Assembly (NCBI RefSeq): GCF_035207705.1
Contig: NZ_CP128187.1
Span: 930,001 to 994,000 of the forward strand
From: Maribacter sp. BPC-D8
Lineage (GTDB): Bacteria; Bacteroidota; Bacteroidia; Flavobacteriales; Flavobacteriaceae
Reading direction: 5' to 3'
DNA: 64,000 nt
In this document: piece by piece, positions 1 to 64,000 of the stretch
Layout of the letters: each line of letters starts with the position of its first letter
How positions within the stretch are numbered: the first letter of the stretch is position 1
Made by a program: the position numbers and the translations under genes
The notes under the pieces: model-generated
The model's database searches: none
The model's input: only the letters and a program-made list of their open reading frames with translations
What the model was told of the DNA's origin: nothing

Positions 1-614
1 TACATTTTCTTGAATTCTTCTCTTGGTGATTGTGATACAAAATCTTCTGGTATTGTAAAGCTCAAAGAATCTGCGACTATGGTTGAGGTCATTTTTAAAC
101 TATCAGTTCTGTCTTCATTTACTAGGTATAGCGCAACGTCTGTATAGTCACTTAAACCTTCGGCATGTATTACAATTTTCTTATTACCATGCGCAAACAT
201 TTCTGCATTGTTTATATAACCTACTAAATCATCAGATAATAATTTTTCATAATCAATTTCAACTGCTTTAGTAGTAAAGTAATACGTTTCACTATCTAGG
301 CTGTTGCTGTTATTAGAAACCTCAACTTTTACTTCGTAAGTAGTTGCTTTTTCTAAGCCGGTTAAGGTGGCATAAAAACCTTCTAAAGGAATTGATTGAT
401 AAGAATCGTTTGAATTTTTTTCTCGATACAGAAGCATACTATTCTCACTAGAATATCTTCCGCTCATTCTAATATTTGCTGAAGTAAATTCTACTTCTGA
501 AATTGTCATTTCAAAATCTACAAACTCTAGTTCTGGTTCTGAATCTTCTGAACTACAAGATGTTAGAAAGATAAAGGCTGTTACGTAAATAAAATAATTG
601 AATGTTTTAAGCAT
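1..614 (-). CDS. Partial lipoprotein with fibronectin-III-like or IPT-like region, runs off left edge
   Basis: The reading frame opens with ATG at 614 and stays open to base 1, giving at least 204 residues; the C-terminus lies outside the window. The N-terminus MLKTFNYFIYVTAFIFLTSC is a lipoprotein signal peptide with the lipobox Cys at residue 20, followed by an acidic Ser/Glu/Asp tether typical of surface-exposed Bacteroidota lipoproteins. Residues about 35-115 read as alternating beta strands ending in a segment like TGLEKATTYEVKVEVSNNS, which resembles a fibronectin type III strand pattern. Function is unknown; anchoring in the outer membrane is inferred from the signal. No neighbour is close enough to suggest an operon. 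Confidence 0.75.
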   Translation of the reverse strand, partial: MLKTFNYFIYVTAFIFLTSCSSEDSEPELEFVDFEMTISEVEFTSANIRMSGRYSSENSMLLYREKNSNDSYQSIPLEGFYATLTGLEKATTYEVKVEVSNNSNSLDSETYYFTTKAVEIDYEKLLSDDLVGYINNAEMFAHGNKKIVIHAEGLSDYTDVALYLVNEDRTDSLKMTSTIVADSLSFTIPEDFVSQSPREEFKKM

Positions 615-802
615 AGTAGTGGGTTAAGGTTTAAAAAATTGGGTTCTAAATCAATCTTTTACATAACGTTAATGCTTGTAATTTATTTAGTTATTCATTA
701 AGTTTTTGAAGAATTTTCTGTAATTTATTGTAAGTTAAAAAGTTGAAGATTAATTTCCATTTTGGTTAACCAATTTAGTTGATTTGAAATAAGCCTTTCA
801 TA

Positions 803-836
803 AAAAAAACCGGACTCCATAATGGATGTCCGGCTT
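803..836 (-). terminator. Intrinsic terminator after the FAH-family gene
   Basis: Read leftward, the arms CCGGACATCCAT and ATGGAGTCCGG form a GC-rich stem (one bulged base) followed by a run of eight T. It starts about 25 bases after the stop codon of the FAH-family gene, so it very likely ends that transcript. Confidence 0.85.
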
Positions 837-859
837 AGTATATAATTTATAACAAAGGT

Positions 860-1474
860 TTATACCATTTTAAAATCTAATAATAATTCTCCTTCAATAG
901 AAGCCTGTAAATGATCACCTTTAAATATCTCACCTGCACCCACTGCTGGTGTACCTGTAAAAATCATGTCACCAGGGTTCAAGGTCATGAATGTAGAAAC
1001 AAAGCTGATGATTTCAGCAAAGTTATAAATGATATAACCTGTGTTACCTACTTGTTTCTTTTCTCCGTTGATTACTAAATCAAAATTGATATTATCTAAT
1101 TCAGGAAAATCGCTTACCGGTTTAAAACCTGCAATAGGCGAAGCGCCATCGAAACCTTTCGCCAAAGCCCACGGACCTTTTTTCTCTCTACTCGCTGTAA
1201 GTACATCTTTTGCAGTATAGTCAATACCGATACCTATTTCAGAAATGTATGAGTTTGCCTCTTCTAAAGAGACATTTTTAGCAGTCTTACCAATTTTAAC
1301 TACTAATTCAACTTCATAGATTAGCTGGTTGGTAATAGCAGGGAATGCGACATCTTTACTATCTGTAACTAGGGTAGAATCGGGCTTTGTGAAAATGAGT
1401 TGTACATCATTCTTTAATCCATCTATTTCAGATTTATCAACTACGTAATTCTTTCCTATGCCTATAATTTTCAT
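860..1474 (-). CDS. Fumarylacetoacetate hydrolase (FAH) family protein
   Basis: A 204-residue compact protein of the FAH superfamily (FAHD1/acylpyruvase and HHDD-isomerase group). These enzymes cleave or isomerise C-C bonds of oxo-acids with a divalent metal. The metal-binding acidic pattern is visible: ExE at residues 54-56 (YEVELVVKIG) and Asp85 in GIDYTAKDV. The typical GFDGASPIAGF and FTGTPAVGAG segments follow. Length fits single-domain members. It starts with ATG at 1474 and stands alone, with its own terminator downstream. The exact substrate (oxaloacetate, acylpyruvate or an aromatic breakdown product) cannot be read from the sequence; no aromatic catabolism genes are near. Confidence 0.85.
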   Translation of the reverse strand: MKIIGIGKNYVVDKSEIDGLKNDVQLIFTKPDSTLVTDSKDVAFPAITNQLIYEVELVVKIGKTAKNVSLEEANSYISEIGIGIDYTAKDVLTASREKKGPWALAKGFDGASPIAGFKPVSDFPELDNINFDLVINGEKKQVGNTGYIIYNFAEIISFVSTFMTLNPGDMIFTGTPAVGAGEIFKGDHLQASIEGELLLDFKMV

Positions 1475-1603
1475 AATTCTGGTGTTAGTGTGTTATTTTG
1501 TTTTACGCAGTAAAATTAATGATTATGGCAAGTATAGTAATGTGTTTTACTTGAAATCACATTAAAGCTACTTTTTGTTTGAAGACTTCACGTTGTAGCA
1601 AAA

Positions 1604-2854
1604 TTATTTCATCTCTTCAATTGGCGTATTCGCTTTTGAATTGTAAATTAAAATGGCATAATCGATAAACTCTGTGGTAGATTTTCCTTTTACGGCTTCT
1701 CCATTTGAGGTATCATCTGTCATCACAATCTCTATCAAATCTGGCATTCCAGCACTGTACGGCGTATTACTAGTATTTAAGCGGAATAAGGTCATGTCAG
1801 ATAATTTAGCCTTTTTTAAGTGCTCAATGCCGAGAAAATACTCTTTCTCATAATCTCCGATTCCGAATCCACCTTCGGTAGTGAAAGAGAGATATTCTCC
1901 GTTGTCATCATACACATGGTCCCAAAGCACACGACTTTCTGTAAAGTAGCCAATAACCGAAATTACCCTATCGCGTGGATAAATATTATTTTCTATTAAT
2001 CTGGTAAAAAATGACGGATTATTGCCCTCTCTCTGTTTCTCTAAATGGAAAAAACCAAACCTTAGAAATTGAGGTTTTTGTTTGAAATTGTAAATGGAGT
2101 CTAAGTGAACATAATTATTGAAAATCACTTCTTCTCGGTTGATTTTAGGATTAAAAGAATACTTCAAGTCTTGCATAATGTGATTAAAAGCAAAAGTATC
2201 TTTAATGGACTTTGAGTACGTTTCAGTATTTGCCTCATAGGATGCTACTAAGGCTTTCAGCACACTTTTAGAGTAACTATCGTAGTAAGGCGAATAATCT
2301 GTGGTGTCTAAGGCAACCATCTGTTCTAAATTACGTACAGCTGTATCTTTAATCGTATTAGTAGGTATTAATTCTAATAAGTGTTTAGAAGTGTATTTGT
2401 AGGTCACTAATTGATCAATACCCACAACGGTCAATTTGTCTTTTTCTGGGAGTTTATCGTTGAGGTTCTTAATGCTTTTCCACTTTTCATAAGTTTCAAT
2501 ACTTTGCTCTTGTGGTACTCTAGCACCGTAATTACTTACTAAATCTTTTAGTAACAAGGTGTCACCAGTTTGTAAGTATGTATTAAAGAAATGCCCAAGA
2601 CTAAAATCTGTTTCGGGTAAGTAATATTCAACAGCACCAGCTTTAGTTAGCGAAGTAAGCAAGGCGTGTTCTGCAGTTTCAGTTTTTACACTACCATGGT
2701 AAGCACCAAAACCGATGATGTTGAAGTTTTTTTGAGGGAAATTAAAATTTGATTCCGTCATATCAAATCGATTATTTTCTAAGTAATCAATTTTTGTTTG
2801 CGAATAGGAGTGAAGTGAGATGACTGCTACTAGAACTACTAAAATGTTTTTCAT
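1604..2854 (-). CDS. Secreted erythromycin-esterase-like protein
   Basis: A 416-residue protein with a cleavable signal peptide (MKNILVVLVAVISLHSYSQ, predicted cut near residue 19). Residues 45-90 (GFGAYHGSVKTE, then ETDFSLGHFFNTYL) recall the EreA/ChaN/TraB fold, where a His and nearby acidic residues form the active site; His53, Glu59 and Glu81 are candidates. Later blocks (TVVGIDQLVTYKYTSKHLLEL and DRVISVIGYF segments) also fit this fold. The real substrate of such periplasmic relatives is unknown, and antibiotic resistance should not be assumed. ATG start at 2854. It is monocistronic as far as can be seen. Confidence 0.55.
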   Translation of the reverse strand: MKNILVVLVAVISLHSYSQTKIDYLENNRFDMTESNFNFPQKNFNIIGFGAYHGSVKTETAEHALLTSLTKAGAVEYYLPETDFSLGHFFNTYLQTGDTLLLKDLVSNYGARVPQEQSIETYEKWKSIKNLNDKLPEKDKLTVVGIDQLVTYKYTSKHLLELIPTNTIKDTAVRNLEQMVALDTTDYSPYYDSYSKSVLKALVASYEANTETYSKSIKDTFAFNHIMQDLKYSFNPKINREEVIFNNYVHLDSIYNFKQKPQFLRFGFFHLEKQREGNNPSFFTRLIENNIYPRDRVISVIGYFTESRVLWDHVYDDNGEYLSFTTEGGFGIGDYEKEYFLGIEHLKKAKLSDMTLFRLNTSNTPYSAGMPDLIEIVMTDDTSNGEAVKGKSTTEFIDYAILIYNSKANTPIEEMK

Positions 2855-2927
2855 TGTTTGGTTTTCATTAATAGATAACCAGTTTTTGAAAATGTTACAT
2901 CAGCATTTTTAAAGTTATAGTTTGGGT

Positions 2928-2942
2928 ATAGTTGTATTGATG
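2928..2942 (+). repeat. Short direct repeat, left copy, flanking the LRR pseudogene
   Basis: ATAGTTGTATTGATG at 2928-2942 recurs with one mismatch at 4125-4139 (ATAGTTGCATTGATG). Both are followed by TTTATTA, directly in the right copy and after six extra bases in the left copy. The copies lie just outside the broken LRR gene. This may be chance or the scar of a duplication or insertion. Confidence 0.35.
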
Positions 2943-3079
2943 AATGTCTTTATTATTTAATACAGATTTTATGTGCTAATTTTTTCTTCAAGTTACTTTG
3001 CTTGATCAACTTAAGTTGTTCTTGCATTACATTTGTTTTTAATTATATGCATAACTAGAGTAGTACCATTATTTGAGAT

Positions 3080-4075
3080 TTACTGTTTTATTAAAACTTG
3101 CGCATCCTTTTTCATTTCTTCATATCTGCTTTTGAATTCTAAACATTTCTCATCAGCTTTAGGGTTATTGCATTTTACTTTACCTGCACCCTTGCCTAAA
3201 AACTCAAAATAACCAGGGTTAGGGTCTTTGATAATTCTTCTACCTTCATGGTTTATAGAAACCTCAGTATGTTCTTTCTTTAGAATTTCTTCAGATAATT
3301 TTGAGCGGAAATCTTTTTTGGGAAGATAAAGCACATCGCAATACCCATGTACTACTTTTGTAAAAGGCTCCCAAAGTGCACCCTCTATATTTGGTAATGC
3401 TGTCTCTAAAAAAGCAAATTCTTAGGTAGCGAACATATTACTAATTATATTTATTTTCTTAAGTTTTTTTAAAGTTGCAATAGGCTCAAAAGCAGGGTAA
3501 GCAGTTTTATTAATAACCCAAATTAAAGCCAAAACCTCAAGATTTGGTAGTCCTTTTAAAAATTCAAAATTCTCAATAGGTTGCTTCCAATCTAAAGTTC
3601 CGTTTATGTATAAATATCTTAAACTTTTAATGCCTGATAGCCCATCAAAATTTTTAACTTTTCTAAGATTTTCGAAGTGTAAAGATTTAAGTTTTGTCAA
3701 CTTTTTTAATGGAGAAAGGTCTGAAAATCCAGAAACATATTCAAGAATTAACTCTTCTAAATTGTACAAATCACCAATAAAATCAATGTCTTTTGCTCTA
3801 AAAAAAGTAACTCTTAATCTTTTAAGATGTGTCAGTTTTCTAATAGCTTGAACTTGTTCTTTGCTAGGGTCGTTTAAAGTTAGTTCTTCAAGGTTTGGAC
3901 AATCAAATATTTGCTACCAATGTTCCTTTTCTTGGTTTTTGCCAATGGTTAAGATTTTGACTTCTTCTTTATTACCAATTTCGAAATTTGCTATGAACGC
4001 AAATCTGTCTCTATTGGGTATTTTTGTCCAATAGTCGCCTGTTCTATCTAAAAAATCTCCAAAATGATGTTTCAT
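3080..4075 (-). pseudogene. Leucine-rich-repeat protein gene, broken by two in-frame stop codons
   Basis: One uninterrupted frame runs leftward from ATG at 4075 to the stop at 3082-3080 (332 codons), apart from TAG at 3916-3914 (codon 54) and TAA at 3424-3422 (codon 218). Residues 55-217 hold about six leucine-rich units, for example LPNLEVLALIWV and LSGIKSLRYLYING; residues 219-331 form a separate C-terminal region with GYCDVLYLPKKDF and KVKCNNPKADEKCLEF. No frameshift is present, so the decay looks recent. Each stop is one C-to-T change from a Gln codon (CAG, CAA). No signal peptide is seen. A stretch of the middle (TTG at 3769) or the last 84 residues could still be translated alone, but nothing supports that. 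Sequencing error or read-through are alternatives. Confidence 0.8.
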
Positions 4076-4124
4076 CAGTAGTATTCTATGGTCTATTTAA
4101 TATCTCGAACGTTTTTATATTAGA

Positions 4125-4139
4125 ATAGTTGCATTGATG
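4125..4139 (+). repeat. Short direct repeat, right copy, flanking the LRR pseudogene
   Basis: ATAGTTGCATTGATG, partner of the copy at 2928-2942 with one mismatch. It sits 50 bases upstream of the pseudogene's start codon. Significance uncertain. Confidence 0.35.
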
Positions 4140-4186
4140 TTTATTAAGGTTTTAAAAGTATATTGAACTTCTTATTATCTTGTAAA

Positions 4187-4306
4187 TTAATCAAAATTAC
4201 CAGATTCAATTTTTCCATATTTAGATAATATTTGTTCGAGTTCCTTAAAATCAATATTTGCAGCATCTCCATTTTCAAATTTTTGAATGTAAACAGTATA
4301 GCTCAT
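4187..4306 (-). CDS. Short 39-residue ORF, probably a gene fragment
   Basis: ATG at 4306 opens a 39-codon frame beginning MSYTVYIQKFENGD and ending IESGNFD before TAA at 4189-4187. The opening looks like the N-terminus of small cytoplasmic proteins of about 120-150 residues that I recall from Proteobacteria and Bacteroidota, some of which sit in toxin-immunity loci; this resemblance is from memory only. Here translation stops after 39 residues, and no continuation is seen in another frame, so it is most likely the 5' remnant of a truncated gene. It lies between the LRR pseudogene and a lipoprotein gene, in the most decayed part of the window. Confidence 0.4.
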   Translation of the reverse strand: MSYTVYIQKFENGDAANIDFKELEQILSKYGKIESGNFD

Positions 4307-4365
4307 ATTTAGTTTTAAGGTTTTGAATTGTTCGGTTCGGCGAAGTAACCATGTGCTGGAGATAT

Positions 4366-4914
4366 TTATTTTATTATTTCAATTCCCTTAGTTACATCTC
4401 TGAAAAATGTTTCCAGTTCTAATTTAATTTTTACAACCTGTTCAGGATTTATGATTTCTGAATTATTAATGTCAAATAATCGTGTCTTTGAATCAGAATA
4501 TGATAGATAATAAATTGTAGAGTCAGTCTTGTAATTTTCTTCGTAATAAGGTCTGTCATAATCGTATGCCAGTTGTCGTACGAACTTGAATTCGGTATTT
4601 CGATTTTTTTTCGTCCAATAGGTATAGTTCAGTTTACCAGTTTCACCGTATAGCCAAAAGTCTAATACATCGTATTCAAAGTTATTGCTTTGAAAAATCA
4701 CTAAATCACCTCCATCAGTAGAATGGTCGTAAAGTTGAATAGTATCAGTTATAAATTTCGTTTTATTTTTCTCAAAATCTTGAAGAAACTCAAAGTCTTT
4801 AAGAGTAGTGGTTGATTTTTTAGTTTCTACGTTTTCTGTTTTCTTTTTGGTGTTATGATTTACACCGCAGGAATACAATCCGATAATTAGTAAAATGTAT
4901 AATATTCTATTCAT
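4366..4914 (-). CDS. Orphan lipoprotein A of an attC-like cassette pair
   Basis: I do not recognise the family. The frame could be opened upstream at 5034, but the extra 40 residues would translate the attC-like repeat. The ATG at 4914 directly begins a lipoprotein signal (MNRILYILLIIGLYSCG, lipobox Cys at residue 16), so it is preferred; product 182 residues. After a Lys/Thr/Glu-rich tether comes a mixed alpha/beta body with many Tyr and Asp residues (YDRPYYEENY, YYLSYSD). The start lies 19 bases after the GTTAGGT core of the element at 4932-5031. Role unknown; location in the periplasm or outer membrane is inferred from the signal. Confidence 0.65.
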   Translation of the reverse strand: MNRILYILLIIGLYSCGVNHNTKKKTENVETKKSTTTLKDFEFLQDFEKNKTKFITDTIQLYDHSTDGGDLVIFQSNNFEYDVLDFWLYGETGKLNYTYWTKKNRNTEFKFVRQLAYDYDRPYYEENYKTDSTIYYLSYSDSKTRLFDINNSEIINPEQVVKIKLELETFFRDVTKGIEIIK

Positions 4915-4931
4915 ATGTTTTCTTATACCAG

Positions 4932-5031
4932 ACCTAACATTTCCGATAGCTATCGAGATTAGCGACTTCTTAAATAAATACAGACCATTCGATTTAGCAG
5001 CATAATCCGCAATTCGCTTATTTTTTGTTAG
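4932..5031 (-). repeat. attC-like imperfect inverted-repeat element between two lipoprotein genes
   Basis: About 100 bases bounded by CTAACA (5031-5026 on the minus strand) and its complement TGTTAG (4939-4934). Read leftward, the right end GTTAGGT fits the GTTRRRY core of integron attC sites exactly; the left end TGCTAAC is an imperfect RYYYAAC. A perfect palindrome CGATAGCTATCG lies near the right end. The stop codon of the upstream lipoprotein falls inside the left end and the next ATG follows the right end by about 19 bases, which is the layout of gene cassettes. I also recall translated copies of this repeat (ADYAAKSNGLY, SLISIAIGNV) as spurious N-termini in other Flavobacteriaceae. No integrase gene is in the window. 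Confidence 0.4.
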
Positions 5032-5785
5032 CAATTGTTTTAATTGGTTTTCCTGCTAAAGTTTCGAAATTGTAATAATTTTCACTTTCGTAAATTCTAA
5101 AGACCTTTTTTACTTCGCTTTCGGGGATTTTTTGAATCAGTTTTTCAATTTCTTCATCAGAAATTGACTTGTCAGCAAAAATTCTAAAATGAATTTCAGA
5201 TTCTAATTTTCTCTGATGATATCTATCTAGTGGTTGAAGATTTCGTTTAAAATTGATAACGTCTTTGTTAATATAATCCATTCCATTTCCAAATTCCGAA
5301 ACTATAGTTGTTTTGCCATTAGTATTTTCGATAAAAAATTTTAGCCCGTAACTTCCTTCTAACTTTATCCTTTGAATTTTGTTATCATATGGTAATTTGA
5401 AAGGTACACCACTTATTTTGCTTAGGAATTCAAAATAATTATCTGCTCGAATTAAATTGAAATTTCGTCCCATATTTGAATCTTTAACTTTAATAAAAGA
5501 TAGGGTATTGTTATTATCTGATAGGGCATATTCTAAAATCATTGCTGTCGTATCCTTTATAAAAGTTTGATAGGGCCACTGTTCAATATAATCAAATTCA
5601 ATTTTTGATTCGTTCGCGGTCCATTTTACATTTTGTGTATTCCATTCCATAGATATTAAGCTATCAGGGTAAAAATAGAATCTAGTAAATCCATCATTTT
5701 CCCTACCGTACCACTTTCCATTTAATTTCTTTTCAAATGAGTTTTGTCCGCAAGACAATAATGCCAAAGCAGGAAGTAAAATCAT
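5018..5785 (-). CDS. Orphan lipoprotein B of an attC-like cassette pair
   Basis: Family not recognised. ATG at 5785 is chosen because it directly starts a lipoprotein signal (MILLPALALLSCGQ, lipobox Cys at residue 12); 12 in-frame codons upstream to 5821 lack signal character. The mature part, about 240 residues, opens with LNGKWYGRENDGFTRFYFY, reminiscent of a lipocalin-like beta-barrel strand, followed by more strands and an alpha-helical C-terminus. The last codons (TIANKK) and stop lie within the attC-like element. No promoter was identified. Function unknown; the pairing with the next lipoprotein through the repeat is the main clue that this is mobile accessory DNA. Confidence 0.7.
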   Translation of the reverse strand: MILLPALALLSCGQNSFEKKLNGKWYGRENDGFTRFYFYPDSLISMEWNTQNVKWTANESKIEFDYIEQWPYQTFIKDTTAMILEYALSDNNNTLSFIKVKDSNMGRNFNLIRADNYFEFLSKISGVPFKLPYDNKIQRIKLEGSYGLKFFIENTNGKTTIVSEFGNGMDYINKDVINFKRNLQPLDRYHQRKLESEIHFRIFADKSISDEEIEKLIQKIPESEVKKVFRIYESENYYNFETLAGKPIKTIANKK

Positions 5786-5914
5786 TATAAAGTGTTTTTT
5801 ATTAAAAATAGCGGGCAACATACAAATATGTGTAAGTGAGATAATAATAAATATACGTTTTTCTTCGAACGCTTATTTTAACGCCATTCAGAAAACTTAA
5901 TACTAGTGGATAAG

Positions 5915-6364
5915 TTACAACACCTTTCTAAAACAAACACTATTCTCCATCAGCTCATACGGTGGGTAGTTATCAATAATTGTGTAATTATTCTTTTTGT
6001 AGAGTGCAATGGCTTCAGGCTGGCGCAATCCTGTTTCTAAGACGGAGTAGGTGTAATTCAATTCTTTTGCCCACTCTTCTAATACTACGAGTACTTTTGA
6101 GGCAATTCCTTTACCACGAAAATCTGGTTGTACGTACATGCGTTTAATCTCAACCGAGTCTTTGTTGAATTCTTTGAAAGCTCCGCAAGCAACAAGGGTT
6201 TCATCAGTATAAAAGACAACACAGTTTTTCAACGCATCAATACCATTAAATTGTGCATAGAAAGTATTCTCGTCTCCATCTCGTAATGCCAAGTCTGCAT
6301 CAAGTAGCGCTACTAATTCTTTGAAGTTTTGGTTATCGCTAGAGTGACGTTTATAGTAAAGCAT
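5915..6364 (-). CDS. GNAT-family N-acetyltransferase
   Basis: A 149-residue single-domain GNAT enzyme, which moves an acetyl group from acetyl-CoA to an amine. Motif A is clear at residues 76-89 (MYVQPDFRGKGIASK), holding the pyrophosphate-binding RGKGIAS loop; motif B follows with the usual ALYKKNNY segment near residue 126, and NYPPYELMENSVCF at the end is common in this subgroup. Substrate unknown. It is 14 bases upstream-facing to the metallophosphatase gene in the same direction, so co-transcription with the 5'-nucleotidase genes is likely. Confidence 0.85.
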   Translation of the reverse strand: MLYYKRHSSDNQNFKELVALLDADLALRDGDENTFYAQFNGIDALKNCVVFYTDETLVACGAFKEFNKDSVEIKRMYVQPDFRGKGIASKVLVVLEEWAKELNYTYSVLETGLRQPEAIALYKKNNYTIIDNYPPYELMENSVCFRKVL

Positions 6365-6378
6365 AAGAGGTCTCTTTT

Positions 6379-7284
6379 TTAGACTTTAATAGTGTATCCG
6401 TTCGCGTTAACAGTGCTGTTGTCAAAATAGAAATCGATACGACCAAGGTTCACGCCAAAACATCCAACTTGATTTACCAATACATCACGCTCAGCAGCAT
6501 TCGTTACAATTGTAGGTTTATCTAAAAATGTATGGGTATGACCGCCAATGATCAAATCGGTGTATTTAGTTCTTTTGGCAAGTTTTAAATCATCGGGTTT
6601 TTCAGTGCTATATTCATATCCTAAGTGAGAAAGACAAACAACCAAATCGCACTTTTCCTCATTCTTAAGTTTGATCTCCATATCGGTTGCCAGTTCATAA
6701 GGGTCAAGAAATACGGTCTCTTTATAGAGTTGTTTTGTAACCAGTCCGTCTAACTTAATTCCTAATCCGTAGACACCAACTTTAATTCCATCTTTCTCAT
6801 AAATCTTATACGGCTGTGTTAATCCATCTAAAACCGTATTAGAGAAATCGTAATTGGCACTGATAAAATTAAATTTAGCGTAAGGCATTTGAGCTAATAA
6901 TCCGTCAATACCATTATCAAAATCATGATTACCAATAGTGGTCGCATCATAATTAAGCATGCTCATTAATTTAAATTCTAGTTCACCACCATAAAAGTTA
7001 AAGTATGGAGTACCTTGAAAGATATCACCGGCATCGAAAAGAAATGTATGCGGGTTCACTTTACGAATACTATCTACCAAACCTGCTCTACGTGCCAAAC
7101 CGCCCAACCCTGGGAAATCTGCATGATCGTTAGGGAAAGCATCTATATGACTATGTACATCATTGGTATGTAAAATAGTAATATGCTTTTTTGTAGATAC
7201 ATTGCAAGAGTTTAAACCCAAGCCACCAAGAGTCAGTAGACTAGACGATGCGGCAGTATTTCGTATAAATTTTCTTCTTTCCAT
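6379..7284 (-). CDS. Metallophosphatase half of a split 5'-nucleotidase, Tat-exported lipoprotein
   Basis: A 301-residue calcineurin-like metallophosphoesterase matching the N-terminal catalytic domain of UshA-type 5'-nucleotidases. Metal-binding motifs are intact: HTNDVHSH (residues 39-46), FDAGDIFQG (83-91), GNHDFDNG (118-125), LSHLGYE and GGHTHTF near the C-terminus. The N-terminus MERRKFIRNTAASSSLLTLG has the twin-arginine pattern, followed by LNSC, so it is probably exported folded and lipid-anchored. It lacks the C-terminal substrate-binding domain, which is encoded by the gene ending one base upstream. The pair probably hydrolyses nucleotides or related phosphoesters in the periplasm. 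Confidence 0.88.
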   Translation of the reverse strand: MERRKFIRNTAASSSLLTLGGLGLNSCNVSTKKHITILHTNDVHSHIDAFPNDHADFPGLGGLARRAGLVDSIRKVNPHTFLFDAGDIFQGTPYFNFYGGELEFKLMSMLNYDATTIGNHDFDNGIDGLLAQMPYAKFNFISANYDFSNTVLDGLTQPYKIYEKDGIKVGVYGLGIKLDGLVTKQLYKETVFLDPYELATDMEIKLKNEEKCDLVVCLSHLGYEYSTEKPDDLKLAKRTKYTDLIIGGHTHTFLDKPTIVTNAAERDVLVNQVGCFGVNLGRIDFYFDNSTVNANGYTIKV

Positions 7285-7285
7285 T

Positions 7286-8071
7286 TTACTGTAATTGATA
7301 GTATCTTAAATCTACTTTTGGGGCAAGGGTATCCACTTTAGAAAAGAAATCTATCATGGCATTTCGTATCTTATAATCGGTTTCTGTTTTAGAAAGTGCT
7401 TCTTTAAAAAAGTTCATATTATCGCCACCAGTAACAAGGTAGTCAGATGTAGCAACATAATAAGACTTGTTTTTATCTACAGTTTTACTGTTAATAGTAA
7501 AAGTATTTACCGTGTTATCTTTATTTAGAATAAGCTGTATACCGGCAACAGGGTGCGCTCTTTTAGATTGTATGAGGTAGTCGACCATCTTTAATAGGGC
7601 ACTGCCTTTAAGTTCTACGACTACTACCGAATTTTCAAAAGGCATTACTTCATACGCAGTTCTAGAAGTGACATTACCTTTAGATATAATAGATCGAATA
7701 CCGCCATGGTTCAATAATACCAGATCAATAGTATGCCCAGTGCGTTTATTGAATATGGGGTTTGTTTCGCTTAATACAATATCTGCCATTAAATTACCTG
7801 CAGTAGTATTGAATTTGCCATCGGTTTTAGTGATTACAAAAGGTGCATATGCCAAAGTACTGTCTAAAATACTTTCGACGCGATCATGATAAGGCTGAAT
7901 AAATTTTTGAATACTATCAACTGAAGTAAAACTTGTGTCGATAGGTATCTGCTTGCCAGTCAGTTCTTTTAGTTGCTCAGGGTTGTTTTTGCAAGATGCT
8001 AAATTGAGCAATGTTAAAAATATAACAAAATGTTTTATTTTTAAAATACCAAAGTGTTTTAACTTCGCCAT
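7286..8071 (-). CDS. 5'-nucleotidase C-terminal (substrate-binding) domain lipoprotein
   Basis: A 261-residue protein equal to the C-terminal domain of UshA-type 5'-nucleotidases, which binds the nucleoside. Typical blocks are TTAGNLMADIVL (about 90-101), LLNHGGIRSIISKGNVT (about 120-136), YEVMPFENSVVVVELKG and YYVATSDYLVTGGDN. The lipoprotein signal has its lipobox at LTLLNLASC (Cys28). The stop codon is followed after one base by the ATG of the metallophosphatase half, so both halves are translationally linked, in the reverse of their order in a fused enzyme. Divergent from the DUF6913-like gene with 45 bases between. Confidence 0.85.
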   Translation of the reverse strand: MAKLKHFGILKIKHFVIFLTLLNLASCKNNPEQLKELTGKQIPIDTSFTSVDSIQKFIQPYHDRVESILDSTLAYAPFVITKTDGKFNTTAGNLMADIVLSETNPIFNKRTGHTIDLVLLNHGGIRSIISKGNVTSRTAYEVMPFENSVVVVELKGSALLKMVDYLIQSKRAHPVAGIQLILNKDNTVNTFTINSKTVDKNKSYYVATSDYLVTGGDNMNFFKEALSKTETDYKIRNAMIDFFSKVDTLAPKVDLRYYQLQ

Positions 8072-8091
8072 AGAGTTGCAGGGATATTATT

Positions 8092-8099
8092 TACATTTG
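8092..8099 (+). promoter_or_regulatory. -7 promoter element (TAnnTTTG) for the DUF6913-like gene and dapA
   Basis: TACATTTG matches the Bacteroidota -7 consensus and lies 17 bases before the ATG at 8117. No well-spaced -33 TTG is seen, so this is a moderate call. Confidence 0.5.
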
Positions 8100-8116
8100 T
8101 CAAAATGTAAAAATAC

Positions 8117-8650
8117 ATGTTTTTAAAAGGAATTAAGGACAAGTTTAAACGGAAATCTGGCCGTAAGATATTAAAACAGTTGGTGGCAACACCAGTTGCT
8201 GTAACGCGTGAGAGTAAGGGAATACGTTCTGTAGGTTGTATTGTGGATCTAGATAAGTTTGAGAAAACTGAATTGTTTTTTCAGTTTCAAGAAGAGCTAT
8301 CGTTGCATCCCAATGCGGTTAAAATTATTGGATATAAGCGTTTTTATGATAAAAACTCACCATATGCCACTCCTGTTTTTTCAGATAAAGATTTAGGATG
8401 GAACGGTGAAATAGAAAACAGTTATGCCCTTGAGTTTTTAGGAAGAGAATATGACCTTTTAGTGAATTATTATAATGAGGATAGCCTTCTGTTGAATTTA
8501 ATGTCAGTAAAGGCAAAAGCTCGTTTAAGAGTCGGGTTTAAAGAATTGGGTCCGACTTACAATGATTTAATGTTAGATACGCCGTTAAAGGACTTTCAAA
8601 TATTTAAAAAAGAATTGAAAAAGTACTTGGGCATTTTTAAAGAGATTTAA
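8117..8650 (+). CDS. DUF6913-like conserved hypothetical protein
   Basis: A 177-residue cytoplasmic protein without signal peptide or membrane segment. It matches my recollection of a small Flavobacteriia-specific family (DUF6913) found just upstream of dapA. Recognisable conserved-looking blocks are the basic N-terminus ([15 protein letters not shown]), [20 protein letters not shown], and the C-terminal [13 protein letters not shown] with [12 protein letters not shown]. The alternation of strands and helices suggests an alpha/beta fold. Its stop is two bases before the dapA start, so the genes form one operon. No function is known to me. Confidence 0.8.
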
Positions 8651-8652
8651 TT

Positions 8653-9543
8653 ATGAGAGATTTAAGGGGAGCAGGTGTAGCGTTAATTACGCCTTTTAAA
8701 GAAGATGGTACGGTAGATGTTGAAGCTCTTAGAAAAGTAGTGGCCTATAATATTGAAGGTAATATAGACTACTTAGTGGTATTAGGTACTACTGCCGAAT
8801 CTGTAACCCTTTCAAAAGCAGAAAAGCAATTGGTAATGCATACCGTAGAAGAAGCGAACCAAGGTGCTTTGCCCTTAGTAATAGGTATTGGGGGTAACAA
8901 TACTATGGCCTTGGTAGAAGAACTTCAAACAGCAGACTTATCTGCTTACGATGCTATTCTATCTGTTTCTCCATATTACAATAAACCTACCCAAGAAGGT
9001 ATTTATCAGCACTTCGCAGCGCTATCTAAAGCATCGCCATTACCCATAATACTATATAATGTACCTAGCCGTACCGGTAGCAATATGTTACCAGAAACTG
9101 TTGTACGCCTGGCGAAGAAATTTGATAATATAGTAGCAGTAAAAGAGGCTTGTGGCGATATGACCCAGGTGCAAGAACTAATATCAAAAAGACCAGAAGG
9201 ATTTTTAGTGCTTTCTGGGGATGATATTACGGCATTGCCAACTATAGTTGCTGGTGGTGACGGTGTAATTTCTGTAATCGGTCAAGGTTTGCCAGAAGAA
9301 TTTTCTAAAATGGTGCACGAAGGATTAGATGGTAATACCGAAGTAGCCTATAGCTATCATTATAAAATGCAAGATGGTATGAAGTTGATTTTCGAAGAAG
9401 GAAACCCAGCAGGTATCAAAGTTATTTTTGAATACTTAGGTCTTGCAAAGCCTTTTGTAAGATTACCATTGATTACAGCGAGTGATGCCTTAAAGCACAA
9501 AATTGTTTCATTTATGGAATCTATGATACGCATACCAGCATAA
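8653..9543 (+). CDS. dapA: 4-hydroxy-tetrahydrodipicolinate synthase
   Basis: DapA condenses pyruvate with aspartate semialdehyde, the first committed step to lysine and meso-diaminopimelate for peptidoglycan. The 296-residue length fits. The Schiff-base lysine is Lys164 in VAVKEACGD, the catalytic Tyr is Tyr135 in [10 protein letters not shown] with Arg140, and the substrate loop GTTAE is at 45-49. The C-terminus ([22 protein letters not shown]) is standard. It is co-transcribed with the DUF6913-like gene and followed after 119 bases by bamD, an order kept in many flavobacteria. Confidence 0.96.
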
Positions 9544-9638
9544 ATATTCGTTAAATCTTCACTTAGTAGGACATTCGTGTGCTGTAAAGCCTGTATTTTT
9601 ATTGGTTTAAAATGTTTTTTAAATCCATTGATAATCAC

Positions 9639-9646
9639 TAATTTTG
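9639..9646 (+). promoter_or_regulatory. -7 promoter element (TAnnTTTG) for bamD
   Basis: TAATTTTG at this position predicts a transcription start near 9651-9653. That would leave the first possible ATG (9651) at or before the transcript's 5' end and supports the second ATG (9663) as the bamD start. Confidence 0.5.
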
Positions 9647-9662
9647 CAAAATGTTTTTTAAA

Positions 9663-10490
9663 ATGAGGAGAGTTTTCCCAATACTATTGATTGCCATTGC
9701 TTTACAATCGTGTAGCGAGTACCAAAAAGTACTTAAGAACGATGATGTAAAAGCCAAATACGATATGGCCGAAACTTTCTATGAAGAAGGTGATTTTAGA
9801 AGAGCTAATAGATTGCTTGAGCAGATAGCACCTAAATATGTAGGTAAACCTCAAGGCGAGCGTGTTATGTTCTTTTTATCTAACAGCTACTTTCAGCGAG
9901 AAGATTACAATATGGCAGGCTATCAGTTTGAGCGTTTTGTAAAATCATATCCAAAAAGTGATAAGGCAGTAGAGGCTACTTTTTTAGGAGCTAAAAGTTT
10001 CTATATGTTATCTCCAGAATATTCTTTAGATCAGACCGATACCGATAAGGCGTTATTGAAATTGCAGAATTTCATTAACACATATTCTGAATCTGAGTTT
10101 TATGCAGAAGCCAATAGTATGGCGCAAGAGCTTACAACAAAAAAACAAGAAAAGGCGTTTGAGATATTGAAGCAGTACAATAAATTGGGCGAGTTCAATT
10201 ATGATATGCTTAAATCTGCAGTAGCGGCGAGCGATAATTTTGTATCAGATAACCCTGGTTCTCCTTTTAGAGAAGAAGCAATGTTTATTAAGGTAGAAGC
10301 ATTAACGCACATGGCGGTAAATAGTTTTGAGCAATTAAAAGAAGAGCGTTTAAAAAATGCCAAGTCTGCTCATGCAACAATGAAAAAGCAGTTTCCAGAA
10401 TCTAAGTTTGATAAAGAAGCTACAGATTTAATTGAAAAAATTGATAAAGAATTACAACGCATGCAAGCGCAGGCCGTTGAATCAAAATAA
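9663..10490 (+). CDS. bamD: Outer membrane protein assembly factor BamD
   Basis: BamD is the essential lipoprotein of the BAM complex that inserts beta-barrels in the outer membrane. The signal MRRVFPILLIAIALQSCSEY carries the lipobox Cys. Tetratricopeptide-like helices follow, including the YxxAxxFYEEGDFRRANRLLEQ first repeat and the AGYQFERFVKSYPKSDKA second repeat. Length 275 residues is usual. An in-frame ATG lies 12 bases upstream at 9651; 9663 is preferred because of the promoter position. The protein is first in the bamD-omega-coaBC-DUF4835-recN cluster. Confidence 0.93.
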   Translation: MRRVFPILLIAIALQSCSEYQKVLKNDDVKAKYDMAETFYEEGDFRRANRLLEQIAPKYVGKPQGERVMFFLSNSYFQREDYNMAGYQFERFVKSYPKSDKAVEATFLGAKSFYMLSPEYSLDQTDTDKALLKLQNFINTYSESEFYAEANSMAQELTTKKQEKAFEILKQYNKLGEFNYDMLKSAVAASDNFVSDNPGSPFREEAMFIKVEALTHMAVNSFEQLKEERLKNAKSAHATMKKQFPESKFDKEATDLIEKIDKELQRMQAQAVESK

Positions 10491-10501
10491 ATAATTTAAT
10501 T

Positions 10502-10834
10502 ATGAATATGAACGATTTAAAAAACTCTAAAGCAGCTGTATCAACGGTAACTATTGATCGTAATGAGTTTGATGCACCTACTGAAAATATCTACGAAGCT
10601 ATTTCAATCGCTGCAAAACGTGCTGTTCAGATCAATTCTGAAATTAAGAAAGAACTTTTAGAGAAATTAGAAGAGTTTGCTACTTACAGCGATAGTTTAG
10701 AAGAAGTTTTTGAAAACAAAGAGCAGATCGAAGTTTCTAAGTTTTACGAAAAATTACCTAAGCCACACGCAATGGCGGTAGAAGAGTGGTTGACTGATAA
10801 AATCTACCATAGAAACACAGAAAAAGACGCTTAA
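10502..10834 (+). CDS. rpoZ: RNA polymerase omega subunit, Bacteroidota type
   Basis: A 110-residue protein of the Bacteroidota omega family, a small subunit that helps fold the beta-prime subunit. The helix with YEAISIAAKRAVQINSEIKK (residues about 30-49) corresponds to the conserved RxxQI-type omega helix; the C-terminal PHAMAVEEWLTDKIYHRN is characteristic of this branch. It lies 11 bases after bamD and 5 bases before coaBC, the usual location in flavobacteria. The first ATG (10502) is used; a second ATG two codons on is possible. Confidence 0.85.
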   Translation: MNMNDLKNSKAAVSTVTIDRNEFDAPTENIYEAISIAAKRAVQINSEIKKELLEKLEEFATYSDSLEEVFENKEQIEVSKFYEKLPKPHAMAVEEWLTDKIYHRNTEKDA

Positions 10835-10839
10835 GAAAT

Positions 10840-12045
10840 ATGTTGAACGGCAAAAATATTCTTTTAGGAATTACAGGAGGAATTGCCGCTTATAAAACAA
10901 CATTCTTGGTTCGTTTATTTATAAAAGCTGGCGCTAACGTTAAGGTCATACTTACCGATAGCGCCAGCTCTTTTGTTTCCCCACTTACCTTAGCCACTTT
11001 GGCTAAAAACCCGGTAGTGCTTGATTTTGTAAAGACAGAAGGCAATACTGTCGACTGGAACAATCATGTAGAAATGGGACTCTGGGCAGACTTAATGGTC
11101 ATTGCGCCAGCTACGGCGAATACCATGTCTAAGATGGCAACGGGTAATTGCGACAATATTTTAATGGCTACCTATTTATCGGCTAAATGTCCGGTTTTTA
11201 TTGCTCCGGCAATGGATCTTGATATGTACAAGCACCCAAGTACCAAGAGTTCATTAGATGCGCTTACTTCTTTTGGTAACATGATTATACCGGCAACAAG
11301 CGGCGAGCTTGCTAGTGGTTTACATGGCGAAGGTAGAATGGCAGAACCAGAAGATATTATAAGCTTTATTAAAAAGCAGTTATCTGATGGATTGCCATTA
11401 TCAGGTAAAAAAGTTTTGATTACTGCAGGTCCGACTTACGAAGCAATTGATCCTGTTCGTTTCATAGGAAATCACTCCTCAGGCTTAATGGGGTTTGAAC
11501 TCGCTAAAACAGCGGCAAGTCTAGGTGCAGAAGTTTATTTAGTAACTGGGCCTACACATTTAACTGTTACACACGATAACATTCATGTTATCAATGTGGT
11601 GTCTGCAGACGATATGTATCATAGCGCTCAAATGTATTATGAAACTTCAGACATTGTAATTTGTGCAGCAGCTGTAGCAGATTATAGACCTAAGACCGTA
11701 GCAGAACAAAAGATTAAAAAATCCGAAGAAAACTTCACTATTGAATTGGTGAAGAATAAAGACATCTTAAAAACCTTCGGGGATCATAAAAAAAATCAAT
11801 TCTTGGTCGGTTTCGCCTTAGAAACTGAAAACGAAATTGAAAACGCAAAAGGTAAGCTAAAGCGAAAAAATTTAGACGCCATCGTATTGAATTCTATGCG
11901 AGATAAAGGTGCTGGTTTTGGCGGCGTTACCAATAAAGTTTCATTTATAGATACCAATTCTGACATTACTACGTTTGAACTAAAGACCAAGGCAGAAGTT
12001 GCCGTGGATATCTTCAATGAAATTATTAAAAGACGGTATGCGTAA
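10840..12045 (+). CDS. coaBC: Bifunctional phosphopantothenoylcysteine decarboxylase / phosphopantothenate-cysteine ligase
   Basis: CoaBC makes 4'-phosphopantetheine in coenzyme A synthesis. The N-terminal CoaC flavoprotein domain (about 1-185) has GITGGIAAYK at 9-18, the catalytic His in NHVEMGLWAD (His75 region), and PAMDLDMY. The C-terminal CoaB domain (about 187-401) has VLITAGPTYEAIDPVRFIGN, the AAAVADYRP block and the KNKDILKTFG CTP-binding lysines. Total 401 residues, the usual length. The stop overlaps the start of the DUF4835 gene by eight bases, so they are translationally coupled. coaE lies 5.6 kb downstream. Confidence 0.96.
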   Translation: MLNGKNILLGITGGIAAYKTTFLVRLFIKAGANVKVILTDSASSFVSPLTLATLAKNPVVLDFVKTEGNTVDWNNHVEMGLWADLMVIAPATANTMSKMATGNCDNILMATYLSAKCPVFIAPAMDLDMYKHPSTKSSLDALTSFGNMIIPATSGELASGLHGEGRMAEPEDIISFIKKQLSDGLPLSGKKVLITAGPTYEAIDPVRFIGNHSSGLMGFELAKTAASLGAEVYLVTGPTHLTVTHDNIHVINVVSADDMYHSAQMYYETSDIVICAAAVADYRPKTVAEQKIKKSEENFTIELVKNKDILKTFGDHKKNQFLVGFALETENEIENAKGKLKRKNLDAIVLNSMRDKGAGFGGVTNKVSFIDTNSDITTFELKTKAEVAVDIFNEIIKRRYA

Positions 12046-12931
12046 GGCTGTATTTCTATTACTTTTTACCTTTATTAGTTTAGTTACAAATGCTCAAGAA
12101 TTAACTTGTGCAGTTACGGTCAATTCTGACCAACTATCTCGTGGTGAGCAACAAGTTTTTAAGACATTAGAACGTTCGTTGAACGATTTTATCAATAAAA
12201 CGAAGTGGACAAATAGAGTGTACAAAGAGAACGAAAGGGTAAATGCCCAAATGTTCATTACCATTACCTCTTACGAATCAAATAATTTTAGTGGTAATAT
12301 TCAAATACAATCTTCTAGACCAGTTTATAATACCTCATATTCATCGCCGGTTTTTAATTATAAAGACAATGCGTTCAATTTTCAATATATTGAGTTTCAG
12401 CCTTTAATTTTTAATGAAAATCAGTTCGAATCTAATTTGGTAAGTGTAATGGCATATTATGTTTATGTAATATTAGGCTTAGATGCAGATACCTTTGCAT
12501 TAGAAGGTGGAACAGATTTTTATAGAAAGGCACAGAATATTGTAACCCAAGCTCAAGGTAGTAATTCTGCCGGATGGAGCCAATCTGCAGATTCTAACAG
12601 AAGTAGATTTGAATTGATAGATAACCTTTTGTCAAATACCTATAGAGAATATCGTATTGCGATGTACAACTATCATAGAAAAGGGCTTGACATATTACCT
12701 GATAACAATAGTACGGGCAAGCAAGTGATTGCCGGTACGATGAATTTGTTTCAGACGATGATCAATAGAAGACCAAATGCATTTTTGATTTCTACTTTCT
12801 TTGATGCAAAATCAGAAGAGATAAAAAATATTTTTTCTGATGGCCCAAAAGTCGACATCGTAAAGCTTAAGGAAACCCTCAATAAAATAGCACCTTTATA
12901 CGCAACTACCTGGAACGATATTAAATATTGA
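12038..12931 (+). CDS. DUF4835 family secreted protein
   Basis: A 297-residue exported protein that matches the Bacteroidota DUF4835 family always placed next to coaBC. The start ATG at 12038 is chosen over one at 11999 because it begins a clean signal peptide (MRKAVFLLLFTFISLVTNAQ, cleavage after NAQ). Family blocks include ELTCAVTVNSDQLSRGEQQV, the SSRPVYNTSYSSPVFNYKD segment and the AYYVYVILGLDADTFALEGG segment, and a C-terminal helical part with IAPLYATTWNDIKY. Function unknown; beta-rich and probably periplasmic. It overlaps coaBC by eight bases. Confidence 0.85.
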   Translation: MRKAVFLLLFTFISLVTNAQELTCAVTVNSDQLSRGEQQVFKTLERSLNDFINKTKWTNRVYKENERVNAQMFITITSYESNNFSGNIQIQSSRPVYNTSYSSPVFNYKDNAFNFQYIEFQPLIFNENQFESNLVSVMAYYVYVILGLDADTFALEGGTDFYRKAQNIVTQAQGSNSAGWSQSADSNRSRFELIDNLLSNTYREYRIAMYNYHRKGLDILPDNNSTGKQVIAGTMNLFQTMINRRPNAFLISTFFDAKSEEIKNIFSDGPKVDIVKLKETLNKIAPLYATTWNDIKY

Positions 12932-12958
12932 ACCATTTTTCAAAACGGAATTATAGAT

Positions 12959-12966
12959 TACCTTTG
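12959..12966 (+). promoter_or_regulatory. -7 promoter element (TAnnTTTG) for recN
   Basis: TACCTTTG lies 20 bases before the GTG start of recN, in the 55-base gap after the DUF4835 gene, with a T-run about 20 bases upstream of it. It suggests recN can be transcribed on its own. Confidence 0.5.
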
Positions 12967-12986
12967 TGAATCTAAAATTCTAACGC

Positions 12987-14654
12987 GTGCTATCAACCCT
13001 TTCCATTTCTAATTACGCATTAATTGATCATCTAGAAGTAGACTTCAATAAAGGTTTCACGGTTATTACCGGTGAAACAGGTGCAGGTAAATCTATTTTA
13101 CTTGGCGGATTATCTTTAGTGCTAGGTAAACGTGCAGATTTAAGCTCTTTGCGAGTTAAAGATCAAAAATGTATTATAGAGGGAACTTTCAAAATAGACA
13201 CGTACGGACTCCAAAGTTTCTTTGAAGAAAATGACTTGGACTATGAAGATAGTACAGTTATAAGACGAGAGATTTTACCTAGTGGTAAATCAAGAGCATT
13301 TGTAAATGATACTCCCGTTACTTTAGGTGTTTTATCAACCTTAGGGGAAAATCTTATTGATATTCATTCTCAGCATCAGACCATGCAGCTTACCGAAAAC
13401 GACTTTCAGTTGAAATTGGTCGATGCATTGGCAAACAACCAGAAACGATTATCAGAATATAGAAAAGGCTTAAAGACCTATCGTAAAGCTCAAAAAGAAC
13501 TAGATAAACTTATTGAAGTTCAAAGTGCTGCCAATAAAGAACAAGATTACAATACCTTTTTGTTAGAAGAACTTGAAAAGGCACCATTGAAAGCTGGGGT
13601 TATTGAAGAGTTGGAAGAAGAGTATGAGCAACTAAACAATGTTGAGTTGATTATGGAGCAACTGTCAAAAGGAGATCAGTTGTTTAATGACGAGCAAATT
13701 GGTGTTTTGCCTTTAGTGACAGAAATGCGTCAATCACTTTCGAAATTAATCGATTTTGGATCGAACTATAATGATTTGTTTGAGCGTGTAAAATCCGTAC
13801 TGATAGAATTAGATGATGTTAGTTCAGAATTGCAACGATTGCAAGAAGGGGTAGAGGCGAACCCTGATCAATTAGAGCAAGTGAATAATAAATTACAGCT
13901 GCTATACAATTTGTTGAAAAAGCATAATGTTAGCGATATAGCTGAATTGATTATTATTAAGAATGACCTTGCAGATAAAGTTTTTGAAACGGCTAATTTG
14001 GATGACAAAATAATATCAAAAACAAAAGAAATTCAAGAGCTCGAAGCAGTTTTAGAAGCGCAAGCAGTTGTTTTGAGTAAAAAGCGTAATTCCGTAATTC
14101 CGCAATTAAAGAAAAAACTAGAATCTGATTTAGGGTTGTTGGGTATGCCGAGTGCATCATTCGAAATAAAACTAAGTACGGCAAAAGAATTTACTGCTAC
14201 GGGTAAAGATGAACTTTCATTCTTGTTCACGGCAAACAGAGGTGGTAGCTACGGTGAATTGAAAAAAGTAGCGTCTGGTGGAGAATTGTCAAGAATAATG
14301 TTGGTGATTAAAGCAATGCTGGCTAAGTATGAAAAACTACCAACGATCATGTTCGATGAAATCGATACAGGTGTGTCTGGGGAGATATCTAACCGCATGG
14401 CAGATATCATGAAAGATATGAGTACCGATTTACAGGTTTTTTCTATTACTCACTTACCGCAAGTTGCATCAAAAGGTAATAACCATTTTAAAGTCTTTAA
14501 AACGGAAGGTAAAGAGCGTACCATGACGAATTTAAAGCAATTGACAGATGAAGAAAGGGTAGTGGAATTAGCTCATATGTTAAGCGGAAAAGATTTGTCA
14601 GATTCTGCATTGGCACATGCAAAAGAACTTTTGAGCGCTTCTTCAAGTATATAA
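12987..14654 (+). CDS. recN: DNA repair protein RecN
   Basis: RecN is an SMC-like ATPase that helps recombinational repair of double-strand breaks. The start is GTG at 12987 (MLSTLSISNYALIDH), exactly where RecN proteins begin. Walker A GETGAGKSILLGGL is at residues 29-42. A long coiled coil spans about 150-370 with a central hinge. The ABC signature SGGELSRIMLVIKAML and Walker B IMFDEIDTGVSGEISNRMA follow near 425-475, then SITHLPQVAS with the switch His. The 555-residue length fits. The preceding promoter-like element and 55-base gap suggest separate transcription. Confidence 0.96.
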   Translation: MLSTLSISNYALIDHLEVDFNKGFTVITGETGAGKSILLGGLSLVLGKRADLSSLRVKDQKCIIEGTFKIDTYGLQSFFEENDLDYEDSTVIRREILPSGKSRAFVNDTPVTLGVLSTLGENLIDIHSQHQTMQLTENDFQLKLVDALANNQKRLSEYRKGLKTYRKAQKELDKLIEVQSAANKEQDYNTFLLEELEKAPLKAGVIEELEEEYEQLNNVELIMEQLSKGDQLFNDEQIGVLPLVTEMRQSLSKLIDFGSNYNDLFERVKSVLIELDDVSSELQRLQEGVEANPDQLEQVNNKLQLLYNLLKKHNVSDIAELIIIKNDLADKVFETANLDDKIISKTKEIQELEAVLEAQAVVLSKKRNSVIPQLKKKLESDLGLLGMPSASFEIKLSTAKEFTATGKDELSFLFTANRGGSYGELKKVASGGELSRIMLVIKAMLAKYEKLPTIMFDEIDTGVSGEISNRMADIMKDMSTDLQVFSITHLPQVASKGNNHFKVFKTEGKERTMTNLKQLTDEERVVELAHMLSGKDLSDSALAHAKELLSASSSI

Positions 14655-14776
14655 ATTACGCCATTTTTAAAATATGCAATTGGTCTAATAGCAATCAAGT
14701 CTTTGTTTACTTGAATTAAGACTGTTGTTTTAGGGTTTTTAAGCAACACTTCAATTCTCTATTAACATATTTTAGA

Positions 14777-14784
14777 TATCTTTG
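14777..14784 (+). promoter_or_regulatory. -7 promoter element (TAnnTTTG) for fabI
   Basis: TATCTTTG lies 33 bases before the fabI ATG in a 162-base intergenic gap. The rest of this gap shows only a weak AT-rich hairpin (AGTCTT...AAGACT near 14698-14723) that might end the recN transcript. Confidence 0.45.
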
Positions 14785-14816
14785 ATATATTAAATCTAAC
14801 TATAGAATCAACCAGC

Positions 14817-15623
14817 ATGGGATATAACTTATTAAAAGGAAAAAGGGGAATTATTTTTGGAGCACTAGACGCAAATTCTATTGCATGGAAAACGGCACAA
14901 ACAGTACACGCAGAAGGTGGTACTTTTGTATTGACAAATGCCCCAATTGCCATGAGAATGGGACAGATAGATGAATTGGCTAAAGAAACCGGTTCAGAAG
15001 TTATACCAGCAGATGCAACAAGTGTTGAAGACTTGGATAATTTAGTAGCAAAGGCTGTTGAAATATTAGGAGGAAAAATTGATTTCGTATTGCATTCTAT
15101 CGGTATGTCGGTTAACGTACGTAAAGGTCGTGCTTACACAGATGAGAAATATGATTTCACAGCAAAAGGATGGGATGTTTCAGCCCTTTCTTTTCATAAA
15201 GTATTACAATCGCTTTACAAAGCAGATGCTATGAATGAGTGGGGTAGTGTTGTAGCGTTGACCTATATGGCAGCACAAAGAACATTCCCAGATTATAATG
15301 ACATGGCAGACAACAAAGCATATTTAGAGTCTGTTGCTCGTAGTTTTGGTTACTTCTTTGGTAAAGAAAAGAATGTTCGTGTAAATACGATTTCTCAGTC
15401 ACCTACTGCAACTACTGCAGGTCAAGGAGTAAAAGGTTTTGATGGTTTTATCAGCTATGCTGAAAAAATGTCTCCGTTAGGTAATGCTTCAGCTCAAGAT
15501 TGTGCTGATTATACCATAACATTATTCTCTGACCTTACAAGAAAAGTGACGATGCAAAACTTGTTTCATGACGGTGGCTTCTCTAATACAGGGGTTAGTC
15601 AAGAAGTTATTGAGAAGTTTTAA
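14817..15623 (+). CDS. fabI: Enoyl-[acyl-carrier-protein] reductase FabI
   Basis: FabI performs the last reduction in each cycle of fatty acid synthesis, using NADH. It is an SDR-fold enzyme of 268 residues. The cofactor-binding GIIFGALDANSIAW (11-24) and the catalytic pair Tyr160-x6-Lys167 (YNDMADNK) are present, as is the HSIGMS segment at 93-98. The C-terminus with FHDGGFSNTG fits FabI from Bacteroidota. It stands alone between recN and a glycosyltransferase gene, all rightward. Confidence 0.95.
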   Translation: MGYNLLKGKRGIIFGALDANSIAWKTAQTVHAEGGTFVLTNAPIAMRMGQIDELAKETGSEVIPADATSVEDLDNLVAKAVEILGGKIDFVLHSIGMSVNVRKGRAYTDEKYDFTAKGWDVSALSFHKVLQSLYKADAMNEWGSVVALTYMAAQRTFPDYNDMADNKAYLESVARSFGYFFGKEKNVRVNTISQSPTATTAGQGVKGFDGFISYAEKMSPLGNASAQDCADYTITLFSDLTRKVTMQNLFHDGGFSNTGVSQEVIEKF

Positions 15624-15678
15624 TCATAATTTTAATTTTCCAATTTTGTTGGATCCTATTCATTAAAGGAAGGTAATA

Positions 15679-16686
15679 ATGGACTTATCGTTTTCTTTTA
15701 TCATTCCTGTATACAATAGACCCAACGAAATTAAGGAACTGTTGGGCAGTCTACGTTTACAAACCTATGACAAAACTTTTGAGGTGGTTATCGTCGAAGA
15801 CGGATCTACCATTTCGTCTGAAGAAGTCATAGGTGAGTATGTAGATGCTCTGGCAATTTCATATTATAAAAAGCCTAATTCTGGTCCTGGTGATTCTCGT
15901 AATTACGGAATGTCTCGGGCAAAGGGTAACTACTTCATAGTCTTAGACTCTGATTGTATTTTACCGCCACAATACCTTGTGGAAGCAGAAAAGAGTTTAC
16001 AAGAAGATTATGTGCATTGCTATGGTGGTCCAGATGCAGCACATGAATCTTTTTCTACCGTTCAAAAAGCAATTAATTATGCCATGACCTCTTTTTTAAC
16101 CACTGGCGGAATTCGTGGTGGAAAAAAAGCAGTAGATAAATTTCAGCCCAGAAGCTTTAATATGGGTATTTCTAAAGAAGCTTTTGAAAACGTAGGCGGA
16201 TACGGAAATATTCACCCAGGTGAAGATCCAGACCTTACCATACGTATTTGGAATAAGGGGTATAGAACAAAATTAATTTCAGAAGCATTTGTTTATCATA
16301 AGAGAAGAATAGACTGGAACAAGTTTTACATTCAGGTAAACAAATTTGGTATGGTGCGCCCAATTTTAAATAAGTGGCATCCAGAAACAAAGAAGATCAC
16401 GTATTGGTTTCCGACTGTGTTTTGCTTAGGGTTATTGATTTCGATTGTATTGGCAATAGTGGGGTTTATGCTGCCATTGTACTTTTACTTTTTATATTTT
16501 CTGCTATTGTTCATAGATGCCCTTCGAAAAACTGGTAATTTAAAAGTAGCCTTTCTATCTTTAGTGGCAACTGCGATACAATTTTTTGGATATGGGTGCG
16601 GATTTTTAAAATCAACCTTGTATATTAATTCTTCAGGAAAAAAGCCAGAGGAAATTTTTCCGAAATTATTTTTTAGAGTGAACTGA
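15679..16686 (+). CDS. Family 2 glycosyltransferase, membrane-attached
   Basis: A 335-residue GT-A fold glycosyltransferase with two C-terminal membrane segments (about 237-260 and 262-280). N-terminal SFIIPVYNRPNEIKE, the nucleotide-binding VVIVEDGS and the DxD-type LDSDC at 89-93 are intact, as is the acceptor-side GEDPDLTIRIW near 180. Such enzymes extend cell-surface polysaccharides or glycolipids at the inner membrane; donor and acceptor cannot be told. Its stop overlaps the next start by one base, so it forms an operon with the YbbR-like gene and coaE. Confidence 0.88.
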   Translation: MDLSFSFIIPVYNRPNEIKELLGSLRLQTYDKTFEVVIVEDGSTISSEEVIGEYVDALAISYYKKPNSGPGDSRNYGMSRAKGNYFIVLDSDCILPPQYLVEAEKSLQEDYVHCYGGPDAAHESFSTVQKAINYAMTSFLTTGGIRGGKKAVDKFQPRSFNMGISKEAFENVGGYGNIHPGEDPDLTIRIWNKGYRTKLISEAFVYHKRRIDWNKFYIQVNKFGMVRPILNKWHPETKKITYWFPTVFCLGLLISIVLAIVGFMLPLYFYFLYFLLLFIDALRKTGNLKVAFLSLVATAIQFFGYGCGFLKSTLYINSSGKKPEEIFPKLFFRVN

Positions 16687-17651
16687 TGGAACGTTTATTA
16701 GAGTGGATTAAGACAGGACTAAAGAAAAGAAAGGTAAAAGTCTTTCTTGTGTTCTTGTTGTGTGCATCACTCGCTTGGCTAATTAATAAATTATCACTTA
16801 CCTATACCAATAACACCACTTTTCAAGTAGAATATATTAATATTCCAGAAGAATTCTTATTGGCAAATACGCCCAAAGATGAAATTCAAGTACGTCTACA
16901 AGCAGCAGGATTCCAGTTTTTAGGGTATGAATTGAAACCTAAGCGTATTCAATTAGATGTCAGTAAGGTGATGCATAAAGATGATAGCTATTATCTAACG
17001 GCTGACCAAATTAGAATTCAATTAGAATCTCAACTTAATAATTATAGCACGCTGACCGATTTTGATAGCGACGCAATATATTTCGATTTTACATCTTTAG
17101 AGACAAAGAAAGTACCTGTTATGGCACTAATAGAAATGACTTTTGCAACCAATCACATTCTTGAAGGTAGTATTAAGGTTGTGCCAGATTCTATTCAGCT
17201 ATCAGGGCCTAAGAGTCAAATAGACACTATAAATCAAATAGGAACTGTGTTGTTTAAATCAGACAATGTAAATAGCTCTTTTTCAAATGAAATTGCATTG
17301 CAATTACCAAAGCAATTAAAAGGAACTACATTTTCTAAACAAAAAGTAATGGTTTCTGGTAAGGTGGTTAAATTTTCTGAACAGGTCATTAAAGTTCCTG
17401 TTCATGTTATTAATTTACCTGAAAATATAAAGGTTCGTACTTTTCCAGAAATTGTTGAAGTTCGTTGCCAGGGCACTTTAGAGCATTTGAAACAATTAGA
17501 AATAGAAGATTTTTCTGTAGAGGCAGATTACGCCAAAATATCCAAAGAGACAGAAAATAGATTGTCTGTAAAATTAGTGAAATACCCAAGAACATTAAAT
17601 AATGCTGTAATGAGTACAAACGAAGTCGAATTTATACTCCGAAGAGAATGA
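16686..17651 (+). CDS. YbbR/CdaR-like domain protein
   Basis: A 321-residue protein with one N-terminal membrane segment (about 19-37, VFLVFLLCASLAWLINKLS) and a periplasmic beta-rich body of tandem YbbR-type repeats. The repeats show in the VxxxGxxSxIDTINQIGT pattern near 170 (QLSGPKSQIDTINQ) and similar blocks. In Firmicutes, CdaR (YbbR) regulates the c-di-AMP cyclase; in Bacteroidota its partner is unknown and no cyclase gene lies here. The start ATG overlaps the upstream stop (TGATG) and its stop overlaps coaE (ATGA), showing tight coupling. Confidence 0.8.
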   Translation: MERLLEWIKTGLKKRKVKVFLVFLLCASLAWLINKLSLTYTNNTTFQVEYINIPEEFLLANTPKDEIQVRLQAAGFQFLGYELKPKRIQLDVSKVMHKDDSYYLTADQIRIQLESQLNNYSTLTDFDSDAIYFDFTSLETKKVPVMALIEMTFATNHILEGSIKVVPDSIQLSGPKSQIDTINQIGTVLFKSDNVNSSFSNEIALQLPKQLKGTTFSKQKVMVSGKVVKFSEQVIKVPVHVINLPENIKVRTFPEIVEVRCQGTLEHLKQLEIEDFSVEADYAKISKETENRLSVKLVKYPRTLNNAVMSTNEVEFILRRE

Positions 17652-18232
17652 TAGTAATTGGTCTTACAGGGGGAATAGGAAGTGGTAAGTCTACTGTTGC
17701 TACTATGTTTAAAGAACTAGGCGTTCCGGTTTACGATTCAGACAAACGTGCAAAGTATTTAATGAACACTTCAAAGATTATCAATAAGCAATTGGTAGCG
17801 TTGTTGGGGGAAGAAGCCTATGAGGAAGGAAAGCTGAACAGACCGTTTATAGCAGAGAAAGTTTTCAATGATTCAGAGTTATTAGCAGAACTCAATAATA
17901 TAGTACATCCGGTAGTAAGGCAAGATTTCATAGATTGGATAAAAGAGCAAGACTCATGTTATGTAATTCAAGAAACGGCATTGTTATTTGAGAATAAATC
18001 GCAAGAGCTATATGATGACGTAATTTTGGTAACTGCCCCAAAAGAAGTACGCATCGAACGAGTGTTGAGCAGAGATAATAGTACAAGAGCGCAGGTTGAA
18101 GCTCGTATGAATAATCAGCTTGATGATGAAATCAAATTAGAATTAGCTAATTTTATTATCGAAAATATCGACTTGGAAAGAACTAGAGAAAAAGTTCTTC
18201 AAGTTCACGCATCTATCCTTACTGACTGTTAG
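17648..18232 (+). CDS. coaE: Dephospho-CoA kinase
   Basis: CoaE phosphorylates dephospho-CoA in the last step of coenzyme A synthesis. The P-loop GLTGGIGSGKST (residues 5-16) is followed by VYDSDKRAKYLM, the substrate-binding HPVVRQDF, and QETALLFENKSQELYDDVI; RDNSTRAQVEARM lies in the lid. At 194 residues the length is normal. It overlaps the YbbR-like gene by four bases. Confidence 0.95.
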   Translation: MIVIGLTGGIGSGKSTVATMFKELGVPVYDSDKRAKYLMNTSKIINKQLVALLGEEAYEEGKLNRPFIAEKVFNDSELLAELNNIVHPVVRQDFIDWIKEQDSCYVIQETALLFENKSQELYDDVILVTAPKEVRIERVLSRDNSTRAQVEARMNNQLDDEIKLELANFIIENIDLERTREKVLQVHASILTDC

Positions 18233-18245
18233 TTATTTAGCAATT

Positions 18246-18261
18246 TTAACATTTTTGTTAA
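18246..18261 (+). promoter_or_regulatory. TTAACA inverted repeat upstream of the two-component operon
   Basis: TTAACA, four T, TGTTAA: a perfect six-base inverted repeat 55-70 bases before the kinase start. More TTAA(A/C) units follow (GGTTAAAC, TGTTAAAT, TTTTAACA). The cluster could be an operator, perhaps for the RprY-like regulator itself; this is inference. Confidence 0.35.
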
Positions 18262-18315
18262 GGTTAGGTTAAACGTACTGACCTCTAACTGTTAAATCTT
18301 TAATTTTAACACCCA

Positions 18316-19899
18316 ATGAACAAAAAGTTATTTGTGCTCTTAGTGATTTTAATGAGCCTTTCACTTATTGGTCTGATTTTCGTTCAAAGTTTCTGGATTA
18401 GTAAATCCATAGATAGCGGGGAAGAACAATTCTCTAGCAGTGTTTCTGAAGCATTGAACAGCGTCACCAATAAGATTACCGAAAGAGAATCTAAAAATTA
18501 TTTTGACAGGTATTTACACGCGAAGGATAGTGCAGGAGGAGAGCTAAAAGGTACTCAGCTTACTAATTTTTTCTTTATTGATAGAGATGTCAATTCTAAT
18601 GAAATTTTACTGTATGAACACGGTATTTTAGAAGAGGATTATGGTATTTCGTCTACGTTCTTTGATAGTAGTGATGGTGCAGATACTACCATCATTAAAA
18701 GTTATACCAGTAAGCGTACGACTTCAATTTTTAGAGCAGATATTGACTTAGAGGACGACACACCACGTTTAAATCCAATTCAAAGATTTGAAAAAATCGG
18801 AGGACTTAATAAAATGGAGAAAGCTGCCATGGAAGATGTTTTTATGGTTTATGCCAAGCGTGTTCCAATTCATAAGCGCGTCTCTAAACAAGAAATTGAG
18901 TTGCTTTTACAACGAGAGTTGGAAAATAGAGGAGTTGATATAGCATTTGAATATGGAGTGTATAGCAATGGTTTGCCGACCAAAGTAAAATCCTCTAAAT
19001 TTAAATATGCAGAAGCGAATATCTATAGATCACCAATGTTCGTAGATTATGAGGGAGTTTCAAATTTCGATTTGTTAATTTCCTTTCCTAAGAAAAAGCG
19101 ATTCTTGGTACAATCTATATTGGGTCTAGCAATGCTTTCGTTATTGTTTACTATAATAATTGTGGTAGCTTATGCTGGAGCTATTTATCAGTTAATACGT
19201 CAAAAACAGATATCTGAAATAAAAACAGATTTCATAAATAATATGACGCATGAGTTTAAAACTCCGATTGCGACTATTAATCTTGCTGTTGAGGCAATTA
19301 GAAATCCGAAGATAATTAACGACCAAGAAAAGGTATTAAGATATCTACAGATGATTCGCGATGAGAATAAAAGAATGCATGCTCAAGTAGAAAATGTATT
19401 GCGAATATCTAAGTTGGAAAAAAATCAACTTGATATTAGTAAGGATAGGGTTAATGTTCACGACATAATAGAAGATGCTATCACTCATGTACAATTAATA
19501 GTTGATGATAGAGGCGGATATATTCATACACATTTAGATGCCGAGCGTTGTGAAGTTTTAGCAAATGAAATGCATTTTACCAATGTAATCGTCAATATGT
19601 TGGATAATGCGATTAAGTATTCTGAAGAGGCACCTAAAATAGATGTGTTTACAGAAAGAGCTAAAAATTATATTATTATTAAAGTACAAGATCAAGGTGC
19701 TGGTATGAGTAAAGGTGTGGTTAAGAAAGTATTTGAAAAATTCTATCGAGAGCACACAGGAGACATACATAACGTAAAAGGACATGGATTAGGATTGTCT
19801 TACGTTAAAAAAATAGTTGAAGACCACCAAGGCGAAGTTTATGCCGAAAGTGAAAAAGGAAAAGGAAGTACATTTTACATAAAACTGCCGTTAATATAA
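18316..19899 (+). CDS. Sensor histidine kinase, RprX-like
   Basis: A 527-residue inner-membrane kinase with membrane segments at about 5-27 and 264-290 enclosing a periplasmic sensor of about 235 residues without a recognised domain. The cytoplasmic HisKA region has NNMTHEFKTPIATI with phospho-acceptor His312; the HATPase_c domain has NVIVNMLDNAIKYS, DQGAGM and HGLGLSYVKKIVE. No HAMP domain is seen. It is similar in plan to RprX of Bacteroides. The response regulator follows after six bases. The signal sensed is unknown. Confidence 0.9.
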   Translation: MNKKLFVLLVILMSLSLIGLIFVQSFWISKSIDSGEEQFSSSVSEALNSVTNKITERESKNYFDRYLHAKDSAGGELKGTQLTNFFFIDRDVNSNEILLYEHGILEEDYGISSTFFDSSDGADTTIIKSYTSKRTTSIFRADIDLEDDTPRLNPIQRFEKIGGLNKMEKAAMEDVFMVYAKRVPIHKRVSKQEIELLLQRELENRGVDIAFEYGVYSNGLPTKVKSSKFKYAEANIYRSPMFVDYEGVSNFDLLISFPKKKRFLVQSILGLAMLSLLFTIIIVVAYAGAIYQLIRQKQISEIKTDFINNMTHEFKTPIATINLAVEAIRNPKIINDQEKVLRYLQMIRDENKRMHAQVENVLRISKLEKNQLDISKDRVNVHDIIEDAITHVQLIVDDRGGYIHTHLDAERCEVLANEMHFTNVIVNMLDNAIKYSEEAPKIDVFTERAKNYIIIKVQDQGAGMSKGVVKKVFEKFYREHTGDIHNVKGHGLGLSYVKKIVEDHQGEVYAESEKGKGSTFYIKLPLI

Positions 19900-19905
19900 A
19901 AATAT

Positions 19906-20619
19906 ATGGAAACAATAAACAAGAAAATACTTTTAGTAGAGGATGACCCGAATTTTGGGATTGTATTGAAGGATTATTTGTCAATGAATGACTTCGATGT
20001 CACTTTGGCGAAGAATGGAATGGAAGGTTTTGAGAAGTTCAAAAAAGATAATTATGATATCTGTATTTTAGATGTTATGATGCCATACAAGGACGGTTTC
20101 ACATTAGCGAAAGAAATTCGTGAGAAGAATGAGAATGTTCCAATTGTTTTTTTGACGGCAAAAACAATGAAGGAAGATGTTCTTAAAGGATATAAAGCTG
20201 GTGCAGATGATTATTTGAACAAGCCTTTTGATTCTGAAGTATTACTAATGAAATTAAAAGCAATTCTTCAAAGAAAAGCTTCTAACGGATTAGCGGATAG
20301 CAAGAAATTTGAATTTACAATAGGTGGTTTCCACTTAAATTCTAAATTGAGATTCTTGAAATATAAAGATACCGAGGCAATTAAGCTTTCTCCTAAAGAG
20401 AATGAATTGTTACGTCTATTGGCTTTACATGAAAATGATTTAATGCCAAGAGAATTAGCTTTAACTAAAATATGGAGAGACGATAACTACTTCACATCTC
20501 GTAGTATGGATGTTTACATCGCTAAGTTGCGTAAATATCTGAAAGTTGATGATACGGTAGAAATATTGAATATTCACGGTGAAGGTTTCCGTTTGGTTGT
20601 AAAGACTGAAGGAGAGTAA
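19906..20619 (+). CDS. Response regulator transcription factor, RprY-like (OmpR family)
   Basis: A 237-residue OmpR/PhoB-type regulator. The receiver (about 7-120) has the acidic pair in LVEDDPNFG, the phospho-acceptor Asp56 in ILDVMMPYKDGF, FLTAKT and the conserved Lys in DDYLNKPFDSE. The C-terminal winged helix (about 135-235) has LSPKENELLRLLA and SRSMDVYIAKLRKYL with NIHGEGFRLV at the end. It is the partner of the kinase six bases upstream and is followed by a strong terminator. Confidence 0.93.
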   Translation: METINKKILLVEDDPNFGIVLKDYLSMNDFDVTLAKNGMEGFEKFKKDNYDICILDVMMPYKDGFTLAKEIREKNENVPIVFLTAKTMKEDVLKGYKAGADDYLNKPFDSEVLLMKLKAILQRKASNGLADSKKFEFTIGGFHLNSKLRFLKYKDTEAIKLSPKENELLRLLALHENDLMPRELALTKIWRDDNYFTSRSMDVYIAKLRKYLKVDDTVEILNIHGEGFRLVVKTEGE

Positions 20620-20640
20620 TTTTCAACAAGAATAAGTATA

Positions 20641-20670
20641 AAAAAAGCATCCTATTCGGATGCTTTTTTG
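20641..20670 (+). terminator. Intrinsic terminator of the RprX/RprY-like operon
   Basis: GCATCC, loop TATTC, GGATGC, flanked by A6 on the left and T6 on the right, 22 bases after the regulator stop codon. The flanking A- and T-runs also let it work leftward. Confidence 0.9.
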
Positions 20671-20736
20671 TTTTTATAATTTTTTGTATATGTTTCGTTT
20701 TTCAAGAGATATGAACTTTGCGCTTACACTTGTTAC

Positions 20737-21207
20737 TTATTTTTTCTTTTTAGATTGATATTCTTCAAGCATTTTGCTTAGTTCTATGGTTTCCTTGTTT
20801 GATGTTAATCCAACTTGTTCTGCGACCGCAATAATATCAGTTACATAATCGTATTCGATTCGACCTTTAATTTTGCCACTTTCAATTATTTTTTTTAGTT
20901 TATTTTCTCTTTTATAATCTAATTCTGATTCTTCAAGTTTTCTCCAAAAGTATTCAACAGTCTCTCCGCTACCATCTTGAAAATAAGTAAAAACGTCTTG
21001 AGTATGATATTTCAAAGAAGCTAAATTCTTAAATTGGGGCTTTGGATTGATAACATCATTTTTCCATTCTTTGTGCAGAGAAACTACATGATCCATATTA
21101 TTTTTTTTCCATTCTTTTGGAGTCACATTGATATATGCTTCAATAGCTAAATCAATTGCAATTACAAGTTTTTTAGATTCATCTTCATATGATCTTTGTT
21201 TGCTCAT
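20737..21207 (-). CDS. Hypothetical cytoplasmic protein
   Basis: I do not recognise this 156-residue protein. It has no signal peptide or membrane segment, is rich in Lys and Glu, and is predicted to be mainly helical. Noticeable segments are EAYINVTPKEWKKNNMDHVV, PQFKNLASLKYHTQDVFTYF and YFWRKLEESELDYKRENKL; the end is a basic tail (YQSKKKK). It begins with ATG at 21207, 11 bases downstream of the gntK stop, so it may be the last gene of the leftward cluster. Nothing in the neighbourhood gives its function. Confidence 0.65.
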   Translation of the reverse strand: MSKQRSYEDESKKLVIAIDLAIEAYINVTPKEWKKNNMDHVVSLHKEWKNDVINPKPQFKNLASLKYHTQDVFTYFQDGSGETVEYFWRKLEESELDYKRENKLKKIIESGKIKGRIEYDYVTDIIAVAEQVGLTSNKETIELSKMLEEYQSKKKK

Positions 21208-21218
21208 TGTTCAATTAG

Positions 21219-21707
21219 CTATAGCTTTTCTATAATATCGCTCACAATCTCATCGGGAGTTTGATCGATAGAAACTGTAAGGGCATCTAAGGGAGTTTCA
21301 AGGTCATCGAATTGAGACTGTAATAATCCCGCAGGCATGTAATGGTTCTTTCGTTCGCTCAATCTAGCGTTGATAAGCTCAAAACTACCTTCTAAATAAA
21401 CAAATTGATGATTATTCTCTAGGTTTTTGCCTAGTATGGTTCTATACTTTTGTTTCAGGGAAGAGCATACAATCACCGCACCAGTAGATAAGTTTTCAAT
21501 ACCAACTTCGTTGAGTTTTTCTAACCAGCCCTGGCGATCATTATCGTTTAATGGGTGACCTTCTTTCATTTTTTTAACGTTCGCTTCTGGGTGAAAACTA
21601 TCGCCATCAAAAAATGGGAATTGTAATTTATCAGCCAGTAGCTTACCAATAGTAGATTTTCCGCTACCTGAAACTCCCATTAAAAATAAGATCTGTTTTT
21701 TAACCAT
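21219..21707 (-). CDS. gntK: Gluconokinase, GntK type
   Basis: A 162-residue P-loop kinase that phosphorylates gluconate to 6-phosphogluconate. The P-loop GVSGSGKST is at 11-19, followed by the GntK-specific FDGDSFHPEANVKKMKEG and PLNDNDRQGWL. CSSLKQKYR and the LxxRxxHYMPAGLLQSQFD-type segment (SERKNHYMPAGLLQSQF) complete the pattern. The start overlaps the miaA stop by eight bases. No gluconate transporter or edd/eda gene is present in the window. Confidence 0.9.
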   Translation of the reverse strand: MVKKQILFLMGVSGSGKSTIGKLLADKLQFPFFDGDSFHPEANVKKMKEGHPLNDNDRQGWLEKLNEVGIENLSTGAVIVCSSLKQKYRTILGKNLENNHQFVYLEGSFELINARLSERKNHYMPAGLLQSQFDDLETPLDALTVSIDQTPDEIVSDIIEKL

Positions 21708-22620
21708 TTTTTAAATTTTCAATATCAGTATCAATTTCAGGTAATAGTGTTTTAGGGTCGTAATCATATTCAACCCACTGAGTATTTTTGTTTCTTAAAA
21801 ACCACGTCAATTGTCTTTTAGCAAATCTTCGGGTGTTTTTCTTAATCTCAGATATAGCAAAATCTAAAGTCCATTCACCGTCAAAATACTTAAAAAGCTC
21901 TTTGTAACCAACCGTTTGCAAGGCGTTATAATCTTTGTGCGATAACAATCCTTTTGCCTCTTCTAAGAGTCCGGCTTCGAACATTAAGTCTACACGTTCA
22001 TTAATACGTTCATATATTAAGGGGCGTTCAGCTTTCAGTCCGACAGATAAGACTTTAAATTCTCTATCTGCTTTTGGTTTGTTTAAAAACGAAGAATAGG
22101 GGCTGCCACTACCAATAGCAACTTCTAATGCTCTAATAACTCTTTGAGGATTATAGATGTCTACCTTTTCAAAATATATAGGATCTAGTTGCTTTAGTTT
22201 CTTTTGTAGTGGTCTTATACCATTTTCAGCTAGTTCTAAATTTAACTTTTCACGAATAGATGGGTCTATTGCAGGAAAGGTGTTTAAGCCATCAGTAACT
22301 GCATTTACATAAAGTCCGCTACCACCAACCATAATTACTACATCATGTACTTTAAAAAGGTCGGATAGTTTTTGAATAGTTTCCCGTTCAAAATCACCGA
22401 CGGTGTATTCTTCTGTAATGCTTTTGTGCTGTATAAAATGATGATCAGCTTGCGCTAGCTCTTCTGAACTAGGTACAGCAGTACCAATATTCATTTCTTT
22501 GAAAAACTGTCTAGAATCAGCTGATATGATTTCTGTTTTATAATGCTGGGCTAAAAGTATTGCCAATTTGGTCTTACCAATGGCTGTAGGGCCTACTACC
22601 GATATAAGTATTTTATTCAT
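21700..22620 (-). CDS. miaA: tRNA dimethylallyltransferase
   Basis: MiaA adds the dimethylallyl group to A37 of tRNAs that read codons starting with U. The P-loop VVGPTAIGKTKLAI (about 8-21), the substrate motif SADSRQFFKEMNIGTA and VGGSGLYVNAV are intact. The C-terminal part has the tRNA-binding QTVGYKELFKYFDGE and RRFAKRQLTWFLRN. At 306 residues the length is normal. Overlaps of eight bases with the genes on either side indicate a coupled leftward operon. Confidence 0.96.
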   Translation of the reverse strand: MNKILISVVGPTAIGKTKLAILLAQHYKTEIISADSRQFFKEMNIGTAVPSSEELAQADHHFIQHKSITEEYTVGDFERETIQKLSDLFKVHDVVIMVGGSGLYVNAVTDGLNTFPAIDPSIREKLNLELAENGIRPLQKKLKQLDPIYFEKVDIYNPQRVIRALEVAIGSGSPYSSFLNKPKADREFKVLSVGLKAERPLIYERINERVDLMFEAGLLEEAKGLLSHKDYNALQTVGYKELFKYFDGEWTLDFAISEIKKNTRRFAKRQLTWFLRNKNTQWVEYDYDPKTLLPEIDTDIENLKNG

Positions 22621-23473
22621 TTAATATGGATCCGCAATTATAACAATGAGTAGCGTCGTCTCTATGACCTTCTTTGCTACATGTTGGGCAGGATTGAGTG
22701 TTTATGTGTACGTATTTACCAGAATCCCTTAAATTAGATGTGTCTTCTTGGTTTTGTTTTGAAAATTCAGCTGTAACCATCCCTGTCGGTACGGCAATGA
22801 TGCCATAACCTAAGAGCATAATAATAGTAGCAATTGCTTGCCCCTGTGGGGTAATTGGTGCAATATCGCCATAACCTACTGTGGTAAGTGTAACGATGGT
22901 CCAATAGATACTTGTGGGTATGCTAGTAAATCCAGCTTCATCACCTTCTATTAGGTACATGAGCGTACCCATCATCACCGAAGCAATAAGTACGGCAAAT
23001 AGAAAAACGGTAATTTTTGCTCTACTGGCTTTTAAGGCTCTTTTTAATTGCGAGGCTTCCCCAAGAAAACGAGCAAGTTTTAAGATACGAAATACACGTA
23101 GTAATCTAAATGCACGAACGGCCAAAAGAACTTGTGATCCTGCAAAAATATAAGATATGTATAACGGAATGGTAGATAGGAAATCTATGATTCCGTAAAA
23201 ACTAAAAATATAATGGCTTGGTTTTTTAATAGAAATAATACGAGCGATATATTCAATGGTAAAGAAGATGGTGACTATCCATTCTAATACAAAAAGAATT
23301 TCATGATATTCGGCATCGATAGCTTTGACACTTTCGAGCATGATTAGAATAACACTGAAAATGATAATAACGAAAAGAACAATATCGAAGAATTTACCCA
23401 TAGGGGTATCTGCTTCATAAATTATTTCATGAATTTTACGTTTCCAGGGTGATAGTTTTTCGTCTTCCTTCAA
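22613..23473 (-). CDS. Voltage-gated-type potassium channel with C-terminal zinc ribbon
   Basis: A 286-residue ion channel of the 6-TM type. Membrane segments S1-S4 fall between about 28 and 140; S4 carries spaced Arg (AVRAFRLLRVFRILKLARFL, 118-137). The pore loop has the K+ selectivity filter TVGYGD at 198-203. The cytoplasmic tail ends in a zinc ribbon with CPTC at 262-265 and CYNC at 277-280. The start appears to be TTG at 23473, three bases after the preceding stop begins; the next Met is at residue 25. Potassium passage is inferred from the filter. Confidence 0.88.
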   Translation of the reverse strand: MKEDEKLSPWKRKIHEIIYEADTPMGKFFDIVLFVIIIFSVILIMLESVKAIDAEYHEILFVLEWIVTIFFTIEYIARIISIKKPSHYIFSFYGIIDFLSTIPLYISYIFAGSQVLLAVRAFRLLRVFRILKLARFLGEASQLKRALKASRAKITVFLFAVLIASVMMGTLMYLIEGDEAGFTSIPTSIYWTIVTLTTVGYGDIAPITPQGQAIATIIMLLGYGIIAVPTGMVTAEFSKQNQEDTSNLRDSGKYVHINTQSCPTCSKEGHRDDATHCYNCGSILNE

Positions 23474-23474
23474 A

Positions 23475-24842
23475 CTAATCGTTTATTTCTATTATTTTAA
23501 GTACTCTTTTTTTTCTTAAATAAGATTCAATAAGATAATTAGCATCGCGAGTACCGTTCATAGGGGTGATTATGCTTTCTAAGATATGAATATTATTTAT
23601 TTGATAGTTAAGATCATAGAATCCGAATCCGACCAAAGAGCCATTTTTGATTAAAATAGCACTTTGTTCTCCAATTTCTCGCCCCTTATCTACTACCACA
23701 ATATTCTTACCATTAATATTGTTTTTGGCAGTTGCAGCTATAACACGTTTATTGTATTCTTCTACATCTTCTTTATTTATACATGCACCTTTGCAGTTGC
23801 CTTCGTCATACCCAGAGCAATTATTTCGAGCTTCGCTAATACCGTTTACTTTCTCGCATAAGTCAAACTCTTTCGTAATTTTATATAAATAATTCTTGGC
23901 ACTGAATACTCCGTTAAAAAGCCCTAGTGGCTCTTTGCATTCTCTGTAAGGTTTAATTTCTAACGAGAAATAACCGTTTTCATTTACGCTTTTACAAATG
24001 GCATGACTGTACATTCTTTTTTTAGGAATGGTACTATACTTAGGTCTAAGCTTTAATAGCTCTTCGTGTTCCTTTAAAATGGCAACTAGTTCATTACCTG
24101 TAAGTTCAAAAGTAACTTTTTTAGTGTCTTTAGTTAGCTTTCTTGATTTATCATTTGTTTTGGTGAAGATTTGATTGACCCTCTTTTTTATATCACTCGA
24201 TTTACTGAGGTGAATAATATCTCCATCTTTATTATGCATATAAAAGACGCCCGTTTTATTCGGCAAATCTCTTACAATATCTAATTGTTTTTCAGAGAGC
24301 TCACCTTGGGTTTCTTTTCTAATAGTATCTTTTATGATAATTTTTTCAGAGTCTTTGGCAAGTAATAATTTAAACAATTTGATGGTTGCCAGGGCATCAC
24401 CATTAGCTCTGTGGCGATCACTTACGGGTATACCTAATGATCTAACTAGCTTTCCTAAACTATAAGATTCTGCATCGGGTAATAATAATTTAGAAAGGTC
24501 AACAGTACAAAGGGTTTTACGTTCAAAATTATAACCTAAACGTCTAAATTCTGTTCTCAAAATTCGGTAATCGAACTGGGCATTGTGCGCTACGATAACT
24601 GTATCTTCTGTAATTTCGATAATACGCTTTGCTACCTCATAAAATTTAGGCGCTGTTCTAAGCATTTTACTGTTGATGCCAGTAAGTTTAACAACAAATG
24701 GTTGTATGTCCCTCTCAGGATTTACTAAGCTTATAAATTTGTCAACTACTTTTTGACCGTCGAATTTGTGAATAGCAATTTCAGTGATTCCCTCTTCATT
24801 AAATTTTCCTCCAGTAGTTTCAATATCTAAAATTGCGTACAT
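23475..24842 (-). CDS. DnaQ-like exonuclease fused to a UvrC-type GIY-YIG domain
   Basis: A 455-residue fusion. The N-terminal 3'-5' exonuclease (about 1-165) keeps DEDDh motifs: LDIETT (5-10), VAHNAQFDYRILR (84-96) and HRANGDALAT (144-153). Residues about 195-280 resemble the UvrC N-terminal nuclease (LPNKTGVFYMHNKDGDIIHL), but the second motif, normally YIG or YVG, reads HLS. A Cys-rich UvrC-like segment follows near 345-375 (CEKVNG, CSGYDEGNCKGAC). The family, known in Actinobacteria and Bacteroidota, probably acts in DNA repair or nucleic acid trimming. It leads the leftward channel-miaA-gntK operon. Confidence 0.85.
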   Translation of the reverse strand: MYAILDIETTGGKFNEEGITEIAIHKFDGQKVVDKFISLVNPERDIQPFVVKLTGINSKMLRTAPKFYEVAKRIIEITEDTVIVAHNAQFDYRILRTEFRRLGYNFERKTLCTVDLSKLLLPDAESYSLGKLVRSLGIPVSDRHRANGDALATIKLFKLLLAKDSEKIIIKDTIRKETQGELSEKQLDIVRDLPNKTGVFYMHNKDGDIIHLSKSSDIKKRVNQIFTKTNDKSRKLTKDTKKVTFELTGNELVAILKEHEELLKLRPKYSTIPKKRMYSHAICKSVNENGYFSLEIKPYRECKEPLGLFNGVFSAKNYLYKITKEFDLCEKVNGISEARNNCSGYDEGNCKGACINKEDVEEYNKRVIAATAKNNINGKNIVVVDKGREIGEQSAILIKNGSLVGFGFYDLNYQINNIHILESIITPMNGTRDANYLIESYLRKKRVLKIIEIND

Positions 24843-24881
24843 GTATTATAATATAATTTATGGGTGGTAATGTTTTAGATA

Positions 24882-25535
24882 TTAATTTCTTGACCCAAAG
24901 ATACTACTTCCTATACGTACCATGGTGCTGCCTTCTTCAATTGCGATGTTATAATCCCCGCTCATACCCATAGAAAGGGTAGTAAAATCAGCATAATTAC
25001 TTTTAAGTTTTGTGAAGAGTGATTTAAGGCTAGCAAATTCTCTACGCACTTGATCCATGTTATCGGTAAAGGTTGCCATACCCATTAACCCTACGATTTT
25101 CACATTTTTGAAAGCTTTGAATTCTTCGTTAGCTACTAAATCAAGTAGTTCTTCTTCGTTAAACCCGAATTTCGTGTCCTCTTCTGCAATGTGTACTTGT
25201 AATAAACATGAAATAACTCTGTTGTGTTTTTCTGCTTGTTTGTTTATTTCTGCCAATAATCTAGGGCTATCAACACCGTGTACCAAAGAAACGTATTCAG
25301 CCATATATTTGACTTTGTTACGTTGTAAATGTCCGATCATATGCCATTCAATATCTTTTGGCATATTCTCCCACTTTTCAGTCATTTCTTGAACTCTGTT
25401 TTCTCCAAAAACACGTTGTCCCTCATCATACGCTTCTTGAATGTATGACATGGGTTTCGTTTTCGATACGGCAACCAAAGTTACTGTATCGGGAATGTTC
25501 TTTTTAATGGTTAATAGATTTTCTTTTATAGACAT
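24882..25535 (-). CDS. YggS/PLPBP family pyridoxal-phosphate homeostasis protein
   Basis: A 217-residue single-domain TIM-barrel protein of the alanine-racemase N-terminal type, which binds PLP and keeps B6 and amino-acid pools in balance without known catalysis. The PLP lysine is Lys25 in LVAVSKTKPM. Other family blocks are FGENRVQEMTEKW, WHMIGHLQRNKVKY and LSMGMSGDYNIAIEEGSTMVRIGS near the C-terminus, the last binding the phosphate. It lies 24 bases after the dehydrogenase gene, in the same direction. Confidence 0.92.
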   Translation of the reverse strand: MSIKENLLTIKKNIPDTVTLVAVSKTKPMSYIQEAYDEGQRVFGENRVQEMTEKWENMPKDIEWHMIGHLQRNKVKYMAEYVSLVHGVDSPRLLAEINKQAEKHNRVISCLLQVHIAEEDTKFGFNEEELLDLVANEEFKAFKNVKIVGLMGMATFTDNMDQVRREFASLKSLFTKLKSNYADFTTLSMGMSGDYNIAIEEGSTMVRIGSSIFGSRN

Positions 25536-25559
25536 ATAACTATGAATTCTTAAATGCTT

Positions 25560-26450
25560 CTAGTTTGTAAATTGGCTTGATACTACTTCAGCTTTTCTGC
25601 TTTCAGCGTAGTCATAAAAACCTTCTCCAGATTTTACTCCTTTTTTTCCTGCCATTACCATATTTACTAGTAAGGGAGATGGAGCGTATTTTGGGTTTTT
25701 GAATCCATCATGCATCACATTCAATATAGATAGACAAACATCTAATCCTATAAAATCTGCTAACTGTAGCGGTCCCATAGGGTGTGCCATACCTAATTTC
25801 ATTACTGTGTCTATTTCTTCAACACCTGCAACGCCATGATGTAAGGTTTCAATAGCCTCATTAATCATAGGCATTAAAATTCTGTTTGCAACGAAACCGG
25901 GATAGTCGTTAACCTCGGTCGGAGTTTTTCCTAATTTCTTAGAAAGCTCCATAATAGCAGTAGTTGTTTCGTTAGAAGTGCTGTAACCTCTAATAATCTC
26001 TACCAATTTCATAATCGGAACAGGATTCATAAAATGCATTCCAATAACCTTTTCAGGTCTACTAGTTGCAGCAGCTATTTGAGTTATGGAAATAGAAGAA
26101 GTGTTGGAGGCTAAAATGGTATTTGCATCACAAACATCATCAAGCTCTTTGAAAATTTTTAACTTGATGGTCACATTTTCTGTGGCAGCTTCAATGGCAA
26201 GATCAGCCTTTGATACACCCGCTTTCAATTCTGTAAAAGATTTGATATTCGATAGTGTATTCTCTTTATCAGATGTAGTTATTTTTTCTTTAGCTACCAT
26301 TCTGTCCAAATTCTTGGCTATGGTAGCAAGACCTCTATCTAAGGCTTCTTTAGAAACATCAATTAAGTGAACCTGAAATCCGTTTTGAGCAAATACGTGG
26401 GCTATACCGTTACCCATTGTACCTGCGCCTATAACTGCTATTGTATTCAT
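25560..26450 (-). CDS. 3-hydroxybutyryl/3-hydroxyacyl-CoA dehydrogenase
   Basis: A 296-residue NAD-dependent dehydrogenase of fatty-acid oxidation or butanoate metabolism. The Rossmann motif GAGTMGNG is at about 7-14. Catalytic segments are NTSSISITQIA with HFMNPVPIMKLVEIIRG (His in GMHFMNP) and the downstream NRILMPMINEAIE; the C-terminal dimer domain has GMAHPMGPLQLADFIGLD. Length fits the short Hbd form. The start overlaps the upstream oxidoreductase stop by four bases. No thiolase or crotonase gene is adjacent, so the pathway is not fixed by context. Confidence 0.92.
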   Translation of the reverse strand: MNTIAVIGAGTMGNGIAHVFAQNGFQVHLIDVSKEALDRGLATIAKNLDRMVAKEKITTSDKENTLSNIKSFTELKAGVSKADLAIEAATENVTIKLKIFKELDDVCDANTILASNTSSISITQIAAATSRPEKVIGMHFMNPVPIMKLVEIIRGYSTSNETTTAIMELSKKLGKTPTEVNDYPGFVANRILMPMINEAIETLHHGVAGVEEIDTVMKLGMAHPMGPLQLADFIGLDVCLSILNVMHDGFKNPKYAPSPLLVNMVMAGKKGVKSGEGFYDYAESRKAEVVSSQFTN

Positions 26451-27421
26451 ATTTTCTTTGGATTAAATGCTGCGATAATTTGTAAAGCAACTTTTAGTGC
26501 TTGTGTACCTTGTTTTAAACTTACTACTGGGGTTGTATCGTTGTTGATTGCGTCGGCAAAAGATTCGAGTTCATCTAAAATGGCATTGTTGGTTTCTATA
26601 GACGGATTCTCAAAATAAATCTGCTTTTTAATGCCTTCAGCATTCTGTAAAATCATGTCGAAATCTCCCGGTGCTTCTGGGGCATCTTTCATTTTTACAA
26701 CTTCAACCTTCTTTTCTAGAAAATCTACTGAGATATAGGCGTCCTTTTGAAAGAAGCGCGATTTTCTCATGTTTTTCAAAGAAATTCTACTAGCTGTTAA
26801 ATTAGCAACACAACCATTTGCAAACTCTAATCTGGCATTTGCAATATCTGGCGATTGACTAATAACTGAAACTCCGCTAGCATTAACCTGTATAACTTCA
26901 GAATTTACAACACTTAAAATAGCGTCGATATCATGAATCATTAAATCTAAAACTACAGGCACATCAGTACCTCTAGGGTTAAATTCAGCCAGTCTATGTG
27001 CTTCAATGAACATCGGTTCTTTGATAGCGTTTTTTACAGAAGTAAAAGCAGGGTTAAAACGTTCTACATGTCCCACTTGTCCTTTCACTCCGTATTCTTT
27101 TTCTAAGGCAAGAAGTGAATTAGCTTCTTCTATAGTATGAGTGATAGGTTTTTCGATGAAAATATGCTTACTTTTTTCAATAGCCTTTTTAGCACAATCG
27201 TAATGTGAAAGAGTAGGAGTTACGATATCAACAACATCAACGGCATCAATTAAATCATCGAGGTTTTTGAAATAAGTATACCCGAATTCTGAACTTACTT
27301 TTTCTCCGTTTGAACTATCGGCATCGTGAAACCCTATCAGTTCATATTTTTTAGATTCGTTTAGAAGTCTAAGGTGGATTTTACCTAGATGCCCAGCTCC
27401 TAAAACACCAACTTTTAGCAT
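26447..27421 (-). CDS. Gfo/Idh/MocA family oxidoreductase
   Basis: A 324-residue NAD(P)-dependent dehydrogenase of the glucose-fructose/inositol type. The Rossmann motif GVLGAGHLGKIHL opens the protein and EKPITHT holds the conserved Lys of this family (EKP). The C-terminal domain is beta-rich. The ATG at 27421 is preferred over a TTG 18 bases upstream, since it starts right before the Rossmann strand (MLKVGVLGAG). Substrate unknown. It is first of a leftward run with the acyl-CoA dehydrogenase and YggS-type genes and overlaps the next gene by four bases. Confidence 0.88.
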   Translation of the reverse strand: MLKVGVLGAGHLGKIHLRLLNESKKYELIGFHDADSSNGEKVSSEFGYTYFKNLDDLIDAVDVVDIVTPTLSHYDCAKKAIEKSKHIFIEKPITHTIEEANSLLALEKEYGVKGQVGHVERFNPAFTSVKNAIKEPMFIEAHRLAEFNPRGTDVPVVLDLMIHDIDAILSVVNSEVIQVNASGVSVISQSPDIANARLEFANGCVANLTASRISLKNMRKSRFFQKDAYISVDFLEKKVEVVKMKDAPEAPGDFDMILQNAEGIKKQIYFENPSIETNNAILDELESFADAINNDTTPVVSLKQGTQALKVALQIIAAFNPKKI

Positions 27422-27567
27422 TTGTTTCGTTTTCCCCAAAAATACGCATAGTTAGGTACTTTTATCCTATGCTGTATTTCAATTTTATAAAAAATAAAGA
27501 TTAGTTTTCGTTGCTTCTTCCGTCGTTAGAAGAACTTTGTTAACTTTGAAGGACAAACCGACTACCA

Positions 27568-28209
27568 TTGAAAGATACCTTAAAACACAGGGGAATGCGC
27601 AACCATTTAGCGCAAGTATTGATAGACAAAGGAATAGCTGATAAAAAAGTGCTAGATGCCGTTAGAGAGATACCTAGACATTTATTTATTGACAGTAGTT
27701 TTGAGGGGCATGCCTATCAAAACAAAGCGTTTCCTATTGCTGCAAACCAAACAATTTCACATCCATACACCGTTGCTTTTCAAACGGAATTGCTAGAAAT
27801 CGAACCCGGACAAAAAGTTTTGGAAATTGGTACGGGTAGTGGGTATCAAACAGCTGTTCTTTTAAAACTAAAGGTTAAAGTGTATACTGTTGAAAGACAG
27901 TTAGAGCTATTCAAGAAAACGAATCTCTTTTTTAAGAAGATGGGTTATAGACCTAAACAAGTAATTTTTGGCGATGGTTATAAAGGCTTACCAAAAGAAG
28001 CACCTTTTGATCGTATAATAGTAACTGCCGGTGCACCAGCAGTACCAAAAGCATTATTAGCTCAATTAAAAGTAGGAGGTAGGTTAGTAATACCTATTGG
28101 TTTTGAAGAACAAATAATGACCTTATTTGTGAGAACCACAGAAAAAGAATTCACGAAAACTGAATACGGGTCTTTTAGATTTGTGCCTTTACTAGAAAAT
28201 AAAAATTAA
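27568..28209 (+). CDS. pcm: Protein-L-isoaspartate O-methyltransferase
   Basis: Pcm methylates damaged L-isoaspartyl residues to start their repair. SAM-binding motif I VLEIGTGSGYQTAVL is near 89-103, and the family-specific IPRHLFID (about 36-43) and NQTISHPYTVAFQTELLE precede it; FDRIIVTAGAP is motif II-like. The start is TTG at 27568, supported by the usual N-terminus (MKDTLKHRGMRNHLA); an ATG nine codons on would cut conserved residues. The 3' end overlaps the convergent smpB gene by four bases. Confidence 0.92.
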   Translation: MKDTLKHRGMRNHLAQVLIDKGIADKKVLDAVREIPRHLFIDSSFEGHAYQNKAFPIAANQTISHPYTVAFQTELLEIEPGQKVLEIGTGSGYQTAVLLKLKVKVYTVERQLELFKKTNLFFKKMGYRPKQVIFGDGYKGLPKEAPFDRIIVTAGAPAVPKALLAQLKVGGRLVIPIGFEEQIMTLFVRTTEKEFTKTEYGSFRFVPLLENKN

Positions 28210-28667
28210 TTATTAAAATCTTTTTTAATACGATCAAGGTCTCTCTTGTTGTCTCGGTCCTTGATAGACTCTCTTTTATCGTAAAGCTTTTTACCTTTTG
28301 CCAATGCAATCTGCATTTTTGCAAAACCTCTTTCATTAACAAATACACGAAGTGGAACAATGGTTAAACCAGATGTGTTTACTTCTTTGCTGAGTTTTTT
28401 AAGCTCTCTTTTTTGTAGAAGTAATTTACGCTCTGCCTTAGGTTTATGGTTAAAATGAGATGCATGAGAATACTCATCTATTTGCATATTAATTACAAAT
28501 AGCTCATCTCTATCGTTGAACTCACAAAAACTCTCTGAGATAGAAGCTCTACCTTCTCGTATAGCCTTAATCTCAGTACCTGCAAGAACGATACCTGCGG
28601 TAAATTTATCTAAAAGCTCATATTCAAAACGAGCTCTTTTATTCTTAATGTTTATTGTATTCTGCAT
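28206..28667 (-). CDS. smpB: SsrA-binding protein SmpB
   Basis: SmpB brings tmRNA to stalled ribosomes in trans-translation. The ATG at 28667 gives 153 residues beginning MQNTINIKNKRARFEYELLD, the usual start; a frame seven codons longer exists but is not conserved in character. Key blocks are VLAGTEIKAIREGRASISES, FVINMQIDEYSHAS-type strand (LFVINMQIDEYSH) and the basic C-terminal tail KKLYDKRESIKDRDNKRDLD that enters the decoding centre. The tmRNA gene is not in this window. Convergent with pcm, four-base overlap. Confidence 0.95.
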   Translation of the reverse strand: MQNTINIKNKRARFEYELLDKFTAGIVLAGTEIKAIREGRASISESFCEFNDRDELFVINMQIDEYSHASHFNHKPKAERKLLLQKRELKKLSKEVNTSGLTIVPLRVFVNERGFAKMQIALAKGKKLYDKRESIKDRDNKRDLDRIKKDFNN

Positions 28668-28747
28668 CTTAGGCAAAAGTAAGAACAATTAAAAGAATGT
28701 CTTAGCCTTTTAAAGCTAATTGCTGGTGTTATTAAAAGATGGAACTA

Positions 28748-29290
28748 TTAATCGGGACAGTTACAATTGAAAATAAGTTTTTCTACCGAAGATGTACCAT
28801 TGATGATTTTGACAATAAATAGTGTTCCGTTCTCACTATCATCAATATCAAAATACTTTTGCTCATCAATTAATTTATTAACAAACTCAGGTGTAGTGTT
28901 GCTGTGACCAACAACTAAAACGTTGTTATTTAAATTGTCTGTTTTAAATTGTGCAATATCGATCATACTAGGGTCGTAATATTGAACATCGATATTTTGC
29001 TTTACAGAAGTCGGTGCAGCAGTCATTGCTGTTCTATTGTAGTCAGTAGAATAAATAGCGTTTAATTCTGTATCGGCAAGAATTTCTGCCCAATGCATAG
29101 CTCTACCTAATCCTTTTTGGTTTAACTCAGGGTCAGAATCATCAGGATTACTTCTGTCCTTTTCTGCATGTCTAATAAGGTAAAATGTAGAAATTGAAGT
29201 TTGTTCTTGGGATCTATCAATTACTGGTTCATCTTTGCAAGAAAGATTGATTGCTAGCAAAATAAAAAGAACAAATTTGAATGCTTTCAT
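28748..29290 (-). CDS. Histidine phosphatase family lipoprotein
   Basis: A 180-residue protein with lipobox at residues LLAINLSC (Cys18) and the phosphoglycerate-mutase/histidine-phosphatase fold. The RHA-type motif FYLIRHAEKDRSN (about 37-49) holds the catalytic His; the second His lies in VLVVGHSNTTPEFVN. DTELNAIYSTDYNRTAMTA is the usual middle block. Extracytoplasmic members of this family resemble SixA/phytase-like enzymes, but the substrate is unknown. It is divergent from the PorP/SprF-like gene. Confidence 0.85.
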   Translation of the reverse strand: MKAFKFVLFILLAINLSCKDEPVIDRSQEQTSISTFYLIRHAEKDRSNPDDSDPELNQKGLGRAMHWAEILADTELNAIYSTDYNRTAMTAAPTSVKQNIDVQYYDPSMIDIAQFKTDNLNNNVLVVGHSNTTPEFVNKLIDEQKYFDIDDSENGTLFIVKIINGTSSVEKLIFNCNCPD

Positions 29291-29374
29291 GAAATTATGT
29301 TTGGTGTATTAAATTAATAACTAAAATTACTTCAAAATAGTACTATAAATAGTCTATTTTTTGTTTTTTTGCAT

Positions 29375-31012
29375 ATGAAAAATTTTTGTGGGGCGCTTCT
29401 TATCGGATTTGTAGTTCTAGGTCTTAAGGCTCAAGAGGTCGTTTTACCTACTGATTTTAGGCAACAAAACCTCACGGAGTATAACGGGAGCTTGATAAAC
29501 CCTGCTTATAGTTTAGATCGCAATAACCCTTCTTCAGTAGCTTTGTGGGCTAGATGGCAATGGCAATCTTATGACGGTGATCCAACTTCGTTATTTTTAA
29601 ATTACACAACAAGACTTAATGATGTTTCTGCTGCCGGTGTTGGTTTTTTTCAACACAATACAGGAATTTTCTTGAATACCGGTGCAGCTCTTAACTATGC
29701 TCATACCATAGAATTGAGTGAAGGTGTTATTTTAGGTGTTGGTTTAAACGTATTTGCTTTTCAACAGAAGTTGGCAGACGATCGCTTTTTTATACCTAAC
29801 CCATTACAGACTACTGCAGAGAATGATTTTATTCTACAAATGGCACCAGGTGTTAATTTGAGCATTGATAAATTTAATATTGGTCTAGTCTCAGAAAACT
29901 TATTCGATTATAATTTCACTTCAAATGAACGTAACTCTAGTCCTGATGATAGAATGTTTCAGGCTTTGGTAAGTTATGATATTCCGGTTAGTGTTTTAAG
30001 TACAGATGACAGTTCGGTTTTAAAACCTATGATATATTACAAGACAATACCGGGTTTAGATAACCAAGTAGGTTTAACAGGTTTATTAACAACTAATAAA
30101 TATTGGGCACAGGCAGGTTACAATAGTTTTTACGGATTCTCAGGAGGTGTTGGAGGTCGATTCTTTAAGCGGTTCTCTTTTGGTGCGCTAATTGAAGTGG
30201 GTACTAGCTCAGATTTAAAAGGTCAAGATCCTTCTTTCGAATTGGTAACATCATATAAGTTAGGTACACTTCAAACACCTGAAGAAAAACTCGAAGAACA
30301 ATTAATTGCTGGAGAGGAAAAGCAAAAAGAAAATGCACTTGTTAAGCAAGAAGAGAAAGAAGTACTTTCTAATGAGTTAACAAAGGCTGAAAAGTTGGCT
30401 TTAAAGCGTGAATCTAAAAAGCAAGAGCGTTTAGCACTTATTGAAAGTAATAGATTAAAAGATTCAATTCAGCTTGCTTCAAGAAAATCTGATTTGGTAG
30501 TAAAAGAATCAAAAAGAGATATCAGAAGAAAAAGAGATTCTGTAGAAAATGCAAGGGCATCACAAGCATTAGCTTCTGCAAATGCCTTAAAACAACAAAG
30601 GCAACAAGATTCTATAGCAGCGGTTATGAAAAAAGAAGCAGCTGCTGTAGCGCTAGCGCAACAACAAAGACAGGATTCAATTGCACAAAGTGAAGCCTTG
30701 GCAATGAAAAATGAAGTAGTAAAAGTTAAAGCTGGCGAGAAATATGAAGAAGTAACCAAAGAAGGTTCTCTAGAGCCTGGTTATTACTTAATTGCCAATG
30801 TATTCGGAACTAAGAAGTATTTAGACGCTTTCTTAGCAGATATGCAGAAAAAGGGAATCAATGCTAAATCGTTCTTTAGACAAAAGAATAAATATAATTA
30901 TGTTTATCTAGCTAAATACAACTTCATTAAAGATGCTAGAGAAGCTAGAGACTCCAAGTTAGGCGGGAAGTACACCGATAAAATCTGGATATTTAGAGTG
31001 ACGGGGGAGTAG
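29375..31012 (+). CDS. PorP/SprF-family protein with coiled linker and SPOR-like C-terminus
   Basis: A 545-residue exported protein (signal peptide ending near LKAQ). Residues about 20-295 are the PorP/SprF beta-barrel region of type IX secretion and gliding proteins, with LINPAYSLDRNNPSSVALWARWQW at its start. A charged helical linker follows (about 300-450), with repeated DSI units (KDSIQLA, QQDSIAAV, RQDSIAQS). The last 85 residues (PGYYLIANVFGTKKYLDAFL to WIFRVTG) look like a SPOR/peptidoglycan-binding domain. ATG at 29375 is preferred to TTG at 29369. Standalone PorP/SprF proteins are usually about 300 residues, so this form may tie the outer-membrane protein to the cell wall; that is inference. 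Confidence 0.8.
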   Translation: MKNFCGALLIGFVVLGLKAQEVVLPTDFRQQNLTEYNGSLINPAYSLDRNNPSSVALWARWQWQSYDGDPTSLFLNYTTRLNDVSAAGVGFFQHNTGIFLNTGAALNYAHTIELSEGVILGVGLNVFAFQQKLADDRFFIPNPLQTTAENDFILQMAPGVNLSIDKFNIGLVSENLFDYNFTSNERNSSPDDRMFQALVSYDIPVSVLSTDDSSVLKPMIYYKTIPGLDNQVGLTGLLTTNKYWAQAGYNSFYGFSGGVGGRFFKRFSFGALIEVGTSSDLKGQDPSFELVTSYKLGTLQTPEEKLEEQLIAGEEKQKENALVKQEEKEVLSNELTKAEKLALKRESKKQERLALIESNRLKDSIQLASRKSDLVVKESKRDIRRKRDSVENARASQALASANALKQQRQQDSIAAVMKKEAAAVALAQQQRQDSIAQSEALAMKNEVVKVKAGEKYEEVTKEGSLEPGYYLIANVFGTKKYLDAFLADMQKKGINAKSFFRQKNKYNYVYLAKYNFIKDAREARDSKLGGKYTDKIWIFRVTGE

Positions 31013-31016
31013 TAAA

Positions 31017-31037
31017 ACTAACTATTAGCTAGTTAGT
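31017..31037. terminator. Hairpin between convergent PorP/SprF-like and tetR genes
   Basis: ACTAACTA, loop TTAGC, TAGTTAGT: perfect eight-base arms, four bases after the stop of the PorP/SprF-like gene. No T-run follows, so it may be a weak terminator or a stabilising 3' hairpin for either transcript. A second short stem (CGCTT...AAGCG, 31049-31073) follows. Confidence 0.45.
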
Positions 31038-31077
31038 GTGCATTCGCTTAGAACATGCTAAAGCGTAATAGAAAGGT

Positions 31078-31671
31078 TTACTTCAATTCTCTTTTAATTA
31101 ATACATCTAAATACGTTACCGTATTCAGTAGGTATTTACGGTCTTTTGTGATCGTAGCCATTGCAATGGCACCTTGAATAATCGTAAATAATTGTTTTGA
31201 GAATTGTAGTGGAGAAACCGGTAGTTTAAGCTCTCCTTTATTGATTCCGTTTTCAAAGACCAAGGCTATTTTTCCTTCAATATCCTTTATTGTTTCTTTT
31301 GCTGCGGCAGCGAGTAGTTTATTGTTGTGTTGCGCATCTATACCAACGTTTAATATGGGGCAGCCACCCATATGCATAGTGAATATGTCGTACTTTTTAT
31401 AGAACTCAATAAGATTCTCAATTTTAGCCATAGCCTTACCCTCAATTGATAAATGCTCATCAATGGCGGTAAGTAGTAAGCTTCTGTTGTATTGGAAGGC
31501 AGCTAATGCTAATGCCTCTTTATTTTCGAAATTACCGTATAATGCACCTTTAGTTAAATTAGTGGCATCGGTTAAATCGCTCATACTTGTGCCTACATAC
31601 CCGTGTTTATTAAATACAGGTGCGACAGTCTCAATAATAAATGCAGTAGTTCTTTCGGCTTTGGTCGACAT
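31078..31671 (-). CDS. TetR/AcrR family transcriptional regulator
   Basis: A 197-residue one-component regulator. The N-terminal DNA-binding helix-turn-helix (about 8-55) reads FIIETVAPVFNKHGYVGTSM and DLTDATNLTKGALYGNFENK, a textbook TetR pattern. The ligand-binding C-terminal part contains YDIFTMHMGGCPILNVGIDA, which is common in the TetR_C_33-like group. No efflux or target gene lies directly next to it; clpB is upstream in the same direction but separated by a terminator. Autoregulation through repeats upstream of its start is possible. Confidence 0.9.
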   Translation of the reverse strand: MSTKAERTTAFIIETVAPVFNKHGYVGTSMSDLTDATNLTKGALYGNFENKEALALAAFQYNRSLLLTAIDEHLSIEGKAMAKIENLIEFYKKYDIFTMHMGGCPILNVGIDAQHNNKLLAAAAKETIKDIEGKIALVFENGINKGELKLPVSPLQFSKQLFTIIQGAIAMATITKDRKYLLNTVTYLDVLIKRELK

Positions 31672-31703
31672 AATAGACTGTTTTAATGCGAATATAAATA
31701 ATC

Positions 31704-31724
31704 TATACTGTATGGTATATACTG
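31704..31724. promoter_or_regulatory. Possible TetR operator: TATACTG direct repeats
   Basis: TATACTG occurs at 31704-31710 and 31718-31724, and TATAC/GTATA arms form a short inverted repeat (31704-31719). The site is 33-53 bases upstream of the tetR start, where an autoregulatory operator would be. Weak, by position and repetition only. Confidence 0.35.
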
Positions 31725-31728
31725 TTGA

Positions 31729-31772
31729 TAAAAAAAAGCGTCCATATATTTAATATGAACGCTTTTTTATCA
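31729..31772 (-). terminator. Intrinsic terminator of clpB
   Basis: AGCGT-C-CATAT, loop ATTTA, ATATG-A-ACGCT, with A and T runs on both sides (outer GATAAAAAA/TTTTTTATC). It begins 13 bases after the clpB stop and read leftward ends in eight T. It separates clpB from tetR. Confidence 0.85.
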
Positions 31773-31784
31773 AAATTTTAAATT

Positions 31785-34385
31785 TTAGACTGTAATTTCC
31801 TCTTGATTTCTGAAAACTAAACTATTGTCAAAGGCATCAAGTAAAACAACGCTGTCAGCTTTAATCTCACCACTAAGTAATGCTTTAGACATGTTGTTTA
31901 GAACTTCTTTTTGAATAGTTCTTTTAACTGGTCTTGCACCAAATTGAGGGTCGTAACCTTTCTCAGCCAAATAATCGATAGCCTCTTCTGTAGCGTCTAA
32001 AGTAATTTGTTGCTTGTCTAGCATTTTCTTTAAACTTTCCAGTTGTAGTCCTACAATTTCTTTGATGTTATCTTTGGTCAAAGGTGTAAACATTACAATG
32101 TCATCGATTCTATTTATAAACTCAGGTCGAACAGTTTTCTTTAAAAGACCAAGAACTTCAACTCTGGCGGTCTCTGCAGCACTATTAACATCTACTGCGT
32201 TTTCAAATGTTTCTTGAATAATATCGCTACCCATATTACTGGTCATGATAATAATTGTATTCTTGAAATCTGCAACACGACCTTTGTTATCGGTCAATCT
32301 ACCTTCGTCCAATACTTGTAATAAGATATTGAACGTGTCTGGATGAGCTTTTTCAATCTCATCTAAAAGCACAACAGAATATGGTCTTCTACGAACCGCT
32401 TCAGTCAATTGTCCGCCTTCATCATAACCTACATATCCTGGAGGTGCACCTACAAGTCTACTAACCGAATGTCTTTCTTGATATTCGCTCATGTCTATTC
32501 TAGTCATTGCGTTCTCATCATCGAATAAATACGATGCCAGTGTTTTTGCAAGCTCCGTTTTACCAACACCTGTAGTTCCTAAGAAAAGAAACGAACCAAT
32601 AGGCTTTTTAGAATCTTGGAGTCCGGCTCTACTTCTGCGTATAGCATCAGAAACTGCTTCAATAGCTTCTTCTTGACCTACCACGCGTTTGTGCAGTACT
32701 TCTTCAAGTTTCAATAGCTTTTCGCGTTCACTTTGCAACATTTTAGTAACAGGTATGCCTGTCCATTTAGCAACTACTTCTGCAATATCATCACTGGTAA
32801 CTTCCTCTTTAATCAAAGTACCCGCATGTTGTTGCTCTGCTAAATCATCTTGTAGCTTCGTTAAGCTTTCTTGCGCTTCTTTAATTTTTCCGTATCTAAT
32901 TTCTGCTACTTTACCGTAGTCGCCATTTCGTTCGGCGCGTTCAGCTTCAGCTTTAAAATTTTCAATGTCAAGTTTTGTCTGTTGAATGTTATCAACTACA
33001 GATTTTTCACTTTCCCATTGCGCAAAAATTTCGTTTCGCTCTTCTTTTATGTTTGCTAAATCTAAATTTAATACCTTAAGCTTTTGCTTGTCATCTTCAC
33101 GTTTGATCGCTTCGATTTCAATTTCAATCTGCATAATTTTACGATCAAGCACATCAAGCTCTTCAGGCTTAGAATTAATTTCCATTCTAAGTTTAGATGC
33201 GGCCTCATCCATAAGGTCAATAGCTTTATCTGGTAAGAATCTATTGGTTATGTACCGTTGCGATAACTCTACAGCAGAGATGACCGCTTCATCTTTAATA
33301 CGTACTTTATGGTGCGCTTCATACTTTTCTTTAATACCTCTAAGTATAGAAATAGCACTTTCAGTATCTGGCTGATCTACAACCACCTTTTGAAACCTTC
33401 TTTCAAGAGCTTTATCTTTTTCAAAATACTTTTGATACTCATCTAATGTGGTTGCTCCAATAGATCTTAATTCGCCTCTTGCAAGAGCTGGTTTTAAAAT
33501 ATTAGCGGCATCCATTGCGCCTTGTCCACCACCTGCGCCAACAAGCGTATGTATCTCATCAATGAATAAGATGATGTTACCATCGGCACTTACAACTTCT
33601 TTGATAACGGCTTTTAGTCGCTCTTCAAATTCACCTTTGTATTTGGCACCGGCAATTAAAGCGCCCATATCTAAAGAGTAAATTACTTTATCCTTTAGGT
33701 TTTCAGGAATATCGCCCTGTATAATTCTATGTGCTAAACCCTCAACTATAGCAGTTTTACCCACGCCAGGTTCACCTACTAGAATAGGATTGTTTTTAGT
33801 ACGTCTTGATAAAATTTGTAGAATTCTACGTATTTCTTCATCACGCCCAATTACTGGATCTAATTTACCGCTATCTGCTAATTCATTTAGGTTTTTAGCG
33901 TATTTGTTAAGCGAGTTATAATTGTCTTCGGCACTTTGAGAGGTAACCTTGTCGCCATTACGCAATTCGTCTATCGCTGCCATTAAGTCTTTCTCGGTTG
34001 CACCTTGATCCTTTAAAATCTGTGCTATCTTACTTTTAGATTTTAAGATCGCTAAAAATAGATGCTCTATAGAAACATATTCATCTTCCATTTTTTTGGC
34101 GATGATACTGGCTTCGTTTAAAGTCTTACTAGCTTCTCTAGAAAATTGTAATTCACCACCTTCTACTTTTGGAAAGCTTAAAAGTTCTTTTTCTATAATT
34201 TGTTGAACTAGAGAAAAATTAATCCCAAGCTTTTTAATTAAAAAGGGCATTACATTTTCTTCAACTTCGGTAAGCGCTTTAAATATGTGCTCATTTTCAA
34301 TTTGCTGATGTCCGTTATTTTGGGCAATCAGCTGGGCTTGTTGAATAGCCTCCTGTGATTTTATAGTGAAATTATTTATATTCAT
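31785..34385 (-). CDS. clpB: ATP-dependent protein disaggregase ClpB
   Basis: ClpB works with DnaK to dissolve protein aggregates after heat or other stress. The 866 residues show the N domain (about 1-145), NBD1 with Walker [14 protein letters not shown] and Walker [15 protein letters not shown], the coiled-coil middle domain (about 405-525), and NBD2 with [27 protein letters not shown] and the sensor Arg in [16 protein letters not shown] start at 34385. The 158-base upstream region, shared with divergent ytxJ, contains two inverted repeats that may bind a stress regulator. Confidence 0.97.
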
Positions 34386-34450
34386 ATTCTTTAGGTTTTA
34401 GTTAATTGTAATACTTTTGATAGTTAGTATTCAACAATCTTACCAATTAG

Positions 34451-34504
34451 ATTTTCAGGACAAAATGGCTGAAAATTTAAAATATAGACTGACATTTAGT
34501 CAGT
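34451..34504. promoter_or_regulatory. Two inverted repeats in the clpB-ytxJ divergent region
   Basis: Repeat 1 (34451-34476): ATTTTCAG, ten bases, CTGAAAAT, perfect arms, with GACAAAATG in the middle. Repeat 2 (34488-34504): ACTGAC, ATTTA, GTCAGT, perfect arms. Repeat 2 overlaps a TATATTTT stretch that could be the clpB -7 element (34480-34487, leftward). These look like operators for a stress regulator controlling one or both genes. Confidence 0.5.
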
Positions 34505-34543
34505 TAGGTTGTATTGAATTGACAACATTAAATTAAGAATTTT

Positions 34544-34939
34544 ATGGGAATATTTGGTGGTTTATTTGGAGGTTCTAACAGTGGTGATGAAAAAAAATCA
34601 TCAGGCATACCGTGGATACCTCTAAACTCCGTAGCACAATTAAATGATATTAAAGAAGTGTCTAGTAGTAGACCACAAGTAATATTCAAACACTCCACAT
34701 CTTGCGGAATCAGTAGAATGGTGCTGAATATGTTTAAAAGTAGTTATGGGCTAGAAGAAGGGCAAATGGATCTTTACTTTTTAGATTTGTTGGCCAATAG
34801 AGATGTTTCTAATGCCGTTGCTGCTGAGTTTGGTGTTATGCATCAATCTCCTCAATTATTAATAGTAAAGAATGGGGCAGTGGTAGTGCATGATTCACAC
34901 AATGCCATATCTGACATTAAGTTAGAACAATACATATAA
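34544..34939 (+). CDS. ytxJ: YtxJ-like thioredoxin-fold protein (bacillithiol system)
   Basis: A 131-residue cytoplasmic thioredoxin-fold protein of the YtxJ family, linked to bacillithiol redox chemistry (monothiol bacilliredoxin-like). The single active-site Cys is Cys54 in FKHSTSCGISRMVL; FGVMHQSPQLLIVKNGAVV holds the conserved cis-Pro of the fold. The Gly-rich N-terminus (MGIFGGLFGGSNSGDEKK) is typical of the family in Bacteroidota. It is divergent from clpB and closed by a strong terminator, which suggests a separate stress-linked unit. Confidence 0.85.
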   Translation: MGIFGGLFGGSNSGDEKKSSGIPWIPLNSVAQLNDIKEVSSSRPQVIFKHSTSCGISRMVLNMFKSSYGLEEGQMDLYFLDLLANRDVSNAVAAEFGVMHQSPQLLIVKNGAVVVHDSHNAISDIKLEQYI

Positions 34940-34970
34940 AAAAAGCCCCGTAATAACGGGGCTTTTTTTT
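34939..34970. terminator. Bidirectional intrinsic terminator between ytxJ and the following leftward gene
   Basis: AAAAGCCCCG, loop TAATAA, CGGGGCTTTT, with long A and T runs on each side, directly at the ytxJ stop and overlapping the stop codon of the convergent lipoprotein gene. It can terminate both transcripts. Confidence 0.93.
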
Positions 34971-36153
34971 AATTAAAACTTTGATTGTTCAATATATTTT
35001 TAAGATTATTCTTTAAATCTTCACCGGCATCATAAACCATTTGTTCATTGCTGGGGAATGGTACCCTTGCGAGTTGTAAAAGAGAAACCAAGTCATTATC
35101 TAATGCTCTTTTATCGCCATCGTAATTAGCATAAATATGTTCGAATACGAATTGACTAGATAATGGATATTGATTTATTTTTTGTTGTTTCTTTAAGTCT
35201 ATAAAATTGACGACACCAGTTACCTGTGCACTTTTAAACTGCGTAAACTGATAAAAATTACAGCGTACCGTTTTAAATTTGTCAACTTTAATACTATTGC
35301 CTAAACTGTCAGAAACTACATTGCCATTGCGGTCTTCTACAAAAGTATAACCGTCTTTAATTTGTCTTTCCTTGCTAATTTGTTTCTCTCTAATTTGTTC
35401 AGGCGAGATGTTTATGTCTTGAAAAGAAACTTCCATTTGATAATCATACACTTGATTTTGTATTCTGTTCGTATGGTATTCTGTCCAGTTAGAGTTCAGT
35501 CCGTATGTATTCAGATTTAAAAGTTCATCTTCTAGCCTTTTTGGTATTATCTGATTTGTATTGTTTGTCATATCAACAATAACATAATCTAAGCCTTTTT
35601 GATATGCTTCATCTATATTAGATATTACATCTTTATAATTCGGATTTATTTCCTGTAAATAATTTAAATCATTGTATGCATTTCTAAAATCAGCTTTATA
35701 GTTAGCGTCAGTTAAAAGTGTATTTGCTTTGTTGTATAAAAACTCAGATAATTTAGATTTTGCAGCGATGATATCATCATCATAATTCTTAAAGCTGAAT
35801 TGCGCTCTTCTGCCTTCATCTTGAATTTGTAACGGCAGTAACGGGCGAATTCGCTCTTGAATAGATTTTAATCTACCATAGGCGTTAAAAATCTCTTCAT
35901 AGTTTGCAGCGTTACCATCCTTTTTAAGGAATTTAATATGTTGCAACTCTCTTTCGGTATTTTTTTTATACCCTTCTTCAAGAAGAACTATATATTGCTG
36001 ATTGCTTTTTTTAGTCTTATTCTCTGCAATATTCATTACTGCCTTATTAATTGCAGTCTCGTAATTACCAGAGTTCAGAGCCTCCTGCGTTTTTTTGACG
36101 CCACTACATGAAAGTAGTAGCCCGATAAAACTAAATAGTAGAAATTTTTTCAT
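34969..36153 (-). CDS. TPR-like lipoprotein of unknown function
   Basis: A 394-residue lipoprotein (MKKFLLFSFIGLLLSCSG, lipobox Cys16). Residues about 22-180 are helical and read like tetratricopeptide repeats (ALNSGNYETAINKAVMNIAE, LLTDANYKADFRNAYNDLNY, LQEINPNYKDVISNIDEAYQKG). The C-terminal half (about 185-394) is mixed with beta strands, including DYVIVDMTNNT, YDYQMEVSFQDINISPEQI and KTVRCNFYQFTQFKSAQV. I recall similar proteins in other Flavobacteriia but no function. Convergent with ytxJ and divergent from glyA. Confidence 0.75.
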   Translation of the reverse strand: MKKFLLFSFIGLLLSCSGVKKTQEALNSGNYETAINKAVMNIAENKTKKSNQQYIVLLEEGYKKNTERELQHIKFLKKDGNAANYEEIFNAYGRLKSIQERIRPLLPLQIQDEGRRAQFSFKNYDDDIIAAKSKLSEFLYNKANTLLTDANYKADFRNAYNDLNYLQEINPNYKDVISNIDEAYQKGLDYVIVDMTNNTNQIIPKRLEDELLNLNTYGLNSNWTEYHTNRIQNQVYDYQMEVSFQDINISPEQIREKQISKERQIKDGYTFVEDRNGNVVSDSLGNSIKVDKFKTVRCNFYQFTQFKSAQVTGVVNFIDLKKQQKINQYPLSSQFVFEHIYANYDGDKRALDNDLVSLLQLARVPFPSNEQMVYDAGEDLKNNLKNILNNQSFN

Positions 36154-36300
36154 GTCTATTATTTTTATGATTTATAATAGCTATTCAACAGCCGTGCCAT
36201 AAAAGGGTTATTATTAAACGTAATAGGATAAGGAATAGTATATTTTCGGTGAGATGCAATAATCTCTAATTTTTTTGATATGGTATAACAGTATAGTTAT

Positions 36301-36324
36301 TAACTTATTTTAATAAATAAGTTA
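36301..36324. promoter_or_regulatory. Long inverted repeat upstream of the glyA promoter
   Basis: TAACTTATT, six bases, AATAAGTTA: perfect nine-base arms ending 17 bases before a TTTG (36341) that could be the -33 element of glyA. It may be an operator or an AT-rich terminator-like hairpin. The remaining 36154-36300 shows nothing I can name. Confidence 0.45.
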
Positions 36325-36367
36325 TGTGTTTGTACTCTTTTTTGCATTTCAATAGATACGCTATTTG

Positions 36368-36375
36368 TATTTTTG
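36368..36375 (+). promoter_or_regulatory. -7 promoter element (TAnnTTTG) for glyA
   Basis: TATTTTTG with a TTTG 23 bases further upstream. Transcription would begin near 36380, which excludes the in-frame start at 36365 and supports ATG 36401 as the glyA start. Confidence 0.55.
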
Positions 36376-36400
36376 CAACTTATTTAAAAGAAATATCATC

Positions 36401-37675
36401 ATGCAACGCGACACCACTATTTTTAATTTAATTGAAGAAGAGAGACAACGTCAAATCAATGGCATTGAATTAATTGCCTCTGAAAATTTTACTAGTCCTC
36501 AGGTAATGGAAGCTCAAGGCTCAGTACTTACAAATAAGTATGCTGAAGGGTATCCTGGTAAAAGATATTACGGCGGTTGCGAAGTAGTTGATAAAGTAGA
36601 GCAGTTGGCTATTGATAGAGCAAAAGAGCTATTTGGTGCGGCTTATGCAAATGTGCAACCTCATTCAGGTTCTCAAGCTAATGCAGCAGTATATCACGCT
36701 TGTTTACAGCCAGGCGATAAAATTTTAGGATTCGATTTATCTCATGGTGGTCACCTAACACACGGTTCACCTGTTAATTTTTCAGGTAGATTATATAACC
36801 CGGTGTTTTACGGGGTAGATAAAGAAACTGGAAGGTTAGATTATGATAAAATTCAAGAAGTAGCTACAAAAGAACAGCCAAAGCTTATTATAGCTGGAGC
36901 TTCTGCATATTCTAGAGATATGGATTTTGAGCGTTTTCGTAAGATTGCAGATAGTGTGAATGCTATTTTATTGGCAGATATTTCTCACCCTGCAGGATTG
37001 ATTGCGAAGGGACTTTTGAATAACCCGATTCCTCATTGTCATATTGTAACCACAACAACTCATAAAACGTTAAGAGGACCAAGAGGAGGATTAATATTGA
37101 TGGGTTCTGATTTTGAAAATCCGTTTGGTATCAAACTTAAAAACGGAAATCTTAGAAAAATGTCTGCGTTGTTAGACCTAGCTGTTTTTCCAGGAAATCA
37201 AGGTGGTCCATTAGAACATGTTATCGCAGGTAAGGCAATTGCTTTTGGTGAAGCGTTGACAGAATCATATGCAACATATATTGCTCAGGTAAAGACAAAT
37301 GCCGATGCAATGGCTAAATCTTTTGTAAAACGAGGTTACAATATCATTTCTGATGGTACAGATAATCACATGATGCTGATTGATCTTAGAAATAAAGATA
37401 TTTCTGGTAAAGATGCTGAGAAAGCTTTGGTTTTAGCAGATATTACGGCTAACAAAAATATGGTGCCTTTTGATGATAAATCTCCATTTGTAACTTCTGG
37501 TATTCGTTTTGGAACAGCAGCAATAACCACTAGAGGTTTAGTTGAAAGCGATATGGAAAAAGTAGTAGATTTTATTGATCAGGTTATTACAAATCCTGAA
37601 AATGAAACTATTATAAAAGAAGTGAAAGAGAAGGTTAATGCAATGATGAATACAAGACCAATTTTTAATGCATAA
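36401..37675 (+). CDS. glyA: Serine hydroxymethyltransferase
   Basis: GlyA converts serine and tetrahydrofolate to glycine and methylenetetrahydrofolate, the main source of one-carbon units. The PLP lysine is in [17 protein letters not shown]; substrate-binding blocks include [33 protein letters not shown] and [12 protein letters not shown]. The ATG at 36401 gives 424 residues starting [14 protein letters not shown]; a start at 36365 would lie before the predicted transcript. It is convergent with the next leftward gene (28 bases between stops). Confidence 0.97.
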
Positions 37676-37703
37676 CTAAAAGTTAGTAATTGATTTAGAG
37701 TTT

Positions 37704-38342
37704 TTATTCTGATAAAAACTCTAAATCACCACTAACATAAGTATTCTTATTTACGTCGTAAATAGAAGCCTCATCATCTTTATCTAAGTAAATGCCCCAA
37801 AATTCTGAATAAGATTTTGGCGCTATATTTATTTGCTCGTCTTCAGCTTCTATATTCTCAATATAATCTTCGAATATTGGAACAAAAATTTCATAAGGTT
37901 TTTGAGTAAGTCCTCTCGTTAAAAACACATAATTAAATGCTATTTGTTTTAAAATATCATTTAATTGCGTTGATATACTCCTGTCATAAATTCTTTTTAT
38001 AACAATACTAGTGTCGTTTAAGAATAACGTAAGTTCTTCAATATCAATGTTATATTGATTTTTTATATCAAGAGTCTCTAATGCAATATGTAAAGGAGAA
38101 TCTTCTTTTCCGCTATTTCCCCATCTACCTGTGTTGAAATGAGCAAGTAATTCAAGTAAATCTAAATTACATGAAACTTCTAAAACTAAACTAATAGAAT
38201 TAAAGGTAATATGCTTGTTGTTAAGCTTTACATTAGAGAAGTAATGAAAGCCAATAGCACTTAGAAATTCATCGATACCAGAAATTTCTTTAGTGTATTC
38301 TAGTTTTGAATTATTAATAAAGTTTTCGTAGTTAAAAGGCAT
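37704..38342 (-). CDS. Hypothetical cytoplasmic protein
   Basis: I do not recognise this 212-residue protein. It has no signal peptide or membrane segment and is strongly acidic (many Glu and Asp, including the C-terminal YVSGDLEFLSE). Features are an N-terminal helical part (INNSKLEYTKEISGIDEFL), the segment LLELLAHFNTGRWGNSGKED, and DEASIYDVNKNTYVSGDLEF near the end, which resembles a strand-rich finish. It is preceded by a 157-base gap after the NarL-type regulator gene and is convergent with glyA. No neighbour suggests a function. Confidence 0.65.
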   Translation of the reverse strand: MPFNYENFINNSKLEYTKEISGIDEFLSAIGFHYFSNVKLNNKHITFNSISLVLEVSCNLDLLELLAHFNTGRWGNSGKEDSPLHIALETLDIKNQYNIDIEELTLFLNDTSIVIKRIYDRSISTQLNDILKQIAFNYVFLTRGLTQKPYEIFVPIFEDYIENIEAEDEQINIAPKSYSEFWGIYLDKDDEASIYDVNKNTYVSGDLEFLSE

Positions 38343-38442
38343 AAAGGCGGAAATTTATAGCATTCTTTAACCTAAAGATACTTTTCTCACTTTGCAATTT
38401 GACTTAGGAAAACCTTAGAATTTCGGAGGATATTATGATAAA

Positions 38443-38459
38443 ATGATTTAAAAAATCAT
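38443..38459 (-). terminator. Weak AT-rich hairpin after the NarL-type regulator
   Basis: ATGATTT, AAA, AAATCAT: perfect seven-base arms about 40 bases after the regulator's stop, followed leftward by TTTTATC. The stem is all-AT except two G/C pairs, so termination would be weak. Confidence 0.35.
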
Positions 38460-38499
38460 AAACATATGATTTTCAGAAAGTTATGACAAAGGGTGTTAT

Positions 38500-39168
38500 T
38501 TATAAAAAGCCCCGTGTTTTTGCTTCATTTATCAAGGCAAGGTCGTTTCCATTTTTAACATCAAAGAGTGCTTTTAGTTGCCTTTTTCGAGCTTCTACCG
38601 TAGTATTGGCAGAACCAATTAATGGGGCAATATCTCTTGTGTGTATGCCTTGAGAAAGATGATATAGAATCTTTTGATCTTGTTCATCGATAACAATATT
38701 GGTAGACATTCTTCGGCGAATGGCAGATAATGCACTAGCAGTGTAGTAAGGTGAATTATTTACAATAGTTTCTACCATAGTTTTAAGCGACATTTCATCA
38801 ATTTCAGATTTAACCATATACCCATCTGGGTTTACAGTTTTGAAAATGTTGTTTATTCTATAATTGTCACTGTACGAAGACATGAATACCACCTTTGAAT
38901 TGGGTACTTCAGTTCTGGCTACAATGCCCAGGTCAATACCTGTTCTGGGATCTTTAGATTCTGGCGAGAATAATTGAATGTCTAATAAAATAACATCGTA
39001 AGGTACGGCCCGCTTAGAGTTTTCAATTTTGGTTTTACCTTTTTCGAAACTTGTAGCGATTTCGACTTTAACATTAAAGTCGGTAAATTCAGAATCCTCA
39101 AGAATATATTTATATCCAAGAGCAGTCATTTCGTGATCATCTACCGCTAAAATTCGTACAGTGTTCAT
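38500..39168 (-). CDS. LuxR/NarL-family response regulator
   Basis: A 222-residue response regulator. The receiver has the acidic pair in ILAVDDHEMTALG, the phospho-acceptor Asp63 in VILLDIQLFSPES and the Lys in DGYMVKSEIDEM. An insertion after the Asp (PESKDPRTG) lengthens that loop. The C-terminal helix-turn-helix region (about 165-222) has LSQGIHTRDIAPLIGSANTT and VEARKRQLKALF. It follows the TPR histidine kinase by 39 bases and is clearly its partner. Confidence 0.92.
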   Translation of the reverse strand: MNTVRILAVDDHEMTALGYKYILEDSEFTDFNVKVEIATSFEKGKTKIENSKRAVPYDVILLDIQLFSPESKDPRTGIDLGIVARTEVPNSKVVFMSSYSDNYRINNIFKTVNPDGYMVKSEIDEMSLKTMVETIVNNSPYYTASALSAIRRRMSTNIVIDEQDQKILYHLSQGIHTRDIAPLIGSANTTVEARKRQLKALFDVKNGNDLALINEAKTRGFL

Positions 39169-39207
39169 AAATTACGATTCTATTGTAATTTACTAAACGT
39201 TTTTATA

Positions 39208-41283
39208 TTAGGTATTATTATCGACAGTTTTTTTAATACCTAAATTTACTGGAATATTAAGGGAGATCGTAGTGCCTTGCCCTTCAGTAGAATCTATATG
39301 AAAGCTTCCTTTTAGTTTATCCATTCTAGAGGTAATATTTCTAATGCCTATCCCTTTTTTACCTTTATTAATATTATAACCGATACCGTTATCGCTCATG
39401 ATAATATTGAATTGATCGTCGTTTCTATAGAAGGTAACTTCGAAGTATGTGCATTTAGAGTGTTTAATAGCGTTTTGAAACGTTTCTTGTATTATTCGGT
39501 ACACATTAATTTTAATATCGCCAGCTAAGCTATCCCAATTTTCATCTTCGTTAAAATGAAAGATAGTTTTAATGTTTGCATTTTTGTTGTTTGCAAGTAG
39601 GGTTTCAACAGAATCTGTAAAATTATTTATTTTTTGATAAGCACTATGGCTTAACTCGTGAGATATTGATCGTATTTCATTCTCAATTTCTTGTAATGAT
39701 CCGAGTGCTTTAGATTTTTCTTGAATGGCTTCATCGGTAGCACGCTTATTTAAGCCTGTTAATATCATTCGGGCACCAAGCATTTTTCCAAGTACACCAT
39801 CATGTAACTCTTCTGATATTCGCTTTTGTTCGAGTCGTTTTACTTCATCAACTTTCTGTTTTTGCATTAACATTAAATTGAAAATCTCTTGGTTGTTTGC
39901 TTGCTGCTGTTGGTCAAACCTAAGTTTTTGATTTTTTGCACGCTGATTGATTATGATATAGACAGAAAGACCAAGTAAAAAGAATCCGGTGGCAATACCA
40001 ATCCAAATTTGCTTTTGTTTTGAGAGCACTTCTTTCTCACTTTCTAACTCTATATTTTCAGCTATAAATTCATCGGTTTCAAAGCGTATGCGGGCAAATT
40101 TATTTTGCTGCTTACGGTCTTCTTTTTGTAGGCTATCATTAAGTGTAGTAAACTTTTTAAAATAGTCCGTAGCATATTGTTTGTCTAAGATTGCTAAATA
40201 TTGCCATGTTTTTAAAAGCTGCTCATTTGAATTTCCAGCATAGGCTAACCTTTCAGATTCTTTGGCTTTGATTACTGCACTTATAGTGTCTTTAGCGAAA
40301 GCCTTGTATTCTGCGTAATTATAATAACTTGAGGATAAGCTACCTAGGTCATTATCTTTCTGCTTAATTTCAATTGCTTTGATTAAAAGATTTTCAACAT
40401 CTATGGTGTCTTTGTTGTAAAATTTAGAAGTAGCAAGGTTGCTTATTGCTTTGGCGTAAAGGTTGGAGTTTTTTACAAACAGGTTATTCGTGCTTAAAAC
40501 TTTTTCAAAATTTTCAATCGCTTGCAGGTACTGTGCGTTGTTTCTATAGGTTACTCCAATGTTATTTATAATAGTGGCTTCGCTAATATTGAAATTGGGA
40601 GTCTTGTTTAGATAAAATAATGATTCTTTGTAGTAGGATAGTGATTTGTCATATTCTTCTAAATCGTTCAAAACTATACCTAAAAGATTATAACAATCAG
40701 ATAGTTTTTTATTGTCTTCAATCGACTTGAAATTTTCTATAGCTTTTACGGCATTTGCTTCGCTGCCTATATAATCTTTGATTTTCATTTGAATGACTGC
40801 CATACTCAAATACATTTGTCCAATGCTAGATTTATCATCTATGACATCAAAAATATTTAATGCTTCTGAATAATTGTAAAAGGCGCTATCCTTAACATTA
40901 TATCTTTCAAAAAAAAATGCCAAATCCCAATAGGCATTGCCAATAGCAGATGAATCTTTAATGTGTTTATTAAGCAAAATGGCTTGTTTATTTACTTTCC
41001 TGAATAATAAGCTATCAGTAATAAAATTGTTGTTGTAAGAAAGGTTTGAGAAGTATAGCGCTTTTAGAGAGTCATTGCCTATATTTTTAGCAAGATTAAA
41101 TGCTTTTAATTGTAAGGCTAACTTATCTTCTTTTTTTATTTCAGGTTTATTGCTTTCAGATGCCCAGACCGAAATACTGTCTAAAGTTGTAGGTGTTTCT
41201 TGAATTACCTTTTCAGGTTTTGTTTTTGAACAACTGAGGCAAAGTAGAAAGAGTATTATTATGTAAAAATAAGACTTGTTCAA
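39208..41283 (-). CDS. TPR-containing sensor histidine kinase (NarX/HisKA_3 type)
   Basis: A 691-residue kinase with a lipoprotein-like N-terminus (FLLCLSCSKT). About eight tetratricopeptide repeats fill residues 40-390 (for example SDCYNLLGIVLNDLEEYDKS and ISNIGVTYRNN-like units), outside the inner membrane. One membrane segment (IWIGIATGFFLLGLSVYIII, about 430-449) leads to a coiled coil, the HisKA_3 dimer domain with the phospho-His in RISEELHDGVLGKMLG, and HATPase_c (MSDNGIGYNINKGKKGIG). The start is TTG at 41283; no upstream ATG fits. The NarL-type regulator follows. The ligand of the TPR sensor is unknown. Confidence 0.9.
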   Translation of the reverse strand: MNKSYFYIIILFLLCLSCSKTKPEKVIQETPTTLDSISVWASESNKPEIKKEDKLALQLKAFNLAKNIGNDSLKALYFSNLSYNNNFITDSLLFRKVNKQAILLNKHIKDSSAIGNAYWDLAFFFERYNVKDSAFYNYSEALNIFDVIDDKSSIGQMYLSMAVIQMKIKDYIGSEANAVKAIENFKSIEDNKKLSDCYNLLGIVLNDLEEYDKSLSYYKESLFYLNKTPNFNISEATIINNIGVTYRNNAQYLQAIENFEKVLSTNNLFVKNSNLYAKAISNLATSKFYNKDTIDVENLLIKAIEIKQKDNDLGSLSSSYYNYAEYKAFAKDTISAVIKAKESERLAYAGNSNEQLLKTWQYLAILDKQYATDYFKKFTTLNDSLQKEDRKQQNKFARIRFETDEFIAENIELESEKEVLSKQKQIWIGIATGFFLLGLSVYIIINQRAKNQKLRFDQQQQANNQEIFNLMLMQKQKVDEVKRLEQKRISEELHDGVLGKMLGARMILTGLNKRATDEAIQEKSKALGSLQEIENEIRSISHELSHSAYQKINNFTDSVETLLANNKNANIKTIFHFNEDENWDSLAGDIKINVYRIIQETFQNAIKHSKCTYFEVTFYRNDDQFNIIMSDNGIGYNINKGKKGIGIRNITSRMDKLKGSFHIDSTEGQGTTISLNIPVNLGIKKTVDNNT

Positions 41284-41319
41284 AAAAAATGATTTTATAA
41301 GGATTAAAAACCAAGGTAT

Positions 41320-41359
41320 AAAAAAATAGCCTTTAACATGATTGTTAAAGGCTATTTTT
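41320..41359 (-). terminator. Intrinsic terminator after the mini-protein gene
   Basis: ATAGCCTTTAACA, loop, TGTTAAAGGCTAT flanked by A and T runs, 17 bases after the 58-aa gene's stop read leftward. It separates that gene from the downstream TPR kinase, which begins at 41283. Confidence 0.9.
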
Positions 41360-41375
41360 GTTTTATAGAGCTTAT

Positions 41376-41552
41376 TTATGCAATACCTTTTGGCGGTTTT
41401 CTATCTGCAGGTGGCATGTAACAATCATTACAAGTTAAAGCTTTTGAAATATCGTTCATGAAATCAAAGTCATTAGCTGTGTTTTGAATAATTGATGTTG
41501 CCATACCTATTGTCATTACGGCAACTGCTAAAATACTTGTTATTTTTTTCAT
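41376..41552 (-). CDS. 58-residue secreted cysteine-containing mini-protein
   Basis: ATG at 41552 opens a 58-codon gene with a clear signal peptide (MKKITSILAVAVMTIGMATS). The mature part, about 38 residues, is acidic then Pro-rich: DFDFMNDISKAL, the Cys pair CNDC, YMPPADRKPPKG. It has its own terminator directly downstream and a 139-base upstream region, so it is a genuine unit and not random. I recognise no family. It lies between the LytTR regulator and the TPR kinase, all leftward, which raises the possibility of a signalling or regulatory role; the CxxC could bind metal or form a disulphide. Confidence 0.75.
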   Translation of the reverse strand: MKKITSILAVAVMTIGMATSIIQNTANDFDFMNDISKALTCNDCYMPPADRKPPKGIA

Positions 41553-41691
41553 ACTGTTTCTGTTTTTTAGGGGTTTTTGGTTTATGATACAACCAAAGTA
41601 CTACTGTTCGTTGAGCAACGAAGGCAATATTTTAAGTCTTAAGTAGATGACCCAATTCTGTTAGTAAACGAACCAGTTGTGAGAGAATTCT

Positions 41692-42423
41692 TTAATTTAA
41701 AGAAGAAAAGGTGTTTTTAGACAGAATATTCTTAAGGTTATTCATATTCTCTCTGTATGTCTTTGAAAAAGGAATATTCTCGTTTACCGCTTTAATTGCG
41801 CAGATAGATTTTCCGAAGTTGATACGAGATACATAACTCGTGTTTACAATATAACTTTGGTGAACACGCATAAAATTATCGGGCAAAGTATTTTCAAAAG
41901 TCTTTAACGTTTTATAGGCGTTGATAATTGTACCGTCTTTCATGAAAAATTCGGTAGTATTGTTATCTGCCTTTAAGTAGAGGATATCGTTTGTATTTAG
42001 GTATTGAAAATCGTTGTAAGATTTTAGGCATATAGTAGCGGGCGCCTTCTCTTTTGGCATTCTTTTTTGCAGTTTCAATAATGATTTGCGAATATCGAAT
42101 TCATTATATGGTTGTAGCCAGTAATCGAAGAATCCATTTTTAATGGCATCGTACGCGTAATTCTTTGTAGATGCAATACCAATTAAAATAGGTAGCTGAT
42201 TCATATATTGGTGAATTTCAGTAACCATTAAAAATACAGATGAATAGTCATTGTTAAGATTGATAAAAACAATATCTGGAGCGTACTTTAAAATATCATT
42301 TAATCCGTCTGAAGGGGTGTTGGTAGTGTTTATACATTCAAAGTCACCATATGCATCCAAAAATGCATGCAACTGCAAATTTGAAACAGCATCAGAGTCG
42401 ATTATGGTGTAAGTATAATTCAA
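41692..42423 (-). CDS. LytTR-family regulator with degenerate receiver domain
   Basis: A 243-residue protein: N-terminal receiver-like domain (about 1-120) and C-terminal LytTR DNA-binding domain (about 135-240, with ILYLKADNNTTEFFMKDG, RVHQSYIVNTSYVSRI and IPFSKTYRENM). The receiver lacks two key residues: the usual phospho-acceptor Asp is Asn55 (IVFINLNND) and the conserved Lys is Gln104 (FDYWLQPYNEFD). It therefore probably works without standard phosphorylation. The start is TTG at 42423; no better start is seen. No LytS-type kinase is adjacent; the mini-protein gene lies 139 bases downstream. Confidence 0.88.
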   Translation of the reverse strand: MNYTYTIIDSDAVSNLQLHAFLDAYGDFECINTTNTPSDGLNDILKYAPDIVFINLNNDYSSVFLMVTEIHQYMNQLPILIGIASTKNYAYDAIKNGFFDYWLQPYNEFDIRKSLLKLQKRMPKEKAPATICLKSYNDFQYLNTNDILYLKADNNTTEFFMKDGTIINAYKTLKTFENTLPDNFMRVHQSYIVNTSYVSRINFGKSICAIKAVNENIPFSKTYRENMNNLKNILSKNTFSSLN

Positions 42424-42477
42424 ATGAAATAACGTATACTACGAAATTAAACATAGGTAAGAAAAAGAAGACCTAGA

Positions 42478-42502
42478 ATGTCCTTATAAAAAGAGAGGAC
42501 AT
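42478..42502. promoter_or_regulatory. Inverted repeat upstream of the LytTR gene
   Basis: ATGTCCT, eleven bases, AGGACAT: perfect seven-base arms 55-79 bases upstream of the LytTR start and 66 bases after the end of the beta-helix gene. It could be an operator for that promoter or the end of an upstream transcript; no T-run follows. Confidence 0.35.
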
Positions 42503-42567
42503 GTTGATAAAATGAGTGTTTACGGGACTTGTGAGAGAAAAATCTTTCATTTATTCTCGTATTATGA

Positions 42568-44112
42568 TTAAAAATCTTTCTCGATTGCTTGATAAGCCCC
42601 TAAATCTGGCTCAAGAATTCTTGTTGTTCCTATAATATCTAACGGAATTGAATTCGCAATATTTAAGTCACCTTTATTGATGACTTCAGAATCTAGCCCA
42701 ATTCTAAAATCATTATCGAATGAACGAAAATAATCCAATTCTCCATTTAAAATAACATTGGGGTAGTGGGCTTCATCTTCGAAATCGTAAAATATATTAT
42801 TTTCAACGGAAGATTGATTTTCGCTGAATTTGATATAACAATTTTGAAAACTGAAGTTGAAAGAATTTTGATTATTGCTCTGAAGCAAAATTTCATTAGT
42901 GCTATTTCCGTCGATGATACAGTTCTTAAAATCTGCAGTCAATAAATCAAATCCGATATTTGAGTTGGTAATCGAAGTGTTGCTAATAGCTAAACTAGCA
43001 TTAAATCGAAACCCTTTGTTCCAATAGTTAGCAATTGTTGCATGCGTAAATGAGTAATTACCACCATTCTCTATATAAAGAGAAGAGCTACCTGCGCTAC
43101 CTAATACGATATTGGCAGCATTTACGTGGGCATTTCTAGTCCAGAGATTATATCTAGAGCTATTAACTATCTGGCTGTTTGTTATGGACAAGGTTTCTTC
43201 TGGATCATTCTCTTTTCCCTCAACAAATAAGCCTAATTCAGCATTCTTAATAGTTAAATGATTAATGGAGTTATTCTTACTCCCTGCACTTATCCAAATT
43301 GTTCCCCATTGCCCTGGTATATTGTTGAACTCGGTTTCAAGTCTGTCACCTTCAAAAATAACTTCTCCTTCTAATAGCTCTTCATTTTCGCTTAATTCTC
43401 CGTTTATACTAATCGTGCCCCCATTTTGCACTAAAATTCCAGAATTCTGATGAAAATGTACACGCGCACCTGCATCAATAATAAGTTCATGTCCGTTTGG
43501 CACAATGGCGTAACCATAGATAACGTAAGATTTATCTTTTGTGAAATTTAAATGTTCATTAGGAACTGTAAAGCCTTCTATTTCAATTGGGTTTCCTGAT
43601 TCATCATTATAAAGCACAATAGCTTCTGTGCTGTTATTCTGGTTTATATTAGGATATAGTAATATAGCATCTTTTGCTAAGGTCACTAATTCAACAGATT
43701 GTTGAAAGGGTTCGCTATCAAATTGAATAGCATCAGTGTATAAGAGCTCGTTTAGTGTGTTATCGTTAATCTCTATAGTTGTTTCGACTAAAATAAAAAG
43801 GCTGTCTTCAGCGTAAAGCGGAATGTTTTCGAATTCTTTGCCCGCAACTCCGTCAACATTTAATCTGTAAAAACTTTCAACACCATTTTTAAGAGTAATA
43901 GTAGGTATAATGATATCATCTTTAGTATCGTTATAGACTTTTATTGTATAGGTGCTGCTACCAATATTAGAGAAAACGGTATCTAGGTAAACCGTGTCTT
44001 TAGAAAATGAGAGATGACCGTTACTTGGGGCGTATTCAAAATCTTTTCTACAAGAGGCACTCCATAGAATAATAAATAAAATAGTGAGTACAGTTAAGAT
44101 TCTAAGGCGCAC
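42568..44112 (-). CDS. Lipoprotein with right-handed parallel beta-helix
   Basis: A 514-residue lipoprotein (lipobox ILWSASC, Cys21). Residues about 30-160 form an Ig-like beta region (LSFSKDTVYLDTVFSNIGSS), as in Bacteroidota surface proteins. From about 185 on, repeated short strands with Asn, Gly and Ile ladders (NSINHLTIKNAELGLFVEG, LSITNSQIVNSSRYN, SNTSITNSNIGFDLLTADF) mark a pectate-lyase-like beta-helix. It ends with LDIIGTTRILEPDLGAYQ, common in such proteins. Likely an outer-membrane-anchored polysaccharide-binding or -degrading protein, but catalytic residues cannot be named. Start is GTG at 44112. Confidence 0.82.
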   Translation of the reverse strand: MRLRILTVLTILFIILWSASCRKDFEYAPSNGHLSFSKDTVYLDTVFSNIGSSTYTIKVYNDTKDDIIIPTITLKNGVESFYRLNVDGVAGKEFENIPLYAEDSLFILVETTIEINDNTLNELLYTDAIQFDSEPFQQSVELVTLAKDAILLYPNINQNNSTEAIVLYNDESGNPIEIEGFTVPNEHLNFTKDKSYVIYGYAIVPNGHELIIDAGARVHFHQNSGILVQNGGTISINGELSENEELLEGEVIFEGDRLETEFNNIPGQWGTIWISAGSKNNSINHLTIKNAELGLFVEGKENDPEETLSITNSQIVNSSRYNLWTRNAHVNAANIVLGSAGSSSLYIENGGNYSFTHATIANYWNKGFRFNASLAISNTSITNSNIGFDLLTADFKNCIIDGNSTNEILLQSNNQNSFNFSFQNCYIKFSENQSSVENNIFYDFEDEAHYPNVILNGELDYFRSFDNDFRIGLDSEVINKGDLNIANSIPLDIIGTTRILEPDLGAYQAIEKDF

Positions 44113-44138
44113 GCTAAAATGGTTTTACAGCATCTAAA

Positions 44139-44525
44139 TTAAAGGAAAATTTCTTTGATCTCTTCAGGAATTCGTATTGGTCTGTAAGATTTACTATCAA
44201 GAAGACACCATTCTGTACTTGATCTAACCAGTAATTTGTTGGTAGTGCCGTGTTTCATCTCTACAATTCTAACACATTTAGCACCAGAGCTAGATTCTAT
44301 GTGTGTAGATATAACAATTGGGTCATCTAATACTGCTGCCCGCTTATATTCTATATGATGAGTTAATACTACCCAAATAACATCTTGCTGCATTTTTGCA
44401 GTTGCTACTGTTTGCCAGTGTTCTTTAGAAATGTCTTGTATCCACTGTACATAACGTACATTGTTTACATGGTTTAAATCGTCTAAATCGTCATGCGAAA
44501 CAACAATCTCTTTTTGAAATGCCAT
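44139..44525 (-). CDS. Acyl-CoA thioesterase, 4HBT hotdog family
   Basis: A 128-residue hotdog-fold thioesterase. The catalytic-loop block VSHDDLDDLNHVNNVRYVQW (about residues 8-27) contains the Asp/Asn pattern of 4-hydroxybenzoyl-CoA-type enzymes, and VVLTHHIEYKRAAVLDDPIV follows. The length is normal. It sits 13 bases before the beta-helix gene's start region and follows the cyclotransferase gene by four bases, so it is probably in one leftward unit. It would hydrolyse an acyl-CoA in the cytoplasm; chain length unknown. Confidence 0.88.
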   Translation of the reverse strand: MAFQKEIVVSHDDLDDLNHVNNVRYVQWIQDISKEHWQTVATAKMQQDVIWVVLTHHIEYKRAAVLDDPIVISTHIESSSGAKCVRIVEMKHGTTNKLLVRSSTEWCLLDSKSYRPIRIPEEIKEIFL

Positions 44526-44529
44526 ATTG

Positions 44530-45585
44530 TTACTTTTTCTCTATTTGCACTTCAAACATTTTGTCCCAGAACTTACCGGTAACAAAAAAGGTCTTGCGTT
44601 CTGGGTGATACGCTATACCGTTTAGCACGTAATTTGTTTTATCCCAATTTTCAGTTTTGGTAATGATTTCACTTAAACCGCTAAAATTGATAACACCTTC
44701 TATAGCGCCTGTTTTACTATCAATAATCATAACACTTGGTTTTTGATAAACGTTGGCGTAAATTTTTCCGTCTACATATTCTAATTCGTTGGCTGAATTA
44801 AATATTGATGAATTGGTTACTGTTTCTATATAGCCTTCCTCCGTCATCGTATCTGGATTCACAAACCATATTTTTTCTGTGCCATCACTTTTAAAAATTT
44901 TAGAGCCGTCGTTTGTTAATCCCCAGCCTTCACGACTTTTTCCGTATTGAAAATTGTCTAATTTTTTGAAAGAGTTTAAATCATATATAAAACCTAGACC
45001 GCTTTGCCATGTAAGCTGATAGATTTTATTGTTTAATATGGTTATGCCTTCTCCGAAATAAGTTTCGTCTAAATCTATTTGTTCAAAAACTTCTCCAGTT
45101 TTAAAATCTAATTTTCTTAAGAACGACTGTCCCTTTTTTCCTGTAGACTCATATAGGGTATCATTATGAAATTCTAAGCCTTGTGTATACGCTTTAGTAT
45201 CGTGTGGGTATTCATTGATGATGGTATAAGTATAAATTTCAGGAGCTTTATCAGAAAGTACTTTCAGATTTTTATTGATATCGACGGTTTCACCATCAAA
45301 AGTAATTTTTGCCGTTAGAATTTTGTTTCCTAATGTGGGTAAATCAATTTTTATTTTATCATTATTGACCGGAATTTTGGTGCCATCAATGCTATATTCA
45401 ACGCTTTCTATCTGTTTTTCCTTTTTATTTTTAATACTAACACCGATTTCTTGGTTCAGATGAACTTGATTTACATTTTTCTCTAAGCTAATTTCGAATA
45501 GAGATGATGGTTTTTGATTGCCACTGCCGCAAGCGGTAAATAAGCTGGTAATAAGTACGATACAGAAAAAGTTTGCAATTTTCAT
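44530..45585 (-). CDS. Glutaminyl-peptide cyclotransferase (plant/bacterial QC type) lipoprotein
   Basis: A 351-residue lipoprotein (lipobox SLFTACG, Cys19). After an N-terminal strand-rich domain (about 30-110) comes the glutamine-cyclotransferase beta-propeller: YTIINEYPHDTKAYTQGLEF, LYESTGKKGQSFLRKLDF, YFGEGITILNNKIYQLTW and NELEYVDGKIYANVYQKPSV are characteristic. The enzyme turns N-terminal Gln of exported peptides into pyroglutamate. ATG at 45585. Upstream lies the SRP RNA, transcribed the other way. Confidence 0.92.
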   Translation of the reverse strand: MKIANFFCIVLITSLFTACGSGNQKPSSLFEISLEKNVNQVHLNQEIGVSIKNKKEKQIESVEYSIDGTKIPVNNDKIKIDLPTLGNKILTAKITFDGETVDINKNLKVLSDKAPEIYTYTIINEYPHDTKAYTQGLEFHNDTLYESTGKKGQSFLRKLDFKTGEVFEQIDLDETYFGEGITILNNKIYQLTWQSGLGFIYDLNSFKKLDNFQYGKSREGWGLTNDGSKIFKSDGTEKIWFVNPDTMTEEGYIETVTNSSIFNSANELEYVDGKIYANVYQKPSVMIIDSKTGAIEGVINFSGLSEIITKTENWDKTNYVLNGIAYHPERKTFFVTGKFWDKMFEVQIEKK

Positions 45586-45684
45586 TAAGAAAACGGGTGT
45601 TTAAGTTTATGTAATACGTGAGTACAAGAAGGGTTTCTTGTTATTAATAGGCAATTTAATTCATAAAAATTAGAAACTAAAGGA

Positions 45685-45714
45685 TTGTCAAAGTTTTAAA
45701 AGATTGTATATTTG
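45685..45714 (+). promoter_or_regulatory. Promoter of the SRP RNA gene
   Basis: TTG at 45685-45687 and TATATTTG at 45707-45714, separated by 19 bases, match the Bacteroidota -33 and -7 consensus exactly. The RNA begins a few bases downstream. The 45586-45684 stretch before it holds nothing else I can identify. Confidence 0.85.
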
Positions 45715-45716
45715 CA

Positions 45717-45815
45717 CCTGGCAAGTCCTACACGACCAGCTCCTGTAGAATCCCCCAGGGTGGGAACACAGCAAGGGTATATGGTCGTAGCGGTGCGATG
45801 TAGGTAGCTTGCCTT
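45717..45815 (+). ncRNA. ffs: Signal recognition particle RNA (small bacterial 4.5S type)
   Basis: About 95 bases. Ends pair as GGCAAG (45720-45725) with CTTGCC (45808-45813). The apical domain has the conserved symmetric and asymmetric loops around CAGGGTGGGAACACAGCAAGG with its GGAA-type tetraloop region, and inner pairs CCTACAC/... and CGACCA/TGGTCG support the rod. A T8 run follows at once, acting as terminator. It forms the SRP with Ffh to bring nascent membrane proteins to the translocon. The promoter fits the consensus. Confidence 0.93.
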
Positions 45816-45907
45816 TTTTTTGTGCCTTAAAGTGAGATTTTTAAATTTAAGGTAACATGTTCAAAACCAATTCTATATAACGTTTAGCATCGCTTATTTT
45901 CTATAAA

Positions 45908-46714
45908 ATGAAAACAAAAGTAGTACTAATTACAGGTGGATCTTCAGGTATTGGCAAAGCAATAGGCATTCATTTAAAGGAAAAAGGGTATAATGTTTAC
46001 GGTACAACACGTAGCAAAAGTAAATATCCTTCATTTTCACATTTTCCACTTTTAGAGATGGATGTTAGAGATGAAGAAACCATAAAAAGTTGTATTTCAT
46101 CATTACTTAAACTTGAAACTAGAATTGATGTGTTAATTAATAATGCAGGCGTTGGTATAACTGGACCAATGGAAGAAACCCCTCACGAAGAAGTTTTAAA
46201 AGCCTTTGCTACCAATTTCAACGGACCCTTAAATGTAATGAACAATGTTTTGCCCGTTATGCGCGAGCAGAAAGATGGTCTTATTGTTAATATAACTTCT
46301 ATTGCAGGTTATATGGGGCTGCCATTTAGAGGAATCTATTCAGCATCAAAAGGAGCATTAGAAATTGTAACCGAGAGTTACAGAATGGAGACTAAAGCTT
46401 TTGGTGTGAAGCTTACAACATTGGCGCCTGGCGATTTTGCTACTAATATTGCTTCAGGTAGATATCATACTCCTGTATATGAAAATTCAGCTTACAGAAA
46501 CGCTTATAAGAATACTCTAGAAGCTATTGATGCAGATGTGGATAGTGGTGGTAATCCAGCTGATGTGGCTAAGAAGATTGCTAAAATTATAGAGACTAAA
46601 AATCCTAAACCTCATTATAAGGTGGGTTCATTTATTCAAAAATTCTCTTTAACACTCAAGAATTTATTACCAGGTCTTTGGTTTGAGAAATTGCTTGAAG
46701 GTCATAGTTCGTAA
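45908..46714 (+). CDS. Short-chain dehydrogenase/reductase (SDR) family oxidoreductase
   Basis: A 268-residue classical SDR. The cofactor motif TGGSSGIGKAIG (about 9-20) and NNAGVG, the catalytic Ser in INITSIAGYMG-type block and Tyr-x3-Lys in YSASKGALE are all present. The C-terminus is basic (FIQKFSLTLKNLLPGLWFEK). It uses NAD(P)H to reduce or oxidise a carbonyl or alcohol; substrate unknown. ATG at 45908; convergent with the thioredoxin-fold lipoprotein gene. The preceding 92 bases after the SRP RNA show no clear feature. Confidence 0.93.
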   Translation: MKTKVVLITGGSSGIGKAIGIHLKEKGYNVYGTTRSKSKYPSFSHFPLLEMDVRDEETIKSCISSLLKLETRIDVLINNAGVGITGPMEETPHEEVLKAFATNFNGPLNVMNNVLPVMREQKDGLIVNITSIAGYMGLPFRGIYSASKGALEIVTESYRMETKAFGVKLTTLAPGDFATNIASGRYHTPVYENSAYRNAYKNTLEAIDADVDSGGNPADVAKKIAKIIETKNPKPHYKVGSFIQKFSLTLKNLLPGLWFEKLLEGHSS

Positions 46715-46751
46715 CAATTTAGAGTAAATTCTACAGAAAAATTTTAGTTTA

Positions 46752-48134
46752 CTAGTTCTTGTAGATATTAGAAAAGCCATCAACTATTACTGCATTTTCA
46801 GTTATAATAGCTTTATTCATAGGGTAGAGTACTAATTTCTCGGTAAGCTCTTTAAAATCATTGCTATGATATTGTGATGAAGAATCTACACCAAGCGTAG
46901 CTATAATAGTTTTCCATTGGTCATAATCGGTTTTAATATTAATACCGATAAGCTCATGGTCAGGTTTCTTTTCTTTAAGGATAGAAACTCGTTTAAATAT
47001 ATCTAAGTATTGCTTTTTGTTAGTGCCAGACCAGAAATAAAATAAAACTTTTTTGTTTGCTGCAATTTCAGTTAATGTTTTGCTTTGATTGTTGAAGGTC
47101 ATCACCTTTAAATCGGGAATAACCTTTGTAGGTTGAAGATTTGCAATACCTTGATAAAGGTTTTCAATTTCTTCTAAATGCATATTGTTTTTAGAAACTT
47201 TCTTGAATTCAGTTAAGAATATTTCTGTGTTTTCAGGTGCATCTTTTTTCTTTAATAAATAGTCAAATGCTACATTTCTAAAAAGATTATCTCTCAATTC
47301 TTTTTCAATAACAAGACTGTCAATTAGGTGTAATTTATGTTTCTTGTAATGTAATTGCTTGCTTTCGTCTTCATGAGCGTTCTGGCATTCATTTTTACAA
47401 CTCATATATGATAAGTTTCCAAAATGAGCCTTCATGAAATCGTAGTAAGGTCTAAGATAGGTCAATGTATGATCCCCGTAATCTATTTGATTTCTATACG
47501 AGTAAAAGTCCTTAGGTAAATCATGAAGATTTTCCTCAGCAGTTTTTCTTTTATGTTGAAAGGGGTAAATTTCTTTATATCTATTATACGTGTAATCTAT
47601 ACTACCAGTTAATAACTTAATTGCTTCTTCAGAAATTTGATTTTCTGAATTTAACTCGTTTAATATAGCAACTTTGTCTTGTCTTAAAGAACGTATCTTA
47701 TCTGCGAAGTCTATTGGTTCTAATTCGTAATACTCAGAATACATTGCCGAGTCTTCTTCTTCTGTTGCTAGAAATAACTCCAGTAGAAAATTATTGGTTT
47801 CTTCATTAGTACCAGAGAAAACTAAAGACTCATCAAAATAGATGGTATTTAGTCTAACCATAAGACTATCGCCTTTTTCTAAGTATACATATTGATGTTC
47901 TGGAGCTAAATTAAAGTGATATAAACCGTTTTCAATAGAAGAAAGTTTAAACTCAAATCGGTTTTTGTCATCAATCTTTGCAGAATCGACCTTTATACCG
48001 CCTTTTAATAATACCACTTGGTCACTCGTAGGATTCACTATTTCACCAGCAAACAATACTGTTTCAGAATCTTTTTTTGTGGAGGAACAACCCATTAATA
48101 AGGCTATGGATGCAGAGAGTAAAATTCTTATCAT
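46752..48134 (-). CDS. DUF4369-like/thioredoxin-fold lipoprotein lacking the CxxC motif
   Basis: A 460-residue lipoprotein; ATG at 48134 directly begins the signal (MIRILLSASIALLMGCSS), so it is preferred over a TTG 12 codons upstream. Residues about 25-115 look like a DUF4369-type beta domain (AGEIVNPTSDQVVLLKGG). The middle is helical. The last 130 residues resemble a TlpA/AhpC thioredoxin domain (KKVLFYFWSGTNKKQYLDIF), but the position of the redox CxxC reads WSGTNKK, so thiol-disulphide chemistry is unlikely. A Cys pair CKNEC lies mid-protein. Function unknown. Confidence 0.78.
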   Translation of the reverse strand: MIRILLSASIALLMGCSSTKKDSETVLFAGEIVNPTSDQVVLLKGGIKVDSAKIDDKNRFEFKLSSIENGLYHFNLAPEHQYVYLEKGDSLMVRLNTIYFDESLVFSGTNEETNNFLLELFLATEEEDSAMYSEYYELEPIDFADKIRSLRQDKVAILNELNSENQISEEAIKLLTGSIDYTYNRYKEIYPFQHKRKTAEENLHDLPKDFYSYRNQIDYGDHTLTYLRPYYDFMKAHFGNLSYMSCKNECQNAHEDESKQLHYKKHKLHLIDSLVIEKELRDNLFRNVAFDYLLKKKDAPENTEIFLTEFKKVSKNNMHLEEIENLYQGIANLQPTKVIPDLKVMTFNNQSKTLTEIAANKKVLFYFWSGTNKKQYLDIFKRVSILKEKKPDHELIGINIKTDYDQWKTIIATLGVDSSSQYHSNDFKELTEKLVLYPMNKAIITENAVIVDGFSNIYKN

Positions 48135-48280
48135 ATAGTATATGGGACAGGTGATAGTCAAAAATAACAAACCTTATCACCAGATGTTGTTAATAGCTAG
48201 TTAAATGTTGTTAACCTCTAACTTAATAATCTTTTGTCGAATTTGATGCTAAACTAGGTAGTGTAAGCCTAGAAATTCAG

Positions 48281-48288
48281 TATTTTTG
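48281..48288 (+). promoter_or_regulatory. -7 promoter element (TAnnTTTG) for the ABC-F gene
   Basis: TATTTTTG about 26 bases upstream of the ATG at 48314. No good -33 TTG at the expected distance. Confidence 0.45.
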
Positions 48289-48301
48289 CACGGATTTTTA
48301 A

Positions 48302-49936
<1,635 letters not shown>

Positions 49937-49968
49937 GCATAGAATAGATTAACCCAAATCGTTGTTTT

Positions 49969-51093
49969 ATGAATACCTACAAATATGTGGCTTGCTTTGT
50001 GCTAGCCTTTAGTTTCTTCGCATGCGAAAAATCTTCAGAACAAGTTGATGAAGAAATCGTTGCTAACGTACAAGTTGACTACACAGTTTTTTTACAAAAT
50101 AACAATCAGTTAAATGGTGTTGTTGTGGCATCTGCGAATGATGAATTTGCTGTAAAAAGCACTGTAAGCTCATTTAGTAACATTCCTTCAAATGCTCTAA
50201 AATATCGTACAACAAACGATATTGGGTATTACTCCACTACTAATTGTCAAGCAACATTTCAATGGTTTAATGCAGAAGATTCATCTTCAGAGTCAGTATC
50301 CCTATTTAGTGATATAGATGCATGTTCAATAAATGTACTTGCAATGGCATATTCAAATGAACTTGCTGCTATTGCATATGAAAGAGAGTTATTGGGTAAA
50401 GACAAGCAATTTGTAGTTCGCCTAAATTTACTTAATGATGCAACAGTTAACCCTGTGGAAATTTCTTTGGATAAGAAACCAATTGATATTGTTGTGTCAT
50501 CAAATCGTTTGTTTGTGTTAACGTTAAATGAGTTTGTAAGTGACGAATTTCATTTATCGGTAATTGATTTGGATGATAATGAAGTTTTAATGGAATTAGA
50601 TTTAGGTTTAGATGCGCAGCGTCTATTTACTAATAACGCTGGTAAAGTGATTATTAGCTACCCAGAGTTACATACCACTTTAGATCCCTTTACTTTAGAA
50701 AAATCGTATACCACATATGGTGAGAATACAGAACCTGGATTTGTTACTACAAAAGATTTTTTCTTAGATAGCGCTGGTAAATTTTATTTTCAAAAAAATA
50801 TACCAAGTGCCGAAATTGAAGAAGTACCAGCGATTTATGATTTTGAAAAGAATAGTACTGTAGTTTATTTATTTGAAAATTTCTTAACTGAAACTGAATT
50901 GAACATGAAGTACAGTATAGCCCAAACAACATCAATAGCATATGATGAAAAGAACAATTATGTTTTAATAGGCTATCAGAAAAAAGGACAAGTAGATAAA
51001 GGTGGAATTCTGAGAATAACTCCTGCTCCTGATTTCAAACTTATTGATAATATTGATTTAGAGGGTGTTCCAAAAACCATATTTGTAAAATAG
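49969..51093 (+). CDS. Lipoprotein of unknown function, beta-rich
   Basis: A 374-residue lipoprotein (lipobox LAFSFFACE, Cys19). The body is beta-rich with segments of propeller-like character (RLFVLTLNEFVSDEFHLSVI, DIVVSSNRLFVLTL, VLIGYQKKGQVDKGGILRI), but no blade motif is regular enough to name a family. It follows the ABC-F gene by 32 bases in the same direction and may share its transcript. Convergent with the membrane protein gene (9 bases between stops). Function unknown. Confidence 0.7.
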   Translation: MNTYKYVACFVLAFSFFACEKSSEQVDEEIVANVQVDYTVFLQNNNQLNGVVVASANDEFAVKSTVSSFSNIPSNALKYRTTNDIGYYSTTNCQATFQWFNAEDSSSESVSLFSDIDACSINVLAMAYSNELAAIAYERELLGKDKQFVVRLNLLNDATVNPVEISLDKKPIDIVVSSNRLFVLTLNEFVSDEFHLSVIDLDDNEVLMELDLGLDAQRLFTNNAGKVIISYPELHTTLDPFTLEKSYTTYGENTEPGFVTTKDFFLDSAGKFYFQKNIPSAEIEEVPAIYDFEKNSTVVYLFENFLTETELNMKYSIAQTTSIAYDEKNNYVLIGYQKKGQVDKGGILRITPAPDFKLIDNIDLEGVPKTIFVK

Positions 51094-51102
51094 CGTTTGT
51101 AA

Positions 51103-51825
51103 TTAGCTGTTGAAATATTTACTGTTCCAAATAGCCGGATTAAAGTTTTTGCCCAATGCAAATCCGTAGAAAATTACCACAGAAGCAATACACTTGAACA
51201 TAAAGAAGAATAAAATCCAAAACTGAGCATTTGTATTTGATTTAGAGAAAAGTCCATTAGGTATCAGCAAAGTTGTAGCAAAACTCATCAGCAGAACTAA
51301 AAAGGCTAGATTTACAATACTTTTAAAAGGCCACATCAATAACTTTCGTAATGGGTGTAGGTCATTTCCCCATTGATGTATTAAATAATGATACCCATTT
51401 CCGATAGGGGCAAATAGCAAAGGGTCATCTTTATCTTCGAGCTTGAAAAGTTTAGAAGGTGCTATTATTTTAAATCCCTGTATTTCTAAGTTATGTTCTC
51501 TTTCAAGACTTTTAATTTTTGACAAGGCTTCTGCTGGTATTGTTCCTTTAAAATATTTAGTATCTAAAAAGCGTAAACGATAATCTATACAAATTTGCTT
51601 GATTTCGTCTATGTGATAAATTTTAGAGCTTTCTAATAGATTTACATTGAAATTATTGTCAGCTATACCTTTACTTTTGATTACATTTTGTTCAATTCTA
51701 TCTAATTCATCATCTACATTTGAAAGAGTTTTATAAACCTCTTTCATTCTTTCATCTTCCGATAAAATCTGCTTATTTCTAACTTTAGAAAGTTTCTGTT
51801 CAATATTTGTTTTAGATAGCAACAT
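51103..51825 (-). CDS. Hypothetical membrane protein with coiled N-terminus
   Basis: A 240-residue protein of unknown family. ATG at 51825 is preferred to a TTG at 51852. The N-terminal half is a charged helical region (KLSKVRNKQILSEDERMKEV, NVDDELDRIEQNVIKSKG). Residues about 140-160 contain APIGNGYHYLIHQWGNDLHP. Two membrane segments lie near the C-terminus (about 172-192, IVNLAFLVLLMSFATTLLI, and 205-225, FWILFFFMFKCIASVVIFY). No function can be proposed. Upstream is the 207-base divergent region shared with the fasciclin gene. Confidence 0.65.
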   Translation of the reverse strand: MLLSKTNIEQKLSKVRNKQILSEDERMKEVYKTLSNVDDELDRIEQNVIKSKGIADNNFNVNLLESSKIYHIDEIKQICIDYRLRFLDTKYFKGTIPAEALSKIKSLEREHNLEIQGFKIIAPSKLFKLEDKDDPLLFAPIGNGYHYLIHQWGNDLHPLRKLLMWPFKSIVNLAFLVLLMSFATTLLIPNGLFSKSNTNAQFWILFFFMFKCIASVVIFYGFALGKNFNPAIWNSKYFNS

Positions 51826-51941
51826 ATACTTCTTTTTTAGCAATACACTCAAAGTTAGTTAATTAGTTATTTTGTCAAAATCTTGTTTAACTTAATTAAA
51901 AGTTAATAAAATGTTAAAATTTTTCTATTGCACAATATATG

Positions 51942-51962
51942 TTAGGTGTCAAAGACATCTAA
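51942..51962. promoter_or_regulatory. 21-base palindrome upstream of the fasciclin gene
   Basis: TTAGGTGTC, AAA, GACATCTAA: nine-base arms with one G/T wobble mismatch, 70 bases before the start codon. Shape and length fit a dimeric regulator's operator. Confidence 0.5.
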
Positions 51963-51978
51963 TTGTATATTGACGACG

Positions 51979-52000
51979 AAATCGAACCGTTTATCGATTT
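51979..52000. promoter_or_regulatory. Second inverted repeat upstream of the fasciclin gene
   Basis: AAATCGA, eight bases, TCGATTT: perfect seven-base arms, 32 bases before the ATG. It could fold in the leader RNA or bind protein. Confidence 0.45.
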
Positions 52001-52032
52001 TGAGAACATTTGCCCCTTAATAACCACCTATT

Positions 52033-52605
52033 ATGAAAAAATGGACATCCCTCATGTCCCTGTGTACCCTATTTTTAGGGGTTCAGACCTATGCACAGGA
52101 CAATGCGATTGATTTTAATTTTGAAAATCTAATATCAACTATTCAATCGGAAAAGTCTATTATAGAACGCACGGCAACCTTCGAAAATCATTCTTCATTA
52201 TTAAATGCACTTAGAGTTACAAACCTAGATAAGGTTTTGGATTATACCGGAGAATTTACTGTTTTTGCACCATCTAACCTTGCATTTGAAAAGCTATCAA
52301 AAGCTACTATCGATAAGTTGTTTGATCCAGAAAATAAGAAGGCATTAAAAGCTATGCTTTCTTACCATATAATAGCAGATAAATTATCGGCTTCTAGTAT
52401 TTTAAAAGCGATGTGTAGAGGTAATGGTATTGCAAAATTTACTACCATACAAGGTGAAAAAATAACTGCAACTATGAAAGGTATAGACATTGTACTTACC
52501 GATAAATCTGGTAATAGTGCTATCATTACAACGGCAGATTCTAATCAATCTAACGGCATCATTCACGAGGTTGATACCGTTTTAGTTCCAGAAAAAATGC
52601 TTTAA
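52033..52605 (+). CDS. Fasciclin-domain secreted protein
   Basis: A 190-residue exported protein with signal peptide MKKWTSLMSLCTLFLGVQTY (cleavage near TYAQ). One fasciclin (FAS1) domain follows: SSLLNALRVTNLDKVLDYTG, the H1 block EFTVFAPSNLAFEKLS, MLSYHIIADKLSASSI and the H2-like NGIIHEVDTVLVP at the end. FAS1 domains mediate adhesion between proteins or to surfaces. ATG at 52033. Two inverted repeats upstream suggest regulation. The stop is directly next to the convergent pheT stop, with no gap. Confidence 0.9.
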   Translation: MKKWTSLMSLCTLFLGVQTYAQDNAIDFNFENLISTIQSEKSIIERTATFENHSSLLNALRVTNLDKVLDYTGEFTVFAPSNLAFEKLSKATIDKLFDPENKKALKAMLSYHIIADKLSASSILKAMCRGNGIAKFTTIQGEKITATMKGIDIVLTDKSGNSAIITTADSNQSNGIIHEVDTVLVPEKML

Positions 52606-55035
52606 TTAACGCAATGTTGCTCCTAAATTACGTTCGTAAGTACTTTGTAATTTAGACATTATCTTTTCTATTTGCTTTTCGGTCAATGTGCTTTTATCAT
52701 CTTGCAAAGTAAAGCTCACTGCATACGATTTCTTGCCTTCTGGTAAATTTTCACCTTCATACACATCAAAAAGAGTCATGTCTTTTAAATATTTACGCTC
52801 TGTACCAAATGCAAGGTCATGTAATTCGCGGTAAGTAGCTTTATTATCTAACAGTAACGCAAAATCTCTTTTTACTTCTGGGTGCTTAGGTATTTCTTTA
52901 AAAGTGACAGGTGATGTCGTAATTTGTTTTAAAACAGCTCCCCAATCAAAATCAGCATATAATATATCTTGTTTTATATCAAAATGCTTTAGAATCGATT
53001 TTTTAATCAACCCGAAAGAAACCAATTCTTTTTTCTTGTTTGTAAATATTAAGCCTTCTGAGAATATTGTAGAAGTGGTAGGTTCACTTTTTAAATCAGA
53101 CAAACCAAGTCTTAATAATACCGACTTAACAATAGACTTTAATTCAAAAAAGTTGGTAGGTACAGCTTTTGTTGTCCAGCTATCTTGAACAGAGTCTCCT
53201 GTTAATAGAATACTCAGGTATTTTGGTTCAATTCGTTTATCACCTTTGGCGTAATATGTTTTGCCAAATTCAAACAATTTTAGATTACCTCTTCTTCGGT
53301 TAATATTATAACTAGCAGTTTCTAAAGCAGAGAACAACGAAGTTCTACGCAAAACAGAAAGATCACCACTTAATGGGTTAATAATTTCAATAGACCTGCG
53401 TTCTTCATCCTCATCTTCTAATAATGATGTGTAATCAGGATTCGTTAAGCTATTGGTTAAAATCTCATAGTAACCTTTTGCGACCAATGCATTACCAATG
53501 GTGTTTTGAATGGTATGGTCTGCAGTTGCTTCTGTAGTAGCAATTGATGCATTCAACTTTTGGCTAAAAGCAACATTGTTATAACCATAAACTCTTAATA
53601 TTTCTTCTATAACATCTACTTGGCGTTGTACATCAACACGGTAAGATGGTACTTCAAGACCCATCCCAGCTTCGGTAACATTCTTAACTTTAATGTCAAG
53701 AGATGCCAATATAGATTTAATAGTGTCTTGCGGAATTTCTTGACCTATAAGCTTGTTGATTTTTTCAAACGCTAGAAAAACTTCAAAATTAGGATGCTTT
53801 TTAGGGTAGAGGTCATAAACGTCAGAGGTAATTTCTCCGCCAGCAATTTCCTTTATTAATAATGCAGCACGTTTTAAACTGTATTCTACATTTTCAATAT
53901 CGATACCACGTTCAAATCTAAATGAAGCATCAGTATTTAAGCCATGCCTTTTGGCTGATTTTCTAATTGAAACCGGATTAAAGTATGCACTCTCTAAAAA
54001 TATAGATGTAGTTTCTTCTGTAACTCCTGAACCTAATCCGCCAAATACACCGGCTAAACACAAAGGTTTTTCGGCATCACAAATCATTAAGTCATCTTCA
54101 TGTAAAGTTCTCTCAACTCCGTCTAGGGTAGTGAATTTGGTGCCTTTCGGTAAAGTCTGAACCAAAATTTTATTACCTTTTATCTTATTGGCATCGAAAG
54201 CGTGTAACGGCTGCCCAAGTTCGTGTAGCACATAATTAGTAGCATCTACAACATTGTTCTTCGGTGTAAGACCTATAGACTTAAGTCTATTTTGAAGCCA
54301 GGTAGGCGAGGGCTGAACAATTAAATTGCTTAATGTAACACCACAGTAACGTGGAGCCAGTTCCGTTTTTAATACATCAACATCGATTTTAAGAGATCGG
54401 TCGTTAATATTGAAATGACTTGTAGAAGGGGTAATCAGTTCTTTAGTGATTTCCTTTTGTTTAAGTCCTGCTTTTAAATCTCTTGCTACACCAAAATGAC
54501 TCATGGCATCAGCACGGTTTGGTGTTAAGCCAATTTCAAAAACTTCATCCTCTTCAATGTCAAAAACTTCAGAACAAGGAGTTCCGACTTTTAGATTTTT
54601 ATCAAGTACCATTATGCCATCGTGACTGCTACCAAGACCTAATTCGTCTTCGGCACAAATCATCCCAAAGCTTTCTTCTCCTCTAATCTTCCCTTTCTTA
54701 ATGGTCCAAGCTTCACCTTCAGCGGTGTATAATGTTGTGCCAATTGTAGCTACAGGTACTTTTTGTCCGGCAGCTACGTTTTTAGCTCCACAAACAATTT
54801 GTACAGGTGCTTCTAAGCCAATATCAACCATAGTGACATTTAACTTATCGGCATTTGTATGCTTCTCGCAACTTAATACGTGACCTACAACAATACCTTT
54901 TAATCCGCCTTTAACAGATTCAAATTTCTCAACACCTTCGACCTCTAAACCTAAATCGGTTAAAAGTTCTCCGGTTTTTTGTGATTCCCAATCTATTTGT
55001 ATGAACTGTTTAAGCCAGTTATATGATATTTTCAT
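52606..55035 (-). CDS. pheT: Phenylalanine-tRNA ligase beta subunit
   Basis: PheT is the editing and tRNA-binding subunit of phenylalanyl-tRNA synthetase. The 809 residues show the N-terminal tRNA-binding EMAP/OB domain (KGIVVGHVLSCEKHTNADKL), B3/B4 editing region (APRYCGVTLSNLIV, VLHELGQPLHAFDANKI), B5 (DVQRQVDVIEEILRVYGYN) and the C-terminal ferredoxin-like anticodon-binding domain (HPEVKRDFALLLD, FTLQDDKSTLTEKQIEKIM). ATG at 55035. pheS is not in the window, which is normal in flavobacteria. Confidence 0.97.
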   Translation of the reverse strand: MKISYNWLKQFIQIDWESQKTGELLTDLGLEVEGVEKFESVKGGLKGIVVGHVLSCEKHTNADKLNVTMVDIGLEAPVQIVCGAKNVAAGQKVPVATIGTTLYTAEGEAWTIKKGKIRGEESFGMICAEDELGLGSSHDGIMVLDKNLKVGTPCSEVFDIEEDEVFEIGLTPNRADAMSHFGVARDLKAGLKQKEITKELITPSTSHFNINDRSLKIDVDVLKTELAPRYCGVTLSNLIVQPSPTWLQNRLKSIGLTPKNNVVDATNYVLHELGQPLHAFDANKIKGNKILVQTLPKGTKFTTLDGVERTLHEDDLMICDAEKPLCLAGVFGGLGSGVTEETTSIFLESAYFNPVSIRKSAKRHGLNTDASFRFERGIDIENVEYSLKRAALLIKEIAGGEITSDVYDLYPKKHPNFEVFLAFEKINKLIGQEIPQDTIKSILASLDIKVKNVTEAGMGLEVPSYRVDVQRQVDVIEEILRVYGYNNVAFSQKLNASIATTEATADHTIQNTIGNALVAKGYYEILTNSLTNPDYTSLLEDEDEERRSIEIINPLSGDLSVLRRTSLFSALETASYNINRRRGNLKLFEFGKTYYAKGDKRIEPKYLSILLTGDSVQDSWTTKAVPTNFFELKSIVKSVLLRLGLSDLKSEPTTSTIFSEGLIFTNKKKELVSFGLIKKSILKHFDIKQDILYADFDWGAVLKQITTSPVTFKEIPKHPEVKRDFALLLDNKATYRELHDLAFGTERKYLKDMTLFDVYEGENLPEGKKSYAVSFTLQDDKSTLTEKQIEKIMSKLQSTYERNLGATLR

Positions 55036-55162
55036 TCAAAAAATTTATAGGTAGCAAAGATAAAACAATGCCCTAATACATTCAATAAGCTATGAAGTCT
55101 TTATTTTAATTTTTAATTCTGCCATTTTAATTGTTTATTAGAAGTTAAATTAAAAATCAGGT

Positions 55163-56386
55163 ATGAGATATAGTATTGCAGTGCTATCCGTTTTAATGTT
55201 ATTGGTTGGGTGTAAGCAGAATACACCGAAAGTAAATTTGTCTGAGGGTATTTGGCTTGTGGAGCTAGATGTAATGGACAGCCAAGTGTTACCTTTTAAT
55301 TTAAAAGTCAATAAAAAGGACGATGGAAGTTATGCAATGCAAATTTTTAATGCGGAAGAAGTTATAGATGTAGATGAAATTGAAATTAAAGGTGATTCTA
55401 TAATTATGCAGACCCCTGTTTTCGAAGGTTATTTGGCGGGTACTTTTACCGAAAATAGAATACAAGGTCAGTTTATTAAAGAAAGTTTAGATAGAATAGT
55501 GCCATTCAATGCTGTATATGGCACTGAAGATAGATTTGAAACTAAAAATGAGCGTACTGATAATAATGTAACTGGTATTTGGGAAACCTATTTTAGTCCA
55601 GATTTAGAAGAAGAATACGTAGGTAAGGGTGTTTTCTTGCAAGAAGATGATAGGGTTACAGGTACTTTTAGAACAACAACAGGAGATTATAGATATTTAG
55701 ATGGCATACTCGATGGAGATTCTTTAAAATTATCTGCTTTTGATGGAGCTCATGCTTTCCTATTTAATGCAAAAGTTACCGATTCTAGTATGAATGGTGT
55801 TTTTTATTCTGGTAATCATTTTAAAGAACCTTTTGTTGCTACTAGAAATGATGCTTTCGAACTGCCAGACCCAGATTCTTTAACTTTTTTAAACGAAGGT
55901 TATGAAAAATTTGCCTTTTCTTTTCCAGATGTAAAAGGAAATATGATTTCTTTAAGCGATGAAAAATATCAAGGTAAAGTGGTCGTTGTTCAGTTAATGG
56001 GTACATGGTGTCCAAATTGTTTAGATGAAACTAAATTTTTGGTAGATTATCTAAAAGAAAATAAAGACATAGAAGTAATAGGTTTAGCTTTTGAATCGGC
56101 GAAAACTAAAGAAATAGCAATAAAAGGTATTGAACGACTAAAAGATAGAATAGGGGTGAGCTATCCTATTTTATTAGCGCAGTATGGTACTTATGATAAG
56201 CAAAAAGCACAAGAAAAATTACCGATGCTTAACCATGTGTTATCGTACCCGACCACCATATTTATTGATAAAAAGGGAAATGTTCGAAAAATACACACAG
56301 GATTTAACGGTCCTGCTACAGGTGAGAAATTTGTTGAATTCAAAAAGGATTTTACTGAATTGATGTCCGAATTGGTCAGTGAGTAA
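55163..56386 (+). CDS. TlpA-like thioredoxin-fold lipoprotein
   Basis: A 407-residue lipoprotein (MRYSIAVLSVLMLLVGC, Cys17). Residues about 25-240 form a beta-rich domain of repeated strands (VTGIWETYFSPDLEEEYVGK, TTTGDYRYLDGILDGDSL) seen in Bacteroidota TlpA-like proteins. From about 250 the redoxin domain follows, with the intact CxxC in QLMGTWCPNCLDETKF and the cis-Pro in SYPTTIFIDKKG. Likely a periplasmic or outer-membrane thiol oxidoreductase or cytochrome-c-biogenesis-type reductase. Its stop is one base from the convergent leuB stop. Confidence 0.88.
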   Translation: MRYSIAVLSVLMLLVGCKQNTPKVNLSEGIWLVELDVMDSQVLPFNLKVNKKDDGSYAMQIFNAEEVIDVDEIEIKGDSIIMQTPVFEGYLAGTFTENRIQGQFIKESLDRIVPFNAVYGTEDRFETKNERTDNNVTGIWETYFSPDLEEEYVGKGVFLQEDDRVTGTFRTTTGDYRYLDGILDGDSLKLSAFDGAHAFLFNAKVTDSSMNGVFYSGNHFKEPFVATRNDAFELPDPDSLTFLNEGYEKFAFSFPDVKGNMISLSDEKYQGKVVVVQLMGTWCPNCLDETKFLVDYLKENKDIEVIGLAFESAKTKEIAIKGIERLKDRIGVSYPILLAQYGTYDKQKAQEKLPMLNHVLSYPTTIFIDKKGNVRKIHTGFNGPATGEKFVEFKKDFTELMSELVSE

Positions 56387-56387
56387 T

Positions 56388-57506
56388 TTAGATAATAGTA
56401 GATTTTCCTAAGCCGATATTTTCATCGTTAATACTAAAATTACCGTCTAGTTCCATGATGTTGTCGGCAATAAAATCACCTACGTAGTTAGTACCATATT
56501 TAGAACTTCCTAAAATATCTGGAGTTACTATTTTCTTAGAAAATGATTTTAAAACTGCTGCTACAACGGCGTCAGATTCTTCATTCATTTTAAAATGTTG
56601 CAATAACATAGCCATACTTAAAATAGAAGCTACTGGGTTTGCAATGTTTTTACCTGCAGCATCTGGGTAAGAACCGTGAATAGGTTCGAACATAGCATGC
56701 TCAAGTCCGACAGAGGCTGATGGCAAAAGTCCTATTGAACCTGCAATGACGCTACCTTGGTCAGAGAGAATATCTCCGAACATATTATCGGTTAAAATAA
56801 CATCGAATTGAGCCGGATTTAAAACCATCTGTACGGCAGCATTGTCTATCAATTGATAGTTAAGCTCTACATCTGGGTAACTCTCGGATATTTGCGTTAC
56901 AACACGTCTCCATAATCGCGAAGTTTCAAGTACATTGGCTTTGTCTACCAAGGTTACTTTCTTTTTTCTGGAACGAGCAGATTTGAATGCTAAATGTGTA
57001 ATTCTACTAATTTCAGATTCACTGTATGAACATATATCTGTTGCAATATTTTTTTCCTCGTCAAAAGTTTTTTCACCATAGTAAATTCCTCCAGATAATT
57101 CTCTAAAGATTACTAAGTCCGTATCTTTTACTTGAGCTTTTGATAAAGGGGATTGCTTAACTAAAGAAGGAAATACTTTAACAGGTCTAATATTTGCAAA
57201 TAGACCTAATTTCTTTCGTAATTTCAATAGCCCTTGTTCTGGCCAAACTTTAGCTTTGGGGTTGTTGTCAAATTCGGGTAGACCCAAAGCACCAAATAAC
57301 GTAGCATCGGTACTTTTACAAAGTTTAAGAGTTTCTTTTGGTAATGGACTACCGGTTTGCTTAATCGCAGAGGCACCGATGAGTCCTTTTTGAAAGGTAA
57401 AACTATGACCAAAAGTTTCTTCAACAGAACGTAGGCACTTAATAGATTGTGCTACGACCTCAGGTCCAATTCCGTCTCCCTCTAAAATAGCAATGTTTAA
57501 ATGCAT
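56388..57506 (-). CDS. leuB: 3-isopropylmalate dehydrogenase
   Basis: LeuB oxidatively decarboxylates 3-isopropylmalate in leucine synthesis. The N-terminal IAILEGDGIGPEVVAQS, the substrate motif FRELSGGIYYGEKTFDE (with the Tyr and the Arg in IFRE) and DKANVLETSRLWRRVV are present, as are the metal-binding DNMFGDILSDQGSVIAGSIG and EPIHGSYPDAAGKNIANP. Length 372 is slightly longer than usual by an NINDENIGLGKSTII tail. It lies two bases after the leuA stop and is co-transcribed with it. Confidence 0.96.
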   Translation of the reverse strand: MHLNIAILEGDGIGPEVVAQSIKCLRSVEETFGHSFTFQKGLIGASAIKQTGSPLPKETLKLCKSTDATLFGALGLPEFDNNPKAKVWPEQGLLKLRKKLGLFANIRPVKVFPSLVKQSPLSKAQVKDTDLVIFRELSGGIYYGEKTFDEEKNIATDICSYSESEISRITHLAFKSARSRKKKVTLVDKANVLETSRLWRRVVTQISESYPDVELNYQLIDNAAVQMVLNPAQFDVILTDNMFGDILSDQGSVIAGSIGLLPSASVGLEHAMFEPIHGSYPDAAGKNIANPVASILSMAMLLQHFKMNEESDAVVAAVLKSFSKKIVTPDILGSSKYGTNYVGDFIADNIMELDGNFSINDENIGLGKSTII

Positions 57507-57508
57507 AA

Positions 57509-58681
57509 TTAGCTAATGCTTTGTAAATCAATATTTGAAGTCTCAATAATTTGATGAATATCATCATCTTTTACTTCTTTTCTAGTGTCGGCATACTTTA
57601 AAAACTCTTGATAAACATCATCTAGTTGAACTTTAGACAATTCGTAACCAACAATTTTAGCTCTGTAGGCAAGTGCGGCTCTACCACTTCTAGCGGTTAA
57701 AACAATAGAAGATTCATTGACGCCAACATCTGCAGGGTCAATAATTTCATACGTTTCTCTGTTTTTTATAACACCATCTTGATGAATACCAGAGCTATGT
57801 GCAAATGCGTTAGCACCAACAATAGCTTTATTTGGTTGTACCATCATACCCATTTTACTAGATACCATTAAACTGGTATCATAAAGTAATTTGCTGTTTA
57901 TGGTAGTGTCATAATTTAAATCTGGGTGTTGGCGTAATATCATTACAACTTCTTCTAAAGATGTGTTTCCTGCACGTTCACCAATACCATTAATAGTACA
58001 TTCAATTTGTCTTGCACCATTTATGACGCCAGAAATTGAATTTGCAGTAGCCAAACCTAAATCATTATGGCAGTGACACGATAGAATTGCTTTTTCTATG
58101 CCTTTTACATTTTCACGTAAGTACTTTATTTTAGCACCATATTCGTCTGGCAAGCAATAGCCAGTGGTATCTGGTATATTTAAAACGGTAGCACCTGCCT
58201 TTATAACCGCTTCACAAACACGAGCTAAAAACTCGTTATCTGTACGACCGGCATCTTCGGCGTAAAATTCAACATCTTCTACAAAAGTCTTTGCGTATTT
58301 AACCGCATCGATTGCACGCTCTATAATAGCATCTCTGTTAGAATTGAATTTAAATTTAATATGAGAGTCAGATGTACCAATACCAGTATGAATTCTTGGC
58401 ATTTTAGCATACTTAAGAGCTTGGGCGGCAACTTCAATATCGTTTTTGACCGCACGGGTCAATCCACAGACTGTAGCATTTTTAACGAGCTTGGCTATGG
58501 CTTCGACAGATTGAAAATCTCCCGGGCTAGAAACAGGAAAACCGGCTTCGATCACATTAACACCTAGTAAATCTAGGCGTTCAGCGATGACCAATTTTTG
58601 TTCCCGGTCTAATTTGCAGCCCGGTACTTGCTCTCCATCTCTTAAAGTAGTGTCAAATATTTGTACTATCTCTTTACTCAT
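57509..58681 (-). CDS. leuA: 2-isopropylmalate synthase
   Basis: LeuA condenses acetyl-CoA with 2-oxoisovalerate, the first step to leucine. [16 protein letters not shown] near the start holds the metal-binding Asp and Arg; [20 protein letters not shown] and [18 protein letters not shown] hold the His pair and glycine signature. The protein is 390 residues and lacks most of the C-terminal LeuA dimer regulatory domain (about 120 residues), as in many flavobacteria, so feedback control by leucine may be absent. leuC and leuD are not in the window. Divergent from the next gene. Confidence 0.95.
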
Positions 58682-58826
58682 TATATTTACGTAGTTTTAC
58701 TCGTCAAACGAATATATAACCTAAAATACAAGTTACTTTAATGTTGTTAACTTGTTTACAACGTTAAGCTAGTTTTTTAGGTATGTAAAGTACTGAATAA
58801 CAAATATTTAAACTCTTATTATTACG

Positions 58827-60371
58827 ATGACAAATGCGCATAAAGATGCTTTGTTCGTTTTGGTTAAGTCACTTTCTAAATCTGAAAAGCGTCAGTTTAA
58901 GCTTTATGTAGGTAGATTAGGTGTAAATACAGACGCCAAATTTTTGGCGCTCTTTAATCTATTAGATAAAATAAAGCAATACGACGAAAAGACCATTTTG
59001 GAAAGTGGTATTGTTAAGAAGGCACAACTTTCTAATCTAAAAGCACACTTATATAAACAGATTTTAGTGAGTCTAAGACTAAATCCTGTGAACCAAAATA
59101 TAAGGGTTCAGATACGTGAACAGCTAGATTTTGCTACAATATTATATCAAAAAGGACTTTACAAACAAAGTTTAAAAATTTTAGATAAGGTAAAGAGTAT
59201 TGCTATAGAGAACGAAGAGAAGAATATCGCTTATGAAATTGTAGAGCTTGAGAAGATAATTGAAACCCAGTACATTACAAGGAGTATACCTGATCGTGCT
59301 GATGAACTTGCTATACAGGCAAAAGAATTATCTGGGCATAATGTAATGACCAGTAAGCTGTCAAATCTTTCTTTACAGCTTTATGGAATGATGTTAAAAG
59401 TTGGGTATGTACGAAGTGATGAAGATTATCAAAAAGTAAAAACTTATTTTAATAATCACCTTCCTTTATATAATATAGAGGACTTAGGTTTTCGAGAAAA
59501 ATTATGGTTATATAAAGCCCATTTGTGGTATAGTTTTCTTACCCAAGATTTCTTGTCGTGTTTTAAATATGCTAGTAAATGGGTCGATCTATTCTATGAT
59601 CATAAAGACATGATTTATTTAAATCCTGTTTTCTTTTTAAAAGGGAATCACTATTTGCTAGAATCTCTTTTTTATGTACAATACAGTTCACAGTTTAAAG
59701 AAGTTTTAGAGCGTTTAGAAACGACTATTAAAGAAAAAAATTTTCCTGATAACGATAACATCAACTCTTTGGTATTTATGTATTTAAATGCCAATAAATT
59801 GAACTTGCATTTTCTAGAAGGTACCTTCGAAAAAGGGCTGTACTTGGTGAAGATTGTTGAATATGGTATTAATAAACATAGAGATCGTATAGATGTGCAC
59901 CATGTTATGGTACTCTATTATAAAATAGCCTGTTTGTATTTTGGTATTGGAGATAATAAAACCTGTATTCAATATCTTAAAAAAATCATTGATAATAAGA
60001 ATTTAAAAATGCGTGAAGACTTAATGTGTTTCGCACGTGTTTTAAGTTTAGTAGCTCATTACGAGGCGGGTATGGACTACCATTTGGAAGTTCAATTAAA
60101 AAGTACATATAAGTTTCTTTTAAAAATGGACGATATGCATGCTGTACAAAAAGAGATGATAAAGTTTCTTAGAAGTCTAGGTGGTATCTATCCTAATCAG
60201 CTAAAAGCAGAATTTCAGAAGTTATATAACGAACTTAAAAAGTATGAGGATCATCCGTATGAAAAGAGGGCTTTCTTGTATTTAGATATATTATCATGGT
60301 TAGAGAGTCATTTACAGAATAAACCAGTTTCTCAAATTATGAGAGAAAAAGCGCTGTCTAAAATACGCTAG
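58827..60371 (+). CDS. Helical-repeat cytoplasmic protein of unknown function
   Basis: A 514-residue soluble, all-helical protein with no signal peptide or membrane segment. The first 100 residues (LFVLVKSLSKSEKRQFKLYV, FLALFNLLDKIKQYDEKTIL, LKAHLYKQILVSLRLNP) are followed by many helix pairs reminiscent of TPR or SEL1-like repeats (ILYQKGLYKQSLKILDKVKS, YKIACLYFGIGDNKTCIQYL). I recall members widely kept in Bacteroidota, but no function. It is divergent from leuA (145 bases between starts) and followed after 15 bases by the EamA transporter, so the two may be co-transcribed. Confidence 0.75.
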   Translation: MTNAHKDALFVLVKSLSKSEKRQFKLYVGRLGVNTDAKFLALFNLLDKIKQYDEKTILESGIVKKAQLSNLKAHLYKQILVSLRLNPVNQNIRVQIREQLDFATILYQKGLYKQSLKILDKVKSIAIENEEKNIAYEIVELEKIIETQYITRSIPDRADELAIQAKELSGHNVMTSKLSNLSLQLYGMMLKVGYVRSDEDYQKVKTYFNNHLPLYNIEDLGFREKLWLYKAHLWYSFLTQDFLSCFKYASKWVDLFYDHKDMIYLNPVFFLKGNHYLLESLFYVQYSSQFKEVLERLETTIKEKNFPDNDNINSLVFMYLNANKLNLHFLEGTFEKGLYLVKIVEYGINKHRDRIDVHHVMVLYYKIACLYFGIGDNKTCIQYLKKIIDNKNLKMREDLMCFARVLSLVAHYEAGMDYHLEVQLKSTYKFLLKMDDMHAVQKEMIKFLRSLGGIYPNQLKAEFQKLYNELKKYEDHPYEKRAFLYLDILSWLESHLQNKPVSQIMREKALSKIR

Positions 60372-60386
60372 GTGTAATTGATGTAG

Positions 60387-61247
60387 ATGAAAAGTAATCA
60401 CCTTCAGCATTTATTAGAAATTAACCTTGCCATGCTCTTTGTAGCTACTTCTGGGGCATTAGGGCGTTATGTTCAGTTATCGGTTCCAGTTGCTATTGGT
60501 GCAAGGGCAATTTTAGCTTTTGTGGCTCTGTTTCTATATTGTAAATGGAAGGGTTTTAGTTTAAAAGTTGATAAAAAAGATATTCCAGTAATTTTGCTCA
60601 GTGGGGTGTTAATGGGAGTACATTGGGTTACCTATTTCTATGCTTTAAAGTTGTCTAATGTCGCTATTGGTATGCTTTCTATATTTACCTACCCAGTGAT
60701 TACAGCTTTCTTAGAACCTATTCTTTTAAAAACGAAGTTTGAGTTGATGCATTTGCTTCTTGCATTTTTGGTGCTTGCAGGTATGTACTTCTTGAGTCCT
60801 ACGTTAGATTTTGAGAATTCATATACCATAGCCATTGGTTTTGGGGTGTTTTCAGCTTTTGCATATGCACTAAGAAATATACTTTTGAAAAAGAAAGTGG
60901 CGAAATATAATGGGTCTATGCTAATGACTTATCAGACGGCAATTGTCGGAGTTATTTTATTCCCATTTTTATTTACTGTTTCAGCAGATACAATCATTAG
61001 TCAATGGGAAGTTCTTGTTGCGCTCGCCGTTTTAACTACAGCCATTGGTCACACGATGTTTTTAATGACATTCAAGCATTTCAATATTACGACAGTAAGT
61101 ATATTAAGTAGTGTACAGCCGGTTTATGGTATTATAATCGGAGCGCTTTTTTTGTCGGAAATACCAAAGGGAACTACTATTTTAGGAGGAATACTAATTT
61201 TAAGTTCCGTGGTAATAGAAAGCATCCGTTCTAAAAAACCAACTTAA
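60387..61247 (+). CDS. EamA/DMT-family transporter
   Basis: A 286-residue inner-membrane protein of the drug/metabolite transporter superfamily with about ten membrane helices in two EamA repeats. The first repeat ends with LKLSNVAIGMLSIFTYPVIT and the second with MTFKHFNITTVSILSSVQPV, the typical end-of-repeat pattern containing the conserved Pro. The C-terminus is basic and cytoplasmic (ESIRSKKPT). Such carriers export amino acids, nucleotides or other metabolites; the substrate is not predictable. Convergent with the DUF4252 gene. Confidence 0.9.
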   Translation: MKSNHLQHLLEINLAMLFVATSGALGRYVQLSVPVAIGARAILAFVALFLYCKWKGFSLKVDKKDIPVILLSGVLMGVHWVTYFYALKLSNVAIGMLSIFTYPVITAFLEPILLKTKFELMHLLLAFLVLAGMYFLSPTLDFENSYTIAIGFGVFSAFAYALRNILLKKKVAKYNGSMLMTYQTAIVGVILFPFLFTVSADTIISQWEVLVALAVLTTAIGHTMFLMTFKHFNITTVSILSSVQPVYGIIIGALFLSEIPKGTTILGGILILSSVVIESIRSKKPT

Positions 61248-61256
61248 AGATTCGTT

Positions 61257-61787
61257 TTAATTTTGAGAATTGATTCCTGGTGTACTAGCTCCAAACTGAC
61301 TGATTATATTATCTCCGAATTTAGTAAACTGTTCGTTTTTAGCCATCTCTCTAACTTTTGCAGGATCAAAATCACCATTGAAATATAAAAAGGAACCTGT
61401 TTGACTGTTGTTATTATAAATCAGAATTTCTTTGACTAGATTTCTCTTCTCTCTTACTGAAACTACATTACGTTTTAAATCATCATTCTTTCGAAAAACT
61501 TCAATAAATGAGTTTCCGGTAATACCGTTCATTTGTTGGTTCAAAAACTGAGTTTTACTCGCTGTAGCACTCGGAAACTGCATATACCGCAAATCTTTGG
61601 CATTACCGACCATAGCCTTCATCTCTGGCGAAATTTCGCTGATCATTGACAGCATAAATTTCGGTACTCGAACAGCGGTTACTTGGTTGTCATTTTTATG
61701 GGCATTATAAAAGGTGTCAATAGAGTTGTAGCTGCCGCACGAAGTAATTAATAGTAATACGCTTAGTGCGTAAATTTTCTTTAACAT
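61257..61787 (-). CDS. DUF4252 lipoprotein
   Basis: A 176-residue lipoprotein (SVLLLITSCGSY, Cys17) of the DUF4252 family common in Bacteroidota, usually found near sigma-factor or stress genes; no sigma factor lies here. The conserved pattern VTAVRVPKFMLSMISEISPE, AKDLRYMQFPSAT and KRNLVKEILIYNNN is visible, as is the C-terminal Met/Gly-poor FGDNIISQFGAS segment. Function unknown. It follows the pseudouridine synthase gene by 30 bases. Confidence 0.85.
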   Translation of the reverse strand: MLKKIYALSVLLLITSCGSYNSIDTFYNAHKNDNQVTAVRVPKFMLSMISEISPEMKAMVGNAKDLRYMQFPSATASKTQFLNQQMNGITGNSFIEVFRKNDDLKRNVVSVREKRNLVKEILIYNNNSQTGSFLYFNGDFDPAKVREMAKNEQFTKFGDNIISQFGASTPGINSQN

Positions 61788-61817
61788 GGTTATAGTGTTT
61801 CTCTAAAAGTAGTAAAA

Positions 61818-62516
61818 TTAAAGACACGCATTCCAAATAGGGTCATTTGGCGGAGGAGCAATAATTTCTAAAGGTTCTTTTTTTACCGGATGCATCAAAC
61901 GTAGTTTTCGTGCATGTAAATGTATACTTCCGTCAGCATTGCTTCTATCAAATCCGTATTTTAAATCTCCTTTAATAGGGCTTCCTATTGCAGTTAGTTG
62001 CGAGCGAATTTGATGATGGCGACCGGTTTCTAAATCAACTTCTAAAAGAAAATAACGGTCTAATTTTTTTAAGATTTTATACGTTAAAATGGCTTTTTTA
62101 CTGTCAGGAACCTCTTTAATATTGGCGTAAGATTTATTTTGTTTGGTGTTGCGCTTCATCCAATGTACTAATCTTTTCTCAGGCGCTTCAGGTTTGTTCT
62201 TTACTATTGCCCAATACGTTTTCTTAGCATCTTTTTCTGCAAACATTTTGTTCAGTCTAGGTAAAGCCTTAGAGGTTTTTGCAAATACTACGATACCCGA
62301 TGTTGGGCGATCTAGGCGGTGCACAACACCTAAGTAAACATTACCGGGTTTGTCGTACTTTTTCTTTATAAAAGCCTTAACGGTATCGCTCAATGGCTGA
62401 TCACCGGTTTTATCACCTTGCACAATATCACCAGGGCGTTTATTAATAACAATTAAGTGATTGTCTTCAAATAATACTTGAAGGTTATCTACTGTAGAGT
62501 GTTCTTTTCTTGACAA
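61818..62516 (-). CDS. RluA-family pseudouridine synthase
   Basis: A 232-residue pseudouridine synthase of the RluA group, without the N-terminal S4 domain. The catalytic Asp is in VVHRLDRPTSGIVVFAKT; DNHLIVINKRPGDIVQG at the start and LETGRHHQIRSQLTAIGSPI with RKLRLMHPVKKEPLEI complete the pattern. It modifies uridines of 23S rRNA or tRNA; the target is not clear. The start seems to be TTG at 62516. It follows lspA after 33 bases and is probably in one leftward operon with panB, lspA and the DUF4252 gene. Confidence 0.92.
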   Translation of the reverse strand: MSRKEHSTVDNLQVLFEDNHLIVINKRPGDIVQGDKTGDQPLSDTVKAFIKKKYDKPGNVYLGVVHRLDRPTSGIVVFAKTSKALPRLNKMFAEKDAKKTYWAIVKNKPEAPEKRLVHWMKRNTKQNKSYANIKEVPDSKKAILTYKILKKLDRYFLLEVDLETGRHHQIRSQLTAIGSPIKGDLKYGFDRSNADGSIHLHARKLRLMHPVKKEPLEIIAPPPNDPIWNACL

Positions 62517-62549
62517 AATGTAGTCTTAATTATTTGATTGTTGAACTTC

Positions 62550-63047
62550 TTAAATTGCTAATTTCTTTCTTCTTACTATTAAAAAAATAAACATAAATAC
62601 ACCTAGAGTAACAGCAACATCTGCAATGTTGAAAATTCCTGTTCTTAAAATACCTAATCTAATTTGAAAGAAATCTGTTACTGAGCCATATACGATTCTG
62701 TCGATTAAATTTCCTAATCCGCCACCTATAACTAATGCAAAGGCAATAATAAGCAATAGGTTTAAGTTGGGTTTGCTCATTATTCTATAGAGCATTATCA
62801 ACAGCAATAGCATAGGTAATACTTGTAGCAGAAATCTTTTTAAAATAGGAGGGAAGTCCTGTCCGAAACCCAACATTGCACCCGTATTTTCAACATTGGT
62901 TAGAATTAAATGATTCTTGACTACGGGAATAAAAGCTTCAGGTGCTACTTTTTGGCGTGTCAATTCTTTCGATACCTGATCGCAACCAACCGTCATTAAA
63001 ACAATGATTAGAATCAAGAATCTAGAAAAGTATTTAGAACGCCTCAA
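62550..63047 (-). CDS. lspA: Lipoprotein signal peptidase (signal peptidase II)
   Basis: LspA cuts lipoprotein signal peptides at the lipidated Cys and serves the many lipoproteins in this window. The 165 residues have four membrane segments. Catalytic aspartates lie in GNLIDRIVYGSVTDF and FNIADVAVTLGV; the VENTGAMLGFG and GCDQVSKELTRQ motifs are also typical. The start appears to be TTG at 63047. It lies 14 bases downstream of panB. Confidence 0.94.
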   Translation of the reverse strand: MRRSKYFSRFLILIIVLMTVGCDQVSKELTRQKVAPEAFIPVVKNHLILTNVENTGAMLGFGQDFPPILKRFLLQVLPMLLLLIMLYRIMSKPNLNLLLIIAFALVIGGGLGNLIDRIVYGSVTDFFQIRLGILRTGIFNIADVAVTLGVFMFIFLIVRRKKLAI

Positions 63048-63061
63048 AAAGAATATTTTAA

Positions 63062-63880
63062 TTAGTATTGCTCATCATCATTAGGGAAATCTTGGCTTTT
63101 TACATCACTAACATAGTTAGAAATAGCATTACCCATTTCTTCATATAAGTTCATATATCTACGTAAAAAGCGAGGATTGAATTCATGTGTCATACCTAAT
63201 AAATCATGAACTACAAGCACTTGTCCATCAGCATGTTTTCCGCCACCAATACCTATAGTAGGTATGGTTAGACTTTCAGAAACTTTTTTGGTAAGCTCAG
63301 CTGGTATTTTTTCAAGAACCAAACCGAAACAGCCTAGTTTTTCTAGTAGTTTGGCGTCTTCCATTAATTGTTCGGCTTCTTCCTCTTCTTTTGCACGAAC
63401 GGTATATGTTCCGAATTTGTATATAGACTGAGGCGTTAAGCCTAAATGACCCATAACAGGTATACCGGCAGCAAGAATTCTTTTAACCGATTCTTTTATT
63501 TCTGCGCCACCTTCTAGTTTTACGGCATGTGCTCCGCTTTCTTTCATAATTCTAATAGCAGAACGCAAAGCTTCTTTTGGGTCGCTTTGGTAGCTTCCAA
63601 AAGGTAAATCAACAACAACCAATGCTCTGTCGATCGCTCTAATAACAGAAGATGCATGATAAATCATTTGATCCAAAGTTATAGGTAATGTGGTCTCATG
63701 ACCTGCCATTACATTACTGGCAGAATCACCTACCAAAATAACATCAACCTTAGCGGCATCAACAATTTTGGCCATTGAATAGTCATATGCAGTAAGCATA
63801 GAGATTTTTTCTCCGTTCTTCTTCATTTCGACTAATGACTTTACCGTAATCCTTTTATATTCTTTTTTAGCTACAGACAT
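63062..63880 (-). CDS. panB: 3-methyl-2-oxobutanoate hydroxymethyltransferase
   Basis: PanB makes ketopantoate, the first step to pantothenate, and so feeds coaBC and coaE elsewhere in the window. The 272 residues contain [40 protein letters not shown] with metal-binding Asp, [20 protein letters not shown], and [16 protein letters not shown], all standard. ATG at 63880. It leads the leftward panB-lspA-rluA-DUF4252 run. The last 120 bases of the window upstream of it show no clear promoter or gene. Confidence 0.96.
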
Positions 63881-64000
63881 ATTGTATTATTGATTAAGAG
63901 CTATAAAAGTAAGGAGTTTTACTGAGATTAAGCATTCACGATATCATCCATTTAAAAGTGAGCAATTAAAATATATTTATTTTTATGCTTGGTACTTTAA

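Follow-up and report, generated by a model that had tools for sequence, protein, structure and literature searches.

A repeat in Maribacter sp. BPC-D8 as a probable recombination-site remnant of an integron-like gene-cassette system

A half-site between two lipoprotein-like genes

The genome of Maribacter sp. BPC-D8 is one contig of 4,783,464 bases, of which positions 930,001–994,000 form the window, the 64,000-nucleotide stretch analysed here. Two lipoprotein-like genes lie on the minus strand of the window, a cassette gene encoding a 267-aa protein (5018..5821) and a smaller gene that follows it (4366..4914), and the repeat under study lies where they adjoin. Pfam scans gave no match above cut-off for the product of the former and none at E ≤ 0.01 for that of the latter. 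As originally predicted, the stop codon of the first gene falls within the repeat, and the minus-strand start codon of the second, at 4914, lies 19 bases past a CTAACA motif. A longer, TTG-started open reading frame (4366–5034, minus strand) runs through the repeat and would have a false N-terminus. A leucine-rich-repeat gene (PF12799, 3422–3769) is among the small genes downstream of the repeat, and these are perhaps further decayed cassettes.

The repeat corresponds to the left half of a cassette site, with positions 4957..5048 (minus strand) matching positions 19–110 of a 256-position site model (nhmmer 38.7 bits, E 4.1e-11). A profile of the left half scored 38.8 bits at the repeat and 3.8 bits at the second-best place in the window, while no place in the window scored above 1.4 bits with a right-half profile; the true 3' end, which lies more than 100 bp further along in full copies, is missing from this site. 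The original prediction described a 100-bp imperfect inverted repeat with CTAACA/TGTTAG ends, a GTTRRRY core at one end and a 12-bp internal palindrome. TGTTAG is present where it had been placed (5026–5031), as is CTAACA (4934..4939, TGTTAG on the minus strand), but only the former coincides with a true site end, the R''-like minus-strand TTGCTAAC (5027..5034), which aligns with the AAC end of other copies. The second 'end' is interior in an alignment of 13 copies from the same genome, and the GTTRRRY match, which does exist on the minus strand of 4932–4938, is likewise interior to full sites and marks no recombination end. The palindrome CGATAGCTATCG was confirmed at 4944..4955 as an optional inner part of the site, some full copies having it and others not. 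When folded alone as DNA, the window copy was no more stable than chance (z −0.03; 85 of 200 shuffles equally good), so that a conserved inverted repeat is unsupported for this copy. The CTAACA/TGTTAG inverted repeat was also ruled out as a recombination unit, its CTAACA end aligning with GGATTTAGC in the interior of full sites.

Among 36 other genomes searched, a homologue of gene 5018–5821 was present in one relative (G020; 71% amino acid identity), where it forms an intact cassette with a full site before it, the start GTTAGCAATAAT, the end ACTATTGCTAAC and a full site after it. The nucleotide sequences are 76% identical over 814 columns; the similarity begins near the gene start, reaches the left half of the site and goes no further, which marks the window copy as a stray, damaged cassette. 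The start of the window cassette was sought upstream of gene 5018–5821 and not found. The window copy is probably an isolated half-site that is not functional.

Cassette arrays and the structure of their sites

The window repeat, used as a query against its own genome, gave 29 alignments at E ≤ 10, 11 of them at E ≤ 1e-3, and 13 looked homologous when aligned. Two fuller sites used as queries gave at least 40 places at E ≤ 1e-3 (40 of 66 candidates scored) and at least 26 (40 of 57 scored), respectively. After merging with a 280-base joining rule, the matches listed include at least 49 distinct site places in 11 clusters, the window copy being a cluster of one. The sites stand between small, mostly one-gene units, in line with the suggestion that copies of the repeat separate small genes. 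Most aligned full sites are ~200–280 bp long (~85 to 280 bp with short sites included). Read along the genes, a full site begins with YAACAAAGCCTAAACGTAATGCGG or a variant, continues with a middle part that varies and may contain palindromes, and finishes with CCGCACTACGCTTAGCC, a few bases and then GTT. The first cassette of locus L082 ends in a site of ~85 bp (~5890–5950), near the size of an ordinary attC. In several relatives, contig breaks are frequent at sites or at the attI-like site described below (for example G024:C1:9-89, G022:C12:110-180 and the end of L140), and draft genomes therefore conceal much of the arrays.

We assembled 37 oriented loci, comprising 23 with a recombinase and 14 arrays. 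All 137 sites scoring above 20 bits point in one direction within their locus, although the 14 arrays were oriented by the array itself, so for these the result means only that no array is mixed. In the 23 recombinase loci, all 64 such sites lie downstream of the recombinase gene and are co-oriented with it. The cassettes form direct-repeat arrays and mostly carry one small gene each. A cassette starts with GTT(N7)A(A)T and ends with (A)(C)T(N7')AAC, the two N7 stretches being complementary. In an integron the crossover falls within the site, and each end of a cassette therefore bears one half of that cassette's core.

To assess end pairing, the 7 nt that follow GTT at the start of each interval were matched against the reverse complement of the 7 nt that precede AAC at its end. 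Across 58 consecutive pairs of sites the mean was 4.88 of 7, and none of 10,000 shuffles was as high (mean 2.62, largest 3.33). The two ends within one site, taken as a control, matched at 2.85 of 7 against a shuffled mean of 2.56, with 493 of 10,000 shuffles as high. In recombinase-headed arrays the mean over 46 pairs, 13 of which (from L074, L081 and L082) also belong to the 58-pair set, was 5.46 of 7 (shuffled mean 2.55, largest of 5,000 shuffles 3.48). At the level of individual intervals, 58 of 94 consecutive ones, 354–2815 bp long, pair at 6 of 7 or better; the remaining 36 fall short of this, and the many long ones among them may hide missed or decayed sites. The longest open reading frame of at least 50 aa is on the array strand in 51 of the 58 pairing intervals and on the other strand in one, six having none, and median coverage by the frame is 0.83. 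Fifteen pairing intervals belong to the window genome; several encode proteins with lipoprotein-like N-termini, as judged by eye, and one contains an insertion sequence.

Comparison of the 58 intervals with all loci revealed three cassette families that recur across arrays, in L076 and L079 (90% identity), in L136 and L077 (83%), and in L081, L122, L126 and L135 (68–80%, including their sites), together with weaker partial matches between loci. Different arrays have cassettes in common at 68–90% identity. The original prediction was to be given up if the repeat were single-copy, or if its copies flanked no cassettes and showed no recombination-linked variation; instead we found arrays, cassettes, sharing across arrays and varied cassettes at an identical attI-like site. 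The best interval match of all (L071, L086 and L087; 98.5%) was ruled out as a shared cassette since it represents an IS3-type element.

This element, which encodes HTH_Tnp_1 and rve proteins, begins 14 bases past the GTT of a site at three places in the window genome (L071 9011; L086 1385, reverse strand; L087 10048), and in two loci (L071 7321; L084 15276) its right end directly adjoins the AAC end of a site. By analogy, the element may target cassette sites; some insertion sequences are known to target attC. In genome G001, a 520-aa transposase (DUF772 and DDE_Tnp_1_6) is encoded beside a site in two loci (L083 6257–7819 and L128 2905–4467), and in both adjoining sites the AAC end is replaced by CTTGTGCAACAGGCAC. 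The product of the first cassette of L081 (7141–8712) is SIR2-like (PF13289); such proteins are frequent in phage defence, and the cassette contents merit a defence survey.

The long part of the site is predicted to fold. Across 80 diverse sites the L''/L' stem has 977 of 1356 cells in Watson–Crick pairing in register, compared with 296–403 at offsets of 1–3, and whole-arm shuffles among sites gave a mean of 713 and a maximum of 780. On the gene strand, L-stem positions 7 and 12 are A.C in 88% and 95% of sites, and R position 11 is A.C in 49 of 58; the A.C positions of the stems become T.G wobbles on the opposite (bottom) strand. Over the whole L stem, A.C or C.A occurs in 200 cells and G.T or T.G in 27, while position 2 is C.C, unpaired on either strand, in 41 of 79 sites. 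Both the R and the L stem are paired in register and contain no single-base bulge. In computed folding of the modelled excised junction the bottom strand was the more stable in 47 of 53 cases; the difference is small (−35.0 vs −32.0 kcal/mol for bottom and top; shuffles of 25 sites, −17.0), and the count for R positions 4–10 of the fold is biased in that the cassettes were chosen for pairing at 6 of 7 or better. The attC site also acts as its bottom strand, through extrahelical bases, one of which is contacted by the α-I2 helix according to the excerpted text of PMC3053210. Because the recombinase described below is short of residues in the region of the α-I2 contact, we infer from the sequences that strand choice would work differently from that of attC.

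The recombinase and the start of the arrays

The arrays of related genomes begin behind a tyrosine recombinase of 375–380 aa (~376) that matches PF00589 and PF13495. Residues R236, K261, H325, R328, H351 and Y360 are invariant in 20 sequences. Some 105 residues precede the core, an N-terminal part that a fold search of the recombinase did not identify. A match at E ≤ 1e-40 was present in 33 of 60 genomes sampled, whereas none at this level was found in the window genome. At E ≤ 1e-100, the level judged from the match table to separate cassette-linked recombinases from the rest, the recombinase occurs in 22 of the 36 genus-set genomes (G000–G035; in G006 in a shortened frame) and, in an order-level draw, in 6 of 196 genomes and 6 of 73 genera. 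The cassette system is commonest in this genus within the genomes searched. A scan of named genomes gave at least 80 loci. The named carriers of close recombinases, together with a Bacteroidales-type SRP RNA, point to a flavobacterium as the source of the window genome.

Canonical IntI, which the original prediction proposed to look for elsewhere, was absent by TIGR02249 above its cut-off from all 40 genomes scanned, the window genome included. Six cassette recombinases scored 196–207 bits with this model (cut-off 265), compared with 373–488 for six IntI proteins, and in the region of the IntI insertion the recombinase has 21 residues where IntI4 (2a3v) has 64, 43 fewer. The top match was the NCBIfam XerA/integron-integrase model NF040815 (220–243 bits), with five of six above its cut-off of 220. 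Structure models of the recombinase and of the small protein described below were used for fold searches only; that of the recombinase retrieved XerA first, with IntI4 ranking 6–8, and the closest solved relatives of the core are Xer/XerA proteins (PDB 4a8e, 5hxy and 1a0p). IS91-type elements may carry an accessory tyrosine recombinase; this identity was dropped, as the recombinases stand at the head of arrays, accompanied by an attI-like site and by a conserved small gene.

The layout at the head of the arrays is regular. In 26 of 27 loci the recombinase end is followed, usually by way of a palindrome, by the GTT of the first cassette 41–86 nt on (110 nt in L139), a distance that for a few loci was measured from where the match ends instead of from the stop codon. 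The first site had a readable left end in 16 of 23 recombinase loci and paired with the cassette start at 6 of 7 or better in nine. The remaining loci needed a de novo search, in which ten bases of the cassette start were picked by eye and a complement ending in AAC was sought within 3.5 kb. An exact complementary cassette end was recovered in 18 of 27 loci, and one with at most one mismatch in 24 of 27; in the three loci that failed, 705, 236 and 124 bp of sequence follow. In the control, starts from other loci gave 5 exact matches in the same stretches and 90 with at most one mismatch, in 698 comparisons each. Among the matches listed, complementary ends also place the system in Winogradskyella ursingii, Seonamhaeicola aphaedonensis and Flavobacteriaceae bacterium S0862; with the first site model, one site was found in the first of these and none in the other two.

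Cassettes vary beside a constant attI-like stretch. In G022, G011 and G035 the recombinase 3' ends are 97% alike and an identical 44-nt attI-like stretch follows, and beyond the GTT identity falls to 0.43–0.56 over 60 nt (random mean 0.49, largest 0.80). Three further recombinases are only 75–85% alike, and their attI-like stretches are 98–100% alike. The neighbours of attI are not always different, as the first cassettes of G005 and G010 resemble each other (0.90 over 300 nt). In L129 (G005) a 451-bp cassette stands in tandem at attI, its successive copies being 97.6 and 99.3% alike.

A divergent small gene with Cys motifs is located upstream of the recombinase in all 29 cassette-linked loci, at a distance of 56–130 bp (10 bp in L140, measured from the open frame). 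It has ~110–135 codons, its identity falls to 27% in L144, and at E ≤ 1e-3 it was found in none of 10 more distant recombinase loci. The representative 123-aa protein (L081 10015–10386 and equivalents) was modelled with a mean pLDDT of 90.8, and a fold search gave no match at E ≤ 0.001.

Interpretation and comparison with known systems

Sequence comparison indicates that the window repeat is very probably a recombination-site remnant of an integron-like gene-cassette system. In the mechanism that we propose, the recombinase would cross over at or beside the GTT, excising cassettes as circles whose core is made up of the two complementary ends and inserting them at the attI-like site. Its substrate would be the cassette site folded as its bottom strand. 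The window genome, in which no recombinase of this clade was found, retains arrays, and the window copy would be a stray cassette that lost half of its site. In outline this accommodates both alternatives originally put forward, a cluster of attC-like sites lacking an integrase, as site clusters occur in a genome with no cognate recombinase found, and a different recombination unit particular to the group, here a unit other than a standard integron that is commonest in the genus within what was searched.

A more specific account is that of a second integron lineage, in which a XerA-like recombinase without the IntI domain would have independently taken to folded cassette sites, telling the strands apart by fixed T.G wobbles instead of extrahelical bases and working with the divergent Cys-rich protein, in Flavobacteriaceae and some relatives. 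We regard this account as evenly poised between holding and failing. If true, a cassette platform lacking the IntI domain would represent another way to achieve gene capture, with a cassette pool that searches keyed to IntI should miss, and the origin of integrons would become testable by comparison of the two systems. Our open-access literature searches turned up no earlier account of the system.

The system could alternatively be a true integron whose strongly diverged integrase descended from IntI and lost the additional domain, in which case it would be a sub-group within the integrons rather than a lineage of its own. In layout the system agrees with an integron at every point, TIGR02249 ranks among the better-scoring families, and the data do not reject a joint clade of the cassette recombinases with IntI (AU p 0.168), which leaves room for common descent. 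Against this, the best tree of 104 recombinases places the 29 cassette-linked rows in one group (100/100) and the seven IntI rows in another (100/100), with recombinases lacking detected arrays nearest to the cassette clade, and both the 43-residue shortfall relative to IntI4 in the insertion region and the TIGR02249 scores below cut-off point the same way. We consider descent from IntI rather unlikely, though a serious contender. Improbable, in our view, is ordinary duplex recombination at a short core of GTT and its complementary neighbour, as in Xer or pdif systems, with the foldable part doing something else, such as ending transcription. The cassette-end pairing of ~15 bp would suffice for a duplex core and the nearest solved relatives are Xer/XerA proteins, but compensating changes preserve the folding of the long part, and both stems share one strand bias, seen in the excess of A.C or C.A over G.T or T.G in the L stem and in the A.C mismatch found at R position 11. 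A dispersed transposon-like repeat (MITE) or transcript-end hairpin with no role in recombination would fit many copies of one sequence family between genes and the insertion sequences at some sites, but is very hard to reconcile with a single direction per array, arrays that begin behind a recombinase, and ends whose complementary partner is at the preceding site, on the far side of the gene, instead of within their own site, where the two ends pair scarcely above chance (2.85 vs 2.56 of 7) in place of MITE terminal inverted repeats.

Integrons are the model bacterial gene-capture platform, and the cassette system resembles them, specifically the sedentary chromosomal type, in its unidirectional small-gene cassettes, AAC/GTT ends that covary within the cassette, inner L''/L' stem, better computed folding of the bottom strand, attI-like site beside the recombinase and varying array content. 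Unlike integrons, it has a recombinase without the IntI additional domain, with a ~105-aa N-terminal part and, in the best tree, a position separate from the sampled IntI sequences; a conserved divergent small gene; sites mostly of 200–280 bp with ~15 bp of end pairing; and fixed A.C positions (bottom-strand T.G) in place of a single-base bulge in the R and L stems. The definition of integrons in the excerpted texts of PMC9668308 and PMC8138268 includes an integrase with the IntI-specific additional domain, which the first of these, in the part drawn on here, describes as necessary for integron gene capture. The cassette recombinases lack this domain; complementary AAC/GTT cassette ends, an attI by the integrase gene and a one-direction array are all present. 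In the section of the IntegronFinder 2 survey drawn on here, the sole complete integron named for Bacteroidetes proper is that of Salinibacter ruber (PMC9024848).

Like a CALIN, the window genome combines numerous site places with no cognate recombinase found at the level searched; it differs in that the cognate recombinase of its relatives is not IntI and that the sites are defined by their own profile and not by published attC models. XerA and other Xer proteins are the nearest solved relatives of the recombinase core, but Xer, which resolves chromosome dimers at dif, comes without cassette arrays. Gene units bounded by short duplex tyrosine-recombinase sites also occur as pdif modules, which are served by the host XerCD. 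The cassettes share with these modules the placement of gene units between tyrosine-recombinase sites, and differ from them in their long foldable sites, their single direction and a recombinase of their own.
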